A stretch of 64,000 bases of DNA from Bacteroidota bacterium (lineage in GTDB: Bacteria > Bacteroidota > Bacteroidia > Bacteroidales > UBA12481): positions 70,058-134,057 of the forward strand of contig JABHCC010000032.1 in the NCBI GenBank assembly GCA_018669475.1, given 5' to 3'. This document shows positions 1 to 64,000 of the stretch, piece by piece (positions within the stretch are counted from its first letter, which is position 1; every line of letters starts with the position of its first letter). A program made the translations under genes and the position numbers. Below the pieces are notes generated by a model. That model was not told the origin of the DNA, searched no databases, and saw only the letters and a program-made list of their open reading frames with translations.

Positions 1-663
1 AGTAAAGCAAAAGAAAAGGAAGTATTTCTGATGGAGGCTTTCTGGACACGCTTCCAGCCTTCGTTTTTAAAGGTGAAAGAGATTCTCGAATCGGGTCATC
101 TGGGAAAAATAAAGATGATGCGCTCTGATTTTGCCTTTAATGGACCCTATGATCCAGCCAATCGATTATATAATCTGGAATTAGGAGGTGGTTCACTTCT
201 TGACATTGGTATCTATCCGGTTTTTGCGGCCCTTATGGCCTTTGGCAAACCTGAACATATTGTAAGCATGGCTGATTTCAGCCCAACTGGATCAGAAGAG
301 AGTATTGCCATTTTATTTAAATATAAGGATGGGAGTATGGCTAGTCTGCAATCGAGTTTTGCCGTCTACTCTGATATCAAGTCAGAATATTTCTGTGAAA
401 AAGGATTTGTCAGAATAAAGAGAAAAGGTATCACCCCTACTCTGGTGGAAGTTTGGAATGCGGCAGAAAATGAGACTGAAGAATTCATTTTTGAATACCC
501 AGGAGCTGATGGCTATAATTATGAAGCAGAGCACGTAATGGAATGCCTTGACCAGCGAAAGACTGAAAGTGACATCCTGCCTTTATCATTTAGTGCTGAT
601 TTGATGGAGGTTTTGGACAGGATAAGGCAGGATGCCGGAATTGTTTTCCCTTTTGAAAAATAA
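1..663 (+). CDS. Gfo/Idh/MocA-family oxidoreductase, C-terminal part (5' end outside window)
   Basis: The reading frame is open from the first base, so this is the C-terminal two thirds of a gene that starts upstream of the window. The ATG at 31 lies inside the conserved segment EAFWTRF and is not the real start. EAFWTRF followed by GGGSLLDIGIYPV is typical of the dimeric dihydrodiol dehydrogenase-like branch of the NAD(P)-dependent Gfo/Idh/MocA family. The visible part is the substrate-binding and dimerisation domain; the Rossmann domain is off-window. The family oxidises or reduces sugars and related polyols in the cytoplasm. The substrate cannot be told from the sequence. A 39-base gap separates it from prsW in the same direction. 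Confidence 0.85.
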   Translation, partial: SKAKEKEVFLMEAFWTRFQPSFLKVKEILESGHLGKIKMMRSDFAFNGPYDPANRLYNLELGGGSLLDIGIYPVFAALMAFGKPEHIVSMADFSPTGSEESIAILFKYKDGSMASLQSSFAVYSDIKSEYFCEKGFVRIKRKGITPTLVEVWNAAENETEEFIFEYPGADGYNYEAEHVMECLDQRKTESDILPLSFSADLMEVLDRIRQDAGIVFPFEK

Positions 664-702
664 CTTAATATCACAATACAGATAAACTGAATTGCAACAA
701 TT

Positions 703-1374
703 ATGACTACTATTTTTATCGCACTCGCCCCCGTTCTTATCATTTTGTTTTATGTGTATTTCAGAGACAAATACGAGAAAGAACCTATCGGTTTATTGTT
801 GAAAGCACTTTTAGCAGGTGCTATTATTACCATTCCAATTTACTTCATTGAAGTAGGCTTGTCATCATTTGGAGCGAGTGTCATGGATGGCAGCAGCCAG
901 ATTATTTGGTCGGCTTTTGTTGTTGCAGCTGGAACGGAGGAGGTTTTCAAGTTTATTGCCCTGTTTATTCTGATTTGGGCCAACCGTAATTTTAATGAGA
1001 GATTTGATGGCATTGTATACGCGGTTTTTGTATCCCTCGGCTTTGCCCTGGTTGAGAACTTATTATATGTCATTCAGGGTGGAATCGAAGTAGGTTGGTT
1101 AAGAGCAATTACAGCAGTTCCCGGTCATGCACTTTTTGGCGTAACCATGGGATATTATTTAGGCCTGGCCCGCTTTTGCAGCGGTGGTGAGCGAACAGGC
1201 TTTATTGTTCGGGCATTATTCTGGCCAATCATTCTCCACGGGTTTTATGATTACTGCCTGATGTCAGGGATTCCATTACTCATGCTTGCATTCATCCCCT
1301 TCATTATTTATCTCTGGATACAAGGATTCAAAAAAATGAAGCAACTGTCAGACCAATCAAGATTTAGATATTAA
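703..1374 (+). CDS. prsW: PrsW-family intramembrane metalloprotease
   Basis: This 223-residue polytopic membrane protein has about seven or eight hydrophobic segments and the motifs of the PrsW (M82) family in order: EEVFK near residues 79-83, ALVEN in the middle, PGHALFGV, and ILHGFYD towards the C terminus. The Glu pair and the His residues in membrane segments form the predicted metal site. Characterised PrsW cleaves an anti-sigma factor in Bacillus; the substrate here is unknown and no anti-sigma gene is nearby. The ATG at 703 gives a normal family length. The short gap to uvrB holds a heptad repeat, so co-transcription with uvrB is possible but not shown. Confidence 0.85.
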   Translation: MTTIFIALAPVLIILFYVYFRDKYEKEPIGLLLKALLAGAIITIPIYFIEVGLSSFGASVMDGSSQIIWSAFVVAAGTEEVFKFIALFILIWANRNFNERFDGIVYAVFVSLGFALVENLLYVIQGGIEVGWLRAITAVPGHALFGVTMGYYLGLARFCSGGERTGFIVRALFWPIILHGFYDYCLMSGIPLLMLAFIPFIIYLWIQGFKKMKQLSDQSRFRY

Positions 1375-1388
1375 TAAATAAACAGAAA

Positions 1389-1430
1389 GACCAAGGACCC
1401 CGGACTTCGGACCCCGGACCCCAGACATAT
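1389..1430. repeat. Heptad array, six GACNNNN words upstream of uvrB
   Basis: Six consecutive seven-base words in exact phase: GACCAAG, GACCCCG, GACTTCG, GACCCCG, GACCCCA, GACATAT. It fills most of the prsW-uvrB gap and ends nine bases before the uvrB ATG. The same word family occurs at 15781-15943 and, inverted, at 35861-35930. Confidence 0.85.
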
Positions 1431-1438
1431 ATTCAAAC

Positions 1439-3448
1439 ATGGATTTTAAGATAATTTCAGATTTTGAACCTACTGGCGATCAGCCTGAAGCTATTCAACA
1501 ATTGGTTGATGGAATAAATCAGGATGTTCCCTATCAAACTCTGTTAGGTGTGACGGGTTCTGGTAAAACCTTTACCATAGCCAATGTGATCAAGGAGGTA
1601 AAAAAGCCCACTTTGGTATTAAGTCACAATAAAACTTTAGCAGCTCAGCTGTACGGAGAGTTTAAAACCTTCTTCCCTGAGAATGCTGTTGAATACTTTG
1701 TTTCATATTATGATTACTATCAACCTGAGGCTTACCTGCCGGTCTCAGACACCTATATTGAAAAGGATCTGGCGATTAATGATGAGATTGAGAAACTCAG
1801 ATTAAGAGCATCATCCGCCTTACTTTCAGGACGACGAGATGTGATTGTCGTTTCGTCGGTCAGTTGTATTTATGGAATTGGAAATCCGGATGATTTTCAT
1901 GCAAACACAATACAGATAAGCAAAGGTGATTCTATTCCCCGGAATAAATTCCTGAGGATGCTTGTTGATAGTTTGTATTCCAGAAATGAAGTCGAGTTCA
2001 ATCATGGTCAGTTCAGAGTAAAAGGCGATTCAGTTGATATCCACATGGCTTTTGGTGATGTGGCCTATCGAATCATTTTCTGGGGTGATGAGATTGAAGA
2101 AATTGAATCATTTAATCCTGTCACAGGAGGGTGTTTTGATCACCCGGAATCCATAACGATTTACCCTGCCAATATTTTTGTCACCACTAAGGAAAGAATC
2201 AAATCTGCCATTTATCAGATTCAGGATGATCTGGTTGAACAGGTGCAGTATTATCACGACATTGGGAAACATCTTGAGGCAAAAAGGCTAGAAGAAAGGG
2301 TTAATTTTGATCTGGAGATGATCAGAGAATTAGGTCATTGTAGTGGTATAGAGAATTACTCACGCTATTTTGATGGTCGGGATATTGGCACAAGGCCATT
2401 TTGCTTACTGGATTACTTTCCTTCAGATTTTCTCACCATAGTTGATGAGAGTCATGTCACCATTCCTCAGATTCGTGCAATGTATGGCGGAGATCGCTCA
2501 AGGAAGCTCAATTTAGTAGAATATGGATTCAGGCTACCGGCGGCTATGGATAACCGCCCTTTAAAGTTTGATGAATGGGAGCAGGTTACCGGACAAACCG
2601 TATTTATGTCTGCAACACCCTCGCAGTATGAATTCGAAAGATCAGAAGGTATTGTGGCTGATCAGGTAATTCGTCCAACCGGTTTACTGGATCCTCCAAT
2701 TGACATCAGGCCCAGCACCCATCAGATTGACGACCTGATTAATGAAATTCGTATCAGAACCGAACGAAAGGAAAAGATTCTTGTTACTACACTTACTAAA
2801 CGAATGGCTGAAGAGCTTAGCAAATACCTTACAAAGATCAATGTGGCCTGTCGGTATATCCATTCGGATGTGGACACTCTTGACCGGGTTGAAATATTAG
2901 ATGGATTAAGGCGCGATGAGTTTGATGTATTGGTTGGTGTCAATCTGCTCAGAGAAGGATTAGACCTGCCGGAGGTATCGCTAGTGGCAATTCTGGATGC
3001 TGACAAAGAAGGTTTTCTGCGCTCAGAAGTAGCCCTTACTCAAACAGCGGGGCGAGCTGCCAGAAATCTAAGAGGATTAGTGATCATGTATGCTGACAAA
3101 ATTACAGGCAGCATGCAGCGAACTATTGATGAAACAAACCGCAGACGTGAGAAACAGTTGAAATACAATGAGGAAAACGGCATTACACCCCGACAGATCA
3201 TCAAGTCAGGTAAATCAGTTATGGATGATTTGGGAGGAAGAAAGCCCAAAAATGCCTATGTTGAACCGGTCACTCCCATTCTCGCGGCCGATCCTATTGT
3301 TCAATACATGAACATAGATGCACTCAAAAAACTAAGGGACGAAACCCGTTCACAAATGAAAAAAGCCTCATCAGACCTCGATTTTATCGAAGCAGCACGA
3401 CTGCGTGATGAAATGTTTGCTTTAGAAAAGAAGATAAAAACAATGTAA
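1439..3448 (+). CDS. uvrB: UvrABC excinuclease subunit UvrB
   Basis: UvrB is the damage-verification helicase of nucleotide excision repair. It is loaded by UvrA and recruits UvrC. The 669-residue length is normal. Visible features: Walker A GVTGSGKTFT near residue 40, the damage-probing beta-hairpin with YDYYQPEAY near residue 95, the helicase DESH box near residue 338, SATPSQYE, the motif VI segment QTAGRAARN, and a C-terminal UVR motif (DFIEAARLRDEM) that contacts UvrC. MDFKIISDFEPTGDQP is the canonical N terminus. It converges on rpoD with nine bases between the stop codons. No clear promoter is visible; the upstream gap is mostly heptad repeat. Confidence 0.98.
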   Translation: MDFKIISDFEPTGDQPEAIQQLVDGINQDVPYQTLLGVTGSGKTFTIANVIKEVKKPTLVLSHNKTLAAQLYGEFKTFFPENAVEYFVSYYDYYQPEAYLPVSDTYIEKDLAINDEIEKLRLRASSALLSGRRDVIVVSSVSCIYGIGNPDDFHANTIQISKGDSIPRNKFLRMLVDSLYSRNEVEFNHGQFRVKGDSVDIHMAFGDVAYRIIFWGDEIEEIESFNPVTGGCFDHPESITIYPANIFVTTKERIKSAIYQIQDDLVEQVQYYHDIGKHLEAKRLEERVNFDLEMIRELGHCSGIENYSRYFDGRDIGTRPFCLLDYFPSDFLTIVDESHVTIPQIRAMYGGDRSRKLNLVEYGFRLPAAMDNRPLKFDEWEQVTGQTVFMSATPSQYEFERSEGIVADQVIRPTGLLDPPIDIRPSTHQIDDLINEIRIRTERKEKILVTTLTKRMAEELSKYLTKINVACRYIHSDVDTLDRVEILDGLRRDEFDVLVGVNLLREGLDLPEVSLVAILDADKEGFLRSEVALTQTAGRAARNLRGLVIMYADKITGSMQRTIDETNRRREKQLKYNEENGITPRQIIKSGKSVMDDLGGRKPKNAYVEPVTPILAADPIVQYMNIDALKKLRDETRSQMKKASSDLDFIEAARLRDEMFALEKKIKTM

Positions 3449-3457
3449 GCAGCTAAA

Positions 3458-4318
3458 CTAGCCTAAATAAGTTTTCAGCAACTTACTTCTTGAAGTATGC
3501 CGAAGTCTCCTAATTGCTTTTTCCTTGATCTGACGCACTCTTTCACGGGTTAAACCGAATTTTTCGCCGATCTCTTCAAGAGTCATCTCCTGACATGCAA
3601 TTCCAAAAAAGAGTTTGATAATATCGCGTTCTCTCTCAGTAAGAGTTGAAAGTGCCCTGTCGATTTCACGACTTAGAGACTCATTCATCAGCGCCTTATC
3701 AGCATTGGGGGAATCACTGTTGATCAATACATCCAAAAGAGAATTTGCCTCTCCTTCAACAAAAGGAGCATCAACAGAAATGTGACGTCCTGAAACCCTA
3801 AGAGTGTCAGCTACTTTATCTGCTGGCAATTCCAATTCGATAGCCAGTTCATCTGCAGATGGCTTTCTTTCGTGCTGCTGCTCGAAACGTGAATATGCTT
3901 TGTTGATCTTATTCAGAGATCCTACCTGATTAAGAGGTAATCTGACAATTCGTGATTGTTCAGCTAATGCCTGAAGAATAGATTGTCGAATCCACCAAAC
4001 TGCATAAGAGATAAATTTGAAACCCCTGGTTTCATCAAATTTCTCTGCTGCCTTTATCAAGCCGAGATTGCCTTCATTGATTAAGTCTGGCAAACTCAGG
4101 CCCTGATTCTGGTACTGTTTGGCTACTGACACGACAAAACGAAGATTAGCTTTGGTAAGTTTCTCCAAAGCTATTTGATCACCCTTCTTTATTCGCTGGG
4201 CTAATTCAACTTCTTCTTCTACTGTTATTAGCTCTTCTTTACCAATCTCCTGAAGATATTTGTCGAGTGATGCACTCTCACGATTGGTAATAGATTTGGT
4301 TATCTTTAGCTGCCTCAT
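3458..4318 (-). CDS. rpoD: Primary sigma factor RpoD/SigA, short Bacteroidota form
   Basis: This 286-residue sigma-70 protein lacks the long region 1.1 and nonconserved domain of proteobacterial RpoD, as is typical for the housekeeping sigma of Bacteroidota. Region 1.2 begins near [10 protein letters not shown], region 2 carries [12 protein letters not shown] and the core-binding and -10-binding helix around [13 protein letters not shown], and region 4 ends with [19 protein letters not shown], the -35-binding helix-turn-helix. The family recognises the TTTG/TAnnTTTG promoters seen elsewhere in this window. A well-formed promoter of that type lies directly upstream (4347-4377). Confidence 0.97.
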
Positions 4319-4346
4319 ATGCTTTCTGCTCTCGAAAAAATTTGTG

Positions 4347-4377
4347 CAAAGTTAGACGTTTAACGCAAGGAGACAAA
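4347..4377 (-). promoter_or_regulatory. Bacteroidota-type promoter of rpoD
   Basis: On the minus strand, TTTG (4374-4377), a 19-base spacer and TAACTTTG (4347-4354) match the phylum consensus TTTG-N19-TAnnTTTG. The predicted transcript start is about 20-25 bases before the rpoD ATG. Confidence 0.75.
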
Positions 4378-4404
4378 GAATTGTTTCGGTTTCGTGCATT
4401 AAAA

Positions 4405-4452
4405 AAAATAAAAAATACACAAAGCCCGGACAAATATTTATCCGAGCTTTGT
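4405..4452 (-). terminator. Intrinsic terminator downstream of degP
   Basis: Plus-strand CAAAGCCCGGA (4420-4430) and TCCGAGCTTTG (4441-4451) form a stem with one mismatch and a ten-base loop. Read on the minus strand it is followed by a long T-rich tract, as expected for termination of the degP transcript that ends at 4469. Confidence 0.75.
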
Positions 4453-4468
4453 ATTTGCCTGATAATCA

Positions 4469-5950
4469 CTATTTTCTAATTACATAGTAATCGTAATCTC
4501 CATTGGGTTTCATTCCTTCAATCAGGATACCTCCTTCATCTAAGCTCTCAATAATACGACGTACATCCTGTACATCATCAATTTCATGTTTTAAAATATG
4601 TGTAATTATGAATCCTTTTGACATCCCGGCTTTCTTCAACATTCCCTCCTGGATTTTATTTACACGAACACCATGACTTATACCCAGCTCATCCAGTTCC
4701 TCTTTATCAATGGTTTTCAAATCAGCCCCTAACCATGCCCAGAACTCATTTGATGAGACCATTAATGCATTAGCTTCATGATCTTTTAGCTTAAAACTTA
4801 ATTCTCTGGTAGATCCTTTACGATGAATCTTTAGAACCACCTTATCTCCCGGACTATATTTCATAACCTGTTCCTGAAGCTCCGAAGAATTATCGACCTT
4901 TCTTCCGTTGATCTCCTGTATAATATCACCTACCTTCATTCCTGCTTCCACAGCTCCACCACCCGAAGTAAGATCCTGAACATATACACCTTGACTTACA
5001 TCAAGCTTTTTTTCTTCTACCATTTTCGCATCAACTGAGGCAATACTTACCCCCAGGGCTGCACGATTAACTTTACCGTATTCGATCAGGTCATCCACTA
5101 CCTTTTTTGCAATAATTGACGGGACAGCCAGAGAGTATCCTGCGTAGGCTCCAGTCTGAGAGGCAATAGCTGTATTGATACCCACTAATTCACCTCTGAG
5201 GTTAACTAATGCTCCACCGCTGTTCCCCTGATTGATTGCAGCATCTGTTTGGATAAAAGACTCTACTGCATTCGGATCTCTAACAGGCTGTCTCCGCCCA
5301 TAACGATCTCTTTCATATGTTGATCCGATAAGCTCAACATTCCGTGCCTTGGCACTCACGATCCCGGCTGTAACGGTTGAATACAGATTAAACGGGTTTC
5401 CGACCGCCAGAACCCAATCTCCAACAAAAAGCTCATCAGAATCACCAAAGCTCAGATAGTGCATATTCTTTTTGTCCACTTTAATAACTGCCACATCAGT
5501 ATTGGGATCTTTGCCTATTAATTCAGCATCCAGTATCTGTCCGTTATTCAGCTTTACCTTGATCTCATCTGCTTCAGTAACAACATGATTATTGGTCACA
5601 ATGTATCCGTCAGGAGAAATAATAACCCCTGATCCATAGCCGGAACGTGGAATAACAGTTTTTCCACTGGGTTCATTTGAGAAATATTCCCAGATGTTTT
5701 TATATTGATTTTGTTCCAGGAATTTTGTTGAAGTTACATGTACAACTGCATTTACTGATATTTGAGCAGCCATCCTGAAATCTGCAGTCTCAAGTCCACC
5801 CGATGGCAGGCTGGTAAGATGAGCAGGAGACTCTGCCATTTCCTGTATTATTGTCACCTTAGGCTTTACCAATAAGCTATAGGCAAAAACGCCAATTATG
5901 CTACCAACGAATGCAATCAACATTATCCCGACTAATTTCTTTATGTTCAT
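4469..5950 (-). CDS. degP: DegP/HtrA-type periplasmic serine protease (Do family)
   Basis: The 493-residue HtrA protease-chaperone has an N-terminal signal anchor (residues about 5-27), a trypsin-like domain with a complete triad (His122 in TNNHVV, Asp152 in DPNTDVAVI, Ser244 in GNSGGALVN), and two C-terminal PDZ regions. The first PDZ carries the GMKVGDIIQEINGRKV segment; the second is less typical. The family degrades misfolded envelope proteins in the periplasm. It is divergent from dapF across a 170-base gap in which I could not identify a convincing promoter. Its terminator lies just downstream. Confidence 0.95.
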   Translation of the reverse strand: MNIKKLVGIMLIAFVGSIIGVFAYSLLVKPKVTIIQEMAESPAHLTSLPSGGLETADFRMAAQISVNAVVHVTSTKFLEQNQYKNIWEYFSNEPSGKTVIPRSGYGSGVIISPDGYIVTNNHVVTEADEIKVKLNNGQILDAELIGKDPNTDVAVIKVDKKNMHYLSFGDSDELFVGDWVLAVGNPFNLYSTVTAGIVSAKARNVELIGSTYERDRYGRRQPVRDPNAVESFIQTDAAINQGNSGGALVNLRGELVGINTAIASQTGAYAGYSLAVPSIIAKKVVDDLIEYGKVNRAALGVSIASVDAKMVEEKKLDVSQGVYVQDLTSGGGAVEAGMKVGDIIQEINGRKVDNSSELQEQVMKYSPGDKVVLKIHRKGSTRELSFKLKDHEANALMVSSNEFWAWLGADLKTIDKEELDELGISHGVRVNKIQEGMLKKAGMSKGFIITHILKHEIDDVQDVRRIIESLDEGGILIEGMKPNGDYDYYVIRK

Positions 5951-6120
5951 AATGGTATCCTATTAAATTTTTAACTTTATCATTTGTATTTGCAACTTAT
6001 CAAGATTCATACCTGATAGTTGTTATAACGTTTGAAATTAAAAAAGTGTTTTGTTTTTTGAAAGAACTTAACATAACTTAAACATAAGAATGTCAATCTT
6101 TAACACTTGTTAACACAGTC

Positions 6121-6906
6121 ATGACAGAATTTCATTTTCAAAAATGGCAGGCAACCGGTAACGACTTTGTTATTGTTGACAACCGGACTCATCAGTTAAA
6201 TAATTACTCCCCGCATATTATTAAGTCTATTTGTGACCGAAAATTCGGAATCGGAGCAGATGGTTTTATGCTCCTGAAGTCGAGTAAGAAGTATGATTTT
6301 GAGATGAAATACTTTAATGCGGATGGTTTTGAAGCTGAAATGTGTGGAAATGGTGGAAGATCTATCGTGGGATTTGCCCGCAAACTTGGAATCATTTCGG
6401 ATATTACCAGATTCAAAGCCATCGATGGGCTACATGACGGAGTAGTTCTGGGCGAGGACAATTATCGTATAAAAATGGCCCGGGTTGAAGAGGTAGTGCA
6501 GAAGGAGTCAGGTATCTTCCTGAATACCGGAGTCCCTCATTTGGTAGTTTTTAGTAAGGATCTGGATAAAGAAGACGTTTTCAAAACAGGAAGAGCATTA
6601 CGATATAGTCAGGAGTTTGCTCCCTCTGGTACTAATGTCAATTTTATCCAGCCGGATGGTAAACAGATCCGAATGAGAACATATGAACGAGGAGTAGAAA
6701 ATGAGACTCTTTCATGTGGAACCGGAGCTGTTGCTGCCTGTATTGCTACAGAGTTCAGCAATCATTATGGGAAAGAGCAGTACCAGGTTCATGTGCCTGG
6801 TGGCAGCTTATTAATAAGCTTTTCCCGGCTTGATGAGCAAAGATTCACTGATATTTTTCTCGAAGGAGAAGCCAGAATGGTATTTGAAGGACAAATGACA
6901 CTATAA
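6121..6906 (+). CDS. dapF: Diaminopimelate epimerase
   Basis: DapF converts LL- to meso-diaminopimelate, the last common step before lysine and peptidoglycan cross-link synthesis. The 261-residue protein has both catalytic cysteines in their motifs: Cys75 in EMCGNGGRS and Cys199 in LSCGTGAVA. FNADGFEAE and the N-terminal WQATGNDFVIVD segment are also diagnostic. The ATG at 6121 gives the canonical N terminus. The hydrolase gene follows after 46 bases on the same strand and may share the transcript. Confidence 0.97.
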   Translation: MTEFHFQKWQATGNDFVIVDNRTHQLNNYSPHIIKSICDRKFGIGADGFMLLKSSKKYDFEMKYFNADGFEAEMCGNGGRSIVGFARKLGIISDITRFKAIDGLHDGVVLGEDNYRIKMARVEEVVQKESGIFLNTGVPHLVVFSKDLDKEDVFKTGRALRYSQEFAPSGTNVNFIQPDGKQIRMRTYERGVENETLSCGTGAVAACIATEFSNHYGKEQYQVHVPGGSLLISFSRLDEQRFTDIFLEGEARMVFEGQMTL

Positions 6907-6952
6907 ATAAGTCACAATAATCTGAGAAACCGAAAAGTAAAAAACTTAAGAC

Positions 6953-8026
6953 ATGAAGAAAAGTCTATTTATCTTATTGATGTTCTTTCCGGCCATATGT
7001 CTGGCCCAAGTGAGCAATGAAGATCTTCAAAAGCAAATCAATCAAGTACTTAATAAATTTGAATCTCTGAATCATCGTCTGGATAAGGTTGAGAAACAAA
7101 TTGATGACCTAATGTGGATTCAGAAGCTTGAAGGCATTGCTATCATTGACAAAATATATCAATATGGTCCTCCTCTGGCACACGAAGCTAATCCCACTGC
7201 TCAGGGTTTCGGTAATCCTGTTAAATTCTGGAGTTATGTTTTTATTCCCCGACAAATTGATTTAGGAAAAAAACATCCATTAATTGTTTTACCACACGGA
7301 GGGGTTCACAGTGATTTTTCAACTTATTACACACATATTGTCAGGGAGTTAGTAGCTCAGGGTTATGTAGTTGTTGCTGCAGAATACAGAGGATCAACCG
7401 GATACGGAGCAGGTCATTACAGGAAAATTGATTATGGCGGACTTGAGGTGGATGATGTCGACGCTTCCCGTCAATACATGATTGATAATTATTCATTTAT
7501 TGATAAGAACCGGGTTGGCATAATGGGTTGGAGTCATGGCGGCCTTATTACCTTGATGAATATTTTCGACCGGCCAGAGCATTACAAAGTGGCTTTTGCA
7601 GGTGTCCCAGTAAGCGATCTGATTGCCCGTATGGGATATAAAGATCAGAATTACAGAGATCTTTACGAGGCAGATTTCCATATTGGCAAATCAGCCGAGG
7701 AAAATGTTAATGAGTATCGCAGACGTTCACCAGCATGGAACGTGCATAAAATGAAAGATACTCCCTTGCTTATTCACACAAACACGAATGATGCAGACGT
7801 AAATGTACTGGAAGTTGAGCACCTTATTAAAAGTTTAAAAGCTGAAGGTAAAAAATTTAAGTACACAATATTCAAAGATGTACCCGGAGGTCATAGTTTC
7901 GACCGCATGGATACATCTATTGCTAAAAAAATACGATTAGACATTTATGCCCACATGGGACAACAGTTGAAGCCCGGTAAAATTCTTAAGTCAATTGAAG
8001 ATATTGATGCCGCTGCTTACCGATAA
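6953..8026 (+). CDS. Secreted alpha/beta hydrolase, S9 prolyl oligopeptidase-like
   Basis: This 357-residue protein starts with a signal peptide (about residues 1-19, ending in CLAQ), then a short coiled-coil-like stretch (about 25-60, with LNHRLDKVEKQIDDL). The rest is an alpha/beta-hydrolase domain with nucleophile Ser194 in GWSHGG, an Asp at 280 or 282 in NDADVNV and His314 in GGHSF, arranged as in the S9 peptidase catalytic domain. The beta-propeller of true prolyl oligopeptidases is absent. It is probably a periplasmic peptidase or esterase; the substrate is unknown. It follows dapF closely in the same direction. Confidence 0.85.
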   Translation: MKKSLFILLMFFPAICLAQVSNEDLQKQINQVLNKFESLNHRLDKVEKQIDDLMWIQKLEGIAIIDKIYQYGPPLAHEANPTAQGFGNPVKFWSYVFIPRQIDLGKKHPLIVLPHGGVHSDFSTYYTHIVRELVAQGYVVVAAEYRGSTGYGAGHYRKIDYGGLEVDDVDASRQYMIDNYSFIDKNRVGIMGWSHGGLITLMNIFDRPEHYKVAFAGVPVSDLIARMGYKDQNYRDLYEADFHIGKSAEENVNEYRRRSPAWNVHKMKDTPLLIHTNTNDADVNVLEVEHLIKSLKAEGKKFKYTIFKDVPGGHSFDRMDTSIAKKIRLDIYAHMGQQLKPGKILKSIEDIDAAAYR

Positions 8027-8051
8027 TTGCAAGCAGGCACGCTTTCACTGA

Positions 8052-10037
<1,986 letters not shown>

Positions 10038-10095
10038 TCAAGTTTTAAAACCAAACAAAAGTAAAAAAAAAACTGACGCCAAATCGACAAAACAT

Positions 10096-10134
10096 GGCCG
10101 GATTTCAGGGATTTATTAACACCTGAATCCGGCC
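10096..10134 (-). terminator. Stem-loop downstream of the outer-membrane barrel gene
   Basis: GGCCGGATTTCAGG (10096-10109) pairs with CCTGAATCCGGCC (10122-10134) with one bulged base and a 12-base loop. On the minus strand it follows the stop of the 10164-11876 gene, but the T-run after it is short, so termination is likely rather than certain. Confidence 0.55.
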
Positions 10135-10163
10135 CGTTAATATTGATTTTCAGATCATTTACA

Positions 10164-11876
10164 TCAGAATGTCCATCCCATACCCAGTAAGAAATTTATC
10201 CCCTGGATAGGATAATTTTGCCAAACGTAGTAATTATCTGATATTAAGTTATTTACACGAGCAAATACCGAGATTCTCTCTGTAGCCTGATATTCGGCTC
10301 TAAGATTGATATCGACCAATCCATCCAATTTTTGGGTTTGGCCGTATTTGGCGACATCAATTGAAGGAACTTCCTGCATTCCTAACAAATATAAGTCAGC
10401 TTGCAACATAAGTTTATCATCAAAAGCATATCGGGTTGTAACTGTTGCATCCCAATTAGGCTTGTGCCACGGAGCTGGCAGGCTATCCAAAGTATACCGG
10501 TAATAGTTTCCTTTGAGGATAATTGATAATCGTTCAGATTGTCTTAAACTAATCTCTCCACCCATACTGAGCAAACTCCCGCTGTCATATTCAACCGAAT
10601 AGCGGTTACGCATGGCATTAGCTGTGTCAGGCACATAAAAATGCCAATTATCTACATCCTCCCAACTTACATACAGATCGAATGCAACTCTGGGCAGAAA
10701 TCTTCCTCTCAAACCTCCATAGGCGATAAACCTGTGATTGGTAGGCAAGATATCCAGATCATCAGCAACAAAAGGATTCTCTTTACTTATTTTCAAGTAG
10801 TTATTATTTTCGTAATAACCATTGAGCCCAATGTATGGAACAACCAGATTGGTAATATTAATTTCCATATGAACCTGAGGGTAAAAGAAAAACTCACTGG
10901 CATTACGATCCATAGCCACTTTCGGACCTGCTTTCAAACTGATATAATTCCACTTAAAACCTAACCAGGGATCCGCATTAGCTATAACGTAATGAATCGA
11001 ATCAGCAGGTCGAAGACGATAAGCATAATCAACACCCACATCACCTCCAAACGACCACTTTTTATACTCCTGAGAAAAAACAAAGTCGAGGTTTCCATTA
11101 TGCTCCATTTCTTTCTGTCCATCCAGGAGAAAGTCATATCCACCATCTAGCTGATACCAGAAGCCTTTTCTACCCCGCTCATCAGATTTTAGTCTGAACT
11201 TACCTCCAACAACAAGGTACTGTTGAAGAGGAATAGAGTCTTTAGTTGTAAGCCTGCTGTTATATGGTGTGAAAAGACTCCCATTTGTCAGAGTGTCTGT
11301 GTTATATCCGTATAAAAAATTATGGTATTCATCGAAATGAATATCACCAGAAAGCGTGGAACGATTGTAAAATTTTGATCCGTATAGTTTTACGTCATTG
11401 TCAGCATAGCCTGCATAAACTTTTCTGTCATCCGGCATATTAATACGTCCCTGGGATGATAAATGGCCCATTCTAATACCCATGCTAGACTTCTGATTTC
11501 TTGTTGTATTAATATCCAACTCTCCCATTGGAGTCCAGTAATTGCCAAATCCAAACCTCACATATGAATGCTTCAGTTCCTTGACTCTTTCAGCTCTCAA
11601 TGGGATAGACTCAAGATTACGAACTCTGAATTCAACAGGTTCCATAATTGGTTGAATATAATAAGTAAATCGAGCCTCCACCTGGACCGTATCGTCCAAT
11701 CTGGGTACAAATCGCATTTTAAATGCATCAGAAATAGTTGGCGTATAGGGTTTTACTACCCTGACTTCCTTGTTCAGTCCTTCCTGGCCCAGTAATCCGG
11801 CAGGAATTACAGAACCAATTAAAAGTGACAGAGCTATTATTCTTAGTTTCATGAACTTATTATTTATCTTTTCCAT
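10164..11876 (-). CDS. Predicted outer-membrane beta-barrel protein paired with a TPR protein
   Basis: The 570-residue protein has a signal peptide (ending near SVIPAGLLGQ), a conserved N-terminal segment (EVRVVKPYTPTISDAF) and then a long run of alternating polar/aromatic beta strands ending in a terminal Phe (GMGWTF), as in outer-membrane barrels. It resembles the barrel of TonB-dependent receptors but has no plug domain. The gene lies six bases downstream of the stop of the large TPR gene and is surely co-transcribed. The first Met at 11876 fits that coupling; a Met at 11852 would give a tighter signal peptide. The family is common in Bacteroidota, and I know of no assigned function. Confidence 0.75.
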   Translation of the reverse strand: MEKINNKFMKLRIIALSLLIGSVIPAGLLGQEGLNKEVRVVKPYTPTISDAFKMRFVPRLDDTVQVEARFTYYIQPIMEPVEFRVRNLESIPLRAERVKELKHSYVRFGFGNYWTPMGELDINTTRNQKSSMGIRMGHLSSQGRINMPDDRKVYAGYADNDVKLYGSKFYNRSTLSGDIHFDEYHNFLYGYNTDTLTNGSLFTPYNSRLTTKDSIPLQQYLVVGGKFRLKSDERGRKGFWYQLDGGYDFLLDGQKEMEHNGNLDFVFSQEYKKWSFGGDVGVDYAYRLRPADSIHYVIANADPWLGFKWNYISLKAGPKVAMDRNASEFFFYPQVHMEINITNLVVPYIGLNGYYENNNYLKISKENPFVADDLDILPTNHRFIAYGGLRGRFLPRVAFDLYVSWEDVDNWHFYVPDTANAMRNRYSVEYDSGSLLSMGGEISLRQSERLSIILKGNYYRYTLDSLPAPWHKPNWDATVTTRYAFDDKLMLQADLYLLGMQEVPSIDVAKYGQTQKLDGLVDINLRAEYQATERISVFARVNNLISDNYYVWQNYPIQGINFLLGMGWTF

Positions 11877-11882
11877 GATTTT

Positions 11883-14800
11883 CTAATTCTCTAAATCTTC
11901 AATTCGACGAATACGGTCAGACACCATCTGTTTGATTCCGTCACTATTATTCTCATAATTTTCATCCAGAATTTGCAAGGTTGCTTTTGCCTGGAACAGG
12001 TCATTTTTCTTGAGATAGATATCAGACCACAGTACATATGCTCTGGCCAGCCAATACTGATGGGTAGTATTTTTATCAAGAAAATCCAGTACCTCCTTTT
12101 CAGCTTCATCTGTCCTTCCTTTATTGAAATATATCTGAGCACGCTGATATTTAGCTTCAGCACCCTCAACAGTTTTTACATTTCCGGCAACAACACTCAG
12201 GGCATCAAGTGCTCCTTCAATATCACCAGTCTCCAGATAGGCTTTACCCAACTTAAATGTTGCCTCGCGAACCGTTTCGTTTGATATTTTATCAGTATAA
12301 AGGATCTTATTAGCCGCGCCAATAACTGCCTGATAATCTTTTAGTTTATAGGTGCATCTCAATACTCCTAGTCTGGCATCAATTATGTTGGATGGAATCT
12401 CAGCAGTTCCTGTCAATTCCTGATAAATACCAAGCGCTCGTGAATAGTCTTTCTGCTGGTAATAAATGGCTCCCGACCGTGTTTGAGCCAGCTCACTGAA
12501 ATCATTACGCCCTCTCGAAAGAATCCATTCGTATGACCTTAATGCCTTACTGTATTCGGCGGCTTTGAAGTTACAATCGGCTTTATAATAGTGAGCATTC
12601 AACAGAAATTGCCCATTTGAAAAACGATCAATATATCGTTCAAAGTATTGTTTGGCCCGATCGCAGTCCCCTTGCATGAATACATTCTCTGCAGCCATGT
12701 AACTCAGACTATCCTGTTCCAGAAGTGAAACATCTGTACCCTGACCGGTTGACTTGATAAATGAGAAATACTCCTCAACCCGGTTTTGATCCACGTAAAT
12801 ATTTTTGATACCCATCAGAGCATCTTTCGCCTCAGGTGTATCAGGCCAGGAATTAACTATCTTTTTATAGGTTTCGAGAGCCTGCGTATTCTGTTCAGCA
12901 TTGTAATAAATAAGCCCGAGCTGCAAATATGAACGTCTGACATAAGTACTACTCGGATATTTCCTGATAAGGTTCTTAAAAACATCAATAGCTTGATTCT
13001 TCTCTCCCATATTCATCCTCGACCGACCAATCTCAAACAAGGCATCATCCGCATAATTAGACTTTGGAAAATCTTCAATCATCCTTTCTAATTCCTCTAT
13101 TTTACGATTAGGTCGCTGAACCAGGCCAAGAGTGAAGCCTTTTTGGAATTGTCCATAATCCGCATCATCGGTACGCAATGCTGCAGCTTTATCATAATAT
13201 TCAATAGCCTGCCAATATGTTCGATTAATGAAATAACAATCTCCGATACGATTATAGGTATCAGCCATCATCTTGTCATCACTATTATCTATCCTGTTCA
13301 ATAGCTTTCTAAACCATGACAAAGCCTTATTGTACTCTTGTTTTTTAAAATGTGCATATGCAATATTGTACTGCGCCATATTGTACTCAGGCAGGTCATA
13401 TGCTCTCTTAGCCAGCAGAAATCTATTATAATGCTCTACCGCTTTGTTATATCCCTTCAATCGGTACCATGACTCACCTGTCCAATAATAGCATAGTGCT
13501 TTATAGCTTGGATTCAGCCAGCCATATACAAGAGATTTATCGAAATGATCAATAGCGTCTTTATATTTCTGATTATTGAAAAGTTCTAATCCACGGTAAT
13601 ATGCTATTCTTTGAAAGGCAGTTTTTACATCTGAATTTTTGTCACTTATTTTGTCCAGAGTAACCAGAGCATCTTTATAATTACGGGTATTCATGAAAAC
13701 CTTAACCAGGTAATCATACACTTCATCAATTGATTCTGATTCAGGGAAAGTTGTCAGGAATTCTTCGAAAGCCCTGAGTGTTTCAGATGAAATGGATAAA
13801 TCGAAGGTGAGCTTGGCATAATTTAGCAAAGACTCTTCCTGCACAGTTTTGTCAAATTCCAGGGTAGAAGCTTTTCTGAATGCATTTCTTGCCTTGTATT
13901 TATCATCAAGAGTTATCAGAATCCCACCTAACAAGTGATTTGAGTTCTGCGATAAAGGATCATCTCCGTCTTTAACCTTTTCCAACTCAGCCACAGATTC
14001 ATTTAGCTTTTCGTTCATGTAATATGCAAACCCCAGCTGATAATGCTCCTGGCGGTTCATGCGTTTGACCCCTCTTCTGTATTGCTCAAGATAGGGTATT
14101 GCCTCTTCATACATCTTTAGTCGAAAATGAGCATCTCCAATAATCCTGGCTATCTCAGTTCGTTGATCCTCATTAGCCTGCCGGAGTAATCCCGGGGCGA
14201 ATTCAATAACCTCACTATATTTCTCCTGCAGGTAATAAATCTGCGTGATATAAAAAGGAACAATGCCCTTATATTCACGCTGTTCACTCAGCTCCAGAAA
14301 ATATTTAAGCGCGGTTTCATGATTACCTTTCATATATTGTATGTAACCATAATAGTACTTCGAGTCGGCTGTGTATGATCCGCTCTGACCAATCAGTTCC
14401 TGAAAATAACCAAGTGCTCTGTCATATTCCTTATTATCAAAATAACAGTAACCTGACTTAAAAGTATACTCGTTCAAGTCATCGATTCTCAGCTTCTTGG
14501 TCTTCATCTTCTGATACCAGCGCAAGGCTCTTCTGTACCTTTTCTTCTGAAAATGGTAATTTCCCATTTCAAAAGCTGCCGGATTTGCTTTCACGCTTTC
14601 AGGATAGTCCTCAAGAAAAGTTTCAACCTTGCTCTCTGCATTCCTGTGATTCAGACGCAGAGCACAAATGGCATCAAAGAATTGCGCATCAGAACGTGCT
14701 GTTGCCTCCTTCCCGGACGTGCGATCCAGAAAATTTACAAAGCGGTCCTGGGCGGCTCCATATTTTTCTTTATAAAACAATTCAAGCCCTTCTTTCAGAT

Positions 14801-14900
14801 CCTCATCCGGATCAAAATAATAGGCAGTTTGCTGCGCATGCAGAGCTTGGATTATTCCTGCAGCACATAGTAGAATGATTATTAGTTTTTTCGTCAACAT
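11883..14900 (-). CDS. Large periplasmic tetratricopeptide-repeat protein
   Basis: The 1005-residue protein has a signal peptide (residues about 1-22, ending LHAQ) followed by TPR units along almost its whole length, recognisable by repeated helical pairs such as YDRALGYFQEL, YNKALSWFRKLL, YWQAIEYYDKAA and YSKALRSYEWIL. It is an all-helical solenoid, probably a scaffold in the periplasm or at the inner face of the outer membrane. BamD/YbgF-like TPR proteins have similar repeats but are much shorter. It is the first gene of a two-gene operon with the barrel at 10164-11876. On the minus strand, TATATTTG (plus 14961-14968) matches the -7 box, without a clear -33 element. Confidence 0.85.
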   Translation of the reverse strand: MLTKKLIIILLCAAGIIQALHAQQTAYYFDPDEDLKEGLELFYKEKYGAAQDRFVNFLDRTSGKEATARSDAQFFDAICALRLNHRNAESKVETFLEDYPESVKANPAAFEMGNYHFQKKRYRRALRWYQKMKTKKLRIDDLNEYTFKSGYCYFDNKEYDRALGYFQELIGQSGSYTADSKYYYGYIQYMKGNHETALKYFLELSEQREYKGIVPFYITQIYYLQEKYSEVIEFAPGLLRQANEDQRTEIARIIGDAHFRLKMYEEAIPYLEQYRRGVKRMNRQEHYQLGFAYYMNEKLNESVAELEKVKDGDDPLSQNSNHLLGGILITLDDKYKARNAFRKASTLEFDKTVQEESLLNYAKLTFDLSISSETLRAFEEFLTTFPESESIDEVYDYLVKVFMNTRNYKDALVTLDKISDKNSDVKTAFQRIAYYRGLELFNNQKYKDAIDHFDKSLVYGWLNPSYKALCYYWTGESWYRLKGYNKAVEHYNRFLLAKRAYDLPEYNMAQYNIAYAHFKKQEYNKALSWFRKLLNRIDNSDDKMMADTYNRIGDCYFINRTYWQAIEYYDKAAALRTDDADYGQFQKGFTLGLVQRPNRKIEELERMIEDFPKSNYADDALFEIGRSRMNMGEKNQAIDVFKNLIRKYPSSTYVRRSYLQLGLIYYNAEQNTQALETYKKIVNSWPDTPEAKDALMGIKNIYVDQNRVEEYFSFIKSTGQGTDVSLLEQDSLSYMAAENVFMQGDCDRAKQYFERYIDRFSNGQFLLNAHYYKADCNFKAAEYSKALRSYEWILSRGRNDFSELAQTRSGAIYYQQKDYSRALGIYQELTGTAEIPSNIIDARLGVLRCTYKLKDYQAVIGAANKILYTDKISNETVREATFKLGKAYLETGDIEGALDALSVVAGNVKTVEGAEAKYQRAQIYFNKGRTDEAEKEVLDFLDKNTTHQYWLARAYVLWSDIYLKKNDLFQAKATLQILDENYENNSDGIKQMVSDRIRRIEDLEN

Positions 14901-15038
14901 AAAGGATTGTATTACTTCCTAGGGTATAACTATTTTTTTGGCATTTTATTTTTACATTAGCAAATATAAGCCAGTACAGTGTTGGCTCTGCTACATTGAA
15001 CATGAATAAATTAACAAACTCTAGTTGAAAACAGACTC

Positions 15039-15761
15039 ATGACCGAACCCATCATTACTCTGCACAAGGCTTATATCTATCAAAAACTCAATCTAATACT
15101 ATCTGATGTTGACCTTCAAGTCCATCCGGGGGAGTTCGTTTATATAATCGGAAAGGTAGGAAGTGGTAAAACAAGCTTATTAAAAACATTGTATGCTGAG
15201 CTTTCACTCAAAGAAGGAACTGGATATATTTCTGAGTTTGCCTTACACGATATTAAAAGAGACGAAACTCCCTTTCTCAGAAGAAAAATCGGGATGGTAT
15301 TTCAGGATTTTCAGCTTCTGCCCGATCGTGATGTGTTCCATAATCTTTCATTTGTTCTTGGAGCTACCGGATGGAAAGACCACAGGAAAATCAAATCACG
15401 TATTACAGAAGTTCTTGATCGGGTAAAACTTCATTATAAAGAGGACAAGATGCCTCATCAATTATCAGGGGGTGAACAGCAACGTGTAGTCATTGCACGG
15501 GCTTTACTCAACGATCCTGAAATTATTCTGGCAGATGAACCCACTGGGAATCTCGACCCTGAGACAAGTGAAGAGCTCATGCAATTACTCATCAGCATCA
15601 GTCAGAATGGCCGTGCTGTACTAATGGCTACTCACGATTATGAAATGATCAGAAAGTACCCGGCCCGCACTCTGCGTTGCGAGGACAGCCACCTGACAAT
15701 GGTAGAACCAAACCAGAATTACTTCGATTTTGAAAAAGTAATAGGTCAGCCGGAAATATAA
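15039..15761 (+). CDS. ftsE: FtsE-type ABC transporter ATP-binding protein
   Basis: The 240-residue ABC ATPase has Walker A GKVGSGKT (residues 38-45), a Q-loop in [16 protein letters not shown], signature LSGGEQQR (142-149), Walker [13 protein letters not shown] and an H-loop in MATHDYEM. The [10 protein letters not shown] and ADEPTGNLD forms are typical of FtsE, which with FtsX controls septal peptidoglycan hydrolases during division. No ftsX is adjacent. In Bacteroidota the two genes are often apart, so this is my preferred call; another MacB/LolD-like ATPase is possible but less likely given the length and sequence. Confidence 0.85.
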
Positions 15762-15780
15762 AGAGAAGGGTTAGATTTAA

Positions 15781-15950
15781 GACCAAAGACTTAAGACTTA
15801 AGACTTAAATTAGTCTGAAGGAAAAAGGAGGAAGTTTTAATATATAAACCCCGAACTTTGAACTTCGGACCCCGGACTTTGGACCCCGGACCCCGGACTT
15901 TGGACCCCGGACCCCGGACTTTGGCTAATGGTCCTTGGTCCATTAGCCAA
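15781..15950. repeat. Heptad arrays and hairpin between ftsE and the class V aminotransferase
   Basis: Two arrays of seven-base words fill most of this gap. At 15781-15808 there is GACCAAA followed by three GACTTAA. At 15853-15943, thirteen words run in exact phase, mainly GGACCCC and GGACTTT, then GGCTAAT, GGTCCTT and GGTCCAT. The last part folds into a perfect 11-bp hairpin, TTGGCTAATGG (15921-15931) with CCATTAGCCAA (15940-15950), which overlaps the stop codon of the aminotransferase. There is no T-run beside it, so it is not a standard terminator. Confidence 0.85.
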
Positions 15951-17421
15951 TCACAAACCAATTTTTTACTAATTCTGTTTTATCTTTTATCTCGTCTTTG
16001 TGTACGAATTCATTCGTCCGATTATTGTATCCATAATCGTTTGCCCATTCTTTGTGATGCGCTTGAATTTGCCTGATAGCATCTGTTACCTTATACAACT
16101 CCTCGTTCGTCATAGTTGGATGCAATGACAACCTGATCCATCCGGGTTTTTGAGAGAGGTCGCCATGACTGATAAGATCCGTAATCAGCTTTGAATCATT
16201 ATGACTTACGTCTAATAAATAATGTCCGTATGTACCGGCACAGGCACAGCCTCCACGAACCTGAATACCAAAACGATCACTTAACATCTTCACTGCCAGA
16301 TTGAAATGAAAATCGAGAATATAAAAGGAAATAACTCCCAAACGCTCTTCAACATTGTCGGCAAGAATAAACAGATCGGGAATCTGTTTCAGTTCATGAA
16401 AGGTAATCTCAAGTAACTCATCTTCCCTGGCCCTGATCTTCTCAGTGCTCATCTGGTTCTTCAGATCAATCGCGAGAGCTGTTTTCATAGTCTGCATAAA
16501 TCCAGGCGTCCCACCATCTTCACGTAGCTCAATATCATCAATATATTTATATCCACCCCAGGGATTTGTCCAGTCAACTGTACCCCCACCCGGATTATCA
16601 GGAGTATTCCCCTTATACAGGGAAGCATCAAAAATGAGTACTCCGGACGACCCTGGCCCTCCCAGGAACTTATGGGGTGAGAAATATATACCGTCGAGTT
16701 TATCTAAAGGATTTTCAGGATGCATATCCATATCAACATAGGGCGCTGAAGCTGCAAAATCAATGAAACAATGCCCCCCATGTTCATGCATTAACCTGGC
16801 CATCAAATGATATGGAGTCTCAATCCCTGTAACATTTGAACATGAGGTGAAAGCTCCAATCTTATGTTTACGGTCTTTATATTGTTCAAGTTTATTCCTC
16901 AATTCATCCAGATCAACAAGCAATTCATCATTAGGTTTCAAAACCACAACATCCACATTCGATTCATACCAACTGGTTTGGTTGGAATGATGCTCCATGT
17001 GAGTAATAAAAATCACAGGCCTCTCAGTTTCTTTTATGCAATCCTGACCAGACAATTTCCCGCAGGTTCTTAGTCCCAGAATTCTTTGAAGCTTGTTAAC
17101 AACAGTGGTCATTCCTGAACCAGCTGTAATAATTACATCATCAGGACCCGCATTAACGTGTTTCTTTATCAACTTGTGAGCCAGATGATAGCCCTTCGTC
17201 ATTAAAGTACCCAACTCAGCTGTTTCGGTATGTGTGTTCGATACCCAGGGACCAATCTCATCGATTAATTTATTCTCAATCGCCTGGTATAAACGACCGC
17301 TCGCAATCCAGTCAGCATAAATCATGGATTGTTCGCCATAAGGCGTGGAATAACTTAAATCATGTCCTATGGTATTCTCTCTGAAAGACTGAAAATACTC
17401 TTCCAATTCGCTTCTTTTCAT
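15943..17421 (-). CDS. Class V aminotransferase / cysteine desulfurase-like PLP enzyme
   Basis: The protein is 492 residues from the ATG at 17421. Class V motifs are visible: the cofactor-binding segment TAGSGMTTVVNKLQ, THMEHHSNQTSW, the FIDFAASAPYV Asp segment, and the PLP lysine in SPHKFLGGPGSSG. A Cys-rich RGGCACAG segment follows in the C-terminal domain. The length exceeds SufS/IscS (about 400), so a specific cysteine-desulfurase role is uncertain. An upstream GTG at 17448 would extend the frame by nine residues, but it lies inside a TATATTCG sequence that resembles a -7 box, so I prefer the ATG. Its stop overlaps the heptad-array hairpin. Confidence 0.85.
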   Translation of the reverse strand: MKRSELEEYFQSFRENTIGHDLSYSTPYGEQSMIYADWIASGRLYQAIENKLIDEIGPWVSNTHTETAELGTLMTKGYHLAHKLIKKHVNAGPDDVIITAGSGMTTVVNKLQRILGLRTCGKLSGQDCIKETERPVIFITHMEHHSNQTSWYESNVDVVVLKPNDELLVDLDELRNKLEQYKDRKHKIGAFTSCSNVTGIETPYHLMARLMHEHGGHCFIDFAASAPYVDMDMHPENPLDKLDGIYFSPHKFLGGPGSSGVLIFDASLYKGNTPDNPGGGTVDWTNPWGGYKYIDDIELREDGGTPGFMQTMKTALAIDLKNQMSTEKIRAREDELLEITFHELKQIPDLFILADNVEERLGVISFYILDFHFNLAVKMLSDRFGIQVRGGCACAGTYGHYLLDVSHNDSKLITDLISHGDLSQKPGWIRLSLHPTMTNEELYKVTDAIRQIQAHHKEWANDYGYNNRTNEFVHKDEIKDKTELVKNWFVIG

Positions 17422-17470
17422 GACAATAGACTGGCTAAAATTTCGCACGAATATACAAATAATCTAATTC

Positions 17471-18595
17471 TCAGGATGAAGAGAGAAGCGCTTCTTCGAA
17501 AATCCTGAGCAATAGTGGCTCCTGGCTCTCCCATGAATAATCAGGTGCAGCATCCAGGGCATTCTTCTGCCATTTTTTATAGCGGGCTGAATCTTTGGTC
17601 ATTTCCCTGACAGCACTGGCAAGATATTGTGGATCAAACTGTTTTATCAATAATCCAATATCCAGTTTCTTAATAAGCTGCCGGATGACAGGCAGGTCTG
17701 AAGCAAGAACAGGTAGCCCTGCCTTCATATAATCAAAGAGTTTATTTGGTAAAGACAGACGATAATTAAGTCCCATATCCTGTTCCAGAGATAATCCAAT
17801 ATCAGCTTTCTGAGCGTAAGCAAGAATCTTTTCAAATGGGAGACGACCTGTGAAATGAATATTGTCTTTCCAAGCCAGTATGCTCACCTTATTACGGAGC
17901 TTATGCAACAAGTCTCCCCCACCCACAATAGTTAGTTGATGATCCGGGAGGTATTCCATCGCAGCAATCATTTGCTCAAGTCCCCTTCCAATATTAACTG
18001 CACCCTGGTAAAGAATCTGTGTGTATTGATTTCCTCCGGATGGTACCTCATTCGGAGACTCTGCATTTATAACAGAAAGCGGTAGATTCATTAGCACATC
18101 TGGCTGAATCTTATACTTCTTCAAAAACAGAGAAGCAATTTCCTCATTTACAGTGATCATATTCTTAAGCCGTGGAACCAGAAATCCTTCAATCCCTTTC
18201 CATATTTTCTGAACCCGTGGGCGATTAATCAACTCCGGCACTTCGGTAAAATATTCATGACTGTCAAAAACCAATGTCTTGCCTCTGATTCTTGATACCA
18301 GCCACGCTGCAGGAAGAGTGTCAAGATCATTGGCCAGGATAAGGTCGACCCTCACAAACAAGAGAAACAGAAACAGACGAATGTTTATTGAAGCATAAAA
18401 TAATGGACCAGAGTTGAAGATAAGTTTCAGGCGCCGGGTATCATATGTCCGCTGAATAGCTTGTGAATCTCGCAGATACCGCCCTACAAGCATTGGTTCC
18501 CAGCCATGTTTCATCAGACTGAGAGCCGTTTTGTGAATCCTTTGATCCCCTTCCAGATCATTTGTCACAACTGATATGATGCGTTTCCCTCCCAC
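17471..18595 (-). CDS. Glycosyltransferase, GT4-like (GT-B fold)
   Basis: The 374-residue protein has the two-domain GT-B pattern. The N-terminal acceptor domain contains DLEGDQRIHKTA and FDSHEYFTEVPEL. The C-terminal donor domain contains LYQGAVNIGRGLEQMI, then the nucleotide-sugar binding region (PNKLFDYMKAGLPVLASDLP), close to the EX7E region of family GT4. It probably adds a sugar to an envelope polysaccharide or glycolipid on the cytoplasmic face; donor and acceptor are unknown. It lies 22 bases outside the open frame of the class V enzyme on the same strand and diverges from murB across 50 bases. Confidence 0.85.
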   Translation of the reverse strand: MGGKRIISVVTNDLEGDQRIHKTALSLMKHGWEPMLVGRYLRDSQAIQRTYDTRRLKLIFNSGPLFYASINIRLFLFLLFVRVDLILANDLDTLPAAWLVSRIRGKTLVFDSHEYFTEVPELINRPRVQKIWKGIEGFLVPRLKNMITVNEEIASLFLKKYKIQPDVLMNLPLSVINAESPNEVPSGGNQYTQILYQGAVNIGRGLEQMIAAMEYLPDHQLTIVGGGDLLHKLRNKVSILAWKDNIHFTGRLPFEKILAYAQKADIGLSLEQDMGLNYRLSLPNKLFDYMKAGLPVLASDLPVIRQLIKKLDIGLLIKQFDPQYLASAVREMTKDSARYKKWQKNALDAAPDYSWESQEPLLLRIFEEALLSSS

Positions 18596-18606
18596 TTAAA
18601 AAGCTG

Positions 18607-18639
18607 TTTCACGAAGGTAAGAAATAAACAATATCTTTG
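18607..18639 (+). promoter_or_regulatory. Promoter of murB, almost on top of the start codon
   Basis: TTTC (18607-18610), a 21-base spacer and TATCTTTG (18632-18639) resemble the TTTG-N19-21-TAnnTTTG consensus with one mismatch in the distal element. The -7 box ends only six bases before the ATG at 18646, so the transcript may begin at or next to the start codon. Confidence 0.6.
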
Positions 18640-18645
18640 CTCCTG

Positions 18646-19662
18646 ATGCTCAAGTTCACTGAAAACGAAGCCTTAGCCACACGGCATACTTTTGCTATAT
18701 CTACCTTCTCAAGATACTATGTGGAAACGGATGATACCGTAGCATTATTTGATTTTCTGAACGATAATAAAGCAATATCAGCTTCTGTGTTAATTATCGG
18801 AGAAGGTTCGAACCTGCTTTTCAGAAATGATTACCCGGGTTTAATTTTGCACCCGGTGAATAAGGGTATCCGGATATTTGATTCTGAGAAGGACTCAGTA
18901 ATTGTACAAGCCGAAGCTGGTGTTAATTGGGATGAACTGGTTGACTGGTCGGTAAGACATGCTTATGGAGGTTTAGAGAATTTATCAATGATCCCAGGTT
19001 CGGTTGGAGCAGCCCCGGTTCAAAATATAGGTGCTTATGGCACTGAAGTCGGGAATTGGATTACTGAAGTTTTGACTTTCAATTTAGTCACAGGTGAAAG
19101 CAAATGGATTTCAAATGAATCATGTGCTTTTGCTTACCGTGACAGTATTTTCAAATCAGATGAATACAATAATATAATAGTATGGTCGGTACGATTTAAA
19201 TTGCAAAAAAAAGCGCAGGTCAATTTAAGGTACAAGGGTCTTAACGAAGCTCTTAAAAACATTCATAATCCCGGCATTCGGGAGATTCGTGAAGCTGTTA
19301 TCAAAATTCGCTCATCTAAATTACCTGACACTATGATAATTGGAAATGCAGGCAGTTTCTTCAGGAATCCAACGGTAACATATAAAAAAGCTGCTTCCAT
19401 AAAAACAGACTACCCGGATGTTCCGACCTATTCAACGGAGAATCCTGATCGTATCAAACTGGCAGCAGGATGGCTTATTGAAAAATGCGGATATAAAGCA
19501 TACCGGAAAGCTGATGCGGGAGTATACCCCAATCAAGCATTGGTATTAGTGAATTATGGATCTGCCAGCGGAGATGAGATTTATGAGCTGGCCCGGGATA
19601 TTATTGAATCGGTTAAATCAAAGTTCAACATTACCCTGGAACCAGAAGTAAGGATTCTTTAG
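18646..19662 (+). CDS. murB: UDP-N-acetylenolpyruvoylglucosamine reductase (MurB)
   Basis: MurB reduces UDP-GlcNAc-enolpyruvate to UDP-MurNAc with NADPH and FAD in cytoplasmic peptidoglycan synthesis. The 338-residue protein has the FAD-binding segments IIGEGSNLLF and NLSMIPGSVGAAPVQNIGAYG, the catalytic Ser in NAGSFFRNP, and a C-terminal Glu in LEPEVRIL, as in the longer type I MurB. I place the start at ATG 18646 (MLKFTENEA) because the upstream in-frame TTG at 18637 lies inside the predicted -7 box. Its stop overlaps the convergent phosphohexomutase gene by four bases. Confidence 0.96.
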   Translation: MLKFTENEALATRHTFAISTFSRYYVETDDTVALFDFLNDNKAISASVLIIGEGSNLLFRNDYPGLILHPVNKGIRIFDSEKDSVIVQAEAGVNWDELVDWSVRHAYGGLENLSMIPGSVGAAPVQNIGAYGTEVGNWITEVLTFNLVTGESKWISNESCAFAYRDSIFKSDEYNNIIVWSVRFKLQKKAQVNLRYKGLNEALKNIHNPGIREIREAVIKIRSSKLPDTMIIGNAGSFFRNPTVTYKKAASIKTDYPDVPTYSTENPDRIKLAAGWLIEKCGYKAYRKADAGVYPNQALVLVNYGSASGDEIYELARDIIESVKSKFNITLEPEVRIL

Positions 19663-21002
19663 GACAAATATGGTCTTAAGATTTCTTCTACCTTCCGGAT
19701 CAGATCATCTAATTTCTCCTGAGTTCTGGCTTCGGCAATAAACCTGAGGTAGGGCTCAGTATTTGAGGGGCGGATATTTAGCCAATAATCCTTATAATCC
19801 AAACGATAGCCGTCAAAATCCATAATAGATTCTGGCTCTTCCTTTTCTTTAAAATATGATATCACCTTCTGAATGGCGGTACTTTTATCTTCAATAGTAT
19901 AATTCAACTCGCCAGAACATTTGTAGCGGCTGATCTTCGCAATTAATTGAGATACTTTTATTCCTTGTCTTTTCTGATCTGCGAGTACAGTACTGATTAA
20001 TAAGGCTGCCAGAATACCTGAATCAGAGTAGTAGAAATCCTTGAAATAATAATGCCCGGCCAGTTCTCCTCCAAAAAGCCCATCGATTTTTCTCAGATGA
20101 GGTGTAGCAAATGCACGTCCCACACGCCAGGTGTGCACTTCAGCTCCCATAGGGCTCAGATACTCTGATATACTCCTTGAACTTCTGATATCCTGTAAGA
20201 CTCTCTCATGGGATCCATCCGGCAGGAAATAGTGACCCAGAACAGCAATCATTAAATCAGGAGAAATGAATTTTCCATTTTCATCGACAAACATTACACG
20301 GTCAGCATCACCATCGAAAATTATTCCCAGATCATAATCTGCTTCGGCAACCATTGAGCTTAATTGCCGGACATTTTTTATTTCCAGTGGATTAGGATCA
20401 TGATTTGGAAAAGTTCCATCTGGTTCAATATTGATGTAATCGGGCTCGTCACCCATAATATCCTGTATCAGCATGCCTGCCATTCCGTTTGAGGAATCTA
20501 TTGCTATCCTTAAATCACCCAGATCAGTACGGTAATTGGCCATATAATCCAGATAATCACTTTTTATATCTAATTCCCGGATTTTCCCTTTTTCTGATGA
20601 TGGGTTTATTTCTTCGCTTAGCATCCACTGCTGGATTTTATTGAGTCCTGCTTCATAACCAATTGGCATGGCATTGCTTGTTGACACTTTCAAGCCATTA
20701 TATTCTTTGGGATTATGCGAGGCAGTAATCTGAACTGAAGCGACATAAGCACCTCTTGCTGTGGCCCAGTACACCATTGGGGTGGTGCACAATCCCAGAT
20801 CCACTACATCAGATCCTGCATCTGAAATTCCTTTGGATAATGCTTCAAATATTTCATCCGAAGAAACCCTTATATCCCTACCCACGAGTACTTCAGAAGC
20901 CTTGAGCAATCTTGGAAGGAAATATCCAATTTTATATGCATCGTCAGCGTTCCAATCTCTGTCAAAAACACCACGTATATCGTAGGCTTTAAAAGCTTTC
21001 AT
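19659..21002 (-). CDS. Phosphomannomutase/phosphoglucomutase family protein
   Basis: This alpha-D-phosphohexomutase of 447 residues interconverts hexose 1- and 6-phosphates. It has the start AYDIRGVF, the catalytic phosphoserine loop QITASHNPKEYNGLK, the metal loop DGDADRVMF, the sugar-specificity loop GGELAGHYYF and the phosphate-binding loop RPSNTEPYLR. The GELAGHYYF form suits PMM/PGM enzymes more than GlmM. It supplies sugar nucleotides for the cell surface. Its start overlaps the mltG stop by one base, so it sits in an operon with mltG and the aminotransferase. Confidence 0.92.
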   Translation of the reverse strand: MKAFKAYDIRGVFDRDWNADDAYKIGYFLPRLLKASEVLVGRDIRVSSDEIFEALSKGISDAGSDVVDLGLCTTPMVYWATARGAYVASVQITASHNPKEYNGLKVSTSNAMPIGYEAGLNKIQQWMLSEEINPSSEKGKIRELDIKSDYLDYMANYRTDLGDLRIAIDSSNGMAGMLIQDIMGDEPDYINIEPDGTFPNHDPNPLEIKNVRQLSSMVAEADYDLGIIFDGDADRVMFVDENGKFISPDLMIAVLGHYFLPDGSHERVLQDIRSSRSISEYLSPMGAEVHTWRVGRAFATPHLRKIDGLFGGELAGHYYFKDFYYSDSGILAALLISTVLADQKRQGIKVSQLIAKISRYKCSGELNYTIEDKSTAIQKVISYFKEKEEPESIMDFDGYRLDYKDYWLNIRPSNTEPYLRFIAEARTQEKLDDLIRKVEEILRPYLS

Positions 21003-22051
21003 TAATTGTATATATTTCTTTCGTTGAGTGCTTTCCTGTAACGCCTGGCATTTCTCAGATGCTGTGTATAACTGGAGGCAAAAGAGTGATATCCTGAAAA
21101 GTCTTCTTTTGCACAGAAGTAGATATAGTTATGATTTTCATATTTCAGACAGGCATCAATAGCCTGAATTGAAGGTATTCTTATAGGTCCCGGAGGTAAG
21201 CCTTTGTGTTTGTATGTATTATAAGGAGAATCAACCTGCAGATGCTTGCGTAATACCCGACGTATTCCCGGATCGCCAACAGCAAATATGATGGTTGGGT
21301 CTGCTTGTAAACGAATTCCCTTCCTCAAACGATTCATATAAACCCCTGCAACACGAAACATTTCATCTTGTTTAAAGGTTTCTTCCTGAACAATTGCTGC
21401 CAATGTGATAATTTCACTTTTTGTCAGAGCAACCTTTTTTAGTTTTGCCAGACGGTCGGGGTTCCAGAAGCTTTGATATTCTCTATGCATTCGATTAATA
21501 AATCCGCGTGCATTTGTATTCCAAAAAAACCTGTATGTATTAGGCACAAACATCCCCATCCATGATTCGGGAGTGAAACCAAGAGAGTCTATTACCCTTG
21601 AATCCGTAAGAAGTGTAATAAGAGATGTTGAATCTGCCTCAATCTGAGCAGAGACCACCTCTGCCATATTTTCAAAGGTTCGCATTGTTTTAAAAATAAG
21701 TCCGACCTCTGATTGCTGACCAGAGCGAAGCAGGTTTACCAGTGAATCATTTGACATACTCTGAAAAACCTCATAACGGCCTGGTTTGATACTGGCAGGA
21801 AGCATTTTTCTCTTAGCCACCCAGTCGAAAGCTTTTATGTTCTTAAGCCAATTGAGAGAGTCCAGTTTATGGAGCAATCCCTCATAATCTGATCCTGTAG
21901 AGATATGCAAATAATCCTTTTCCTTGTCTAATCCGGTAAGAGCCGGTTTGTATATCCAGGAATATAATGTAATACCTACAAAAACCAGGGCAAGTGCCAG
22001 CACACTTCCTATCCCAATCAACCACCTGACTTTCATCTTCCCCACAGCCAT
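21002..22051 (-). CDS. mltG: Endolytic murein transglycosylase MltG
   Basis: MltG (YceG family) cleaves nascent glycan strands at the inner membrane and is thought to set strand length. The 349-residue protein has one N-terminal membrane segment (about residues 10-30), a LysM-like region, and the catalytic domain with the active-site Glu in AAIVQEETF, the ADPTIIFA segment and YNTYKHKGLPPGPI. It sits between the phosphohexomutase (one-base overlap) and the aminotransferase (12-base gap) in an apparent three-gene operon. Confidence 0.94.
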   Translation of the reverse strand: MAVGKMKVRWLIGIGSVLALALVFVGITLYSWIYKPALTGLDKEKDYLHISTGSDYEGLLHKLDSLNWLKNIKAFDWVAKRKMLPASIKPGRYEVFQSMSNDSLVNLLRSGQQSEVGLIFKTMRTFENMAEVVSAQIEADSTSLITLLTDSRVIDSLGFTPESWMGMFVPNTYRFFWNTNARGFINRMHREYQSFWNPDRLAKLKKVALTKSEIITLAAIVQEETFKQDEMFRVAGVYMNRLRKGIRLQADPTIIFAVGDPGIRRVLRKHLQVDSPYNTYKHKGLPPGPIRIPSIQAIDACLKYENHNYIYFCAKEDFSGYHSFASSYTQHLRNARRYRKALNERNIYN

Positions 22052-22063
22052 ACTATAAAATCT

Positions 22064-23257
22064 TTATTGTAATTTATCAAGGGCTTCCTGAATTCTTGTA
22101 AGACCTTCATCCAGAATATCAGTAGAAGTTGCGTATGAGAACCTAATAGTATCAGGGGCGCCAAATGCAGAGCCTCCGACTGTAGCAACATGTGCTTCGC
22201 TTAGCAAATACATTGCAATATCATTACAATCATTTATTACATTGGATCCGTTCGCCTTTCCATAAAAGGAAGAAACATCTGGCAAGACATAAAATGCTCC
22301 CTCGGGACATTGATTGATAATCCCCTCCATTGTTGCCAGACGCTTTATTACCAGATTACGTCTTTCGGCAAATACCCTTACCATGGCAGGGATAAAAGAC
22401 TGATCTCCCATAAGTGCTGCCAGTGCAGCCTTTTGTGCAATAGAACAGGCGCCAGAAGTATACTGTCCCTGTAGTTTCTGGCAGGCACGAACCAGCCACT
22501 CAGGTCCTGCCATAAAACCAATTCTCCAACCAGTCATGGCATAGCCTTTTGATACACCATTAATGATCACAACTTGTTCACGTATACCCTCAAATGATGC
22601 TATTGTCTCATGCTTACCAGTATAGTTGATATGCTCATAGATTTCATCCGAAATGACATACACATGAGGATTCTTTTTAAAAACCTCAGCCAGGTCAGCC
22701 AATTCTTCTTTTGAATATATTTGCCCCGTTGGGTTTGAGGGAGAACTAAAAATGAACGCTTTTGACCTGGGAGTTATAGCTGCTTCAAGTTGTTCTGGAG
22801 TAATTTTGAAATCCTGGCTGATGCCGGCATTGATATAAACAGCAGTTCCTTCAGCAAGTTTAACAATCTCAGGATAAGACACCCAATATGGAGCCGGAAT
22901 AATTACTTCATCACCCGGGTTTATCAGACTCATCATTACATTGGCGATAGACTGTTTCCCTCCATTAGATACTATTACCTCATCAACAGAATAGTTAAGC
23001 TGATTATCCCTACGCAATTTGGCACAAAATGCCTCACGTAAATCCAGAAATCCATGTACCGGTGGGTAATGAGTAAAATTATCATGAATAGCCTGGATAG
23101 CTGCCTGCTTTATGTGGTCAGGAGTGTCAAAATCCGGTTCTCCAATACTTAAATTAATTACATTAATTCCCTCCAGGATCATTTCCCGGCTTCTTTGATT
23201 CATTGCCAGAGTGGCCGATCTTGACAGAGAGTTTAAACGCTTAGAAACCTTCATCAT
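22064..23257 (-). CDS. PLP-dependent aminotransferase, aspartate aminotransferase-like
   Basis: The 397-residue fold-type I aminotransferase belongs to the class I/II (AAT I-gamma) group. Visible are NLSIGEPDFDTPDHI, the PLP-contacting NGGKQSIANV, SPSNPTGQIY, VISDEIYEHINY, and the Schiff-base lysine in NGVSKGYAMTGWRIG, followed by the substrate-carboxylate Arg in IRFSYATS. Enzymes of this group mostly use aspartate or related substrates with 2-oxoglutarate. It is probably the first gene of the operon with mltG and the phosphohexomutase. A nested inverted repeat lies in its upstream region. Confidence 0.92.
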   Translation of the reverse strand: MMKVSKRLNSLSRSATLAMNQRSREMILEGINVINLSIGEPDFDTPDHIKQAAIQAIHDNFTHYPPVHGFLDLREAFCAKLRRDNQLNYSVDEVIVSNGGKQSIANVMMSLINPGDEVIIPAPYWVSYPEIVKLAEGTAVYINAGISQDFKITPEQLEAAITPRSKAFIFSSPSNPTGQIYSKEELADLAEVFKKNPHVYVISDEIYEHINYTGKHETIASFEGIREQVVIINGVSKGYAMTGWRIGFMAGPEWLVRACQKLQGQYTSGACSIAQKAALAALMGDQSFIPAMVRVFAERRNLVIKRLATMEGIINQCPEGAFYVLPDVSSFYGKANGSNVINDCNDIAMYLLSEAHVATVGGSAFGAPDTIRFSYATSTDILDEGLTRIQEALDKLQ

Positions 23258-23280
23258 TTTATAGTACTTTTAAGAGCTCG

Positions 23281-23333
23281 TTTTCTTAAAAAAAGAAAGC
23301 TACTAAGGTAGCAATTCCTTTTTTTTAAGAAAA
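23281..23333. repeat. Nested inverted repeat in a divergent promoter region
   Basis: TTTTCTTAAAAAAA (23281-23294) is perfectly complementary to TTTTTTTAAGAAAA (23320-23333), and inside it GCTAC (23299-23303) pairs with GTAGC (23308-23312). The structure lies between the divergent aminotransferase and 23368-23889 genes, where a terminator is not expected. Confidence 0.75.
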
Positions 23334-23367
23334 TGATTTAACTTGTATAAATCGTATATTATTAAGC

Positions 23368-23889
23368 ATGGAAACAGTCTGGGAAATCGTAAAATTCGTC
23401 CTGCCATCAGCTCTTGTTTTGATAGCTGTATGGATACTTATTAATTATTTTCTTAAAACTCAAAACAGACAAAAGGAAATCGATCTGAAACTCGCCTCCC
23501 AACGCAAAACTATTCCTCTGCAATTGCAAGCTTATGAGAGACTTGCTGTTTTTTTAGAACGCATAAGTCTTGATATGTTATTAGTTCGTGAAACAAATCC
23601 ATCTCAATCCGCAAGAGATTTTCATCAGCACTTAGTAGAGACTATACGGAGTGAATTTGAGCATAATCTGAGTCAACAGATCTATATCAGCGATGAATCG
23701 TGGAAAGTAATCAGGATGGCAAAGGAAAATACTATCAAGATGATCAATGCTGCTCTTCAACAGGTTGATCATAATGGCCCTTCACTTGATCTCAGTAAGC
23801 AGATTCTTGATTTTCAGATAGAAGCAGGAGTTTCGCCAGCTCAAGCTGCCTTGACTTTTTTAAAAGCTGATGCTAAAAAGCTTTTATAG
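23368..23889 (+). CDS. Conserved membrane-anchored protein of Bacteroidota, function unknown
   Basis: The 173-residue protein has a single N-terminal membrane segment (about residues 7-28, VKFVLPSALVLIAVWILINY) and a soluble helical domain with AYERLAVFLERIS and conserved SDESWKVIRMAKE. Proteins of this architecture and length are widespread in Bacteroidota (a DUF family; I think DUF7935 but cannot confirm). It probably faces the cytoplasm. No function is known to me. It converges on the outer-membrane barrel gene at 23928. Confidence 0.75.
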   Translation: METVWEIVKFVLPSALVLIAVWILINYFLKTQNRQKEIDLKLASQRKTIPLQLQAYERLAVFLERISLDMLLVRETNPSQSARDFHQHLVETIRSEFEHNLSQQIYISDESWKVIRMAKENTIKMINAALQQVDHNGPSLDLSKQILDFQIEAGVSPAQAALTFLKADAKKLL

Positions 23890-23927
23890 AAAATGCCGGA
23901 TCGGTTTTAATCAGGATTGTATAAGGT

Positions 23928-24590
23928 TTACTCGATATCAATTATAACACCCATACTCATCACAAAACTTTTATTCTTTACAGGATTACTATGGCCAATT
24001 ACCATTGGATCGATGCTCAAATCTTTCAATCCATAATGATACTTAATATCCAGAAGCATACTCAGTCCTCTTCTGACAGGCGTTTCAAGACCACCACCAA
24101 TCAGTAAACCAAAATCATGCCTGGAAAGACCAGCTTGAATTGGCTCCCTGGTGACCAGTTCATCGAAACGTTTTCCTGTATAACTGGCATTTATCAGATA
24201 TCCGTAATACCCTCCAATCTGGGCGTAGAACTTGTTCGATCTTCCCAGGTTATACTTAAGAAACAGAGGAACTGTCACGTACCCCAGATTTGTTTTAACA
24301 TCATAAACTGAATCCTCAATCAAAGCTCCTGTAAGCTCATCCCATATCTCATAGGTGAATTTATTACCCTTCAGTTCGTACCCAAGCTCAAGCTGAACAA
24401 GGAAGTTTCTGGTGATATTGACATTTCCAAGAAGGCTAAAACTTGGAGTAATTCGCTCACTGGCGATACGTTCATCCTGAAACCCAGGAAAACTCAAACC
24501 CAGTTTACCTCCGTATGAAATATACTGAGCCTGTGTAAGGCCCCACCCAAAAAACAGTAATCCGGTTAGTAATAGTAATGATTTTTTCAT
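23928..24590 (-). CDS. PorT-like outer-membrane beta-barrel protein
   Basis: From the ATG at 24590 the protein is 220 residues with a signal peptide (MKKSLLLLTGLLFFGWGLTQ then AQ) and eight or so amphipathic strands with glycines and aromatics (YGGKLGLSFPGF, FLVQLELGYELKG, GLLIGGGLETPV, LLDIKYHYGLKDL), as in the porin-family/PorT small barrels of Bacteroidota. A longer frame reaches 24638, but its first part lies upstream of the predicted transcript start. An ATG at 24596 is an equally good start. The function is unknown. Confidence 0.85.
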   Translation of the reverse strand: MKKSLLLLTGLLFFGWGLTQAQYISYGGKLGLSFPGFQDERIASERITPSFSLLGNVNITRNFLVQLELGYELKGNKFTYEIWDELTGALIEDSVYDVKTNLGYVTVPLFLKYNLGRSNKFYAQIGGYYGYLINASYTGKRFDELVTREPIQAGLSRHDFGLLIGGGLETPVRRGLSMLLDIKYHYGLKDLSIDPMVIGHSNPVKNKSFVMSMGVIIDIE

Positions 24591-24608
24591 GATCATGATT
24601 TGGCTTAC

Positions 24609-24638
24609 CAAAATTAGAAAAGTTTTTTTCCCTGCCAA
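24609..24638 (-). promoter_or_regulatory. Promoter of the PorT-like gene
   Basis: On the minus strand, TTG (plus 24636-24638), a 19-base spacer and TAATTTTG (plus 24609-24616) match the Bacteroidota promoter. The distal element lies inside an inverted repeat (24629-24663). Confidence 0.7.
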
Positions 24639-24663
24639 GCCTTTTCTCAGGTCATGGCAGGGA
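24629..24663. repeat. Inverted repeat between htpG and the PorT-like gene
   Basis: TCCCTGCCA (24629-24637) and TGGCAGGGA (24655-24663) are perfectly complementary around a 17-base centre. It lies after the htpG stop but is followed by A-rich, not T-rich, sequence on the minus strand, and it covers the distal promoter element of the next gene. It may be a weak terminator or an operator. Confidence 0.6.
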
Positions 24664-24689
24664 AGAAATTGTAAATCGAAATTCCAGTG

Positions 24690-26753
24690 CTACTTCTTTT
24701 CCTGAAGTAACTCTATGCTTCGGTTTACAAAAGTACTTAACGATTCACCGGTCAGCATATTGTTTGCCAGCAGAGCAAGATCAATCATTTGTCTTACCAC
24801 TTTGTTATCTTTTCCAAAACCTGACAGAATATCACCACGCTCCTTTTCTAAATCAGCTATTTTCTTGTTCAGATCTTCCAGTTTATCTTTTTCTTCCTGT
24901 GGTACTTCCTCATCCTTTTTCCCGTCCTTCAGTTTCTCTAAACTACTGATATCTTCTTTTAGGGGCTTAATTTTTTCATCAACACCAACTAATTCTGTAC
25001 CAACAGCCTTATCGACATTACTTGCCAACTCTATTACAAGAGGATGGTTTGCATTTACAACCAAATTATAGCTGTCAGGCATACCTCCGAACATATCCGG
25101 ACCTGAAGAAAATTGTTGCATTTCTTTCATCCGCCTCATAAACTCAGCCTGTGTTATCACCATAGGTTTGTCAGTCTCACTCATTGCTTCAAATTGAACA
25201 ATGTAGCTTTCTGACGGAACCTGACTTTTTATCACCGGGCTTAATTGTAGTTTTTGATCCGCAGTAAGTTTCTCTTCTATTGTCTCCTCCTTAGGGATAA
25301 GTTTCTCTATTACATCTGAATCAACTCTGACAAATCGTGACTTCTCAAGTTTTTGTTCGAGGTGATTTAAATAATGGAGATCATACTGCCCATCCATAAT
25401 CAAAACGTCATACCCTTTGTTAGTAGCCGCCTCAATAAAACTATACTCTTCATCAACTGAGTTTGCGTACAGGTAAACCAAATTACCATCCTTGTCAGTT
25501 TGCTGTTCCTTTATAACCTTCTTATACTCATCATAGGTAAAATACTTGCTGTCTTTATTCTTCAGGAGGGCAAAATCTTTGGCTTTATCCCAAAACTTAT
25601 CCTCTGTCATCATACCATAGTTGATGAATAACTTCAGGTCATCCCACTTTTGTTCAAATTGCTCACGATCATTCTTGAACAAATCTTTGAGCCTGTCAGC
25701 CACTTTCTTAGTTATATGCGATGAGATCTTTTTTACATTCTGGTCACTTTGCAAATAACTCCGGCTTACATTAAGAGGAATATCAGGTGAGTCCATAACC
25801 CCATGCAAAAGAGTCAGAAAATCAGGAACAATCCCTTCAACTGAATCAGTTACAAAAACCTGATTGGAGTATAACTGGATTTTATTTTTTTGAACCTCAT
25901 AGTTGTTTCGGATTTTGGGGAAATACAGAATACCTGTGAGATTAAAAGGATAGTCCACATTAAGGTGAATATTAAACAGTGGATCCTCACTCATTGGATA
26001 CAGCTCCTTATAAAAAGCAGTATAATCTTCCTCCTTCAGGTCAGCTGGTTTTTTTGTCCAGGCTGGCTCGGTATTGTTGATGACTTTATCCTTATCGGTA
26101 TCAACGTGCTTATTGTCTTTCCACTCTTGTTCTTTTCCGAATACAATTGGAATAGGCAGAAATCTGGAATATTTAGTCAGCAATTCGTTGATTTTGCTCT
26201 CCTCAGCGAATTCTTGAGAATCCTTATCCAGGTGCAGAATGATATCCGTTCCCCTGGCTTTCTCATCGATATCCTCAATAGTATATTGTGGATCACCTTT
26301 ACAAGTCCATTTGATAGCTTTACCCCGCTTGTATGACTTAGTTATTATTTCAACCTTGTCAGATACCATAAAAGAAGAATAGAAACCTAAACCAAAATGA
26401 CCAATAATGGCATTGGCCTCCTTCTTATACTTTTTCATGAACTCTTCAGCTCCTGAAAAAGCAATCTGGTTGATAAACTTCTCAATTTCTTTGGCAGTCA
26501 TTCCAATACCACTGTCAGAAACGGTTAGTGTTTTCTTTTTCTTATCAATACTAATGCGGATGCTCAGATCACCTAAATCTCCGGTATAATCACCAACTGA
26601 AGCCAGGGTTTTCAGTTTTTGTGTGGCGTCTACAGCATTTGATATCAATTCTCTGAGAAAAATCTCATGATCAGAATACAAGAACTTCTTGATAATTGGA
26701 AAAATGTTCTCTGATGTAACATTTATTGAACCTTGTTGCTTTTGGCTATCCAT
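24690..26753 (-). CDS. htpG: Chaperone HtpG (Hsp90)
   Basis: The 687-residue bacterial Hsp90 shows the N-terminal GHKL ATPase (ELISNAVDATQKL, VSDSGIGMT, GHFGLGFYSSFMVSD), the middle domain with VNVSRSYLQ-like segment PLNVSRSYLQ, and a C-terminal dimerisation domain. A charged insertion near residues 590-640 is rich in Lys and Glu (SLEKLKDGKKDEEVPQEEK). The length is close to other Bacteroidota HtpG. It folds client proteins in the cytoplasm under stress. The immediate upstream region contains a terminator for the preceding gene, so htpG has its own transcript, but I could not identify its promoter. Confidence 0.97.
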   Translation of the reverse strand: MDSQKQQGSINVTSENIFPIIKKFLYSDHEIFLRELISNAVDATQKLKTLASVGDYTGDLGDLSIRISIDKKKKTLTVSDSGIGMTAKEIEKFINQIAFSGAEEFMKKYKKEANAIIGHFGLGFYSSFMVSDKVEIITKSYKRGKAIKWTCKGDPQYTIEDIDEKARGTDIILHLDKDSQEFAEESKINELLTKYSRFLPIPIVFGKEQEWKDNKHVDTDKDKVINNTEPAWTKKPADLKEEDYTAFYKELYPMSEDPLFNIHLNVDYPFNLTGILYFPKIRNNYEVQKNKIQLYSNQVFVTDSVEGIVPDFLTLLHGVMDSPDIPLNVSRSYLQSDQNVKKISSHITKKVADRLKDLFKNDREQFEQKWDDLKLFINYGMMTEDKFWDKAKDFALLKNKDSKYFTYDEYKKVIKEQQTDKDGNLVYLYANSVDEEYSFIEAATNKGYDVLIMDGQYDLHYLNHLEQKLEKSRFVRVDSDVIEKLIPKEETIEEKLTADQKLQLSPVIKSQVPSESYIVQFEAMSETDKPMVITQAEFMRRMKEMQQFSSGPDMFGGMPDSYNLVVNANHPLVIELASNVDKAVGTELVGVDEKIKPLKEDISSLEKLKDGKKDEEVPQEEKDKLEDLNKKIADLEKERGDILSGFGKDNKVVRQMIDLALLANNMLTGESLSTFVNRSIELLQEKK

Positions 26754-26806
26754 TGTTGAATCTATTATTATTTTGATTTGCTTTTTTCAAAGCTCATGCC
26801 AAATAG

Positions 26807-26835
26807 AAAAGGGCTGACAATTAGACAGCCCTTTT
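26807..26835 (-). terminator. Intrinsic terminator downstream of the 26857-27717 gene
   Basis: AAAAGGGCTG (26807-26816) and CAGCCCTTTT (26826-26835) form a perfect ten-bp stem with a nine-base loop. On the minus strand it lies just after the stop of the membrane-protein gene. Confidence 0.8.
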
Positions 26836-26856
26836 GTAAGATCTATTATAGTCTCC

Positions 26857-27717
26857 CTATCCCTGTGTAATCTCGCCAGTAGCAATATCCAGTTCGCTAC
26901 CGAACAAGCTATGCGGTATTGAGAATATCACCAATGTCATAACGGCTGCAAGAATAACCAAACCAGGCCTTGACTTCTTACGATTAGCAAAGAAGGCCAG
27001 CACCCAGAAAACAAAGGCAAATAGTGTTTTGTTATCTGTCAAATCCCATCCAAAAGGAATACCGGTCCACCAGTCGCCAAACGCATGCCATTGCACCCAG
27101 GGCCCGAAAAGGAATCCGCCTAATAGAAGAATCCAGAAAGTCCATTTTGTTAATCTTTTAAATCTGTCAATCTTAAAAATAGCATAAAATCCTGCCACTG
27201 TGGCCAGCAACATGGTTAAAAACATCAGAATGATGTGTGGGATGAGTACTCCTGCAGGCACATCATCCTTAAAACGAATAACGACAGGCTGATCTTTGGC
27301 TATTTCAACTGTTTCACCATATCCGCTTATCTCAATGAAATACTCCAGTTTTCCTGCCGGAGGTTGCACTGGCAGATATGCAACAAGAGCTGTTTCATCA
27401 GTATAACCCATCACTTTAGTCATAAACCATCCATGGTATTTTATCTCCTTCATTTCAAAGTCCATGATGGTCCATTCCTCGTTCGCTTTGAATTTCTTAT
27501 AATGCATTTTTGCTGTTACCTCAGCATCTTTCATAGGTAACTTTATTCTTGCATTTCGCGGTCCGCTGGTTCTGATTAATTCAATTTCCCAGGTACTGTC
27601 GCTCAGAGTGACCATTTCTTCTCTTTCGTAAGTTGGTCCTGTAGTTCTCTGATAAATTGCTGCAGCAACAGTAATAACTATAGCTGCAATCCAGATTAAA
27701 GATTTTTTAAGCTTCAT
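26857..27717 (-). CDS. Conserved integral membrane protein, function unknown
   Basis: The 286-residue protein has an N-terminal membrane segment (about 6-22), an extracytoplasmic domain of about 130 residues with Ig-like beta character (ending in VIRFKDDVPAG), then four more predicted membrane segments (about 155-180, 190-210, 228-245, 255-270). I recognise it as a type of protein seen in Bacteroidota genomes but know of no function. It starts five bases after the M28 peptidase gene on the same strand, so the two are co-transcribed. The terminator at 26807-26835 ends the unit. Confidence 0.75.
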   Translation of the reverse strand: MKLKKSLIWIAAIVITVAAAIYQRTTGPTYEREEMVTLSDSTWEIELIRTSGPRNARIKLPMKDAEVTAKMHYKKFKANEEWTIMDFEMKEIKYHGWFMTKVMGYTDETALVAYLPVQPPAGKLEYFIEISGYGETVEIAKDQPVVIRFKDDVPAGVLIPHIILMFLTMLLATVAGFYAIFKIDRFKRLTKWTFWILLLGGFLFGPWVQWHAFGDWWTGIPFGWDLTDNKTLFAFVFWVLAFFANRKKSRPGLVILAAVMTLVIFSIPHSLFGSELDIATGEITQG

Positions 27718-27721
27718 AAGA

Positions 27722-29476
27722 TTATAATTGTACTAATAAAATTTCAGTTTTTTCATTTCTAACAACCTCTACTACAACTGTCTGCCCTTCTTCAAGAGTC
27801 TGAAGACGGGTCATATAGTCATAAATATTGGCAACCGGTAAGCTATTCATCTTCACAATGCGATCTCCCTTAAGTATACCTGCAAGTTGGGCAGGACGGC
27901 CAGGAGTAGTAAATTCTATCCTCAAACCTTTGTTATCATTAGTGGTAACATCAGGCATAATTCCAAGAGTTACTTTATATTTAGTACGAGCTGCCTGTTG
28001 TTTTGGACCAGCTACCTGATAAGTTATCTCCATATCTGAAGCCAGGTCAAGAACTATGTCATGTATTATTGATGTTACAGCAATGATTCCCTCATAGTTG
28101 ATTTTCTCAACATTGTCATCTGGCGTATGGTAATCAATATGAGCACCCGTACTAAAATAAAGAACAGGAATATCGGCTCCATAGAAGGAAGCATGATCTG
28201 ATGGACCATAACCTTCGGGAGAACTTGAAATTTGAATTCCATTTGTTTGCACAGAAGATATTAAACTGTCAAATTGAAGTGCCGAGCCTGTTCCTCCTGC
28301 TCCTATCTTATTGTCCTCTTTCAATCGACCTACCATATCCAGATTGATCATGGTTTTTACCTTCTCAAGCGGAAATAATGGATTATTAACATAATATTTT
28401 GAACCCAGCAGACCCATTTCCTCACCGGCAAAAGCAATAAATAGTATTGAACAATCCAGAAGATCACTTTGAGAGGCCAGTTCTCCGGCCATTTCAATAA
28501 TTGCAGCAACTCCTGAAGCATTGTCATCTGCACCATAATGGGTTGCAACGGTATCAGGAACTCTGGATCCAGACCCTGCCCCACCCATTCCAAGATGATC
28601 GTAGTGAGCACCAATTACCAATAATGGTCCATCCTTACCGTTTTTACCATTAAGTAAACCAAGAACATTATGCGTATGGGCTATTTTTGAAACAACATCT
28701 GTTTCAATACTGACTGTCGAGGACAAAGCAAAACCATTTGAGCTACCTGATGAAAAGGCAGATTCTAATTTATTAACAGTTTGTCCACTTCCTTCTAAAA
28801 AATCATTAACCACCTGCTGCTTAACCCGAATAACCGGCAGACCGGCAGATGGCTCCTTCCTATTAGTGAATAATAGCTCATCATCAGGATCGAAGGCCTC
28901 TCCGGCAACAAGAATTACTCCAATAGCCCCACGGTCTTTAGCTGAAAGGATCTTGCTGCGGTGAGAAATACTTCCACTGAAATAATCCTCCTCACCTTCT
29001 TTAACAGTTGGGCCGCCTTCAAGCAATATGACAATCTTACCACTTACATCCAAACCGGTATAATTGTCAAATTTGAAATCACGGTGATCAACCACTATTC
29101 CATATCCGGCAAAAACCATTTGAGCCTCAATTTTACTATTGTGAGTAAATGACAAGGGAATAAACTCTTCCCCAATCTTGTAGGTTTGTCTCCCATGCAT
29201 CAACATGTTATTCTCACCCAGCTCAACTTCCACCACAATATCTATGTACTGATAACCATTGTCAGCTAATAATTCAAGACCATAACTCTCAAAAGCATCC
29301 CTGATATAAGCTCCGGCCAGGCTGTCTCCTTCAGTACCAGGATAGCGACCTGCTAAATCATCTGAGGCCAGATACATAATATGTTTCTCCAATTCCTCCG
29401 TGGTAATAGCGTGATCTACAGCTTGTTGGCAAGCAGCCAAACCTATCAACAATAAAACGATAAAAAATCTATTCAT
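27722..29476 (-). CDS. M28-family zinc aminopeptidase lipoprotein with PA and PDZ domains
   Basis: The 584-residue protein has a lipoprotein signal (LLIGLAAC, Cys near residue 16), a PA domain insert, and an M28 catalytic domain with zinc and catalytic residues in GAHYDHLG, GADDNASGVAA, FAGEEMGLLGS, NLDMVGR and YHTPDDN. A C-terminal PDZ domain carries GRPAQLAGILKGDRIVKMN. It is probably anchored in the outer or inner membrane and removes N-terminal residues from periplasmic peptides. It is the first gene of a two-gene operon. TATTTTTG on the minus strand (plus 29513-29520) is a plausible -7 box. Confidence 0.92.
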   Translation of the reverse strand: MNRFFIVLLLIGLAACQQAVDHAITTEELEKHIMYLASDDLAGRYPGTEGDSLAGAYIRDAFESYGLELLADNGYQYIDIVVEVELGENNMLMHGRQTYKIGEEFIPLSFTHNSKIEAQMVFAGYGIVVDHRDFKFDNYTGLDVSGKIVILLEGGPTVKEGEEDYFSGSISHRSKILSAKDRGAIGVILVAGEAFDPDDELLFTNRKEPSAGLPVIRVKQQVVNDFLEGSGQTVNKLESAFSSGSSNGFALSSTVSIETDVVSKIAHTHNVLGLLNGKNGKDGPLLVIGAHYDHLGMGGAGSGSRVPDTVATHYGADDNASGVAAIIEMAGELASQSDLLDCSILFIAFAGEEMGLLGSKYYVNNPLFPLEKVKTMINLDMVGRLKEDNKIGAGGTGSALQFDSLISSVQTNGIQISSSPEGYGPSDHASFYGADIPVLYFSTGAHIDYHTPDDNVEKINYEGIIAVTSIIHDIVLDLASDMEITYQVAGPKQQAARTKYKVTLGIMPDVTTNDNKGLRIEFTTPGRPAQLAGILKGDRIVKMNSLPVANIYDYMTRLQTLEEGQTVVVEVVRNEKTEILLVQL

Positions 29477-29586
29477 GTTTGTTTCCTATGTTACAATTTC
29501 AAATAATTGCGTCAAAAATAGTCTTTTCTACAGGATGGTTTATACAAATATGATAATAATCAATGTCAACTCTGATAAAAGTCCTG

Positions 29587-29740
29587 TTTTCAGTATCACA
29601 CTTGCCCCTATATTTGTGGTGTTACTACACAAACAGTGATGTAATAATAAGTCTTTGCCTGATCCGTTCAGGATCATTCATAGCTTAGGTTTTAGGTTAG
29701 GTAAAAAATCCGGATTTTCGAATCCGGATTTTTTTTAATT
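29587..29740 (+). ncRNA. Candidate pheT leader or small RNA between a promoter and a terminator
   Basis: TTTT (29587-29590), an 18-base spacer and TATATTTG (29609-29616) form a near-consensus promoter. About 90 bases later there is a very strong terminator (29703-29736). In between, TGATCC and GGATCA can form a small hairpin around 29660-29675. No tRNA or known RNA family is recognisable, and no leader peptide rich in Phe is seen. Either this is a small RNA of about 115 bases or it is an attenuator ahead of pheT, which begins 127 bases after the terminator. Transcription has not been shown. Confidence 0.45.
29703..29736 (+). terminator. Strong intrinsic terminator upstream of pheT
   Basis: AAAAAATCCGGATT (29703-29716) pairs perfectly with AATCCGGATTTTTT (29721-29734) around a TTCG tetraloop, a 14-bp stem with a terminal T-run on the plus strand. 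No annotated plus-strand gene precedes it, since the upstream peptidase gene is on the minus strand. Confidence 0.85.
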
Positions 29741-29761
29741 TTGAGTCTCAAATTCAAGACA

Positions 29762-29861
29762 GATGACCAAGCATGACAAAAGGAAAAATACTTTAACACA
29801 CACGCGGATGATTGTTTTTGTTGTGCGAGCTCCATCCGACAAATAAAATAAAATATAAACG
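29762..29861 (+). repeat. 100-base start-codon element, copy at pheT
   Basis: The unit runs from GATGACC to the base before GATGAA, and the final CGGATGAA carries the pheT ATG at 29863. GCATGACAAAA (29771-29781) can pair with TTTTGTTGTGC (29816-29826) over 11 bp including two G-U pairs. CATCCG (29833-29838) can pair with CGGATG at the start codon (29860-29865) or with the identical CGGATG at 29805-29810. Near-identical units lie at 46132-46231 (minus) and 62472-62670. Confidence 0.9.
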
Positions 29862-29862
29862 G

Positions 29863-32310
29863 ATGAACATTTCATATAATTGGCTGAAAAATTACGTCGA
29901 TTTCAATCTTACACCTGAGGAGTTATCAGCAATTTTGACAGATACCGGATTAGAAGTTGAAGGATTAGAATCATACCAGTCGATAAAAGGAGGCCTTGAA
30001 GGCCTGATTATTGGCGAAGTAGTCGAATGTCAGCCGCACCCAAATGCAGACAAACTTAGCATTACAAAAGTTGATGTTGGGCAAAATGAGTTGCTGCCAA
30101 TAGTATGTGGAGCACCCAATGTTGCTGCCGGACAGAAAGTTATTGTCGCCCCGGTTGGCACTACCCTGTACATGGGAACTGACGCACTTAAGATAAAGAA
30201 AACTAAAATCCGGGGAGAGATATCCCAGGGAATGATTTGTGCAGAAGATGAGATTGGCATTGGAGACGATCATGAAGGAATTATTGAGATAGATACTGAT
30301 ATTCCTGCTGGTCAGGCCGCGAGCACTGTAATTCCGGTAGAAAATGATACGGTGATTGAAATTGGATTAACCCCTAACAGAATTGATGGCGCTTCCCATA
30401 TTGGAACCGCTCGTGATGTAGTGGCTTTCCTGAACCTGGATGAATCTAAAGTAAATCTGCAAATTCCTGATGTTAGTTCTTTCTCTGTTGATAATCACGA
30501 ACTGGAAATTCCTGTTGAGATTGAAGACCAGTCTGCTTGTATAAGATATAGTGGAGTCAGCCTTACCGGACTTACAGTTGAGGAATCTCCTGACTGGCTT
30601 AAAAACAGGCTCAAAGCCATCGGGTTGAAGCCAATTAACAATGTAGTTGACATTACTAATTTTGTTTTGCATGAAACAGGTCAACCGCTGCATGCTTTTG
30701 ATGCCAGCAAAATATCTGGCAAGAAGATTATTGTAAAAACCCTGCCGGATAAAACACAATTTACAAGCTTGGATGAGGAAAACAGGGAGTTGAGCAATCA
30801 GGATCTAATGATTTGCAGTGAAAATGAAGGTATGTGTATAGCCGGAGTATTTGGTGGAATTGATTCTGGTGTCACCGAAACCACTACAGAGATATTTATC
30901 GAGTCGGCCTGTTTCAATCCTGTACAGGTTCGTAAAACAGCTAAGAGGCATGGATTGAATACTGATTCATCATTCAGATTCGAGCGTGGAACTGATCCTA
31001 ATGGTACAATATATGCATTGAAACGAGCTGCCATTTTAATCAGAGATCTTGCAGGCGGCACAATCTCATCCAATATTGCTGATGTTTATCCGGAGGAGAT
31101 CAAACCTTATCCCGTAAAATTTAGTTGGGCCAATCTTGACAGGCTGGTTGGTGTTCAAATACCACATGATACCGTTTTACAGATTCTTGAACTGCTTGAC
31201 ATTTCAGTAGTTCACAGAACAAAAGACTGGCTGAATTTAGCAGTAGCCACTTATCGGGTTGATGTGAAACGTGAAGCAGATGTTATTGAAGAAATACTAC
31301 GGATATATGGATACAATAATGTCGGGCTGAGTGATCAGGTACATTCAACATTGTCATATGCTCCAAATCCTGATCCTGAGCTTCTTGAAAATAAAGTTGC
31401 TGAGCAACTGACTGCCTTGGGATTCAATGAAATGATGGCCAATTCCCTGACCAAATCATCATATTACAATGATAATGAGGGTGTGCCTGACAAAGACCTG
31501 ATCAAATTACTCAATCCCCTGAGTTCTGATTTGAATGCTATGCGTAAGAACCTGGCATACGGTGGACTGGAGACAATATCCCTTAACATTAAACACAGAA
31601 GAACTGATCTTCGATTTTATGAATTTGGGAATATTTATCAGGCCAATCCGGATGGCAACCGTTTTTCCCCTTCCGGATACTTACAAAACCGACGTCTGGC
31701 TATCTACCTGACTGGTAAGAAAAGTCCGGAGAATTGGTCAGCCAGTCAGGAACAAGCTGGCTTCTATACTATTAAAGGTTATGTAATGCAGGTCTTAGCA
31801 CGTCTGGGTATTCCTGAATCAGACCTGGAAATAAATTCAGGCTCAAATGGAATTCTTTCAGAAGGACTTCATGTCGCTTACAGAAACAAGACATTGGCCA
31901 GCTTCGGAAAAATAAATTCTGCGAGTCTTGAGACTTTTCACATAGAACAAGATGTTTATTATGCTGATTTTGACTGGGATCTATTGTTAAAATTTCAGTC
32001 TGGAATTATCGAATATAAAGAAGTTCCTAAATATCCGGAGGTCAGAAGAGACCTGGCCTTAGTCCTTGACAAATCTGTTGAATTTACATCAATCCGGAAT
32101 CTTGCCTTTCATGTTGAAAGAAAATTACTGAAATCAGTGAATCTGTTTGATGTATTTGAGAGTGAGAAACTCGGTCAGGGATTGAAATCTTATGCTGTAA
32201 GTTTTATTTTGCAGGATGAGAGAAAAACTCTTACCGATAAGCAGATTGATAAAATCATGAAAAGCCTGCTAATAGCATTCGAGCAAAAACTTGGAGCCAA
32301 GCTTCGTTAG
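29863..32310 (+). CDS. pheT: Phenylalanyl-tRNA synthetase beta subunit
   Basis: PheT is the tRNA-binding and editing subunit of the heterotetrameric enzyme that charges tRNA-Phe. From MNISYNWLKNYVDF the protein has 815 residues, the normal length. It shows the tRNA-binding EMAP-like domain (about 40-150, with CQPHPNADKLSITKV), B3/B4 editing (INNVVDITNFV, QPLHAFDASK), B5, the catalytic-like domain (RFYEFGNIY) and the C-terminal anticodon-binding FDX-ACB domain. The frame is open for 17 more codons upstream, but these lie within the repeated element and are not conserved protein sequence. pheS is not in the window. The 3' end overlaps the convergent HAD gene by four bases. Confidence 0.97.
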   Translation: MNISYNWLKNYVDFNLTPEELSAILTDTGLEVEGLESYQSIKGGLEGLIIGEVVECQPHPNADKLSITKVDVGQNELLPIVCGAPNVAAGQKVIVAPVGTTLYMGTDALKIKKTKIRGEISQGMICAEDEIGIGDDHEGIIEIDTDIPAGQAASTVIPVENDTVIEIGLTPNRIDGASHIGTARDVVAFLNLDESKVNLQIPDVSSFSVDNHELEIPVEIEDQSACIRYSGVSLTGLTVEESPDWLKNRLKAIGLKPINNVVDITNFVLHETGQPLHAFDASKISGKKIIVKTLPDKTQFTSLDEENRELSNQDLMICSENEGMCIAGVFGGIDSGVTETTTEIFIESACFNPVQVRKTAKRHGLNTDSSFRFERGTDPNGTIYALKRAAILIRDLAGGTISSNIADVYPEEIKPYPVKFSWANLDRLVGVQIPHDTVLQILELLDISVVHRTKDWLNLAVATYRVDVKREADVIEEILRIYGYNNVGLSDQVHSTLSYAPNPDPELLENKVAEQLTALGFNEMMANSLTKSSYYNDNEGVPDKDLIKLLNPLSSDLNAMRKNLAYGGLETISLNIKHRRTDLRFYEFGNIYQANPDGNRFSPSGYLQNRRLAIYLTGKKSPENWSASQEQAGFYTIKGYVMQVLARLGIPESDLEINSGSNGILSEGLHVAYRNKTLASFGKINSASLETFHIEQDVYYADFDWDLLLKFQSGIIEYKEVPKYPEVRRDLALVLDKSVEFTSIRNLAFHVERKLLKSVNLFDVFESEKLGQGLKSYAVSFILQDERKTLTDKQIDKIMKSLLIAFEQKLGAKLR

Positions 32311-33131
32311 GGGAATATTATACCTTCGGATGTAATAGCGTCTGTAAAACCATTATTGTTGTTGGATGTGACAATCTTGTACATGTCCTTTAAGCTTTGA
32401 GGAGCATTTTCCACAATAAATGATTTAGCTGTAAAATCAAGTAGGTCGAGATCGTTGTAATCATTCCCAATACCCAATGTTTCATCCTGATTGATCTCAA
32501 GTTTATCACACAAAAACCGGCATCCTGTACCTTTTGAAACTTCAGGGTGGAAAACCTCCATCCAAATAGACTGATGATCAATGGGCGATGTAGCCCGTAC
32601 AACTTTAACCCCCAGGCATAATCTGCTTAAGCGATCAAATTCTTTTACATCATCCGGGAGGATAATCAAAAACTGAGACGCTTCTCCAAAATTTGGAGGA
32701 GAAAAGCATATTTTCTTTTCATAACCTCTGTAATATTCCATTCGTCGCATAAAATCAGGATGAGGATTTCCATTCTGAAAAAAGACATAATGGTGATTAT
32801 CAGGAACAGGAGCTAATACCTTGAAACTAATTTCTTCGCTGTAAAAAATACGAGCCAGCTCTTCCACTTTTCCGGCAGATAAACTACGGTCTATTAGAAT
32901 TTCGCCGGTTTTCCAATCCATTACCCCGGCTCCGGAACTGAATACGAGGTAATCAATGGGAAAATCCCGGGGAATAACCTTTGAAAAAGAGAAGGGTGAC
33001 CTGCCAGTTGCAATTACACGGATGATATTCCGCTCTCCAAGATCGAGTAAACTTTGGTAATCTTTATCACCAATCTTTTGCTCACTTGTGAGTAAAGTAC
33101 CATCAAGATCAGATATGATCATTTTAATCAT
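32307..33131 (-). CDS. Cof-type HAD-superfamily phosphatase
   Basis: The 274-residue protein has HAD motif I DLDGTLLTSEQ, motif II ATGRSPFS, the Cof-type cap domain, and motifs III/IV in GIGNDYNDLDLLDF. It is a cytoplasmic Cof/YbjI-like (type IIB) phosphatase, usually acting on sugar phosphates or nucleotides such as FMN; the substrate is unknown. A TACTTTTG -7 box on the minus strand (plus 33135-33142) covers the first possible ATG at 33137, so I use the ATG at 33131; 33122 (MIISDLDG) is also possible. Confidence 0.9.
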   Translation of the reverse strand: MIKMIISDLDGTLLTSEQKIGDKDYQSLLDLGERNIIRVIATGRSPFSFSKVIPRDFPIDYLVFSSGAGVMDWKTGEILIDRSLSAGKVEELARIFYSEEISFKVLAPVPDNHHYVFFQNGNPHPDFMRRMEYYRGYEKKICFSPPNFGEASQFLIILPDDVKEFDRLSRLCLGVKVVRATSPIDHQSIWMEVFHPEVSKGTGCRFLCDKLEINQDETLGIGNDYNDLDLLDFTAKSFIVENAPQSLKDMYKIVTSNNNNGFTDAITSEGIIFP

Positions 33132-33220
33132 GCACAAAAGTATAAAAGCAATTCTTAGATAAAAACTTTAGGTTTTGAGCTGAAGGAATGCTAAACTTGC
33201 GGGCATTCAATTAAGATCCT

Positions 33221-34090
33221 ATGTCTCGTATTACGAAAAAGATCGGAGCATATTTTTCCCTTGTCACATTTGCCCACACTATCTTTGCGATGCCATTTGC
33301 CCTGATAGGTTTTTTCCTGGCAACAAACTACCACGACTATACTTTTCATTGGATTATTTTTCTTCAGGTCATACTTTGTATGGTGCTGGCCCGGAACGCA
33401 GCTATGGGATTTAACAGATATATAGATCGAAGAATTGATGCTGCAAATTACAGAACCACTCAAAGAGAGATTCCTGCCGGAGTTATTTCGCCCAGATCTG
33501 CTTTAATTTTTACGATTGCCAATGCAATAGCTTTTGTTCTTACTACTTTAACAATAAACAAGCTTGTTTTCTTTCTGTCACCGGTGGCCCTTCTGGTTAT
33601 TCTGGGTTACAGCTACACAAAACGATTCACTGCTTTGTGTCATCTGATATTAGGACTAGGCTTGTCCCAGGCTCCGATTGGTGCCTACATGGCTGTGAGT
33701 GGAGAATCACATTGGCTACCGATGATATTTTCAGCAGTAGTATTAACCTGGGTTGCCGGGTTTGACATTATTTATGCATTGCAGGACAGAGACTTTGACT
33801 TGAGTAATAAGCTCCGTTCTATTCCTGTTTGGGCCGGAAAAAGAATGGCACTCTCCTTATCAACAGTTTTACATTTCATAACAGCCTTCATGGTAATTTA
33901 TGCAGGGATCAGGGCCGGGTTTGGTTGGATTTATTACATGGGAAGCGTTATGTTTATCGGCCTTTTAATATATCAGCACAGTATTGTAAAACCCGATGAC
34001 CTGAGCAGGGTTAACCGTGCTTTCGGGACAAGTAATGGCATTGCCTCAATAATATTTGCTTCTTTTGTTCTTTTGGAATTGTTTCTATAG
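33221..34090 (+). CDS. UbiA-family polyprenyltransferase, MqnP-like
   Basis: The 289-residue protein has about eight membrane segments and the two Asp-rich motifs of UbiA prenyltransferases: NRYIDRRIDAAN near residue 67 and YALQDRDFD near residue 188. ARNAAMGFNRYIDRRID and the family length fit the UbiA-like enzyme of the futalosine menaquinone pathway (MqnP), which prenylates the naphthoate precursor in the inner membrane. No other mqn gene is in view, so the pathway assignment is inferred; a 4-hydroxybenzoate-type enzyme cannot be excluded. Its end overlaps the convergent DUF3078 gene by six bases. Confidence 0.85.
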   Translation: MSRITKKIGAYFSLVTFAHTIFAMPFALIGFFLATNYHDYTFHWIIFLQVILCMVLARNAAMGFNRYIDRRIDAANYRTTQREIPAGVISPRSALIFTIANAIAFVLTTLTINKLVFFLSPVALLVILGYSYTKRFTALCHLILGLGLSQAPIGAYMAVSGESHWLPMIFSAVVLTWVAGFDIIYALQDRDFDLSNKLRSIPVWAGKRMALSLSTVLHFITAFMVIYAGIRAGFGWIYYMGSVMFIGLLIYQHSIVKPDDLSRVNRAFGTSNGIASIIFASFVLLELFL

Positions 34091-35674
34091 ATGATAAGTG
34101 AAAGTAATTCCAAACTGCTCCTGAATCTGGGCGCGCTTCCCCTCTCCTACCTTTGTTCTTACACCATCAATCCATTCGTAAAATGGTATAATAATGTCGT
34201 CATCGTACTTGAGTTGCAGAAATAATGTTGTACTAACGTATTTATTTACTTTTAGAGAAAACTGATTCCTCCAGTCCACATCAATATTTTGGGGATTATG
34301 CACATAATTTGAGAATAATCTAAGGCTGGAATTCATATTGATGTTCTTCCACAAAAGCTTCTTAAAAGACACATAGAGAGTAGCTCCTGGCTCAGGCTTT
34401 ATCCGCTGTCCTTCTTTCAAACCATAACGCTTCTGATCAACTGTAATGGTATCTAATACAAAAGTAAATTTCCCGGAAATGGGTGAAAGATTGACCGACA
34501 AAGCCTTAGAAGGCTTGTACACCATACCACCACCCAGGATCAAGGTTGCGGGAGACATGATATCAGATACCGGCACTGAATCTCTTGGTGATTTATATCC
34601 AGCAAACAACTGAGTATCAAACTGCCCGGTCACGGAGTAACTCATATTATTATAAGCAACATGGGAAAAATTACTGGTCACCCTCAAGGCATCAACGTTT
34701 TTAAACAATTTCTGACCTTCAGATTTGATCAATCCAAAACGATACCAATAATTACTATTCCAGGCAACTTTCCCTTTTTTGTAATTAGCTGAGCCTTTGT
34801 TGTCGACTAAGAAAGTAAAACGGTTGTCTCCCCCCTTAAGCCAGTTAGAGAAAGCCCACTGATTCAACTGAAAAAGTATAGTTCCCTTGGTAGTCCAATA
34901 TTTCGGAGGAGCCTTTGGTAAACTCTTCCTGGGGAGTTTTAATCCTGAGATATCTTTGTAAGGCACACTGATTGAGTCGGGCAAACCTGAGCGACTCAAT
35001 ACGTGGGTAAGAAAAACATCATCATCGATCCACATATGTATATCGTGTTTCCCATCACCTCTTACATAAACTTTTGCGGAATCAGCCTGTTCATTGGTAA
35101 GGAAAATCGCATTCTGAACTTCGTTGTCGCCTTTCAGGATGACTGTGATGGATTCTTCCAGACCATAATGAATATTGAAAAAGGTTGAGTCGTTAGCGAG
35201 ATGACGGATCAGATTTTCCCACTTAGCCTTGAATAAAACGGGATTCGAGGTTTTTGAGGTTTCATGAAACGCTATGTCTAAGATCTGGTCAAGATTTGAC
35301 CTGACTGAATCTTCGGGAATCATAAACAAGGAATCGCGAATGTCCCAGCGACTTATCCGGTTATATTCTGCCAGCAGAGAGTCCTGATATCTTTGGTATG
35401 TTGTATCAAGTTTGAGAGCATATTTAAGATTTTGGAGTTCTTGCTGGATTGAGTCTTTCTCCCACCAAACGCTTTCGAGGAGGTTGCTCAATGACAGAGA
35501 ATCCAGGGTAGACTGCAATATGATAGAATCCTTACTGCGTATGATATTCAACAATGAATCCCTGGATATCTTAATAGTATCCTCTTGCCTCCAGTCATCA
35601 AGCCCATTAGTTGATTGGGCACTAAGCTCCAGCAGGGCACTGAATACCAAAATCGCAGTAAATATTCTTCGCAT
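34085..35674 (-). CDS. DUF3078-containing outer-membrane protein
   Basis: The 529-residue secreted protein has a signal peptide (MRRIFTAILVFSALLELSAQ), a helical segment of about 100 residues rich in Leu, Ser and Gln (possible coiled coil, about 35-110), and a C-terminal barrel region with the DUF3078 signature (LFQLNQWAFSNWLKGGDNRF, then GKVAWNSNYWYRFGLIKSEG). The terminal strand ends FGITFTYHL. DUF3078 proteins are found almost only in Bacteroidota; their role is not known to me. A good promoter lies upstream at 35703-35732. Confidence 0.85.
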   Translation of the reverse strand: MRRIFTAILVFSALLELSAQSTNGLDDWRQEDTIKISRDSLLNIIRSKDSIILQSTLDSLSLSNLLESVWWEKDSIQQELQNLKYALKLDTTYQRYQDSLLAEYNRISRWDIRDSLFMIPEDSVRSNLDQILDIAFHETSKTSNPVLFKAKWENLIRHLANDSTFFNIHYGLEESITVILKGDNEVQNAIFLTNEQADSAKVYVRGDGKHDIHMWIDDDVFLTHVLSRSGLPDSISVPYKDISGLKLPRKSLPKAPPKYWTTKGTILFQLNQWAFSNWLKGGDNRFTFLVDNKGSANYKKGKVAWNSNYWYRFGLIKSEGQKLFKNVDALRVTSNFSHVAYNNMSYSVTGQFDTQLFAGYKSPRDSVPVSDIMSPATLILGGGMVYKPSKALSVNLSPISGKFTFVLDTITVDQKRYGLKEGQRIKPEPGATLYVSFKKLLWKNINMNSSLRLFSNYVHNPQNIDVDWRNQFSLKVNKYVSTTLFLQLKYDDDIIIPFYEWIDGVRTKVGEGKRAQIQEQFGITFTYHL

Positions 35675-35702
35675 TGTTTAGTTTTTTCTCCAAAATCTAT
35701 TA

Positions 35703-35732
35703 CAAAGTTAGCAAATGAAAATGCTGTTCAAA
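35703..35732 (-). promoter_or_regulatory. Promoter of the DUF3078 gene
   Basis: On the minus strand, TTTG (plus 35729-35732), an 18-base spacer and TAACTTTG (plus 35703-35710) match the Bacteroidota consensus. Confidence 0.65.
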
Positions 35733-35860
35733 TAAGAACGATGATTATTGCAAAATATTCCTTTTTTTTTAAACTTTGCCACAGAATGAGAAGTCCAATT
35801 CTCCATATCAGTTTTTCAGTTGATGTGCTCCGTAACATCAAGAACCGGGATGCGTTTTAG

Positions 35861-35930
35861 TTGGTTGTTAGTCCTTGGTCGTTGGTCCATGGTCGTTAGT
35901 CCTTGGTCGTTAGTCCTTAGTCGTTAGATC
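35861..35930. repeat. Heptad array of ten words upstream of tryptophanase
   Basis: Ten seven-base words in exact phase, TTGGTTG, TTAGTCC, TTGGTCG, TTGGTCC, ATGGTCG and so on (mostly TTRGTCS). Read on the other strand these are GACCAA/GACTAA words, the same family as at 1389-1430 and 15781-15943 but inverted. The array ends 44 bases before the tnaA ATG. Confidence 0.85.
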
Positions 35931-35974
35931 TCTGTTTTCGCAGGGATGAAGTTTTCCTTTATCATTATATAAAT

Positions 35975-37351
35975 ATGCTACCATACGCAGAAACATATAG
36001 AATAAAGATGGTTGAATCCATCTATCCAAGTACTCGTGCAGAGCGGGAACAATGGATTAAAAAAGCTAATTACAATCTTTTTAACCTGAATAGTGATCAG
36101 GTATTTGTTGATTTATTAACTGATTCAGGTACAGGAGCGATGAGTGACCAGCAATGGTCGGCTATTATGTCGGGAGATGAGTCCTATGCCGGATCAAGAT
36201 CATATTCAGAATTAAAAGCCTCTATTGAGGATATTTTTGGCATGCCGTATTTCCTGCCTACTCATCAGGGGCGGGCAGCCGAAAACGTTCTTTTTTCAGT
36301 TCTGGTAAAAGAAAATGATATAGTTCCGGGTAATGCGCATTTCGATACGACAAAAGGTCATATTGAATTCAGAAAAGCTCATGCAGTTGATTGCACAATT
36401 GATGCAGCTTATGACACCAGTGTGGAACATCCATTTAAAGGTAATGTTGACTTGAAGAAGCTTGAGAAAGTTATTTCCTCAAATCCCGGGAATAAGGTTC
36501 CCTTCATAGTGCTTACAATCACTTGTAATACAGCCGGAGGACAACCAGTTTCAATTCAAAATATGAGAGAAGTGAAATCATTGGCTGATAAATACGGAAT
36601 ACCACTTATGATTGATTCAGCCAGATTTGCTGAAAACGCATATTTCATCAAAGAACGGGAAGAAGAGTTCAGAGACCACAGTATTCGTGAAATTATCGCC
36701 GAAATGTTTTCTTGTGCTGATATGATGACTATATCTGCAAAGAAAGATGGTATTGTTAATATTGGTGGATTCATTGCTTTAAAGGATGAAGAAATTTACA
36801 AGAAAGCAACTGTTTTCAATATCCTGTACGAAGGATTCATTACTTATGGAGGGATGGCAGGTCGTGACATGGCAGCCTTAGCCAGGGGATTATATGAAGC
36901 TTGTGATTATTCTTATTTAAAGGGCCGGGTAAGACAGGTTGGATTTCTGGGTAAATTGATGGATGAGGCCGGAATACCGGTTCAAAAACCCTTTGGTGGT
37001 CATGCTATCTTCTTAAATGCACTTAAGTTTTTACCCGAGGTTCCTCGTGAGGAATATCCAGCACAAACCCTTGCTGTTGAATTGTACAAAGAGGCTGGCA
37101 TAAGGGGGGTTGAGATTGGAACTATTATGGCAGACAGGGATCCTGATACTCGGGCTAACCGCTATCCTGATCTTGAATTAGTAAGACTGGCTATTCCCAG
37201 GAGAGTGTATACTGATAATCATATGCGCTATGTTGCTGCAGCTGCTATTAAGGTTTGGGAGAGAAGGAAAGAGATCACCAGGGGATATGAAATTACAAAT
37301 GAAGCACCCATTATGCGACATTTCACTGTGGATTTAAGGCCATTATCTTAA
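35975..37351 (+). CDS. tnaA: Tryptophanase (tryptophan indole-lyase)
   Basis: The PLP enzyme splits tryptophan into indole, pyruvate and ammonia. The 458-residue protein has the beta-eliminating lyase motifs LLTDSGTGAMSDQQW, PTHQGRAAEN and the PLP lysine (Lys257) in TISAKKDG. Three positions that separate tryptophanase from tyrosine phenol-lyase favour tryptophanase: Asp124 in HFDTTKGH (Thr in TPL), VEIG near 379-382 (MERG with a specific Arg in TPL), and His449 in MRHFTV (Phe in TPL). The overall length is nearer TPL. No TnaC-like leader peptide is seen; the upstream region holds a heptad array. The ATG at 35975 is the first plausible start. Confidence 0.88.
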   Translation: MLPYAETYRIKMVESIYPSTRAEREQWIKKANYNLFNLNSDQVFVDLLTDSGTGAMSDQQWSAIMSGDESYAGSRSYSELKASIEDIFGMPYFLPTHQGRAAENVLFSVLVKENDIVPGNAHFDTTKGHIEFRKAHAVDCTIDAAYDTSVEHPFKGNVDLKKLEKVISSNPGNKVPFIVLTITCNTAGGQPVSIQNMREVKSLADKYGIPLMIDSARFAENAYFIKEREEEFRDHSIREIIAEMFSCADMMTISAKKDGIVNIGGFIALKDEEIYKKATVFNILYEGFITYGGMAGRDMAALARGLYEACDYSYLKGRVRQVGFLGKLMDEAGIPVQKPFGGHAIFLNALKFLPEVPREEYPAQTLAVELYKEAGIRGVEIGTIMADRDPDTRANRYPDLELVRLAIPRRVYTDNHMRYVAAAAIKVWERRKEITRGYEITNEAPIMRHFTVDLRPLS

Positions 37352-37381
37352 CTTTGCTGAAAGCTGTAAAAATAACACACT

Positions 37382-38257
37382 ATGCTGAAATCAATGACCG
37401 GTTATGGAAAAGCCGGCTGTGAACTGTCGACCAAAATAATCTCCATTGAGATTAAAACACTGAATAGTAAACAAACCGACATCTATACCAAGCTACCTGG
37501 CATCTACCGTGAAGCGGAAACTGAGTTGCGAAATGTTCTGGCAAGAAAACTTGAACGAGGAAAGATTGAGGTTGCTATTTGGTACGAGATTACTGAAGTT
37601 GAAAGAAAGACTGTGATTAATCAGTCAGTTCTGCTTGATTACCTCGAACAATTAAATGGTTTGAATGAGCAAATAAAAGTACCAGACAATGATGTACTCA
37701 TTCCAATTGCCATGCGTCTGCCTGATATACTGACTATTCATAAACAAGAATTTGATCCTGAAGAATGGGCTCAGGTGATGAAGGCTATTTATGAAGCTAT
37801 TGATCATCTGAAACAATTCAGAGAACAGGAAGGAAGAAATCTGGAAGTTGATATTAAAAATCGAATTAATAATATCCGGGAGTTGATTCCTGAAATTGAA
37901 AAGTATGAGGCAGGCAGAATTGAACGAACCCGTGAGCGTCTTGACACAAACCTGGTTCAGCATATTGGACAGGATAAAATAGACAGCAACCGATTTGAAC
38001 AAGAAATTCTATACTTCATAGAGAAACTAGATATCACTGAAGAGAAAGTACGTCTGCATAGTCATTGTAACTATTTTCTGGAAACCATTAACGAAGAGGG
38101 TCCTGTCGGTAAAAAACTAGGATTCATTTCGCAGGAGATCGGACGTGAAATAAATACCATTGGATCAAAAGCTAATGATAAAGACATGCAGAAGTTAGTT
38201 ATCCAGATGAAGGATGAGCTTGAGAAAATTAAGGAGCAGACACTCAATGTGCTATAA
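37382..38257 (+). CDS. yicC: YicC-family endoribonuclease
   Basis: The 291-residue protein starts with the hallmark MLKSMTGYGKA and ends with the conserved HSHCNYFLETINEEGPVGKKLGFISQE-type region and KDELEKIKEQTLNVL (parts of the DUF1732 domain). YicC proteins are metal-dependent endoribonucleases that act on RNA in the cytoplasm; the native targets are poorly known. It lies 30 bases after tnaA and 76 bases before gmk, and the yicC-gmk pairing is widely conserved in bacteria, which supports the call. Confidence 0.92.
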   Translation: MLKSMTGYGKAGCELSTKIISIEIKTLNSKQTDIYTKLPGIYREAETELRNVLARKLERGKIEVAIWYEITEVERKTVINQSVLLDYLEQLNGLNEQIKVPDNDVLIPIAMRLPDILTIHKQEFDPEEWAQVMKAIYEAIDHLKQFREQEGRNLEVDIKNRINNIRELIPEIEKYEAGRIERTRERLDTNLVQHIGQDKIDSNRFEQEILYFIEKLDITEEKVRLHSHCNYFLETINEEGPVGKKLGFISQEIGREINTIGSKANDKDMQKLVIQMKDELEKIKEQTLNVL

Positions 38258-38333
38258 TAAGGTTTAAGGGTTAAGTGGGAGTTTTTCGGTGAAATAATTT
38301 GTTTTATCAAGAGGGGTAAACAGGATTACAATA

Positions 38334-38906
38334 ATGAAACATACTGGGAAATTGATTGTTCTTTCAGCTCCTTCCGGATCGGGTAAAACTACCATAGCAA
38401 AAGAATTGCTGTCTGCCGGGCTGGGGCTTGAGTTTTCAATTTCGGCCTGTAGTCGTGAAAAACGCACAAGTGAAACAGATGGCAAAGATTACTTCTTTCT
38501 AAGTCCTGAAGAGTTTCAGTCCCGAATTGAAAGTGGAGATTTTCTGGAGTGGGAAGAGGTTTACCCAAAGCATTTCTATGGAACATTAAAATCTGAAGTT
38601 CAAAGGATCTGGGATGAGGGTAAACATGTTTTGTTTGACATAGATGTAAAGGGAGGGAGAAGCATTAAGCAATTATATCAAACTCAAACATTGGCTGTAT
38701 TTATTCAAGCGCCTAGTATTGAAGTGATTACTGAGCGGCTAAACAATAGATCCACTGACTCACCTGAAATAATAGCAATGCGTATTAACAAGGCAGAGGA
38801 GGAGTTAGGATATGCTAAGTATTTCGACCGCATCATTATAAATGATCAGCTTGATACAGCCGTCAGAGAAACAATAGATTATGTCAGACAATTTATCACC
38901 AATTAA
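38334..38906 (+). CDS. gmk: Guanylate kinase
   Basis: Gmk phosphorylates GMP to GDP with ATP. The 190-residue protein has the P-loop SAPSGSGKTTIAK near residues 10-20, GMP-binding residues in SREKRTSETDGKDYFF and GDFLEWEEVY, and the LID region near LNNRSTDSPE. The length is normal. It is followed directly by nadD: the nadD ATG begins one base after the gmk stop. Confidence 0.96.
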   Translation: MKHTGKLIVLSAPSGSGKTTIAKELLSAGLGLEFSISACSREKRTSETDGKDYFFLSPEEFQSRIESGDFLEWEEVYPKHFYGTLKSEVQRIWDEGKHVLFDIDVKGGRSIKQLYQTQTLAVFIQAPSIEVITERLNNRSTDSPEIIAMRINKAEEELGYAKYFDRIIINDQLDTAVRETIDYVRQFITN

Positions 38907-38907
38907 T

Positions 38908-39480
38908 ATGCAAATCGGATTATTTTTTGGATCTTTTAATCCCATCCATTTCGGTCATCTGGCGATTGCAAATTATTTGGTTGAATTCAGTGAGTTGGAG
39001 CAGGTATGGTTTGTTGTGAGTCCACATAATCCGTTTAAGAACAAGTCCCATTTACTGGGAGAGTACCATCGTCTTGAATTAGTAAACCGGGCTATTGATG
39101 ATGATCAGAGATTCAGAGCCAGTTCGATCGAATTTAATTTACCTAAACCATCCTATACCATTGACACAATTACCTATTTGAAGGAGCAGTATCCGATGCA
39201 TGATTTCAGAATGATTATGGGAATGGATCAGCTAGCTAGTTTTCACAAATGGAAAAACTCAGATGAGCTTAGAGAGCAAATTGGATTTCAGGTTTATCCC
39301 AGACCAGGCTGTGACAGACACGAATTACTTGACACACCTGAATTTGAATTAGTTGAGGCTCCATTGATGGAGATATCCTCTAGTTTCATTCGACACTCCA
39401 TCCGGGAGGGAAAAAATATTAGTTATTTCCTCCACCCTGCCGTATGGAAATACATCTCGGAAATGGGTTTTTATTCTTAA
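38908..39480 (+). CDS. nadD: Nicotinate-nucleotide adenylyltransferase
   Basis: NadD joins nicotinate mononucleotide with ATP to give deamido-NAD. The 190-residue protein from MQIGLFFGSFNPIHFGHLAI has the nucleotidyltransferase GSFNPIHFGH motif at the N terminus and the C-terminal ISSSFIRHSIREG motif that binds the ATP phosphates. An in-frame ATG at 38881 lies inside gmk and would add residues not usual for the family, so I use 38908. It ends the tnaA-yicC-gmk-nadD run and converges on the VOC gene. Confidence 0.93.
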   Translation: MQIGLFFGSFNPIHFGHLAIANYLVEFSELEQVWFVVSPHNPFKNKSHLLGEYHRLELVNRAIDDDQRFRASSIEFNLPKPSYTIDTITYLKEQYPMHDFRMIMGMDQLASFHKWKNSDELREQIGFQVYPRPGCDRHELLDTPEFELVEAPLMEISSSFIRHSIREGKNISYFLHPAVWKYISEMGFYS

Positions 39481-39486
39481 GACTGC

Positions 39487-40560
39487 CTATCCTTTAAAAC
39501 GGTTATGCCTCATAGTCTTTAGCAGCCAATCAGGCAGACTTTTTTGAGGATCTCTTTTTCGCAGGTTGATATACCATCCCATCTTTTTGATAATCGGGAT
39601 CCTGTGTGTTTCAACAAATTCAATCAGGGTACCATCAGGATCTTCAATATATGAGAAATGACCGGCAGCTTCACCCATATCAAAAGTATCAATATGTTTT
39701 TGGGTACTGTCGACAGTGAAAGGGAAGCCTTTTTCTTTACATTCCTCTTTCAAAGCAGTCATTCCCTGAATGTCAAAACATAGGTGAATAAAGCCCAAAT
39801 CACCCCAAAAACGATTCTTGAAGATGAACTCTGGTTTTCGGTTTTTTACTTCAATCAATTCAATTTGGGTATCACCGAACATGCGACTGAATCCACCTTT
39901 TCTTTTCTGATGATGTGTTAGCAATACTCGTCTCATTGTGGAATCAGAACCAGGAACTCCCTGCATATCAGAAAACTTTCCTTCTTCGTCAAAAAGCACT
40001 TTATCGTATCCAAGTATGCCAGAGTAAACTTTTCTGGCTCTTTCAATATTGCTCACTCCAATTATGGCACCTGCAGTTCCTCCGCCGTGTTTTTTATCGT
40101 CGTAAAACCAAGAGTTACCTTCCACTACTTCAAAAACATTATTGAACGGATCTTTGACATAAAAGTGTCTGACTCCATTTGGTGCAGTGCTTATATCACC
40201 TAATATCTCTGCTCCCTGACTTTTTAGTTCATTGTAGCTTATTTCGATATTTCTGGATTTGATTTTTGCTGCAAATATTCCAAGATCTCCTGCCTGAACC
40301 TGAAAACTTGGTGCTATTGGATTTCTGCCTTTGTATTGCCAAATCTCAAAACCACCTCCCCCTTGAATATTAATAGCCAGAGCTGCGTGACGCTCTCTCG
40401 GCTCTCCACCTGTATACTGAAGCATCAACTCTGCGGTTGCTTCATCCTCAAAAACTCTCACATCCATACCAAAATGGTTCTTATACCATTTCCAGGCATC
40501 AAACAGGTTATTAACTCCTATACCTATCTGCTGAATTCCTGTTATTTCCTTCCCCTGCAT
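39487..40560 (-). CDS. Two-domain VOC (glyoxalase/dioxygenase fold) protein
   Basis: The 357-residue protein has two VOC modules, about residues 5-150 and 160-320. The first ends in HFYVKDPFNNVFEVVE and the second in HFSYIEDPDGTLIEFVE, both typical metal-site Glu strands; HLCFDI in the second supplies a His. In the first module the usual leading His seems to be Gln (GIQQIGIGV). The arrangement resembles ring-cleavage dioxygenases and 4-hydroxyphenylpyruvate dioxygenase, but I cannot assign the substrate. TATCTTTG on the minus strand (plus 40595-40602) is a likely -7 box. Confidence 0.8.
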   Translation of the reverse strand: MQGKEITGIQQIGIGVNNLFDAWKWYKNHFGMDVRVFEDEATAELMLQYTGGEPRERHAALAINIQGGGGFEIWQYKGRNPIAPSFQVQAGDLGIFAAKIKSRNIEISYNELKSQGAEILGDISTAPNGVRHFYVKDPFNNVFEVVEGNSWFYDDKKHGGGTAGAIIGVSNIERARKVYSGILGYDKVLFDEEGKFSDMQGVPGSDSTMRRVLLTHHQKRKGGFSRMFGDTQIELIEVKNRKPEFIFKNRFWGDLGFIHLCFDIQGMTALKEECKEKGFPFTVDSTQKHIDTFDMGEAAGHFSYIEDPDGTLIEFVETHRIPIIKKMGWYINLRKRDPQKSLPDWLLKTMRHNRFKG

Positions 40561-40690
40561 ACTAATTTGTGTTGACTTTGTAAAATTACGGCCTCAAAGA
40601 TAAGAAGTTAACTGTTCTTCAGCTTAAAAGTTTTCCATAATTGTCAAATTCTTACCCGCCAAAGTAGTATTTTGGCAAAAAAATGAAGAT

Positions 40691-41503
40691 ATGGAGCAAT
40701 TCAGGGATAAAGTAGTATGGATTACAGGTGCATCTGCTGGTATTGGAGAGGCCTTTGCTATGGCTGCAGCAAAACAGGGGGCAAAACTCATTTTGTCAGC
40801 CCGACGAGTTAATGAATTGGAACGAGTAGCTAAAAATTGCGATTTACCAGCTGAGAGTTTCCTGATTCTTCCCATGGATATGACAGAAAGTGCTGAATAT
40901 GCTGCGATGGCCAAAAAAGTCTTCCTTCGTTTTGGATCAATTGATTACTTATTTAACAATGCTGGTGTTAGCTCACGTGCTCTGGCACTGGAAACTCCTA
41001 TAGACGTAGATGTACGTATAATGAACATCAATTACTTCGGTTCGATTGCCCTTTCAAAGGCTGTTCTCCCATATATGATAAAGCAAAACTCGGGACATTT
41101 GATTATTACATCTTCAGTGTCAGGACGTTTTTCTACCCCGATGCGCTCGGCTTATGCAGCTTCAAAACATGCTTTGCACGGATTTTATAATGCTCTTCGG
41201 GCCGAAGTATACAATAATAATATTGGAGTAACAATCCTGTGTCCGGGTTACATACGTACAGACATATCTGTAAATGCCCTCACTGCGTCGGGTCAGAAGT
41301 TCAATAAAATGTCAATAAAACAGGCCAATGGAATGGACCCTGAGGTGTTTACCAGAAAAGTTTTTCGGGCTGTTAAAAAGAGACGCCAACAAGCACTATT
41401 CGGAGGAACAGAGCTCATGGGCGTCTATTTAAGTAAGTTTGCGCCGGGTTTGTTAACCCGCATATTGAGAAAAATGCAGGATAAAGATTCTTTTACTCAA
41501 TAG
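40691..41503 (+). CDS. Short-chain dehydrogenase/reductase (SDR)
   Basis: The 270-residue classical SDR has the NAD(P) motif TGASAGIGEA near residues 13-20, NNAGVSS, and the catalytic Ser-Tyr-Lys in SSVSGRF and YAASKHAL. Downstream PGYIRTDIS is the usual Pro-Gly segment. The C-terminal tail (RILRKMQDKDSF) resembles the DhrS7-like membrane-associated group. The substrate is unknown. The short divergent gap holds GCCAAA...TTTGGC (about 40657-40676), which could be an operator. Its 3' end overlaps the convergent oxidoreductase gamma subunit by 11 bases. Confidence 0.9.
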   Translation: MEQFRDKVVWITGASAGIGEAFAMAAAKQGAKLILSARRVNELERVAKNCDLPAESFLILPMDMTESAEYAAMAKKVFLRFGSIDYLFNNAGVSSRALALETPIDVDVRIMNINYFGSIALSKAVLPYMIKQNSGHLIITSSVSGRFSTPMRSAYAASKHALHGFYNALRAEVYNNNIGVTILCPGYIRTDISVNALTASGQKFNKMSIKQANGMDPEVFTRKVFRAVKKRRQQALFGGTELMGVYLSKFAPGLLTRILRKMQDKDSFTQ

Positions 41504-42038
41504 TTTGAATAATCTCCTGACCTCTTAGAATTGCTTTTTCATTTGCCGGTAAAAGATCATGATACCTTTCGGGTAGTGATTTCTTCAATCCCAGCATTAC
41601 ATTGTCAAGCTTAACAACTGGTTTCTCTTTCAGATAACCACCTAGCACAATCATGTTGAATATTTTTGTGTTCCCCAATTTTGCTGCTTCTGCTGCTGCA
41701 TCTACCCGACAGATTTTTATATCCTTCCTACTTGGATGATTGCTTATGCCATTACCATCATATATCAGGAGTCCGCCAGGCTTCACTGCTTCTTCGAATT
41801 TATCCATTGACTGCTGATTAAGAATAATAGCAGTATCATAAACTCTTAATATTGGACTACTTATCCGGTTATCACTAAGAATAACTGTCACATTCGCTGT
41901 TCCTCCACGCATCTCTGGTCCATAAGAAGGAAACCAGCTTACTTCCTGATCCTGCATGATTCCTGAATAGGCAAGAATTTTACCCATAGACAAGACCCCC
42001 TGTCCTCCAAAACCTGCAATGATTATTTCTTCTGTCAT
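41493..42038 (-). CDS. 2-oxoacid:ferredoxin oxidoreductase, gamma subunit
   Basis: The 181-residue protein starts with the family motif IIAGFGGQGVLSMGKILAYS and contains the SYGPEMRGGTANVTV segment, typical of the gamma domain of pyruvate/2-oxoglutarate/2-oxoisovalerate:ferredoxin oxidoreductases. It forms a cytoplasmic complex with the alpha, beta and ferredoxin-like subunits encoded just upstream. It is the last gene of the operon, 11 bases after the beta gene. KorC or VorC would be equally fitting names; the sequence does not settle which 2-oxoacid is used. Confidence 0.92.
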   Translation of the reverse strand: MTEEIIIAGFGGQGVLSMGKILAYSGIMQDQEVSWFPSYGPEMRGGTANVTVILSDNRISSPILRVYDTAIILNQQSMDKFEEAVKPGGLLIYDGNGISNHPSRKDIKICRVDAAAEAAKLGNTKIFNMIVLGGYLKEKPVVKLDNVMLGLKKSLPERYHDLLPANEKAILRGQEIIQTIE

Positions 42039-42049
42039 GCTGATTTAAG

Positions 42050-42829
42050 TTATTCGTTTATGATTTTTCCATCTACTTTAATATCCCCTAATGGATAATA
42101 GGGGAACATATTGTCCTCCATCCAGATATTGGATTGATTGGGTGTCATCTTCCATCCAGAATTACAATTCGAGACAATTTCCACAAAGCTTAATCCCTTT
42201 TTATTTTTCTGAATATCGAAAGCCTTAAAAATTGCCTTTTTTGTTCGTCTCACATATCGGGGAGTATGAACAGCCTGTCGGGTAACATAATGAACACCGG
42301 GCAGGTTGGCAATCAGTTCAGTAATTTTTATCGGATTACCCATACTTTCCAGGTCCCGTCCGTATGGGCTGGTTGTTGTACGCATGCCCTCAAGAGTAGT
42401 AGGAGCCATCTGGCCACCTGTCATTCCATAGATTCCGTTGTTGATAAACAGGATAGTAATATTCTCTCCCCGATTGCATGCATGAATGGTTTCAGCCGTA
42501 CCTATTGCAGCCAAATCTCCATCACCCTGATAAGTAAAAACAAACTTATCGGGCCAACAGCGCTTAATACCTGTTGCTACAGCAGGTGCCCGTCCATGAG
42601 CTGCACCCTGCATATCAATATTCATGAAATCATAGGCTAATACTGAACAACCAACAGGAGCTACACCAATAGTATCAGCTCGAACACCCATTTCATCAAT
42701 CACCTCCATGAGAATTCGGTGAGCGGTACCATGGCCACAACCCGGACAGTAAGACAGAACCTTATCGGTCATGTGATCTGTCTTCTTGTACACCAGGTTT
42801 TCAGGCTTAATTATATCTTTTATATCCAT
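42050..42829 (-). CDS. 2-oxoacid:ferredoxin oxidoreductase, beta subunit (TPP-binding)
   Basis: The 259-residue protein carries the thiamine diphosphate-binding region: YCPGCGHGTAH with the cluster-side cysteines, VFTYQGDGDLAAIGTAE (the GDG motif) and NNGIYGMTGGQMAPTT. It decarboxylates the 2-oxoacid and passes electrons to the iron-sulfur subunit. It directly adjoins the alpha gene: the alpha stop and beta start share position 42829. The set suits a four-subunit 2-oxoisovalerate (VOR) or 2-oxoglutarate (KOR) enzyme. Confidence 0.94.
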   Translation of the reverse strand: MDIKDIIKPENLVYKKTDHMTDKVLSYCPGCGHGTAHRILMEVIDEMGVRADTIGVAPVGCSVLAYDFMNIDMQGAAHGRAPAVATGIKRCWPDKFVFTYQGDGDLAAIGTAETIHACNRGENITILFINNGIYGMTGGQMAPTTLEGMRTTTSPYGRDLESMGNPIKITELIANLPGVHYVTRQAVHTPRYVRRTKKAIFKAFDIQKNKKGLSFVEIVSNCNSGWKMTPNQSNIWMEDNMFPYYPLGDIKVDGKIINE

Positions 42830-43902
42830 TACTTACCTCCGATTATTTTATTTTCAAGTGCCAGTAATACCTCCTCCGGGGTTGGAATCATGCCTCCCAT
42901 CCGGCCAAAATGTTCTGCTTTGATGTTACACTCTGTAGCCAGCTTAACATCTTCTATCATTTGACCAGCACTTTGTTCAACTGCTAAAATTCCCTTCACT
43001 TTGGCTGCTGCTGCTTTTAATTCTTTCATTGGATAGGGCCACAGGGTAATAGGCCTGAATAATCCCACTTTAATTCCCTTTGCTCGACCCAATTCGATAG
43101 CTTTCTGACAGATCCTTGCACTGGAACCATAAGCTACAAACAAATATTCAGCATCATCACTATCAAAGGTTTCATATCTTACTTCATTGTCAGCTACCTC
43201 CTGATATTTCTTTTGCAAATGAATATTGTGCTGCTCCTGGCGGCTGGAGTCCAAATCAAGTGAGGTGATGACATTTTGAGCCCTGTCAGGAGTTTTACCA
43301 GTTGTCGCCCAACTTTGATCAAATTCGGTGATTCGAGCTTGCTGCTCACTCAATTCAACCTTTTCCATCATTTGCCCGATCAAGCCATCTGTCTGAATCA
43401 TTACCGGGGTACGATATTTAAAAGCCAGTTCAAATCCAAGACCTGCAAAATCAAACATCTCCTGTACAGAAGCAGGTGCAAGAGCAATTAATCTGTAATC
43501 ACCATGGCCCCCACCTTTAGTGGTTTGAAAATAGTCGGCCTGTGAGGGTTGGATGGTTCCTAATCCGGGACCACCCCTTACCACATTAACAAGTATGCAT
43601 GGTAGTTCGGCACCAGCCATATAAGAGATACCTTCCTGCATCAGGGATATACCAGGGCTCGATGATGAAGTCATCACTCTTTTACCAGTTCCTGCTGCAC
43701 CATACAGCATATTGATTGATGCCACTTCACTCTCAGCCTGTAAAACCACCATACCTGTTCTTTCATGTGGTTTTTCTAACATCAGATATTCCATAACCTC
43801 TGATTGGGGAGTAATGGGATATCCAAAGTAGGCATCAGCTCCGGCACGGATGGCTCCTTCGGCAACAGCTTCGTTGCCTTTCATGAGTCTAATTTCTTTC
43901 AT
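42829..43902 (-). CDS. 2-oxoacid:ferredoxin oxidoreductase, alpha subunit (VorB/KorA-like)
   Basis: The 357-residue protein has the pyrimidine-binding and hinge domains of the alpha subunit: KGNEAVAEGAIRAGADAYFG, GYPITPQSEVMEYL and the domain II segment FVAYGSSARICQKAI. The GYPITPQSE motif contacts CoA and 2-oxoacid. Most annotated homologues in Bacteroidota are called 3-methyl-2-oxobutanoate dehydrogenase VorB, so branched-chain 2-oxoacids are the likeliest substrates, but this is by family custom only. It follows the ferredoxin-like gene after 19 bases. Confidence 0.93.
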   Translation of the reverse strand: MKEIRLMKGNEAVAEGAIRAGADAYFGYPITPQSEVMEYLMLEKPHERTGMVVLQAESEVASINMLYGAAGTGKRVMTSSSSPGISLMQEGISYMAGAELPCILVNVVRGGPGLGTIQPSQADYFQTTKGGGHGDYRLIALAPASVQEMFDFAGLGFELAFKYRTPVMIQTDGLIGQMMEKVELSEQQARITEFDQSWATTGKTPDRAQNVITSLDLDSSRQEQHNIHLQKKYQEVADNEVRYETFDSDDAEYLFVAYGSSARICQKAIELGRAKGIKVGLFRPITLWPYPMKELKAAAAKVKGILAVEQSAGQMIEDVKLATECNIKAEHFGRMGGMIPTPEEVLLALENKIIGGK

Positions 43903-43921
43903 TTTTCTATGCCTTTCTTAT

Positions 43922-44152
43922 CTAAGCTTCCTTTTTCATTTTATAAACTGTAATTACACCATCAGGGCAAACAATTGCACAATTGGCGCAACCTGTACAG
44001 GATTCAGGAGTTTCCATATAGGCTATATGATACCCCTTGCTATTAACTCTATCAGTCATTCCAATGACCTGAGTAGGACATGCAACCACGCAAACTTCGC
44101 ATCCTTTACAATGCTCCTCGTCAACAACAATTGCACCTATTACTTTTGCCAT
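43922..44152 (-). CDS. Ferredoxin-like delta subunit, 2x[4Fe-4S]
   Basis: The 76-residue protein has two CxxCxxCxxxC motifs (CKGCEVCVVACP and CTGCANCAIVCP), giving two [4Fe-4S] clusters. It is the first gene of the oxidoreductase operon and is the electron-transfer subunit that passes electrons from the TPP site to free ferredoxin or flavodoxin. A flavodoxin gene lies 1.4 kb away. Confidence 0.95.
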   Translation of the reverse strand: MAKVIGAIVVDEEHCKGCEVCVVACPTQVIGMTDRVNSKGYHIAYMETPESCTGCANCAIVCPDGVITVYKMKKEA

Positions 44153-44224
44153 AATTCATTTTTTTCAATAAAGGTTCTAATATATACTTTTCTGCCAGAG
44201 TAATACCTGATAAACCACAGGATT

Positions 44225-45550
44225 CTATTTCTGAGCTAGCTGATGATTTTTACTAAACTGCTTCAAACGATTCTCCAAATCACTATACTGGGATGGATGG
44301 ATTTGAGAAACACATGCTCTCAGGCCCTCTGTGCGTTTACTACCTGTGATATTAAGACTGATGGCGCTTATCCCGTAATACAATAGTTTCTCCAATAATT
44401 CATCACCATTCAATCCAGGATATGAGAATGTAAAATAAAAGCCATCGGCTATTGGCTCATCAATGTCAGTATCATATACAATATTAAACCCGCTTGAGGT
44501 AAAAAGTTTCTTTATTACCTTAGCCCGTCGGCCATATTCCTGAACATTTTCTACGAAATTAAACTGGCCATCGTTTGCGGCCTTAAGCATGGCGGCTAAT
44601 CCAAATTGAGCTGAATGATTTACTCCGGAAGAAAGACTATATAAAGCCCCGAAAATCATCGAATAGCCAAAATAGGTTGAGGAATAGTAACGGGCAAGGT
44701 CAGGATAATTTCTACTGAAGAGCTTATCAGAAATAACTATTGAACCTACTCGTTCACCTGCAAAACTAAATGCCTTGGAACTGGATATCAGCATCATCCA
44801 ATTATCAGTATAATTTGCTACAGTAGGTTGATAAGGTGGTACCCCGGGTTGAGAATAGTCTTTTCTGAAATCCATTCCGAAATAGGCCAGATCTTCAATA
44901 ACTATCGCGTCGTACTTTGTAGCCAGTTTTCCAATAGTCTCTAGTTCCTGATCAGTAAAACAAATCCAGGATGGATTATTTGGATTTGAATAAAGAATGG
45001 TAGAGACTGTTCCTGACTCCAGAAATGATTCAAGCTTCGGGCCCAGCTTTTCTCCACGGTAGTCATACACATCAAATGATTCAAATTCATGCCCCAAAAC
45101 ACGGCATTGCTGCTTCTGAACCGGAAAACCAGGGTCAATAAAAAGTGTCCCAAATTTCTTAGCATCTGATCGGTTAGCAACCATAAATGCTGCCATAGCT
45201 CCTTGCATTGATCCAACACTTGGGATACAGCCCTGTTCGTCAACATCAATATTGATAAACAACTTTACAAAACGCTTTACCTCCCTCTTTAATTCAGGAA
45301 CCCCGTCAATCATTGGGTATTTAGATGACACACCTCTTTTCAAAGCAGCTATCTCTGCTTCAATTCCAATATCAGGAGGTTCCAGGCCCGGCACACCCAT
45401 TTCCATACGAACGAATTTATCTCCTGTGCGTCGTTCAATTTCATTAACAAGACGAACTAATTCCCTGATTGAGGCTCTTCCAACATTGGGTAATTTAGAT
45501 AGAGCGATCTGCTCCCCAACAATCTTGTGATCAATAGGAGTATTTTCCAT
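44225..45550 (-). CDS. Class I/II PLP-dependent aminotransferase
   Basis: The 441-residue fold-type I enzyme has MEMGVPGLEPPDIG, GSMQGAMAAF, ILYSNPNNPSW, VIEDLAYFGMDF and the PLP-lysine segment SSSKAFSFAGERVG. The C-terminal domain has an Arg in EGLRACVSQ that would bind the substrate carboxylate. Lying between the 2-oxoacid oxidoreductase operon and the flavodoxin gene, all on the same strand, it plausibly produces the 2-oxoacids that the oxidoreductase consumes. The amino donor is unknown. A terminator after flavodoxin separates it from the latter, so it probably has its own promoter. Confidence 0.9.
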   Translation of the reverse strand: MENTPIDHKIVGEQIALSKLPNVGRASIRELVRLVNEIERRTGDKFVRMEMGVPGLEPPDIGIEAEIAALKRGVSSKYPMIDGVPELKREVKRFVKLFINIDVDEQGCIPSVGSMQGAMAAFMVANRSDAKKFGTLFIDPGFPVQKQQCRVLGHEFESFDVYDYRGEKLGPKLESFLESGTVSTILYSNPNNPSWICFTDQELETIGKLATKYDAIVIEDLAYFGMDFRKDYSQPGVPPYQPTVANYTDNWMMLISSSKAFSFAGERVGSIVISDKLFSRNYPDLARYYSSTYFGYSMIFGALYSLSSGVNHSAQFGLAAMLKAANDGQFNFVENVQEYGRRAKVIKKLFTSSGFNIVYDTDIDEPIADGFYFTFSYPGLNGDELLEKLLYYGISAISLNITGSKRTEGLRACVSQIHPSQYSDLENRLKQFSKNHQLAQK

Positions 45551-45566
45551 GATGATAAATTAAAAC

Positions 45567-45593
45567 AAAAAACGGCAACCCAGGTCACCGTTT
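45567..45593 (-). terminator. Intrinsic terminator downstream of flavodoxin
   Basis: AAAACGG (45567-45573 region) pairs with CCGTTTT (45587-45593). On the minus strand it starts seven bases after the flavodoxin stop and is followed by a T-rich tract. Confidence 0.7.
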
Positions 45594-45599
45594 TACTTA

Positions 45600-46130
45600 T
45601 TATGATTGAGCATTAAACTCTTTGCTAAGTTGGCTCACCCAATTGGTAATTCGCTGGGAACTTTTGTTCGCTTCAAAATCTTCATCAATTGGTAAACCAA
45701 GAAAATAATCACCTCTTTGAGCTTTTGAGTGCTCAAATATATATTCATCCACAGGTGTAAAACCAATTAGTTTAGCTCCGGCAGCTTCCAGCTTTTCTGC
45801 AAGTACACCAATATCATCAACAAAATGATGGGCATAACTAACATGATCACCCAAACCAAAAATCGCACAGACTGCCCCCTTTATCTGTAGTTGGGGCAAT
45901 TGAGCCATAAAAAGATCCCAATGATTTTCTTTAGGTGCATCACGCCATGTATGAGTCCCTAGAGTTGGGCCACCAAAGATTATGCAATCAAATGCCCCAA
46001 AATCAACTTGAGCACCATCTTGCACTGGAACAATAGTGACATTAGAATCACTAAAACTATCAGCCACCTGCTTGGTGACTTTTTCGGTATTACCACCGAG
46101 CGGGCCGTAAATAATTGCTATTTTATTCAT
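45600..46130 (-). CDS. Flavodoxin
   Basis: The 176-residue FMN protein starts at ATG 46130 (MNKIAIIYGPLGGNTEKVTK). The phosphate loop GPLGGNTEKV is a variant of the usual T/SxTGNT. Loop segments FGGPTLGTHTW and GLGDHVSYAHHFVD bracket the flavin ring, as in long-chain flavodoxins, and the length fits. It carries low-potential electrons, probably from the nearby 2-oxoacid oxidoreductase. The frame extends 17 codons upstream, but that part is the repeated element. The start codon itself lies in the terminal CGGATGAA of the element. Confidence 0.93.
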   Translation of the reverse strand: MNKIAIIYGPLGGNTEKVTKQVADSFSDSNVTIVPVQDGAQVDFGAFDCIIFGGPTLGTHTWRDAPKENHWDLFMAQLPQLQIKGAVCAIFGLGDHVSYAHHFVDDIGVLAEKLEAAGAKLIGFTPVDEYIFEHSKAQRGDYFLGLPIDEDFEANKSSQRITNWVSQLSKEFNAQS

Positions 46131-46131
46131 C

Positions 46132-46231
46132 CGTGTATATTTATTTTTATTTGCCGGATGGAGCTCGCACAACAAAAACAATCATCCGCGTGTGTGTTAA
46201 AAAATTTTCTTTTTGTCATGCTCGGTTCATC
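46132..46231 (-). repeat. 100-base start-codon element, copy at flavodoxin
   Basis: Read on the minus strand this unit is nearly identical to the pheT copy, including GCATGACAAAA, the internal CGGATG, TTTTGTTGTGC, CATCCG and the final CGGATGAA, which provides the flavodoxin ATG at 46130. It is preceded by a diverged copy at 46232-46344. Confidence 0.9.
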
Positions 46232-46344
46232 CTTAATTATTTAAATTATTTATTCCCTTTTGAATTGGGAAAGCTCACATCACTAAAATAATCATCGCCG
46301 CTTGTATCAAGATGGCTTTGTTTTTTGTCATGCTCTTTTATTCG
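46232..46344 (-). repeat. Diverged second copy of the start-codon element
   Basis: On the minus strand this 113-base stretch keeps GAGCATGACAAAA, GATGATTATTTT, GTGATGTGAGCT and the terminal AAGGATGAA, in the same order and with similar spacing as the intact unit, but most other positions differ. The CATCCG/CGGATG pair is replaced by another inverted pair, TTCCC/GGGAA. Confidence 0.75.
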
Positions 46345-46366
46345 CTTTTTGGTTCTCGAATTTAAA

Positions 46367-46374
46367 CAAAGTTA
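46367..46374 (-). promoter_or_regulatory. Probable -7 box for flavodoxin
   Basis: TAACTTTG on the minus strand matches the -7 consensus. No TTTG at the standard spacing was found. If used, the mRNA leader would be about 230 bases and would include both element copies. Confidence 0.45.
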
Positions 46375-46408
46375 AAATTTTCCCCTGTCAATAAAACACC
46401 TTCAGACA

Positions 46409-48460
46409 TTATTTTAGTCGAATTCTCGCATCAACTGCGATAAGGTCATCTGGCGTTCCGAGCAGAGGATTCAAATCCATTTCTATGATCTCCGGAGCAA
46501 CAAGCACCAGGGCAGATACAGCACTCACTGCCCGATAAAATGCAGGCAGATCAATCCCCTTCTGCCCACGAGTACCGGTTAGTAGTTTATATCCCTTCAA
46601 ACGGCCAGTCATTTGCTCAATTTCAAGCTCAGTTAATGGAGCCAGCCCGAGTTGTACATCTTTTAATACCTCGATAAAAATTCCACCGAGGCCGCATAAA
46701 ACCACATGCCCGAATTCACCCTCATCCTTAGCCCCGATAAACAATTCAGTACCACTTAGCATAGGTTGCAGCAGAACGGCCTCAGCATCCTGAATTCTTA
46801 TCAGGCGTTGAAATTCCTTCTCAGCTTTTTTTGCTTCTGTTACATTCAGTACGACCCCTCCAACATCTGATTTGTGAACAGGCCCAACCACCTTCATTAC
46901 CAGAGGAAAACCAAGCTCACCTATAGCCAACGACAGTTCACCATCCGATTTCACAAGTACTTCCTTTGCCCGCTTAATACCAGCAGCATCAAGTAAACCC
47001 TGAACCTCCACCGGGCCCAGATAACCTTCTCCGGCAGAGTCAATAATTGTCCTTATCGCATTATGATCAATCTCAGGCAAAATAGCTTCTTCAGCCGGTG
47101 GAGGTGCATGGTAAGCTTTGACTAATGCCTGCCCAAAAACTACCTCATCAGGAAAATTAACCCTTCCCTTGTTCAGAAAATTATCAATTTCGTGTTTTGC
47201 ATTTTGTGTTGATGGCAGAACAGGAAAAACAGGCTTTTGGCAGGTATTCATCTTCCGGTCCAGCATAGTATAAACAGAATCTACACTGAATAGTCCCGGA
47301 GATCCGAAAATCACAACCATCCCATCAATTTGATCAAATCTTTTATCGATAAAGTCCATACAGGCCTCTAATTGATCAACACTCCCGGTTGCCAATAAAT
47401 CGATGGGGTTTGAAACAGAAGACCCATCATGAAGATATGTTAATAGCTCTTCAGCCACTGGTCCTGTAAGTTCCGGCACATTCAATCCTCCTTCTGACAG
47501 AACATCAGTGAGCATTACAGCCGGACCTCCGGCATGTGTGATAATGGCAATATTGGGACCTTTAAGCTTTTTATGCATGAATATCCCACCAATAGTTGCC
47601 AGTTCTGCACGACTGTAACAACGAACGATGCCCGCTTTTCTGAATAAGGCATCTACTGCAACATCAGAATTAGCCAAAGCCCCGGTATGGGATGAAGCAG
47701 CTCTTCCTCCTGCATCAGATGAACCGGCTTTTATTGCGGCAATGCGACAGCCTTTGCGGATAAGTGAAGAAGCATGCTTAAGTAACTTTTCAGGCTTTTT
47801 TATAACCTCGAGATAAAGCAACTTAACTTTTGAACTGTTATCCGGATCAAAACTCTCATCTAAGTATTCAAGAAAATCCTCAACGCCCAGCTGGGCAGAA
47901 TTCCCAACTGAGTATACACTATTAAAAACCAGGCCATTCGGAATTGCAGTTTCAATTATAAAAACTGCTGTTGCACCAGAACCCGACACAAAATCAACCC
48001 CGTCAGGATTAAGTTTTGGAGTTGGCAAAGTAAAGCAACCATTGTATTGAGTATTAATTACTCCAATGCAATTCGGACCAAGCAGACAAGCTCCAGTCTC
48101 ATCAAGAATATCCACAATATCCTTCTCTAATCTTCCACCCTCTTCATCAAGCTCAGAAAAACCAGCCGAAATGATAATAAAAGCACGGGTTTCACGCTGA
48201 CGAGCTAAAAAGTCCACTACAGCCTTGCAATATTTTGAAGCAATGGCAAGTATGGCAAGATCAACCTGAGGAATATCCTCCATCTTCTTGAATGACCTCA
48301 CACCCTGTACGCTATCTTGCTTCGGGTTTGAAGCAAATAGTTTTCCTTTAAACCTCCCGTCAAGCAAGTTTTTCAATATCTTCCCTCCGGGCTTCTCAAT
48401 GTCTTCTGAAGCCCCAACAACTACAATGCTCCGGGGCTGTATTAATTGTTCTGTAACCAT
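46409..48460 (-). CDS. Fused ADP-forming acyl-CoA (acetyl-CoA) synthetase
   Basis: The 683-residue protein joins the alpha and beta parts of ADP-forming acetyl-CoA synthetase: an N-terminal CoA-binding Rossmann domain (SIVVVGASEDIEKPGGKIL), two succinyl-CoA synthetase-like domains with the phospho-His in ASSHTGALA, and a C-terminal ATP-grasp domain (GFPLVMKVVGPVHKSDVGGV, DLNPLLG). It turns acyl-CoA, ADP and phosphate into free acid, CoA and ATP, giving ATP from amino-acid-derived acyl-CoA. The start is ATG 48460 (MVTEQLIQPRSIV); an extension to 48496 adds an unlikely hydrophobic tail. It lies upstream of flavodoxin on the same strand. Confidence 0.92.
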   Translation of the reverse strand: MVTEQLIQPRSIVVVGASEDIEKPGGKILKNLLDGRFKGKLFASNPKQDSVQGVRSFKKMEDIPQVDLAILAIASKYCKAVVDFLARQRETRAFIIISAGFSELDEEGGRLEKDIVDILDETGACLLGPNCIGVINTQYNGCFTLPTPKLNPDGVDFVSGSGATAVFIIETAIPNGLVFNSVYSVGNSAQLGVEDFLEYLDESFDPDNSSKVKLLYLEVIKKPEKLLKHASSLIRKGCRIAAIKAGSSDAGGRAASSHTGALANSDVAVDALFRKAGIVRCYSRAELATIGGIFMHKKLKGPNIAIITHAGGPAVMLTDVLSEGGLNVPELTGPVAEELLTYLHDGSSVSNPIDLLATGSVDQLEACMDFIDKRFDQIDGMVVIFGSPGLFSVDSVYTMLDRKMNTCQKPVFPVLPSTQNAKHEIDNFLNKGRVNFPDEVVFGQALVKAYHAPPPAEEAILPEIDHNAIRTIIDSAGEGYLGPVEVQGLLDAAGIKRAKEVLVKSDGELSLAIGELGFPLVMKVVGPVHKSDVGGVVLNVTEAKKAEKEFQRLIRIQDAEAVLLQPMLSGTELFIGAKDEGEFGHVVLCGLGGIFIEVLKDVQLGLAPLTELEIEQMTGRLKGYKLLTGTRGQKGIDLPAFYRAVSAVSALVLVAPEIIEMDLNPLLGTPDDLIAVDARIRLK

Positions 48461-48610
48461 GAATCTGATGATGTTGCAATAAAACAAAATAATCAAAATT
48501 CCTGAACAACAACTATGACAGGCATCAGCAATTCTTAAAGGATGTTAAACAATTCCCATTTATTTGAAGAAAGAGTTACTTTTACTAAAATCTGTTCAAA
48601 AAAATCAACT

Positions 48611-51172
48611 ATGAAATTACGTCTTGTCTTTCTAATGTGCTGTATATCCACCAGCCTTCTGGCTCAATATGAACTTGATTATTACCTGCCGGATGGTCTC
48701 CGTTTCAATCCTGAGATTCCAACACCAGCAGAAGTGCTCGGACATGAAGTGGGAGAATTCCATATTACCCATGATAAACTTGTCAGGTATATGGAGATTC
48801 TGGATGAGAAATCAGAACGGGTAAGCATTCAGATAATAGGATATACCCATGAGAGAAAACCACTTATGCTTGTAGCTTTCACCAGTGAAGAGAATCAAAA
48901 AGATCTGGATAAACTACGAAAAGATCATCTCGAAAGTATTGACCCGGCCAGCAACAAGAATACTGTAAGAGATAAACCTCTTGTAGTAAACCTGGGCTAT
49001 AGCATTCATGGAAACGAGGCCAGTGGGGTGAATGCGGCCCCAATAGTAGCCTATTACCTGGCAGCTTGTGAGAACGATGATTTAGTTAAAATGCTGGATA
49101 AAAGTGTAATTCTCATAGATCCCTGCTTAAATCCTGATGGTGTAACACGTTATGCCACCTGGGTAAATTCACATAAAAGTTTAACAAACAATCCTGATCC
49201 TGCCTCGATCGAGTTCAGAGAATCCTCTCCAGGCAGCCGCACTAATCATTACTGGTACGACCTTAACCGTGACTGGTTGTTATTGCAGCATCCTGAAAGC
49301 CAGGCCCGGATTACCGCCTTCCATCAATGGAAACCTCAGGTGCTAACCGATCATCATGAGATGGGTGGCAGCTCTACTTTTTTCTTTCAACCAGGAGTTG
49401 AAAGCCGATCGAATCCAATTGTTCCTCCCAGTAATTATGTTCTTACGCAAAAAATAGGAACTTATCACGCAAAAGCACTTGACCAGATTGGTTCTCTTTA
49501 TTACACACAGGAAGTATTCGATGACTTTTATTTTGGTAAAGGTTCAGCATACCCTGATCTGAACGGCGGGATTGGTATTCTCTTCGAACAGGCATCGAGC
49601 AGAGGTCATGCCCAGGAAACTGCATATGGAGTTTTAACACTCCCCTTTGCAATACGAAACCAGGTCAGAACCTCACTCTCATCAATTGAAGGAGCCTGGG
49701 CAATCAGAAAAGAACTGCAATATCATCAGCTTAATTATTTTGAATCTGCATTACAGGAAGCTGAAGCAGCAGAGGTGAAAGCTTATGTTTTCAGTTCTCC
49801 TGATGATCCAAAAAGAAGTCTGATGATGATTGACATTTTACAACATCATGATGTTGAAGTGAAGCCGGTTAAAAATGATCAGATGATTCAGGGTCACCTT
49901 TATCCGGCAGGTGAATCATATCTAATAGATTGTCATCAACCCCAATACAGAATGATCAGGGCACTGATGGAAAAAATCACCTCCTTTGCTGACAGTACAT
50001 TTTATGATATCAGCGGGTGGACATTACCGCTCGCAATGGGAGTAAATTATTCTGAACTAGATGGACGGGATTTGACGAGACTACAAACAACTAAGGTACT
50101 GAATCATGTGCCTGGATTGAAAGGTACTATTGAACGAGGTCTTGCTGAAATAGCTTACATTTTTGAATGTGACCCATATCTCACACCGAAAGCTTTGTAT
50201 GAATTACAGCAGAAAGGAGTTCTCTCAAAGGTTGCAACCCGGCCATTTACCCTGACTAAGGAGAAAGGTAAAACAATGAGTTTTGACTATGGTACCATTA
50301 TGATCCCTGTTCAAGCACAGCAAATTACAGGTCAGGAATTACAATCTCTCATGTACAAAATTGCCAATGAAAATGGCCTGCAGGTTCATGTTGTAAACAC
50401 CGCATTCACTATTGAAGGACCAGACCTGGGATCTGGAGGCTTCAGTTTTGTTGATGAACCTAATATTTTAATGCTGACAGGTGGACGAATCAGTAGCCGT
50501 GAAGCAGGACAAATCTGGCATTTGTTTGACACTCGTTTTATGATTCAGGTCACCCTCGCCGATGTGGGACGTTTCAGTAGTCTGGATTTAACAAGATATA
50601 ATACTCTGATTTTACCGAGTGGATCCTACTCAGAACTAGGAGAAACAGGAAGCGACAAACTAAAAAGCTGGATTCGTGGTGGAGGAAAAGTTATTGCACT
50701 AAAATCAGCTAACTCCTTTTTAAAAACTGCCGGAATAATCTCTTACAAAAACCAGTCTGCTGGCAAATATGTCAATGATGGAGCGAAATTCAAGCCTTAT
50801 TCCCGACAAAGAAAAGACAGAGTGGGCAGGTCAATTCCGGGAACCATTTTCAAGGCACATCTTGACTTGACCCATCCTCTTGGGTACGGATACAACAGTC
50901 ATGAAATCAGCATGTTTAAAAACTCAAGCGGTTTTATTGCCCCTTCATCCAATCCCTATGCAAATCCATTATACTATACTAAAGACCCGCTTCAAAGTGG
51001 CTATATCAATTCTCAAAACCTTGAAGGACTGGTAGAAAGTGTTGCTGTATTGAGTCATTCGTTTGGAAGAGGGAAGGTGATTTCATTTTTTGATGATCCT
51101 TTCTTCAGAGGATATTTTGCAGGAGAGCATAAACTATTTATGAATGCATTATTTTTCGGGGAGCTGTTTTAA
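48611..51172 (+). CDS. Secreted M14-family zinc carboxypeptidase
   Basis: From ATG 48611 the protein is 853 residues with a signal peptide (MKLRLVFLMCCISTSLLAQ). The M14 domain has zinc ligands His133 and Glu136 in SIHGNEASG and a later His in DHHEMGGSST, a substrate-Arg/Asn segment YDLNRDWLLLQHPES, and a catalytic Glu likely in GIGILFEQASSRG. A C-terminal region of several hundred residues includes a glutamine-amidotransferase-like domain (LMLTGGRISSREAGQIW, TLILPSGSYSELGE). It is periplasmic or secreted and would trim peptides. An upstream ATG at 48542 has no signal peptide after it. Confidence 0.9.
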   Translation: MKLRLVFLMCCISTSLLAQYELDYYLPDGLRFNPEIPTPAEVLGHEVGEFHITHDKLVRYMEILDEKSERVSIQIIGYTHERKPLMLVAFTSEENQKDLDKLRKDHLESIDPASNKNTVRDKPLVVNLGYSIHGNEASGVNAAPIVAYYLAACENDDLVKMLDKSVILIDPCLNPDGVTRYATWVNSHKSLTNNPDPASIEFRESSPGSRTNHYWYDLNRDWLLLQHPESQARITAFHQWKPQVLTDHHEMGGSSTFFFQPGVESRSNPIVPPSNYVLTQKIGTYHAKALDQIGSLYYTQEVFDDFYFGKGSAYPDLNGGIGILFEQASSRGHAQETAYGVLTLPFAIRNQVRTSLSSIEGAWAIRKELQYHQLNYFESALQEAEAAEVKAYVFSSPDDPKRSLMMIDILQHHDVEVKPVKNDQMIQGHLYPAGESYLIDCHQPQYRMIRALMEKITSFADSTFYDISGWTLPLAMGVNYSELDGRDLTRLQTTKVLNHVPGLKGTIERGLAEIAYIFECDPYLTPKALYELQQKGVLSKVATRPFTLTKEKGKTMSFDYGTIMIPVQAQQITGQELQSLMYKIANENGLQVHVVNTAFTIEGPDLGSGGFSFVDEPNILMLTGGRISSREAGQIWHLFDTRFMIQVTLADVGRFSSLDLTRYNTLILPSGSYSELGETGSDKLKSWIRGGGKVIALKSANSFLKTAGIISYKNQSAGKYVNDGAKFKPYSRQRKDRVGRSIPGTIFKAHLDLTHPLGYGYNSHEISMFKNSSGFIAPSSNPYANPLYYTKDPLQSGYINSQNLEGLVESVAVLSHSFGRGKVISFFDDPFFRGYFAGEHKLFMNALFFGELF

Positions 51173-51235
51173 GCAGCTTGAAACAATGAATCTCCTCAAG
51201 GGGCGGGAAATATGAGCCATGATTTAGCGGAGAGT

Positions 51236-52039
51236 TTAGAGGGCTTTATAATCATCTTCCAGGCCTTCCCCGATCCATTTTGCCAGAGCTTCACGATTGT
51301 CTTTGAGAACAAATCGCCGCTGACCTCCCGGATTGCGTATGTTCCCAAGTTCGATTAAAACAGCTGTAGGCTTTGTATTTCGAAGTACATATAAGTTTCT
51401 TGAAGATACAGTTCCGGAATAAGATCTGTTTGGCTGAAATATTGAGTATTTCTCCTTGAATTTCTTCTTCAATTGAACTGCCAGTTTCTTACCTGACTTA
51501 CTTTTAGCATCGTGATAAAAGAAAACATCAATATTATCACCCTTATTTCTACTGTCAAGGTGAATAAATATGACACGCTGATGCCTGCCGCGGTATTTCC
51601 GGTATAAACCATTAACAGCTTTGGTTCTCTGCGACAAACGTGAAAGTTGGTTTAAGGGAATTTTTTGTTTTGGGTAACACAGTTCATCATGATCAGAAGT
51701 GAGAATGGCTTCATCCCTTATACCATCGTTCGGATCACGGGTAATCATATAAACGAGTGCACCTTTCTCGATCAGTTTTCTAGCTAAACGAAGAGTTACA
51801 TCATATGCATACTCATCTTCACAAAGCTTATTACTACCATAATCTCCTATTGCTCCCGGATCAGGCCCGCCATGTCCTGAGACAAGATAAAAGACAGTAC
51901 CTTTTAAAGATTCTGAACTGACAGTGACAGATTTATTTTTGGACCCAAAGATTTCATAACTTCTTTTCTGCCCGACCTGTCCAATAGATTGAACAGTTAT
52001 ACCTAAGAGGATCAGAAAGATAACAGGTCTGAGAGTCAT
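51236..52039 (-). CDS. N-acetylmuramoyl-L-alanine amidase (Amidase_3)
   Basis: The 267-residue protein has a signal peptide (MTLRPVIFLILLGITVQSIG) and an Amidase_3 domain with zinc ligands and catalytic residues in SGHGGPDPGA (His), EDEYAYD (Glu), FIHLDSRNKG (His) and IELGNIRN (Glu). It cleaves the bond between MurNAc and the stem peptide in the periplasm. A TonB receptor gene lies upstream on the same strand. The 52040-52304 gap between them contains no gene or repeat I can support. Confidence 0.92.
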   Translation of the reverse strand: MTLRPVIFLILLGITVQSIGQVGQKRSYEIFGSKNKSVTVSSESLKGTVFYLVSGHGGPDPGAIGDYGSNKLCEDEYAYDVTLRLARKLIEKGALVYMITRDPNDGIRDEAILTSDHDELCYPKQKIPLNQLSRLSQRTKAVNGLYRKYRGRHQRVIFIHLDSRNKGDNIDVFFYHDAKSKSGKKLAVQLKKKFKEKYSIFQPNRSYSGTVSSRNLYVLRNTKPTAVLIELGNIRNPGGQRRFVLKDNREALAKWIGEGLEDDYKAL

Positions 52040-52304
52040 TAACCCATATTTTCCATCAATTAAATAATTTTATCCGGAGATTCATAATAAAATCCTGTGT
52101 GTAAAGGAATAATTTGACGAACAGCCGTTTGTCATACAATTTAAGACAAAAATTTGTGCCAGCTTACAACCTTTGCTTGCAAAAATTAAGAAAATCACCC
52201 TCTTCACTGTCATCCACCACAGCCCCTGTCATATGGAGCTGAGTGTCCAATCAATTCACTCACTGGCTTCATCAGGAAGCTGGCATTTTCAGGATAATAT
52301 TTCT

Positions 52305-54740
52305 TTAAAATTTCATTTGCAGTTTAACAAAAACATTACGTCCTGGCTCAACTAATATTTGTCCCCTATTGGTGGCCAGGTGATTAGTGTAATCCTTATT
52401 AAAAATATTATCTACACCAGCAAAAATCTGGAATGTAGCTACACCAAATTGCCTGGGTGTTGAGAATAGAGAAAAATCTGAAACAAAATATCCGTCAGTA
52501 GTAGTTTCGCCTTCAGCGACTTTATTCTGAGCACTGACTGCTGAAGTGGTCCACTCGATACTGAATAACCCTGGTAATTGATATCTGAATCCTGCAGAGG
52601 CTGAGAATGGAGCTATCAAGGGCAAATCAGACTTATTATTAATGTCAATTCCTCTCACATAGGCAGCTTTTCCCCAAACTACCACTGACTTAGTGATAAG
52701 GTAATTTGCTTTTGCCTCAAAACCAGTGAGCAGGGCCCTGTCAACATTCGTATTGATTAGTGCAGGTATCGTATCGATAAGGTTTAGGTCATTAGTTGAA
52801 ACAAGATAGTATTCAAATTCCCCGGGCATTTCCACTATCATGTCAGTCAGATAGTTAACAAAGCCATTCAATTGAGCAGTAAACCTCTCCTCCCATACGC
52901 GCATTCCAAGATCGCCAAACCATCCTTTTTCAGGTTTCAAATCAGGATCTCCAATCCTAACCTTAGATCCCAGATCTATATATTTAAATCGCTCTTCAAT
53001 TGACGGACTTCTGAATGATCTTCCAGCATTAACAGTGACATCCACTGACTCGTTGAGGTGATATAAGGCCCCCAGATTTGCGCTCCACGAGAAATCCAAT
53101 TGTGTTTGGGCTTCAAAAACAACTCGTTGACCTGGAACCGGATCCTTAATGTTACCATTAATAACTAAAGAGACTGGATCAATACCTTGCTCATTTGCAA
53201 CCTGAATACCATCAAGCCTGGCACCAATACTCATATCCAGATTTCCATCCATCAGGCTAAATTCATCCTGAATAAAAATACCAGCACTACTAAAACGTGC
53301 ATCAGGGATAGGTTTTTCCCCTTTTACAATCTCCATAACCTGCTGAACCATATCAAAATCATCTAAAATCTCCTGGGTAATATATTTCTCTCTGGACGTC
53401 TCGATACGCCTCTGCCATAGATCTACTCCCGCAAGAATATGATTCTTTGCACTTACTTTCCACCGACTTTCCAAGACAAATCCATTTGTGTAATGAAAGC
53501 CATCGGGAGTTATCTTAGTGGCAGTAATTCTATTGTTCCCAACTCGTTGTGAGGGAGTATTTGGAAGCATTAAAACATCCCTGCCGATAAATTGATGATA
53601 GTATTTCAAACTGATTTTCTCCAGACGATCACTAATATCCCTAATGCTATAAGTGCCACTAAACATTCTTCTTTGAGCAAGTGTATAGCTTGCTGTAGCG
53701 AAAGGACCAAGTGGTGCACCACCGGGTATTCCTACGTTATTGGCTCTGAATTCCTGAGCCTCCATCCTGAATTCATGCTTCTTGAATGGTTTAACACCAA
53801 CAGAAGCATTGAAATTTATATCATTGAATTGAGAATTCTCCAAAATTCCATCAGGTGTTCTTGTATCGTCAGCTTTCCTATATCCACCACTGAATCTCGC
53901 ATACCATTTTTTGTCTCCGGCCTCAATACCAATATGACTCCCTCTGAGTTTATTAACCCCTTCATAATACCCTGTCGCTTCACCATGGATGCCCATATTC
54001 TCCTGATAATTGCCCTTTTTAGTAATCACATTTAATATTCCACCCATAGCTCCGGTACCATAGATTGAAGATGCAGCCCCTTTTATTATCTCCACTCTTT
54101 CAATCTCATTCACATCAAGCATTGAAAGCCCACCAGCCAGGTCAGTTGCTGTCTCAATTCTATTACCATTAATCATGGCCACCAATCGATTCTCACCTAA
54201 GCCACGAATGGAAACGGAGGTACCCCAGGCGCCATCTCTATAGAGAGCAATACCCGGTTCCCGACTCAGAACATCAGACATGCTGACTGCTGACTGTTTG
54301 GGAAAATTTTCTCCCGAAATAACTTCAATGGGATGGACAACTGCACGCTCCATTTTGTCATAGCGCAAACTTGATACACTAACCTCACCTAACTCCAGCT
54401 GTGATGGATTCAAGGTAAGATTGGTTTCCACAGCAGCTCCATCAGCCAGATCAACACCATAATGCATCATTTGGTATCCAATATGACGAATGCTCAGTCG
54501 ATATTGCCCCGCATCCAGTTGGCTAAAACGAAATTTACCATCCTTATCAGTAATCGCAGTAACAACTAATTGAGCAGATCCTTCGGAAACATTCGACAAC
54601 TGCACATGAACATAAGCCAGGTATTCTACTGAACCTGAATCACTTATTCGACCATAGATACTAGCATCATGAGCAATGATGCTTGAACTGAGAAACAAAC
54701 TGGCAAATAAGGCGAAGAAAGAAAGTTTAAAAATTTTCAT
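52305..54740 (-). CDS. TonB-dependent outer-membrane receptor
   Basis: The 811-residue receptor has a signal peptide (ending SSSIIAH), an N-terminal carboxypeptidase-like repeat domain (about residues 26-110), a plug (SVSMSDVLSREPGIALYRD, SIRGLGENRLVAMINGNRIE, VEIIKGAASSIYGTGAMGGILNVITK), and a 22-strand barrel ending VFVKLQMKF. It moves a scarce nutrient across the outer membrane using TonB energy. The 14-base overlap with the upstream TM1266-like gene shows co-transcription. With the divergent ABC importer it could form a two-membrane uptake route. It is not of the SusC type; metals, metal chelates or cofactors are plausible cargo. Confidence 0.92.
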   Translation of the reverse strand: MKIFKLSFFALFASLFLSSSIIAHDASIYGRISDSGSVEYLAYVHVQLSNVSEGSAQLVVTAITDKDGKFRFSQLDAGQYRLSIRHIGYQMMHYGVDLADGAAVETNLTLNPSQLELGEVSVSSLRYDKMERAVVHPIEVISGENFPKQSAVSMSDVLSREPGIALYRDGAWGTSVSIRGLGENRLVAMINGNRIETATDLAGGLSMLDVNEIERVEIIKGAASSIYGTGAMGGILNVITKKGNYQENMGIHGEATGYYEGVNKLRGSHIGIEAGDKKWYARFSGGYRKADDTRTPDGILENSQFNDINFNASVGVKPFKKHEFRMEAQEFRANNVGIPGGAPLGPFATASYTLAQRRMFSGTYSIRDISDRLEKISLKYYHQFIGRDVLMLPNTPSQRVGNNRITATKITPDGFHYTNGFVLESRWKVSAKNHILAGVDLWQRRIETSREKYITQEILDDFDMVQQVMEIVKGEKPIPDARFSSAGIFIQDEFSLMDGNLDMSIGARLDGIQVANEQGIDPVSLVINGNIKDPVPGQRVVFEAQTQLDFSWSANLGALYHLNESVDVTVNAGRSFRSPSIEERFKYIDLGSKVRIGDPDLKPEKGWFGDLGMRVWEERFTAQLNGFVNYLTDMIVEMPGEFEYYLVSTNDLNLIDTIPALINTNVDRALLTGFEAKANYLITKSVVVWGKAAYVRGIDINNKSDLPLIAPFSASAGFRYQLPGLFSIEWTTSAVSAQNKVAEGETTTDGYFVSDFSLFSTPRQFGVATFQIFAGVDNIFNKDYTNHLATNRGQILVEPGRNVFVKLQMKF

Positions 54741-54993
54741 TTGAATTCTTGAGTTTTAAAACAACTGATTTGACTACCACTCCTTGTACACGGCCTAACT
54801 GACCGGTCAAAGCACTAATCTGATCTGTTGTTCCTTCAAGAATCAATGAAATAATACCATCACCTGTAGAATGCACTGGTAGCCCCTGACGAGCAATAAT
54901 GATCTCACTATAATTAGAGATCAGATTGTTCAGAGCTTGTGCTACAGATTTATCTGTAATGAGTATAAGTACGCTTCCAATTCTCTTTTCCAT
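54727..54993 (-). CDS. TM1266-like ACT-fold regulator (iron-only hydrogenase system family)
   Basis: The 88-residue protein is made of a single ferredoxin-like/ACT fold with RIGSVLILITDKSVAQALN, IIARQGLPVHSTGDGIISLI and ALTGQLGRVQGVVVKSVV. This pattern matches the TM1266 family, known from structure as a NikR C-domain-like regulator and annotated as a putative regulator of the [FeFe]-hydrogenase system because it often neighbours hydE/F/G. No hydrogenase gene is in this window. It precedes and overlaps the TonB receptor gene. The role as a metal- or cofactor-responsive regulator is inferred. Confidence 0.8.
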   Translation of the reverse strand: MEKRIGSVLILITDKSVAQALNNLISNYSEIIIARQGLPVHSTGDGIISLILEGTTDQISALTGQLGRVQGVVVKSVVLKLKNSNENF

Positions 54994-55353
54994 TAGAACT
55001 ACCTTTGGATCAGATTAATATTGAATCTTTGCTGTCAAAAGATCAACAGCTCAGATCTGTTAATTAAATAACAAAGGTAGCGTTAAGTGATAGAGCGAAC
55101 AAATGATTATTGTCATGAATTACAAAAAACCACACTTCTCTTCTCCGTTTATTCAAATTTTAATTGCTCACGATAGTTTACCTCCGTATTGCCTGTCAGA
55201 TTACTGCAAAAACTACAACTACCCCGAATGTGCTAAGGATAAATCAATTTACATTTTTAGCAACTATTAGTTAGCAAACAAGTTTTTTGATACGGACAAA
55301 TACCTACCTTAGAAAATCAAAAATTCATTTTAAAAAAATATTTAACTGATATT
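54994..55353. other. Intergenic region between the TM1266-like gene and the ABC binding protein
   Basis: This 360-base divergent region holds a promoter for the minus-strand pair (55072-55103). On the plus side I found only weak -7-like sequences (such as TACATTTT and TACCTTAG) and no confident promoter for the binding-protein gene. No reading frame or repeat is apparent. Confidence 0.6.
55072..55103 (-). promoter_or_regulatory. Promoter of the TM1266-TonB receptor operon
   Basis: On the minus strand, TTTG (plus 55100-55103), a 20-base spacer and TACCTTTG (plus 55072-55079) fit the Bacteroidota consensus. It gives a leader of about 70-80 bases. Confidence 0.7.
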
Positions 55354-56310
55354 ATGAGACGTCTTTGTACTATCGTTTTGACACTGGCATTGATTATTTC
55401 GTGTACGCCAAAGCCCAATTCATCAGAGAGCATAAGAATTCTGAGTCTAAAAGGGCCAAGTGCTATCAGTCTTGTTCATATGATGAATGAAACTGACAGT
55501 GTTGATGGTAAAGCAATCCGGTACCAACTTTTAAATGAGCCCAACCAGGCCAGGGCCAGACTATTGCGCGGAGAAGCTGAATTTGCCTTTCTGCCTATGA
55601 ACCTGGCTGCAAACCTGTACAACAAGGGGCTACCATACCAACTGCTTATGATTCCGGTATGGGGAAGTCTCTATTTGTGTGGTGATGGAGAAGCATTTTC
55701 AGATCTCCATGATTTGAAAGGCAAAAGAGTACATATGATGGCCAGGGGACTAAATCCTGACATTATTTTCAGGTACCTGCTGGAGCAGGCTGGTTTGCTT
55801 CCTGACAAAGATGTGATTCTTGATTATTCTTTCCCAAGTCACATAGACCTGGCCAATGCAGTTAAAGCCGGATTGGCCGATCTGGCTATTTTATCTGAGC
55901 CTCAGCTGAGTATGGCAATTCAAGGGAATAGTTCAATTTCGCGTTTAATGGATCTGAATAAGAAATGGCTTAAGGAAACCGGATCGGAGATGGCTCAAAC
56001 TGCACTGCTTGTTCATGCTGATTTCGCTAAAAACAATCCAGTACTTACTGATCAGCTAATCACTTTATTCTCAGAATCAGGCATAAAAGCCACGTCAGAT
56101 ATAAAATTGACAGCCAAATTGATTGTGAAAAATGATATCCTGCCGGATGAAAAAGTCGCTGTTATGGCAATCCCTCATTGTGGAATTCATCCTATGAGTT
56201 ACAGTGCAACAAGGGAAGCGCTTAATAAATACCTGAAAGTTTTTTATGCTTTTGATCCCGAAACTATTGGTGGGAAAATTCCCGATGAAAGTTTTTTTTA
56301 CTCGAAATAA
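55354..56310 (+). CDS. ABC transporter substrate-binding lipoprotein, NMT1/SsuA-like
   Basis: The 318-residue protein has a lipoprotein signal (LALIISC, Cys near residue 17) and the two-lobe fold of NMT1/THI5/SsuA-type binding proteins, with HDLKGKRVHMMARG, FRYLLEQAGLLPDKDV and AGLADLAILSEPQ. Family members bind aliphatic sulfonates, thiamine precursors, nitrate, taurine and similar; the ligand here is unknown. Its natural partners, the permease and ATPase, lie 6.4 kb downstream because a SusC/SusD module sits in between. Its last 26 bases overlap the start of a decayed permease copy. Confidence 0.92.
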   Translation: MRRLCTIVLTLALIISCTPKPNSSESIRILSLKGPSAISLVHMMNETDSVDGKAIRYQLLNEPNQARARLLRGEAEFAFLPMNLAANLYNKGLPYQLLMIPVWGSLYLCGDGEAFSDLHDLKGKRVHMMARGLNPDIIFRYLLEQAGLLPDKDVILDYSFPSHIDLANAVKAGLADLAILSEPQLSMAIQGNSSISRLMDLNKKWLKETGSEMAQTALLVHADFAKNNPVLTDQLITLFSESGIKATSDIKLTAKLIVKNDILPDEKVAVMAIPHCGIHPMSYSATREALNKYLKVFYAFDPETIGGKIPDESFFYSK

Positions 56311-56425
56311 TTCTATCACAACTTTAACAACCCTCATCAGGCTAGTGATATCGGTTATTCTTGCTCCAAGGCACGAATTCATCAGCTATACTGCAGGTAT
56401 TGGCTTGACTACCAGAATTCCAATA
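56285..56425 (+). pseudogene. Remnant of the ABC permease 5' end
   Basis: From the ATG at 56285 the frame reads MKVFFTRNNSITTLTTLI, closely matching MKALFTRNNSITALSILI of the intact permease at 62672. About 50 codons of DNA similarity continue to around 56425, including a shared GAATTCATCAGCTATACTG. There is one extra base between shared GTGATAT and GAATTCATCAGC, which shifts the frame, and the rest of the gene is missing. The ATG lies inside the end of the binding-protein gene, showing the original four-base-plus overlap of the two genes. This copy has no 100-base element. Confidence 0.8.
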
Positions 56426-56632
56426 AAAATCATGCTATTGGGAAAAAAGTCAAATTCTGGCTATTCGTGAATTCAATAACAAAGAAATACAACGCACTTA
56501 TTGCTTGCAACTACACGACTGCTAATTAATTAACAGCGTGCAGAATTTTTAATTACTACTAAGTTGCATATATTGTAAAGCCGACTAAAAGTTTTTGATA
56601 ATTACTAATTACAAACCTAAAAGCTGTTTTTT

Positions 56633-59600
56633 ATGAGAAAATTTACTCTTCTGCTTGCGATGTTTGCTTTTCTAGGCTTCCAGGTGATTGGACAGAATCT
56701 TCAGATTCAGGGTACTGTCACACACGGAGTCACAGGAGAAGTACTCCCAGGCGTGACAGTAATGGCCAAAGGATACGCTGGTATCGGGACCATTACTAAT
56801 GATCAAGGAAAATACATTCTTATAGTTCCAGAAGGAACTGAAAGACTTCAGTTCTCCTTTATCGGAATGAAAACCTCCCAGGTAATCATTGGTGGCCAAA
56901 CTACTATTGACGTTAAAATGGAGGAAGACTTACTGGGTCTTGAAGAAGTCGTTGTCACCGGGCTAGGTATATCCAGAGAGAAAAAAGCACTCGGGTACTC
57001 GGTCCAGGATGTAAAAGGAGACGAACTTGCCAAGGCCAGAGAGCAAAACATCGTGAATACTCTGCAAGGTAAAGTTGCAGGTGTTCAGATTACAAATTCA
57101 TCAGGAGCGGTTGGCTCTTCTTCACGTATTCTAATTCGTGGAAACAATTCACTTACTGGTGATAATCAACCACTTTTTGTAGTGGATGGAGTACCTGTCA
57201 GCAACTCATACTCAAGCCTCGGTGCATACGGTGGCGTTGACTATGGAAATGCTGCAATGGACTTGAACGCTTCTGACATTGAAAATGTCTCCGTTCTAAA
57301 AGGTGCAAATGCTGCAGCTATTTACGGATCCAGAGCTGCTAATGGAGTTATCCTGATCACCACAAAAAAGGGCACACAGAAGCCTGGCCTTGGAGTTAGT
57401 TTTGAATCCAGTGTCTTGATGGATCAGGCAGCCATTTTTCCTGACTATCAAAACTTGTATGGCCAAGGATATAATGGTGAATTTGAGTATGTTGATGGCA
57501 ACGGAGGCGGAATTATGGACCATGTGGATGAAAGTTGGGGCCCCTTAATGGATGGGAGACTTATTACCCAATTTGATTCACCATACGATCCCGAGACGGG
57601 TGTTCGTACAGCTACCCCATGGCTTCCAAATCCAAATAATGTACGGGATATTTTCCGTCCTGGTTACCAAATAACCAATAATATTGCGGTTTCAAAAAGC
57701 ACGGAAAATACCTCTTTCAGACTATCACTGACCAATTTCAATCATATTGGAACTTTACCGAATACTGACCTGAAGAAAAACACCATTAACTTGAGCGGTA
57801 GCACATATATAAGCCCTAAGTTCAAGGTTAGTGCTTCTACCAGCTATGTAAACAATACTAGCGAGAATATACCTGGTAATGGATATAGTTCCCTGAATGT
57901 ACTTCAGCAATCAACATGGTTTGGTCGCCAGGTCGACATGGCCCATTTGAGTGATACGTGGATGAATACTGATCCTGTTACAGGGAAACCCTACAATTGG
58001 AATCACTCCTACCACGACAACCCATTCTGGACCCTGAATAAAAACACAAACTCCAGAGCTCGAAACAGAATCTTTGGAAATGTCACTGCACAATATGATA
58101 TTACAGATTTTTTAAATCTGAGAGCCAGTGTCGGAACTGACCTTTATAATGAGGAAAGATTAGAAAAAAGAGCAATGGGCTCAAATGACTGGCCCAAAGG
58201 AAGATTCTCTGCCTATTCAAGCTTTAGAAACGAATTGAATGCGAACCTACTTTTGTCTTTCAGTAAAGACCTTACTGAAAACCTCAACCTTAATGCAAGT
58301 TTAGGTGGTAATATTATGAGTTACTATAGCCGTAATCAATCCTCTCATGTAGCTGAACTTATTGTACCTGACCTATATTCTGTGAGTAATGCTAACGTCA
58401 CACCAACAACTGCACTCAACTACTACAGGAAACAAATTCAATCAGTGTATGCTACAGCCAGTTTTGGATTCCAGGGATGGTTGTATCTTGACCTGACCGC
58501 CAGAAATGATTGGTCTTCCACACTGCCACAAGACAATAACTCGTACTTCTATCCTTCCTTCTCAACTGGAATTATTTTTACAGAATTAATGGGTCTGGAT
58601 AGTGACTTCCTGAGTTTCGGTAAAATCCGTGGTGGATGGGCACAAGTAGGTAAAGACACAGGCGCTTATCAGCTTGCTGGTACCTACGGATCATCAGATC
58701 CTTTCTTTGGTAATCCTTCCCTGTCATACACAGGAACCATCCCTCCATTGGCATTGAGACCAGAAACTACCACTTCAATGGAATTTGGTGCGGATTTGAA
58801 ATTCTTCCGAAACCGTCTGAGTCTTGACTTTAGTTGGTATAAATCTAATACAACCGATCAGATCATGAACATCTCTGTATCGGATGCAACAGGATTTAGT
58901 GGCAAGACTATTAATGCCGGTAATGTTCAGAATACGGGAATTGAAATCCTGATGAATGTGCGTCCGATAGAGAAGCGAAATTTCACTTGGGACATGACGA
59001 TTAATTATGCTGATAATCAATCAAAAGTTCTTGACCTTTACGAAGACCTCACCTTCATTGACCTGTATTATGGTTCCTGGAGTATCAATATCCAGGCACG
59101 TCCCGGGTTTGATTATGGTATGATCTATGGTCGTGGAATTGTTCGTGAAAACAAAATTGTTGAACAGGATGCTCTTGGAAACGATTTAGTAAGATACACA
59201 GGACGAGCAATTGTTAATCCTAGCAGTGGTCAGCTATACAGAACTTCTGAGAATGTTATTCTTGGAAATGTAATGCCTGATTTCATGGGAGGATTCCGAA
59301 ACAGTTTCACTCTTGGTAACTGGGATCTCAGCGCCCTTATTGACTTTAGGAAGGGAGGCGACATGTTCTCTGTAACCTACTGGTTCGGAGCATACTCTGG
59401 CGTTATTGAAGAGACTGCAGCCATTAATCCAAATGGAAAGAATGTTAGAGATCCATTGGAAGAAGGAGGTGGAATTTTAGTCGATGGCGTTATGGGAACA
59501 TTAGACGATGACGGTAATGTGATTCTAACTGATGCAGATGGAAACTCTGTTACTGATGCAATCACCAACACAGTATATGGTGGTGCTCAGGATTATTTCG

Positions 59601-59881
59601 AAGGGCACTGGGGCAAAAACGAACTGGGTATTTTTGATGCCAGCTTCATAAAGCTACGTGAAATCGCTCTGGGATATACTTTTGAACCATCCTGGCTAAA
59701 GAACGTCGGATTCTCATCAGCAAACCTTTCTCTTGTAGGTCGTAACCTATGGCTTATTTACAAAAATATCCCACACATTGATCCGGAGAACTCTTTCTCC
59801 GCAGGTAATGTTCAAGGGGTAGAAAGTAATATGATCCCATCAACGAGAAGTATTGGTTTCAATCTCAAACTCACATTATAA
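56633..59881 (+). CDS. SusC/RagA-type TonB-linked outer-membrane transporter
   Basis: The 1082-residue protein has a signal peptide (MRKFTLLLAMFAFLGFQVIG), the carboxypeptidase-like N-terminal domain (residues about 24-110), a TonB-box/linker ending LEEVVVTGLGI, the SusC plug with LFVVDGVPVSN and GANAAAIYGSRAANGVILIT, and a barrel to the C-terminal aromatic-rich strand (STRSIGFNLKLTL). It pairs with the SusD-like lipoprotein 23 bases downstream as a lid-and-barrel importer of oligomers. No glycoside hydrolase, sulfatase or SusR-type regulator is nearby, so the substrate may be a peptide, metabolite or a sugar handled elsewhere. Confidence 0.95.
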   Translation: MRKFTLLLAMFAFLGFQVIGQNLQIQGTVTHGVTGEVLPGVTVMAKGYAGIGTITNDQGKYILIVPEGTERLQFSFIGMKTSQVIIGGQTTIDVKMEEDLLGLEEVVVTGLGISREKKALGYSVQDVKGDELAKAREQNIVNTLQGKVAGVQITNSSGAVGSSSRILIRGNNSLTGDNQPLFVVDGVPVSNSYSSLGAYGGVDYGNAAMDLNASDIENVSVLKGANAAAIYGSRAANGVILITTKKGTQKPGLGVSFESSVLMDQAAIFPDYQNLYGQGYNGEFEYVDGNGGGIMDHVDESWGPLMDGRLITQFDSPYDPETGVRTATPWLPNPNNVRDIFRPGYQITNNIAVSKSTENTSFRLSLTNFNHIGTLPNTDLKKNTINLSGSTYISPKFKVSASTSYVNNTSENIPGNGYSSLNVLQQSTWFGRQVDMAHLSDTWMNTDPVTGKPYNWNHSYHDNPFWTLNKNTNSRARNRIFGNVTAQYDITDFLNLRASVGTDLYNEERLEKRAMGSNDWPKGRFSAYSSFRNELNANLLLSFSKDLTENLNLNASLGGNIMSYYSRNQSSHVAELIVPDLYSVSNANVTPTTALNYYRKQIQSVYATASFGFQGWLYLDLTARNDWSSTLPQDNNSYFYPSFSTGIIFTELMGLDSDFLSFGKIRGGWAQVGKDTGAYQLAGTYGSSDPFFGNPSLSYTGTIPPLALRPETTTSMEFGADLKFFRNRLSLDFSWYKSNTTDQIMNISVSDATGFSGKTINAGNVQNTGIEILMNVRPIEKRNFTWDMTINYADNQSKVLDLYEDLTFIDLYYGSWSINIQARPGFDYGMIYGRGIVRENKIVEQDALGNDLVRYTGRAIVNPSSGQLYRTSENVILGNVMPDFMGGFRNSFTLGNWDLSALIDFRKGGDMFSVTYWFGAYSGVIEETAAINPNGKNVRDPLEEGGGILVDGVMGTLDDDGNVILTDADGNSVTDAITNTVYGGAQDYFEGHWGKNELGIFDASFIKLREIALGYTFEPSWLKNVGFSSANLSLVGRNLWLIYKNIPHIDPENSFSAGNVQGVESNMIPSTRSIGFNLKLTL

Positions 59882-59904
59882 AGGATAAACAAAAACACAA
59901 AGAA

Positions 59905-61422
59905 ATGAAAAAGACAATTAACATATCAATGGTCATTCTCCTTCTTGTTGGGTTAGGATTATCCTGTACCAAAAACTTTGAGGAGATAAATACAAGTCCG
60001 AACGCTCCAACAGACGTTCCTGCAATTATGGTATTTACAAATGTTGAAATAAATAGCGTAAACAACTGGCTGGGGGGTTGGATTCAACACACCTACCTGG
60101 GTTGCTGGAGTCAGCAATGGGCTAAAGTTCAATATATAGATGAAGACAAGTACCAATTGAGAGCAGGTCAGCAAGATGGATTCTTCAACGCAAACTATAC
60201 TTATCAGAAGAATCTAAAGATTGTATTAGATAAAACTGCTGATTACGCGGCTACAGATACTAAAACAGATGATGCACTGCATGGTGCAGCCCTGGTGCTT
60301 TCTGCCTGGAACTGGATGCAAACGACAGATGTTTTTGGGGATATACCGTATTCAGAAGCAATTGGTGGATTCGATGCAGATGGAATATTAACCCCTGTCT
60401 ACGACACTCAGGAGTCTATCTATATGGATCTCATCAACAATATTCTTCCCATGGCTAATACTTTACTTGGAAGTACCAGCATGAATTTTGGTGCCGGGGA
60501 TGTAATCTATGGAGGAGATCCAATCGCATGGCAGAAATTTGCCAATTCATTAAGATTGAGGATGCTGACAAGAACCTCGGAAGCTTATTCTGAAGCAGAC
60601 AGTAAAATTGCAGAAATGTTAGGTGACTCAGGAAAGTGGCCACTTATGGAAAGCAATCTTGACAACTGTACTTTGGTGTACCCTGGTGTACTACCCTATC
60701 GAAATCCGATCTATAATACACTGTACACACGTACTGATCAAAGTATTTCACAAACAGCTGTGAATTTCATGAAAGATCGTGACGATCCCCGTTTGCCAGT
60801 ATTTGCACAGCCACGTGGATTAGACGGAGAATACAAAGGTCAACAGAATGGAGCAGCAAACGACCCAGGAGTCAACAACAGATCACTCCTTGGAATTCAG
60901 ATTGCGTATACTTCAGATGCACCTGTATTTCTGCTACAATATGCGGAAGTAGAGTTTTACATTGCAGAATACAAGGCCCGTACAGGCGGGAATCCACAAG
61001 CCAATTACGAGGCCGGAATCCGTGCTAGTTTTGATAACTGGGGACTTGGTGATGCCGCTGATGCTTACCTGGCTCATGCTAAAGTTGCCTTCGATGGTTC
61101 TAAAGCCGTAGAATTGATCACTGAACAAAAATGGATGGCCATCTTTGGTCAGGGTGTTGAAGCATTCGCTGAAGTGAGAAGAACCCATACACCAAGTCGT
61201 ATTTTTGAATATGAGCTTGAAGGAACAGAATACCCTGGTTTGGGCTTACCCATCCGTATGCCATATTCAGATGGTGAGCAAAGTGAAAATGGCCTTAACC
61301 TTAACGATGCAAAATCCAGGCAAAGTATTCCTAACCTGAATGATGGAATGTTTGGAGCCAGAGTTTGGTGGGATGTGAGAGAAAATCCAATCCCAACAGA
61401 AAAGGATCCTCAAGACGGTTAG
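59905..61422 (+). CDS. SusD/RagB-like nutrient-binding lipoprotein
   Basis: The 505-residue protein has a lipoprotein signal (LLLVGLGLSC, Cys near residue 21) and the SusD-like_2 type N-terminal part (NFEEINTSPNAPTDV, then AALVLSAWNWMQTTDVFGDIPY). TPR-like helices form the scaffold, and RLRMLTRTSEAYSE and AEYKARTGG lie in it. It closes over the SusC barrel and binds the cargo on the cell surface. The intergenic distance (23 bases) and the terminator after its stop show a bicistronic unit. Confidence 0.93.
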   Translation: MKKTINISMVILLLVGLGLSCTKNFEEINTSPNAPTDVPAIMVFTNVEINSVNNWLGGWIQHTYLGCWSQQWAKVQYIDEDKYQLRAGQQDGFFNANYTYQKNLKIVLDKTADYAATDTKTDDALHGAALVLSAWNWMQTTDVFGDIPYSEAIGGFDADGILTPVYDTQESIYMDLINNILPMANTLLGSTSMNFGAGDVIYGGDPIAWQKFANSLRLRMLTRTSEAYSEADSKIAEMLGDSGKWPLMESNLDNCTLVYPGVLPYRNPIYNTLYTRTDQSISQTAVNFMKDRDDPRLPVFAQPRGLDGEYKGQQNGAANDPGVNNRSLLGIQIAYTSDAPVFLLQYAEVEFYIAEYKARTGGNPQANYEAGIRASFDNWGLGDAADAYLAHAKVAFDGSKAVELITEQKWMAIFGQGVEAFAEVRRTHTPSRIFEYELEGTEYPGLGLPIRMPYSDGEQSENGLNLNDAKSRQSIPNLNDGMFGARVWWDVRENPIPTEKDPQDG

Positions 61423-61440
61423 AAAGTCTATAACAAATAA

Positions 61441-61468
61441 AAAAAGGGCTGCAAAAACAGCCCTTTTT
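61441..61468 (+). terminator. Intrinsic terminator after the SusC/SusD pair
   Basis: AAAAAGGGCTG (61441-61451) pairs with CAGCCCTTTTT (61458-61468) around CAAAAA and is followed by T residues. Confidence 0.85.
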
Positions 61469-61503
61469 TTATTCTTTTTACAGGAAAACAATTCCCAGTT
61501 TTT

Positions 61504-62220
61504 CTATGAGCCTTCCAGTTCATTCAGATATTTAAGAGTTTTTATTATATCATCCTTTTTTTGTAATCTTATTTTCTCAGAATGGAGAAAAGATTTGAAT
61601 TTCCCTCCATTTAATCCGGCCAGTTTAATCCAATCCGCTTTCTTTTTCGGAACTTCAACTGGTATAGCATCTCCATGGTGCTGTATATAATATGTACTGC
61701 CAGTCACAAATCTATCATACTGATTTTGTGAATGATACGGCGTAACAGGTTCCTTCCCTCTAAGCAATCGCACACGGTGTCGTACCAAAAGTCTGAAAAA
61801 ACCCTCCTCTAACACTTCAAAATATGCGATGCTCTGGTTATCGCGATGAATGAAGGCCAGATACTCAAAAACTTGATTGCCAAGTTGAATTCTATCAATA
61901 AGAAGAGGATTCGAAACAGCAAATGTATCTTGCTTATGAATAAACTGCATTTCATTCCCATAAACATTGTAACGCATGAGATACTTTCCAGCTACCGTGT
62001 CACCATCCAGCCAGATAAGCCCTGAAAGCCAAGCTTCATTCAGGTAGGGACTACCATGAACTTTTTTGTAACGACCTTCAGGTCTGATCATGAAAGCAGA
62101 CTCAAAGACGCCTGCAGAACTAATGACCTCAATGCTGCTAAGATTATCATTCTGAGCCTGACTTGGCAGGGACAACATGAAACCGACAAAAATAAATATT
62201 AAGGGTCTTGCTCTTTTCAT
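61504..62220 (-). CDS. Secreted protein of unknown function
   Basis: The 238-residue protein starts with a signal peptide (MKRARPLIFIFVGFMLSLPS, ending SQAQ) and consists of beta-rich sequence with IRPEGRYKKVHGSPYLNEAW, YNVYGNEMQFIH and a basic C-terminal part (KKKADWIKLAGLNGG, LHSEKIRLQKKDDI). It converges on the SusD gene and lies within the segment that separates the binding-protein gene from its permease. I recognise the shape from Bacteroidota genomes but know of no function. It is probably periplasmic. Confidence 0.7.
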   Translation of the reverse strand: MKRARPLIFIFVGFMLSLPSQAQNDNLSSIEVISSAGVFESAFMIRPEGRYKKVHGSPYLNEAWLSGLIWLDGDTVAGKYLMRYNVYGNEMQFIHKQDTFAVSNPLLIDRIQLGNQVFEYLAFIHRDNQSIAYFEVLEEGFFRLLVRHRVRLLRGKEPVTPYHSQNQYDRFVTGSTYYIQHHGDAIPVEVPKKKADWIKLAGLNGGKFKSFLHSEKIRLQKKDDIIKTLKYLNELEGS

Positions 62221-62410
62221 ATTTAATTTAGTTATTTCTGGTATTGATTTCTGAGGTGAAAGATATTCATAAATTCACACAATACTCCATCCTTTGAATT
62301 CTGAACATCAATGAGTGAAACCATCTGAGTAATGCAATCCGGAGTAATAATTCTATTTCTCATTTAATTGATATGAATGAGAGAATGCTACAGAAATCAA
62401 ACTGAGAGCT

Positions 62411-62507
62411 TAAAAAATACCTGAAAGTTTTTTATACTTTTGATCCCGAAACTATTGGTGGCAAAATCCCCGATGAACCGAGCATGACAAAAGGAAAAAT
62501 ATTTTAA
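62411..62507 (+). pseudogene. Remnant of the substrate-binding protein 3' end
   Basis: The frame reads LKKYLKVFYTFDPETIGGKI then PDEPSMTKGKIF and stop, against LNKYLKVFYAFDPETIGGKI then PDESFFYSK at the end of the intact binding-protein gene. Over 63 bases there are about three differences. The similarity begins near 62411, with only weak traces further upstream. At GATGAA (62472-62477) the gene is interrupted by the 100-base element, which supplies the last residues and the TAA at 62505-62507. Confidence 0.8.
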
Positions 62508-62570
62508 CACACACGCGATGATTATTTTTGTTATGCGAGCTGCATCCGACAATTAAAATAAATATAAACG
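62472..62570 (+). repeat. 100-base start-codon element, first tandem unit before the permease
   Basis: The unit runs from GATGAACCGAGCATGAC to the base before the next GATGAA. It has GCATGACAAAA and TTTTGTTATGC (one more A-U pair than other copies) and CATCCG, but the internal mimic reads CGATG, with one G missing. Tandem with the unit at 62571-62670. Confidence 0.9.
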
Positions 62571-62670
62571 GATGAACCGAGCATGACAAAAGGAAAAATA
62601 TTTTAACACACACGCGGATGATTATTTTTGTTGTGCGAGCTCTATCCGACAATTAAAATAAATATAAACG
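62571..62670 (+). repeat. 100-base start-codon element, second tandem unit before the permease
   Basis: This unit has GCATGACAAAA (62581-62591), internal CGGATG (62615-62620), TTTTGTTGTGC (62626-62636) and TATCCG (62643-62648). It ends in CGGATGAA, whose ATG at 62672 is the permease start. Confidence 0.9.
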
Positions 62671-62671
62671 G

Positions 62672-63430
62672 ATGAAAGCTTTATTTACTCGAAATAATTC
62701 TATTACAGCTTTATCAATCCTCATTATATTAGTGATATGGGAATTGCTTGCGCGGAGCATGAATTCATCAGCTATACTGCCAGGCCCCTGGTTGAGCTTC
62801 AGAACATTTTTAAGTTTCTGGTATGATGCCAGTTTTTATCAGGCATTGGGTTCAACCTTGATTCGTGGTCTGATGGGTTTTGCATTGGCTTTCCTTGTGA
62901 GTCTTTTGGTGGGTATACCCTCAGGTTTATCACCTGCCATTGAAGCATTTTTTGCTCCTATATTGGTAATTATAAGATCTACTCCGGTAATATCCATTAT
63001 TCTGCTGGCCCTGATCTGGTTTAAAGTTGAGCATGTTCCTGTTTTCATCAGTTTCCTGACTATGTTTCCTATTCTAACAACCAATCTCACCGAGGGTATC
63101 AAAGCTGTCGACAAAGGAATCATCACAATGGCCCAGGTGTATAATGTGAAAAACATCAGGATTATCAGGGAAATATATTTACCAGGCCTGCTTCCCTTTA
63201 TATTCAGCGGACTTATCACTGCGGTAGGCTTTGGGTGGAGAGCGATAATAATTGGTGAAGTACTCAGTCAACCAAGATTTGGTATAGGTACCGGCATGCA
63301 AAAAGCCCAAAGCTATTTATTAGTTGCTGACCTCATTGCCTGGACTTTGGTTGCTGTACTGATAGGATTTATCTTTGAGATCCTGATTAAAAAAGCCCTG
63401 AAACCACATACTCATTGGTACACAACATGA
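62672..63430 (+). CDS. ABC transporter permease, NitT/TauT/SsuC-like
   Basis: The 252-residue protein has six predicted membrane segments and the cytoplasmic EAA loop around KNIRIIREIYLPGLLPFIFSG that docks with the ATPase. It belongs to the SsuC/TauC/NrtB group. It begins with MKALFTRNNSI at the ATG supplied by the 100-base element. The ATPase gene overlaps its stop by four bases (ATGA). Its partner binding protein is encoded at 55354-56310; the operon is split by the SusC/SusD module. Confidence 0.93.
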   Translation: MKALFTRNNSITALSILIILVIWELLARSMNSSAILPGPWLSFRTFLSFWYDASFYQALGSTLIRGLMGFALAFLVSLLVGIPSGLSPAIEAFFAPILVIIRSTPVISIILLALIWFKVEHVPVFISFLTMFPILTTNLTEGIKAVDKGIITMAQVYNVKNIRIIREIYLPGLLPFIFSGLITAVGFGWRAIIIGEVLSQPRFGIGTGMQKAQSYLLVADLIAWTLVAVLIGFIFEILIKKALKPHTHWYTT

Positions 63431-64000
63431 TAAAGCTGAATAACATATCATTCTCCTATGAGGACAAAAAGATTTTCGAGCAACTATCACTGTCTTTACA
63501 TTCAGGCAAAATAAATTGTTTCCTGGGGCCCTCCGGATGTGGAAAAACCAGCCTGCTTAATTTACTGGCAGGAATTACCAAACCTGATGATGGTTATATT
63601 GACGGCCTGAGTGAAGAAATACCTGCTTACATATTTCAGGAGACACGAATTATGCTCTGGAAAAATGTATACCAAAACGTAATACTTCCCTTGAAAGATA
63701 AAATGCCAGATGAAAAGATTGGGCATACTGCTGAACAATATCTACGCTTAGTAAATCTATGGGAGAACCGTTTTTCGTATCCACGTGAGTTAAGCGGCGG
63801 TATGAGACAAAGAGTATCTATTGCAAGAGCTTTTGCTTACCCTTCCACGCTGGTTCTGATGGATGAAGCTTTTCAGGGCCTCGACCTGCTCCTGAAAAAA
63901 GCTCTGATCCAGGCCTTTATTGACAGTTGGAAGTTTGAGCCCCGAACGGTTGCTTTTGTCACCCATGATCTGGATGAGGCATTAATCCTTGGTCAGGAGA
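63427..64000 (+). CDS. ABC transporter ATPase, NitT/TauT-like (3' end outside window)
   Basis: The frame is open from ATG 63427 to the end of the window (191 codons). It has Walker A GPSGCGKTS near residues 34-42, the Q-loop in YIFQETRIMLWKNVYQN, signature LSGGMRQR, Walker B LVLMDEAFQGLD and H-loop VTHDLDEA. The usual DEPFGALD of this group is DEAFQGLD here. It energises the permease encoded immediately upstream. The C-terminal part is off-window. Confidence 0.92.
   Translation, partial: MIKLNNISFSYEDKKIFEQLSLSLHSGKINCFLGPSGCGKTSLLNLLAGITKPDDGYIDGLSEEIPAYIFQETRIMLWKNVYQNVILPLKDKMPDEKIGHTAEQYLRLVNLWENRFSYPRELSGGMRQRVSIARAFAYPSTLVLMDEAFQGLDLLLKKALIQAFIDSWKFEPRTVAFVTHDLDEALILGQE

Follow-up and report, generated by a model that had tools for sequence, protein, structure and literature searches.

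A start-codon-preserving hairpin element ahead of pheT looks like a widespread genomic hitchhiker of Bacteroidota

The pheT locus and its leader

The window, which is the whole 64,000-nucleotide stretch of DNA analysed here, comes from a Bacteroidales-related genome (assembly GCA_018669475.1, contig JABHCC010000032.1, positions 70,058 to 134,057). It carries a gene that we take to be pheT, as the sequence-only reading of this DNA named it. The start codon of this gene forms part of the right end of a short repeated element with a hairpin (stem 1), a putative guide and an A/T-rich linker (Table 1). An inverted repeat, AATCCGGATTTTCGAATCCGGATTTTTTTT, which looks terminator-like by eye, lies directly ahead of the element at 29708-29736. 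Arrays of seven-letter repeats (types GGACCCC/GGACTTT and GGTCGTTAGTCCT) occur between genes elsewhere in the window, at 1389-1426, 15847-15940 and 35862-35931.

The coordinates and letters given in the sequence-only reading are correct. The two arms of stem 1 form 11 pairs, two of them G-U, and CATCCG at 29833-29838 is complementary to CGGATG both over the start codon (29860-29865) and inside the hairpin (29805-29810), so that both of the competing pairings that it had described are present in the letters. The pattern CATCCG-N10-30-CGGATG occurs three times in the window against 0.03 expected from shuffles, and CATCCG-N8-34-CGGATG occurs 52 times in the 5.56-Mb genome, a few of these sites being plainly unrelated (e.g., L014), against none for the reversed control. 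This arrangement is far above chance in the window and in the genome. The predicted RNA fold of the pheT leader contains stem 1 and a hairpin over the start codon (-18.9 kcal/mol, z -2.5), and pairing with the internal CGGATG is absent from it. Conserved tiny open reading frames inside the element were also considered; they are possible in the pheT copy, but by eye the frames are broken in other subfamilies.

Table 1. Features of the window that bear on the hairpin element
Feature	Position	Strand	Description
Element copy ahead of pheT	29763..29867	+	Left ATGA.., stem 1, guide, A/T-rich linker, right ATGAA
Left end of this copy	29763..29768	+	Reads ATGACC (most copies ATGAACC); one of two ATGAA-type boundaries
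Stem 1, left arm	29771..29781	+	GCATGACAAAA
Internal CGGATG	29805..29810	+	Supposed start-codon mimic; not conserved in other subfamilies
Stem 1, right arm	29816..29826	+	TTTTGTTGTGC
Proposed guide	29831..29838	+	TCCATCCG; can pair with the right end and, in the family, also with the left ATGAA
Right end	29860..29867	+	CGGATGAA; ATG at 29863-29865 is the start codon of the downstream gene
Downstream gene, called pheT	29863..32310	+	Relatives up to 58% identity; element in 0 of 80
Second copy	46126..46230	-	Right ATG opens a 176-codon frame on the minus strand
Divergent copy	46226..46342	-	Different second hairpin; tandem, just upstream of the copy at 46126..46230
Paralogous empty site	56285..56289	+	ATGAA with matching flanks, without element
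First of two tandem copies	62473..62576	+	
Second tandem copy	62572..62676	+	Right ATG starts a 252-aa frame at 62672-63430

Copies in the genome

With the pheT copy as query, BLAST found 43 places in its own genome, and GAGCATGACAAAA with at most one mismatch occurs at 121 sites. These sites were listed and fetched in part, so the copy number is a lower bound. From the fetched loci, 78 full-length copies were extracted; two proved to be mis-extracted short forms and were dropped, leaving at least 76 full-length copies of a repeat of about 105 nt. In these 76 copies, conservation begins sharply at the left ATGAA and stops sharply after the right one, where the invariance is partly by construction since extraction demanded a right-hand ATGAA. 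Changed right ends are found in L035, L096 and L098. Tandem copies, which are insertions next to the element's own kind, also have ATGAA boundaries. The 71 of 76 copies shorter than 112 nt were aligned. Stem 1 is complete in 54 of them. All six pairs of the start-codon helix are present in 45 and all six mimic pairs in 44, which contradicts the earlier statement that every intact copy keeps the layout. The variants TTATGC and TATCCG quoted in its favour were found in the copies at 62473-62676, and a tandem copy of the window has lost a base of the mimic (CGCGATG).

Ten short forms of about 45 nt were found in the same genome (L076, L082, L083, L084, L086, L090, L092, L097, L102 and L103). Neither the guide nor the right arm of stem 1 is present in them, but they still stand at gene starts: the internal CGGATGA supplies the start codon of open frames spanning 126 to 329 codons, some of which are truncated where the fetched DNA stops. 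Such forms resemble products of a deletion from the internal to the terminal CGGATGA repeat. In L089, L093 and L099, the second hairpin is, by eye, clear of the start codon. Small palindromes such as TCCCGATTTTAATCGGGA or CCCGATAGCTATCGGGA lie within these three copies and within L047 and L300, as though members of another small repeat family had inserted there.

Evidence for insertion

Regions 56217-56394 and 62405-62780 of the window are paralogous. The first reads CCCGATGAAAG, and the second reads CCCGATGAA, the two tandem copies and GATGAAAG. The search for element-free sites in seven related genomes used four copies, selected for splitting overlaps, with their flanks joined. The L033 junction aligned without the element in G003, G004 and G009; in G010 it was matched in one search and in two pieces in another. 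The L058 junction is element-free, with small insertions in it, in the same-genus genome G001. For L044 and L027, no alignment spanning the junction was found in the seven genomes.

Among 140 elements whose left end includes ATGA, six have an upstream frame, 155-499 codons long, whose stop codon is exactly the TGA of that ATGA, and the downstream gene begins at the right ATG; in these cases a stop/start overlap has been split, leaving one copy of the overlap for each gene. One of the other two frames had no such open frame above 81 codons and the other had two above 150 (427 and 163). The paralogous empty site, the element-free sites in relatives and the six split overlaps show that the repeat is an insertion. 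In genome G261, seven copies of 106 nt are identical and one more differs by a single change; the identity of the seven indicates recent movement there. No BLAST match to the pheT copy was found in plasmids and phages. Two patterns searched in IMG/VR gave one match, a heavily deleted derivative lying between two genes on a viral contig (L391 3010-2971, contig IMGVR_UViG_3300010430_006947), in which the stop of one gene overlaps the left ATGAA and TTCCATCTG..CAGATGAA then starts the next frame.

Distribution and architecture

A covariance model built from 25 diverse copies has matches in 81 of 295 genomes of the order (62 of 183 genera) and, in a phylum-wide sample, in 14 of 296 genomes, of which two belong to another class; both counts include the genome of the window. 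In genome G223, there are 40 matches at E <=0.1, a tandem triple among them. A wider set of 81 matches at 71 loci in 31 genomes shares one architecture: ATGAA, a long imperfect hairpin whose loop is often ACACACA-like, TTCCAT or CTCCAT followed by a variable triplet, an A/T-rich linker, a triplet complementary to the variable one, and ATGAA. The element measures about 95-140 nt and contains no gene. Some subfamilies (L121, L126, L129, L134 and L284-L302) have an extended loop and reach 129-141 nt; one of these is the tandem triple at G223:C1:824925-825322. No match to the element was found in Rfam, and no published description was found in the literature searched, with most subscription papers lying outside that search. 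A start-codon-preserving mobile hairpin that is spread across Bacteroidota looks undescribed.

Pairing with the two ends

Across the 81 matches, the three variable letters of the start-codon helix CATNNN/NNNATG covary. CATCTG/CAGATG accounts for 35 matches, CATATG/CATATG for 14, CATCCG/CGGATG for 7, CATACG/CGTATG and CATGTG/CACATG for 2 each and CATCAA/TTGATG for 1, the rest being other or imperfect pairs. In stem 1 and the start helix together, 107 cells are changed on both sides, compared with 22.8 +/- 4.0 in shuffles. Sliding the partner lowers pairing from 94.7% to 13-48%, in an alignment that is fitted to the model and so favours this result. Alignment A2, fitted to the model's structure, includes one antisense artefact (L106 938-1043).

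The sequence-only reading had named significant covariation in both alternative helices as the support to look for, and only the start helix is conserved by compensatory change. In the 25-member alignment, 93.3% of start-helix cells are paired, and the mimic, over the same rows, has 75.8% paired with four cells changed on both sides, a number reached by 27 of 500 shuffles. Its paired percentage and covariation score beat most shuffles (1 and 4 of 500 reach them), as 25-member sets of related copies can. In the wider set, without two rows that have no usable guide, an internal six-pair partner exists in 9 of 79 elements, and in 8 of the 70 whose guide is not CATCCG.

The competitor for the CAT of the guide is instead the left end of the element. 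Dropping duplicates and elements that do not both start and end in ATGAA left 67 distinct elements of the 81, and in 59 of these 67 the arms of stem 1 align out to the first base, the left ATG; for example, ATGAAACCTCC pairs with GGAGGTTCCAT. Judged from the letters, one short segment can thus pair with both ends.

A candidate mechanism and its rivals

Passages in the accounts of IS608 (PMC5934647; also PMC8266576) describe insertion 3' of a fixed tetranucleotide that remains in the flank, and cleavage sites that pair with guides lying 5' of the hairpin feet. In the element, ATGAA (TTCAT on the antisense strand) is present at both boundaries, so a fixed short target is kept at the flank. On the antisense strand, as far as sequence goes, a guide complementary to the cleavage sites lies 5' of the foot of a subterminal hairpin. 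Departures from complementarity at the first five positions are A-C on the top strand in 54 cases and G-T in one (67 distinct elements), and the 54 are G-T wobbles on the antisense strand. From these departures we infer IS608-type logic for a non-autonomous element of about 95-140 nt, which on balance is probably moved by IS200/IS605-type single-strand recombination on the antisense strand. The antisense order would be cleavage site TTCAT, linker, guide ATGGAA, hairpin and cleavage site TTTCAT. A single guide would pair with both ends of the element, and the start-codon helix would be a helix of guide and cleavage site that is kept for transposition and has no regulatory role.

Some observations run counter to the antisense reading. 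The stem-1 wobbles of the own-genome copies fit the sense strand in 134 cells against 10, mostly at two inherited positions, and new stem-1 changes in the 71 copies favour it by 10 to 3. The antisense DNA folds weakly in four of six copies tried (z about -0.8 to -0.9). No replication-strand bias was found in G223, where 15 of 31 copies are co-directional and 16 head-on against 68:44 for genes (p = 0.23; origin inferred from 20 skew samples). The same mobile element may therefore use other machinery, either a transposase with a fixed ATGAA duplication or an RNA intermediate, and its helices would then serve end recognition or the RNA. The sense-strand lean of the wobbles, the better folding of the sense RNA than of the antisense DNA, the even strand distribution in G223 and the lack of a linked Y1 gene all speak for this rival. 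A constant five-letter target duplication is, however, unusual for a DDE transposase, the ends of the element are not inverted repeats of each other, and a segment complementary to both ends fits guide logic, so other machinery is considered rather unlikely.

The search for an enzyme covered several candidates. Ninety Y1_Tnp-type loci, some overlapping and about 334 kb in all, contained four elements at E <=0.01, none abutting the gene, where about three are expected by chance at the density of G223 (40 in 4.8 Mb). The elements nearest to a Y1 match lie about 2.8 kb (L172), 0.9 kb (L349), 0.9 kb (L352, weak) and 0.7 kb (L388, where the Y1 match is a 12.5-bit fragment) away. Y1_Tnp is commoner in element-bearing genomes (72 of 81 vs 132 of 214, p = 2e-6, uncorrected for genome size and kinship), and at E 0.001 nine genomes that carry the element give no match to it. 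Y1_Tnp genes were rejected as the partner because their presence is associated with the element but its copies do not abut them. A long form carrying a transposase was not found in G223: one right-half pattern occurs there 24 times, each time at a model match. Genome G216 carries a 557-bp IS200-like element in several near-identical copies (L311-L314) with the right end GATTCATT; it was rejected as a source since its ends differ from those of the hairpin element.

REP-type Y1 genes of about 190 aa were present in 7 of 21 element-bearing genomes searched, with weak matches fetched in part. By motif and length, their products would belong to a Bacteroidetes subclass, 2.6, which PMC6006769 describes as flanked by atypical structures. 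No hairpin element was found beside ten such genes in seven genomes, and these genes were rejected as the partner because other hairpins, or none, were seen there. Those at L371, L372, L373, L374 and L375 lie amid hairpin repeats of their own, such as GCTGGTTCGAACTTGTAGCTCGAACCAGC, and form a separate REP system of these genomes.

Comparison with known systems

The element resembles IS200/IS605 members (IS608, ISDra2) and their non-autonomous derivatives in its fixed short flanking target, its subterminal hairpin and, in the antisense reading, a guide 5' of the hairpin foot that pairs with the cleavage sites, as far as passages of PMC5934647 and PMC8266576 describe them. It differs in having one hairpin and one guide for both ends and no internal gene, in a guide helix of about 6-8 pairs where those members have a tetranucleotide network, and in showing no lagging-strand bias (G223) and no linked transposase. 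REP sequences with TnpA-REP/RAYT, as portrayed in parts of PMC6006769 and PMC3733652, are similar in their many dispersed hairpins, the short segment at one foot and the lack of a gene inside. In contrast to REP sequences, the element has TTCCAT/CTCCAT in place of a GTAG/CGTC tag, is 95-140 nt long rather than 20-40, has exact ATGAA boundaries and does not flank a RAYT gene (10 REP-type genes, 7 genomes).

MITEs of DDE transposons are also short, gene-free and dispersed and have duplicated target letters. Unlike them, the element lacks terminal inverted repeats, its ends reading ATGAAACGAG.. and ..AAACAGATGAA by eye, and its duplication is constant in sequence. Leader RNAs that sequester the start codon share the covarying hairpin over that codon, whereas the element is mobile, is untied to orthologous genes and has no Rfam match.

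A broader proposal is put forward tentatively, as a possibility that falls short of being probable. The copies would form a Bacteroidota-wide family of self-guided single-stranded elements, each reading both of its ends with one hairpin and one guide. Their target would in effect be the start codon, including ATGA stop/start overlaps, and they would spread new 5' leaders through operons without breaking reading frames, moved by a so far unrecognised transposase.

Position at gene starts

The right ATG opens a reading frame in 60 of the 76 copies, stands before another copy in 6 and does neither in 10, which makes it a gene start in 60 of 70 non-tandem copies. Since the gene-side ATGAA stays intact, an insertion at a start codon keeps the reading frame and swaps only the 5' leader. 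The ATGAA background of the window has 15 start and 20 noncoding sites (15/35), with genes called crudely as ATG frames of at least 100 aa, and the 60/70 is an enrichment over it (p = 9e-6). In G223, 24 of the 40 matches were classified, partly by eye, as 14 at genes, 8 at neither and 2 before another copy; 14/22 is enriched over 39 start and 179 noncoding ATGAA sites (39/218; 20 samples of 10 kb; p = 1e-5). The freshest copies, in G261, stand at genes in 4 of 7 non-tandem cases, which differs weakly from 60/70 (p = 0.09).

This enrichment could reflect an exapted shared leader, in which start-codon copies act as a common 5' region that tunes the translation of many genes. The complete stem 1 in 54 of 71 copies and the conserved A-rich stretch that the element supplies ahead of the ATG are also in line with such a role. 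However, the start helix is complete in only 45 of the 71 without sense-strand bias, the freshest copies are at genes in 4 of 7 non-tandem cases, and survival bias accounts for the start-codon enrichment equally well; a shared leader is improbable. The excess at start codons would arise mainly because insertions at these positions are tolerated and persist, with real targeting perhaps added.

The proposed switch at pheT

Among 80 kept pheT loci of other species, from which records near the genome of the window may be left out, the element occurs in none, and it is therefore not a conserved pheT leader. Its start helix shows no sign of copy-by-copy selection, since only those 45 of the 71 own-genome copies have it complete and its changes there include seven G-U against eight A-C, with no G-U excess. 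Because the leader RNA is predicted to hide the start codon of pheT, a mild damping of translation is possible.

The sequence-only reading had proposed a translational switch, in which the leader RNA would shift between a fold that hides the start codon and one where the internal CGGATG releases it; although the start helix covaries and the letters permit both pairings in the pheT copy, as in 44 of 71 copies here, the switch is very improbable, because the internal partner exists in 9 of 79 elements and is missing from the predicted fold, the element is absent from the 80 other pheT loci, ten short copies stand at gene starts without a guide, and the second hairpin of L089, L093 and L099 lies, by eye, off the start codon. 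The mimic was rejected after tests on 25, 71 and 79 elements. The observation behind this proposal is real and non-random, and its pairing over the start codon stands, but the mimic and the gene-regulatory role are not supported, and the switch reading is mostly wrong.

Biological meaning

The element does not look like a gene switch but like a hitchhiker that is widespread in genomes. Compact operons are places where most mobile elements do harm. By entering at ATGAA, this one keeps the start codon functional, and it can part the two genes of a stop/start overlap without damage to either, which makes it fit for a gene-dense genome. It replaces the leaders of many genes, and sites with and without it in sister species would be natural experiments on the evolution of leaders and operons. 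If the guide reading is true, the target could be predicted from the element's own letters.
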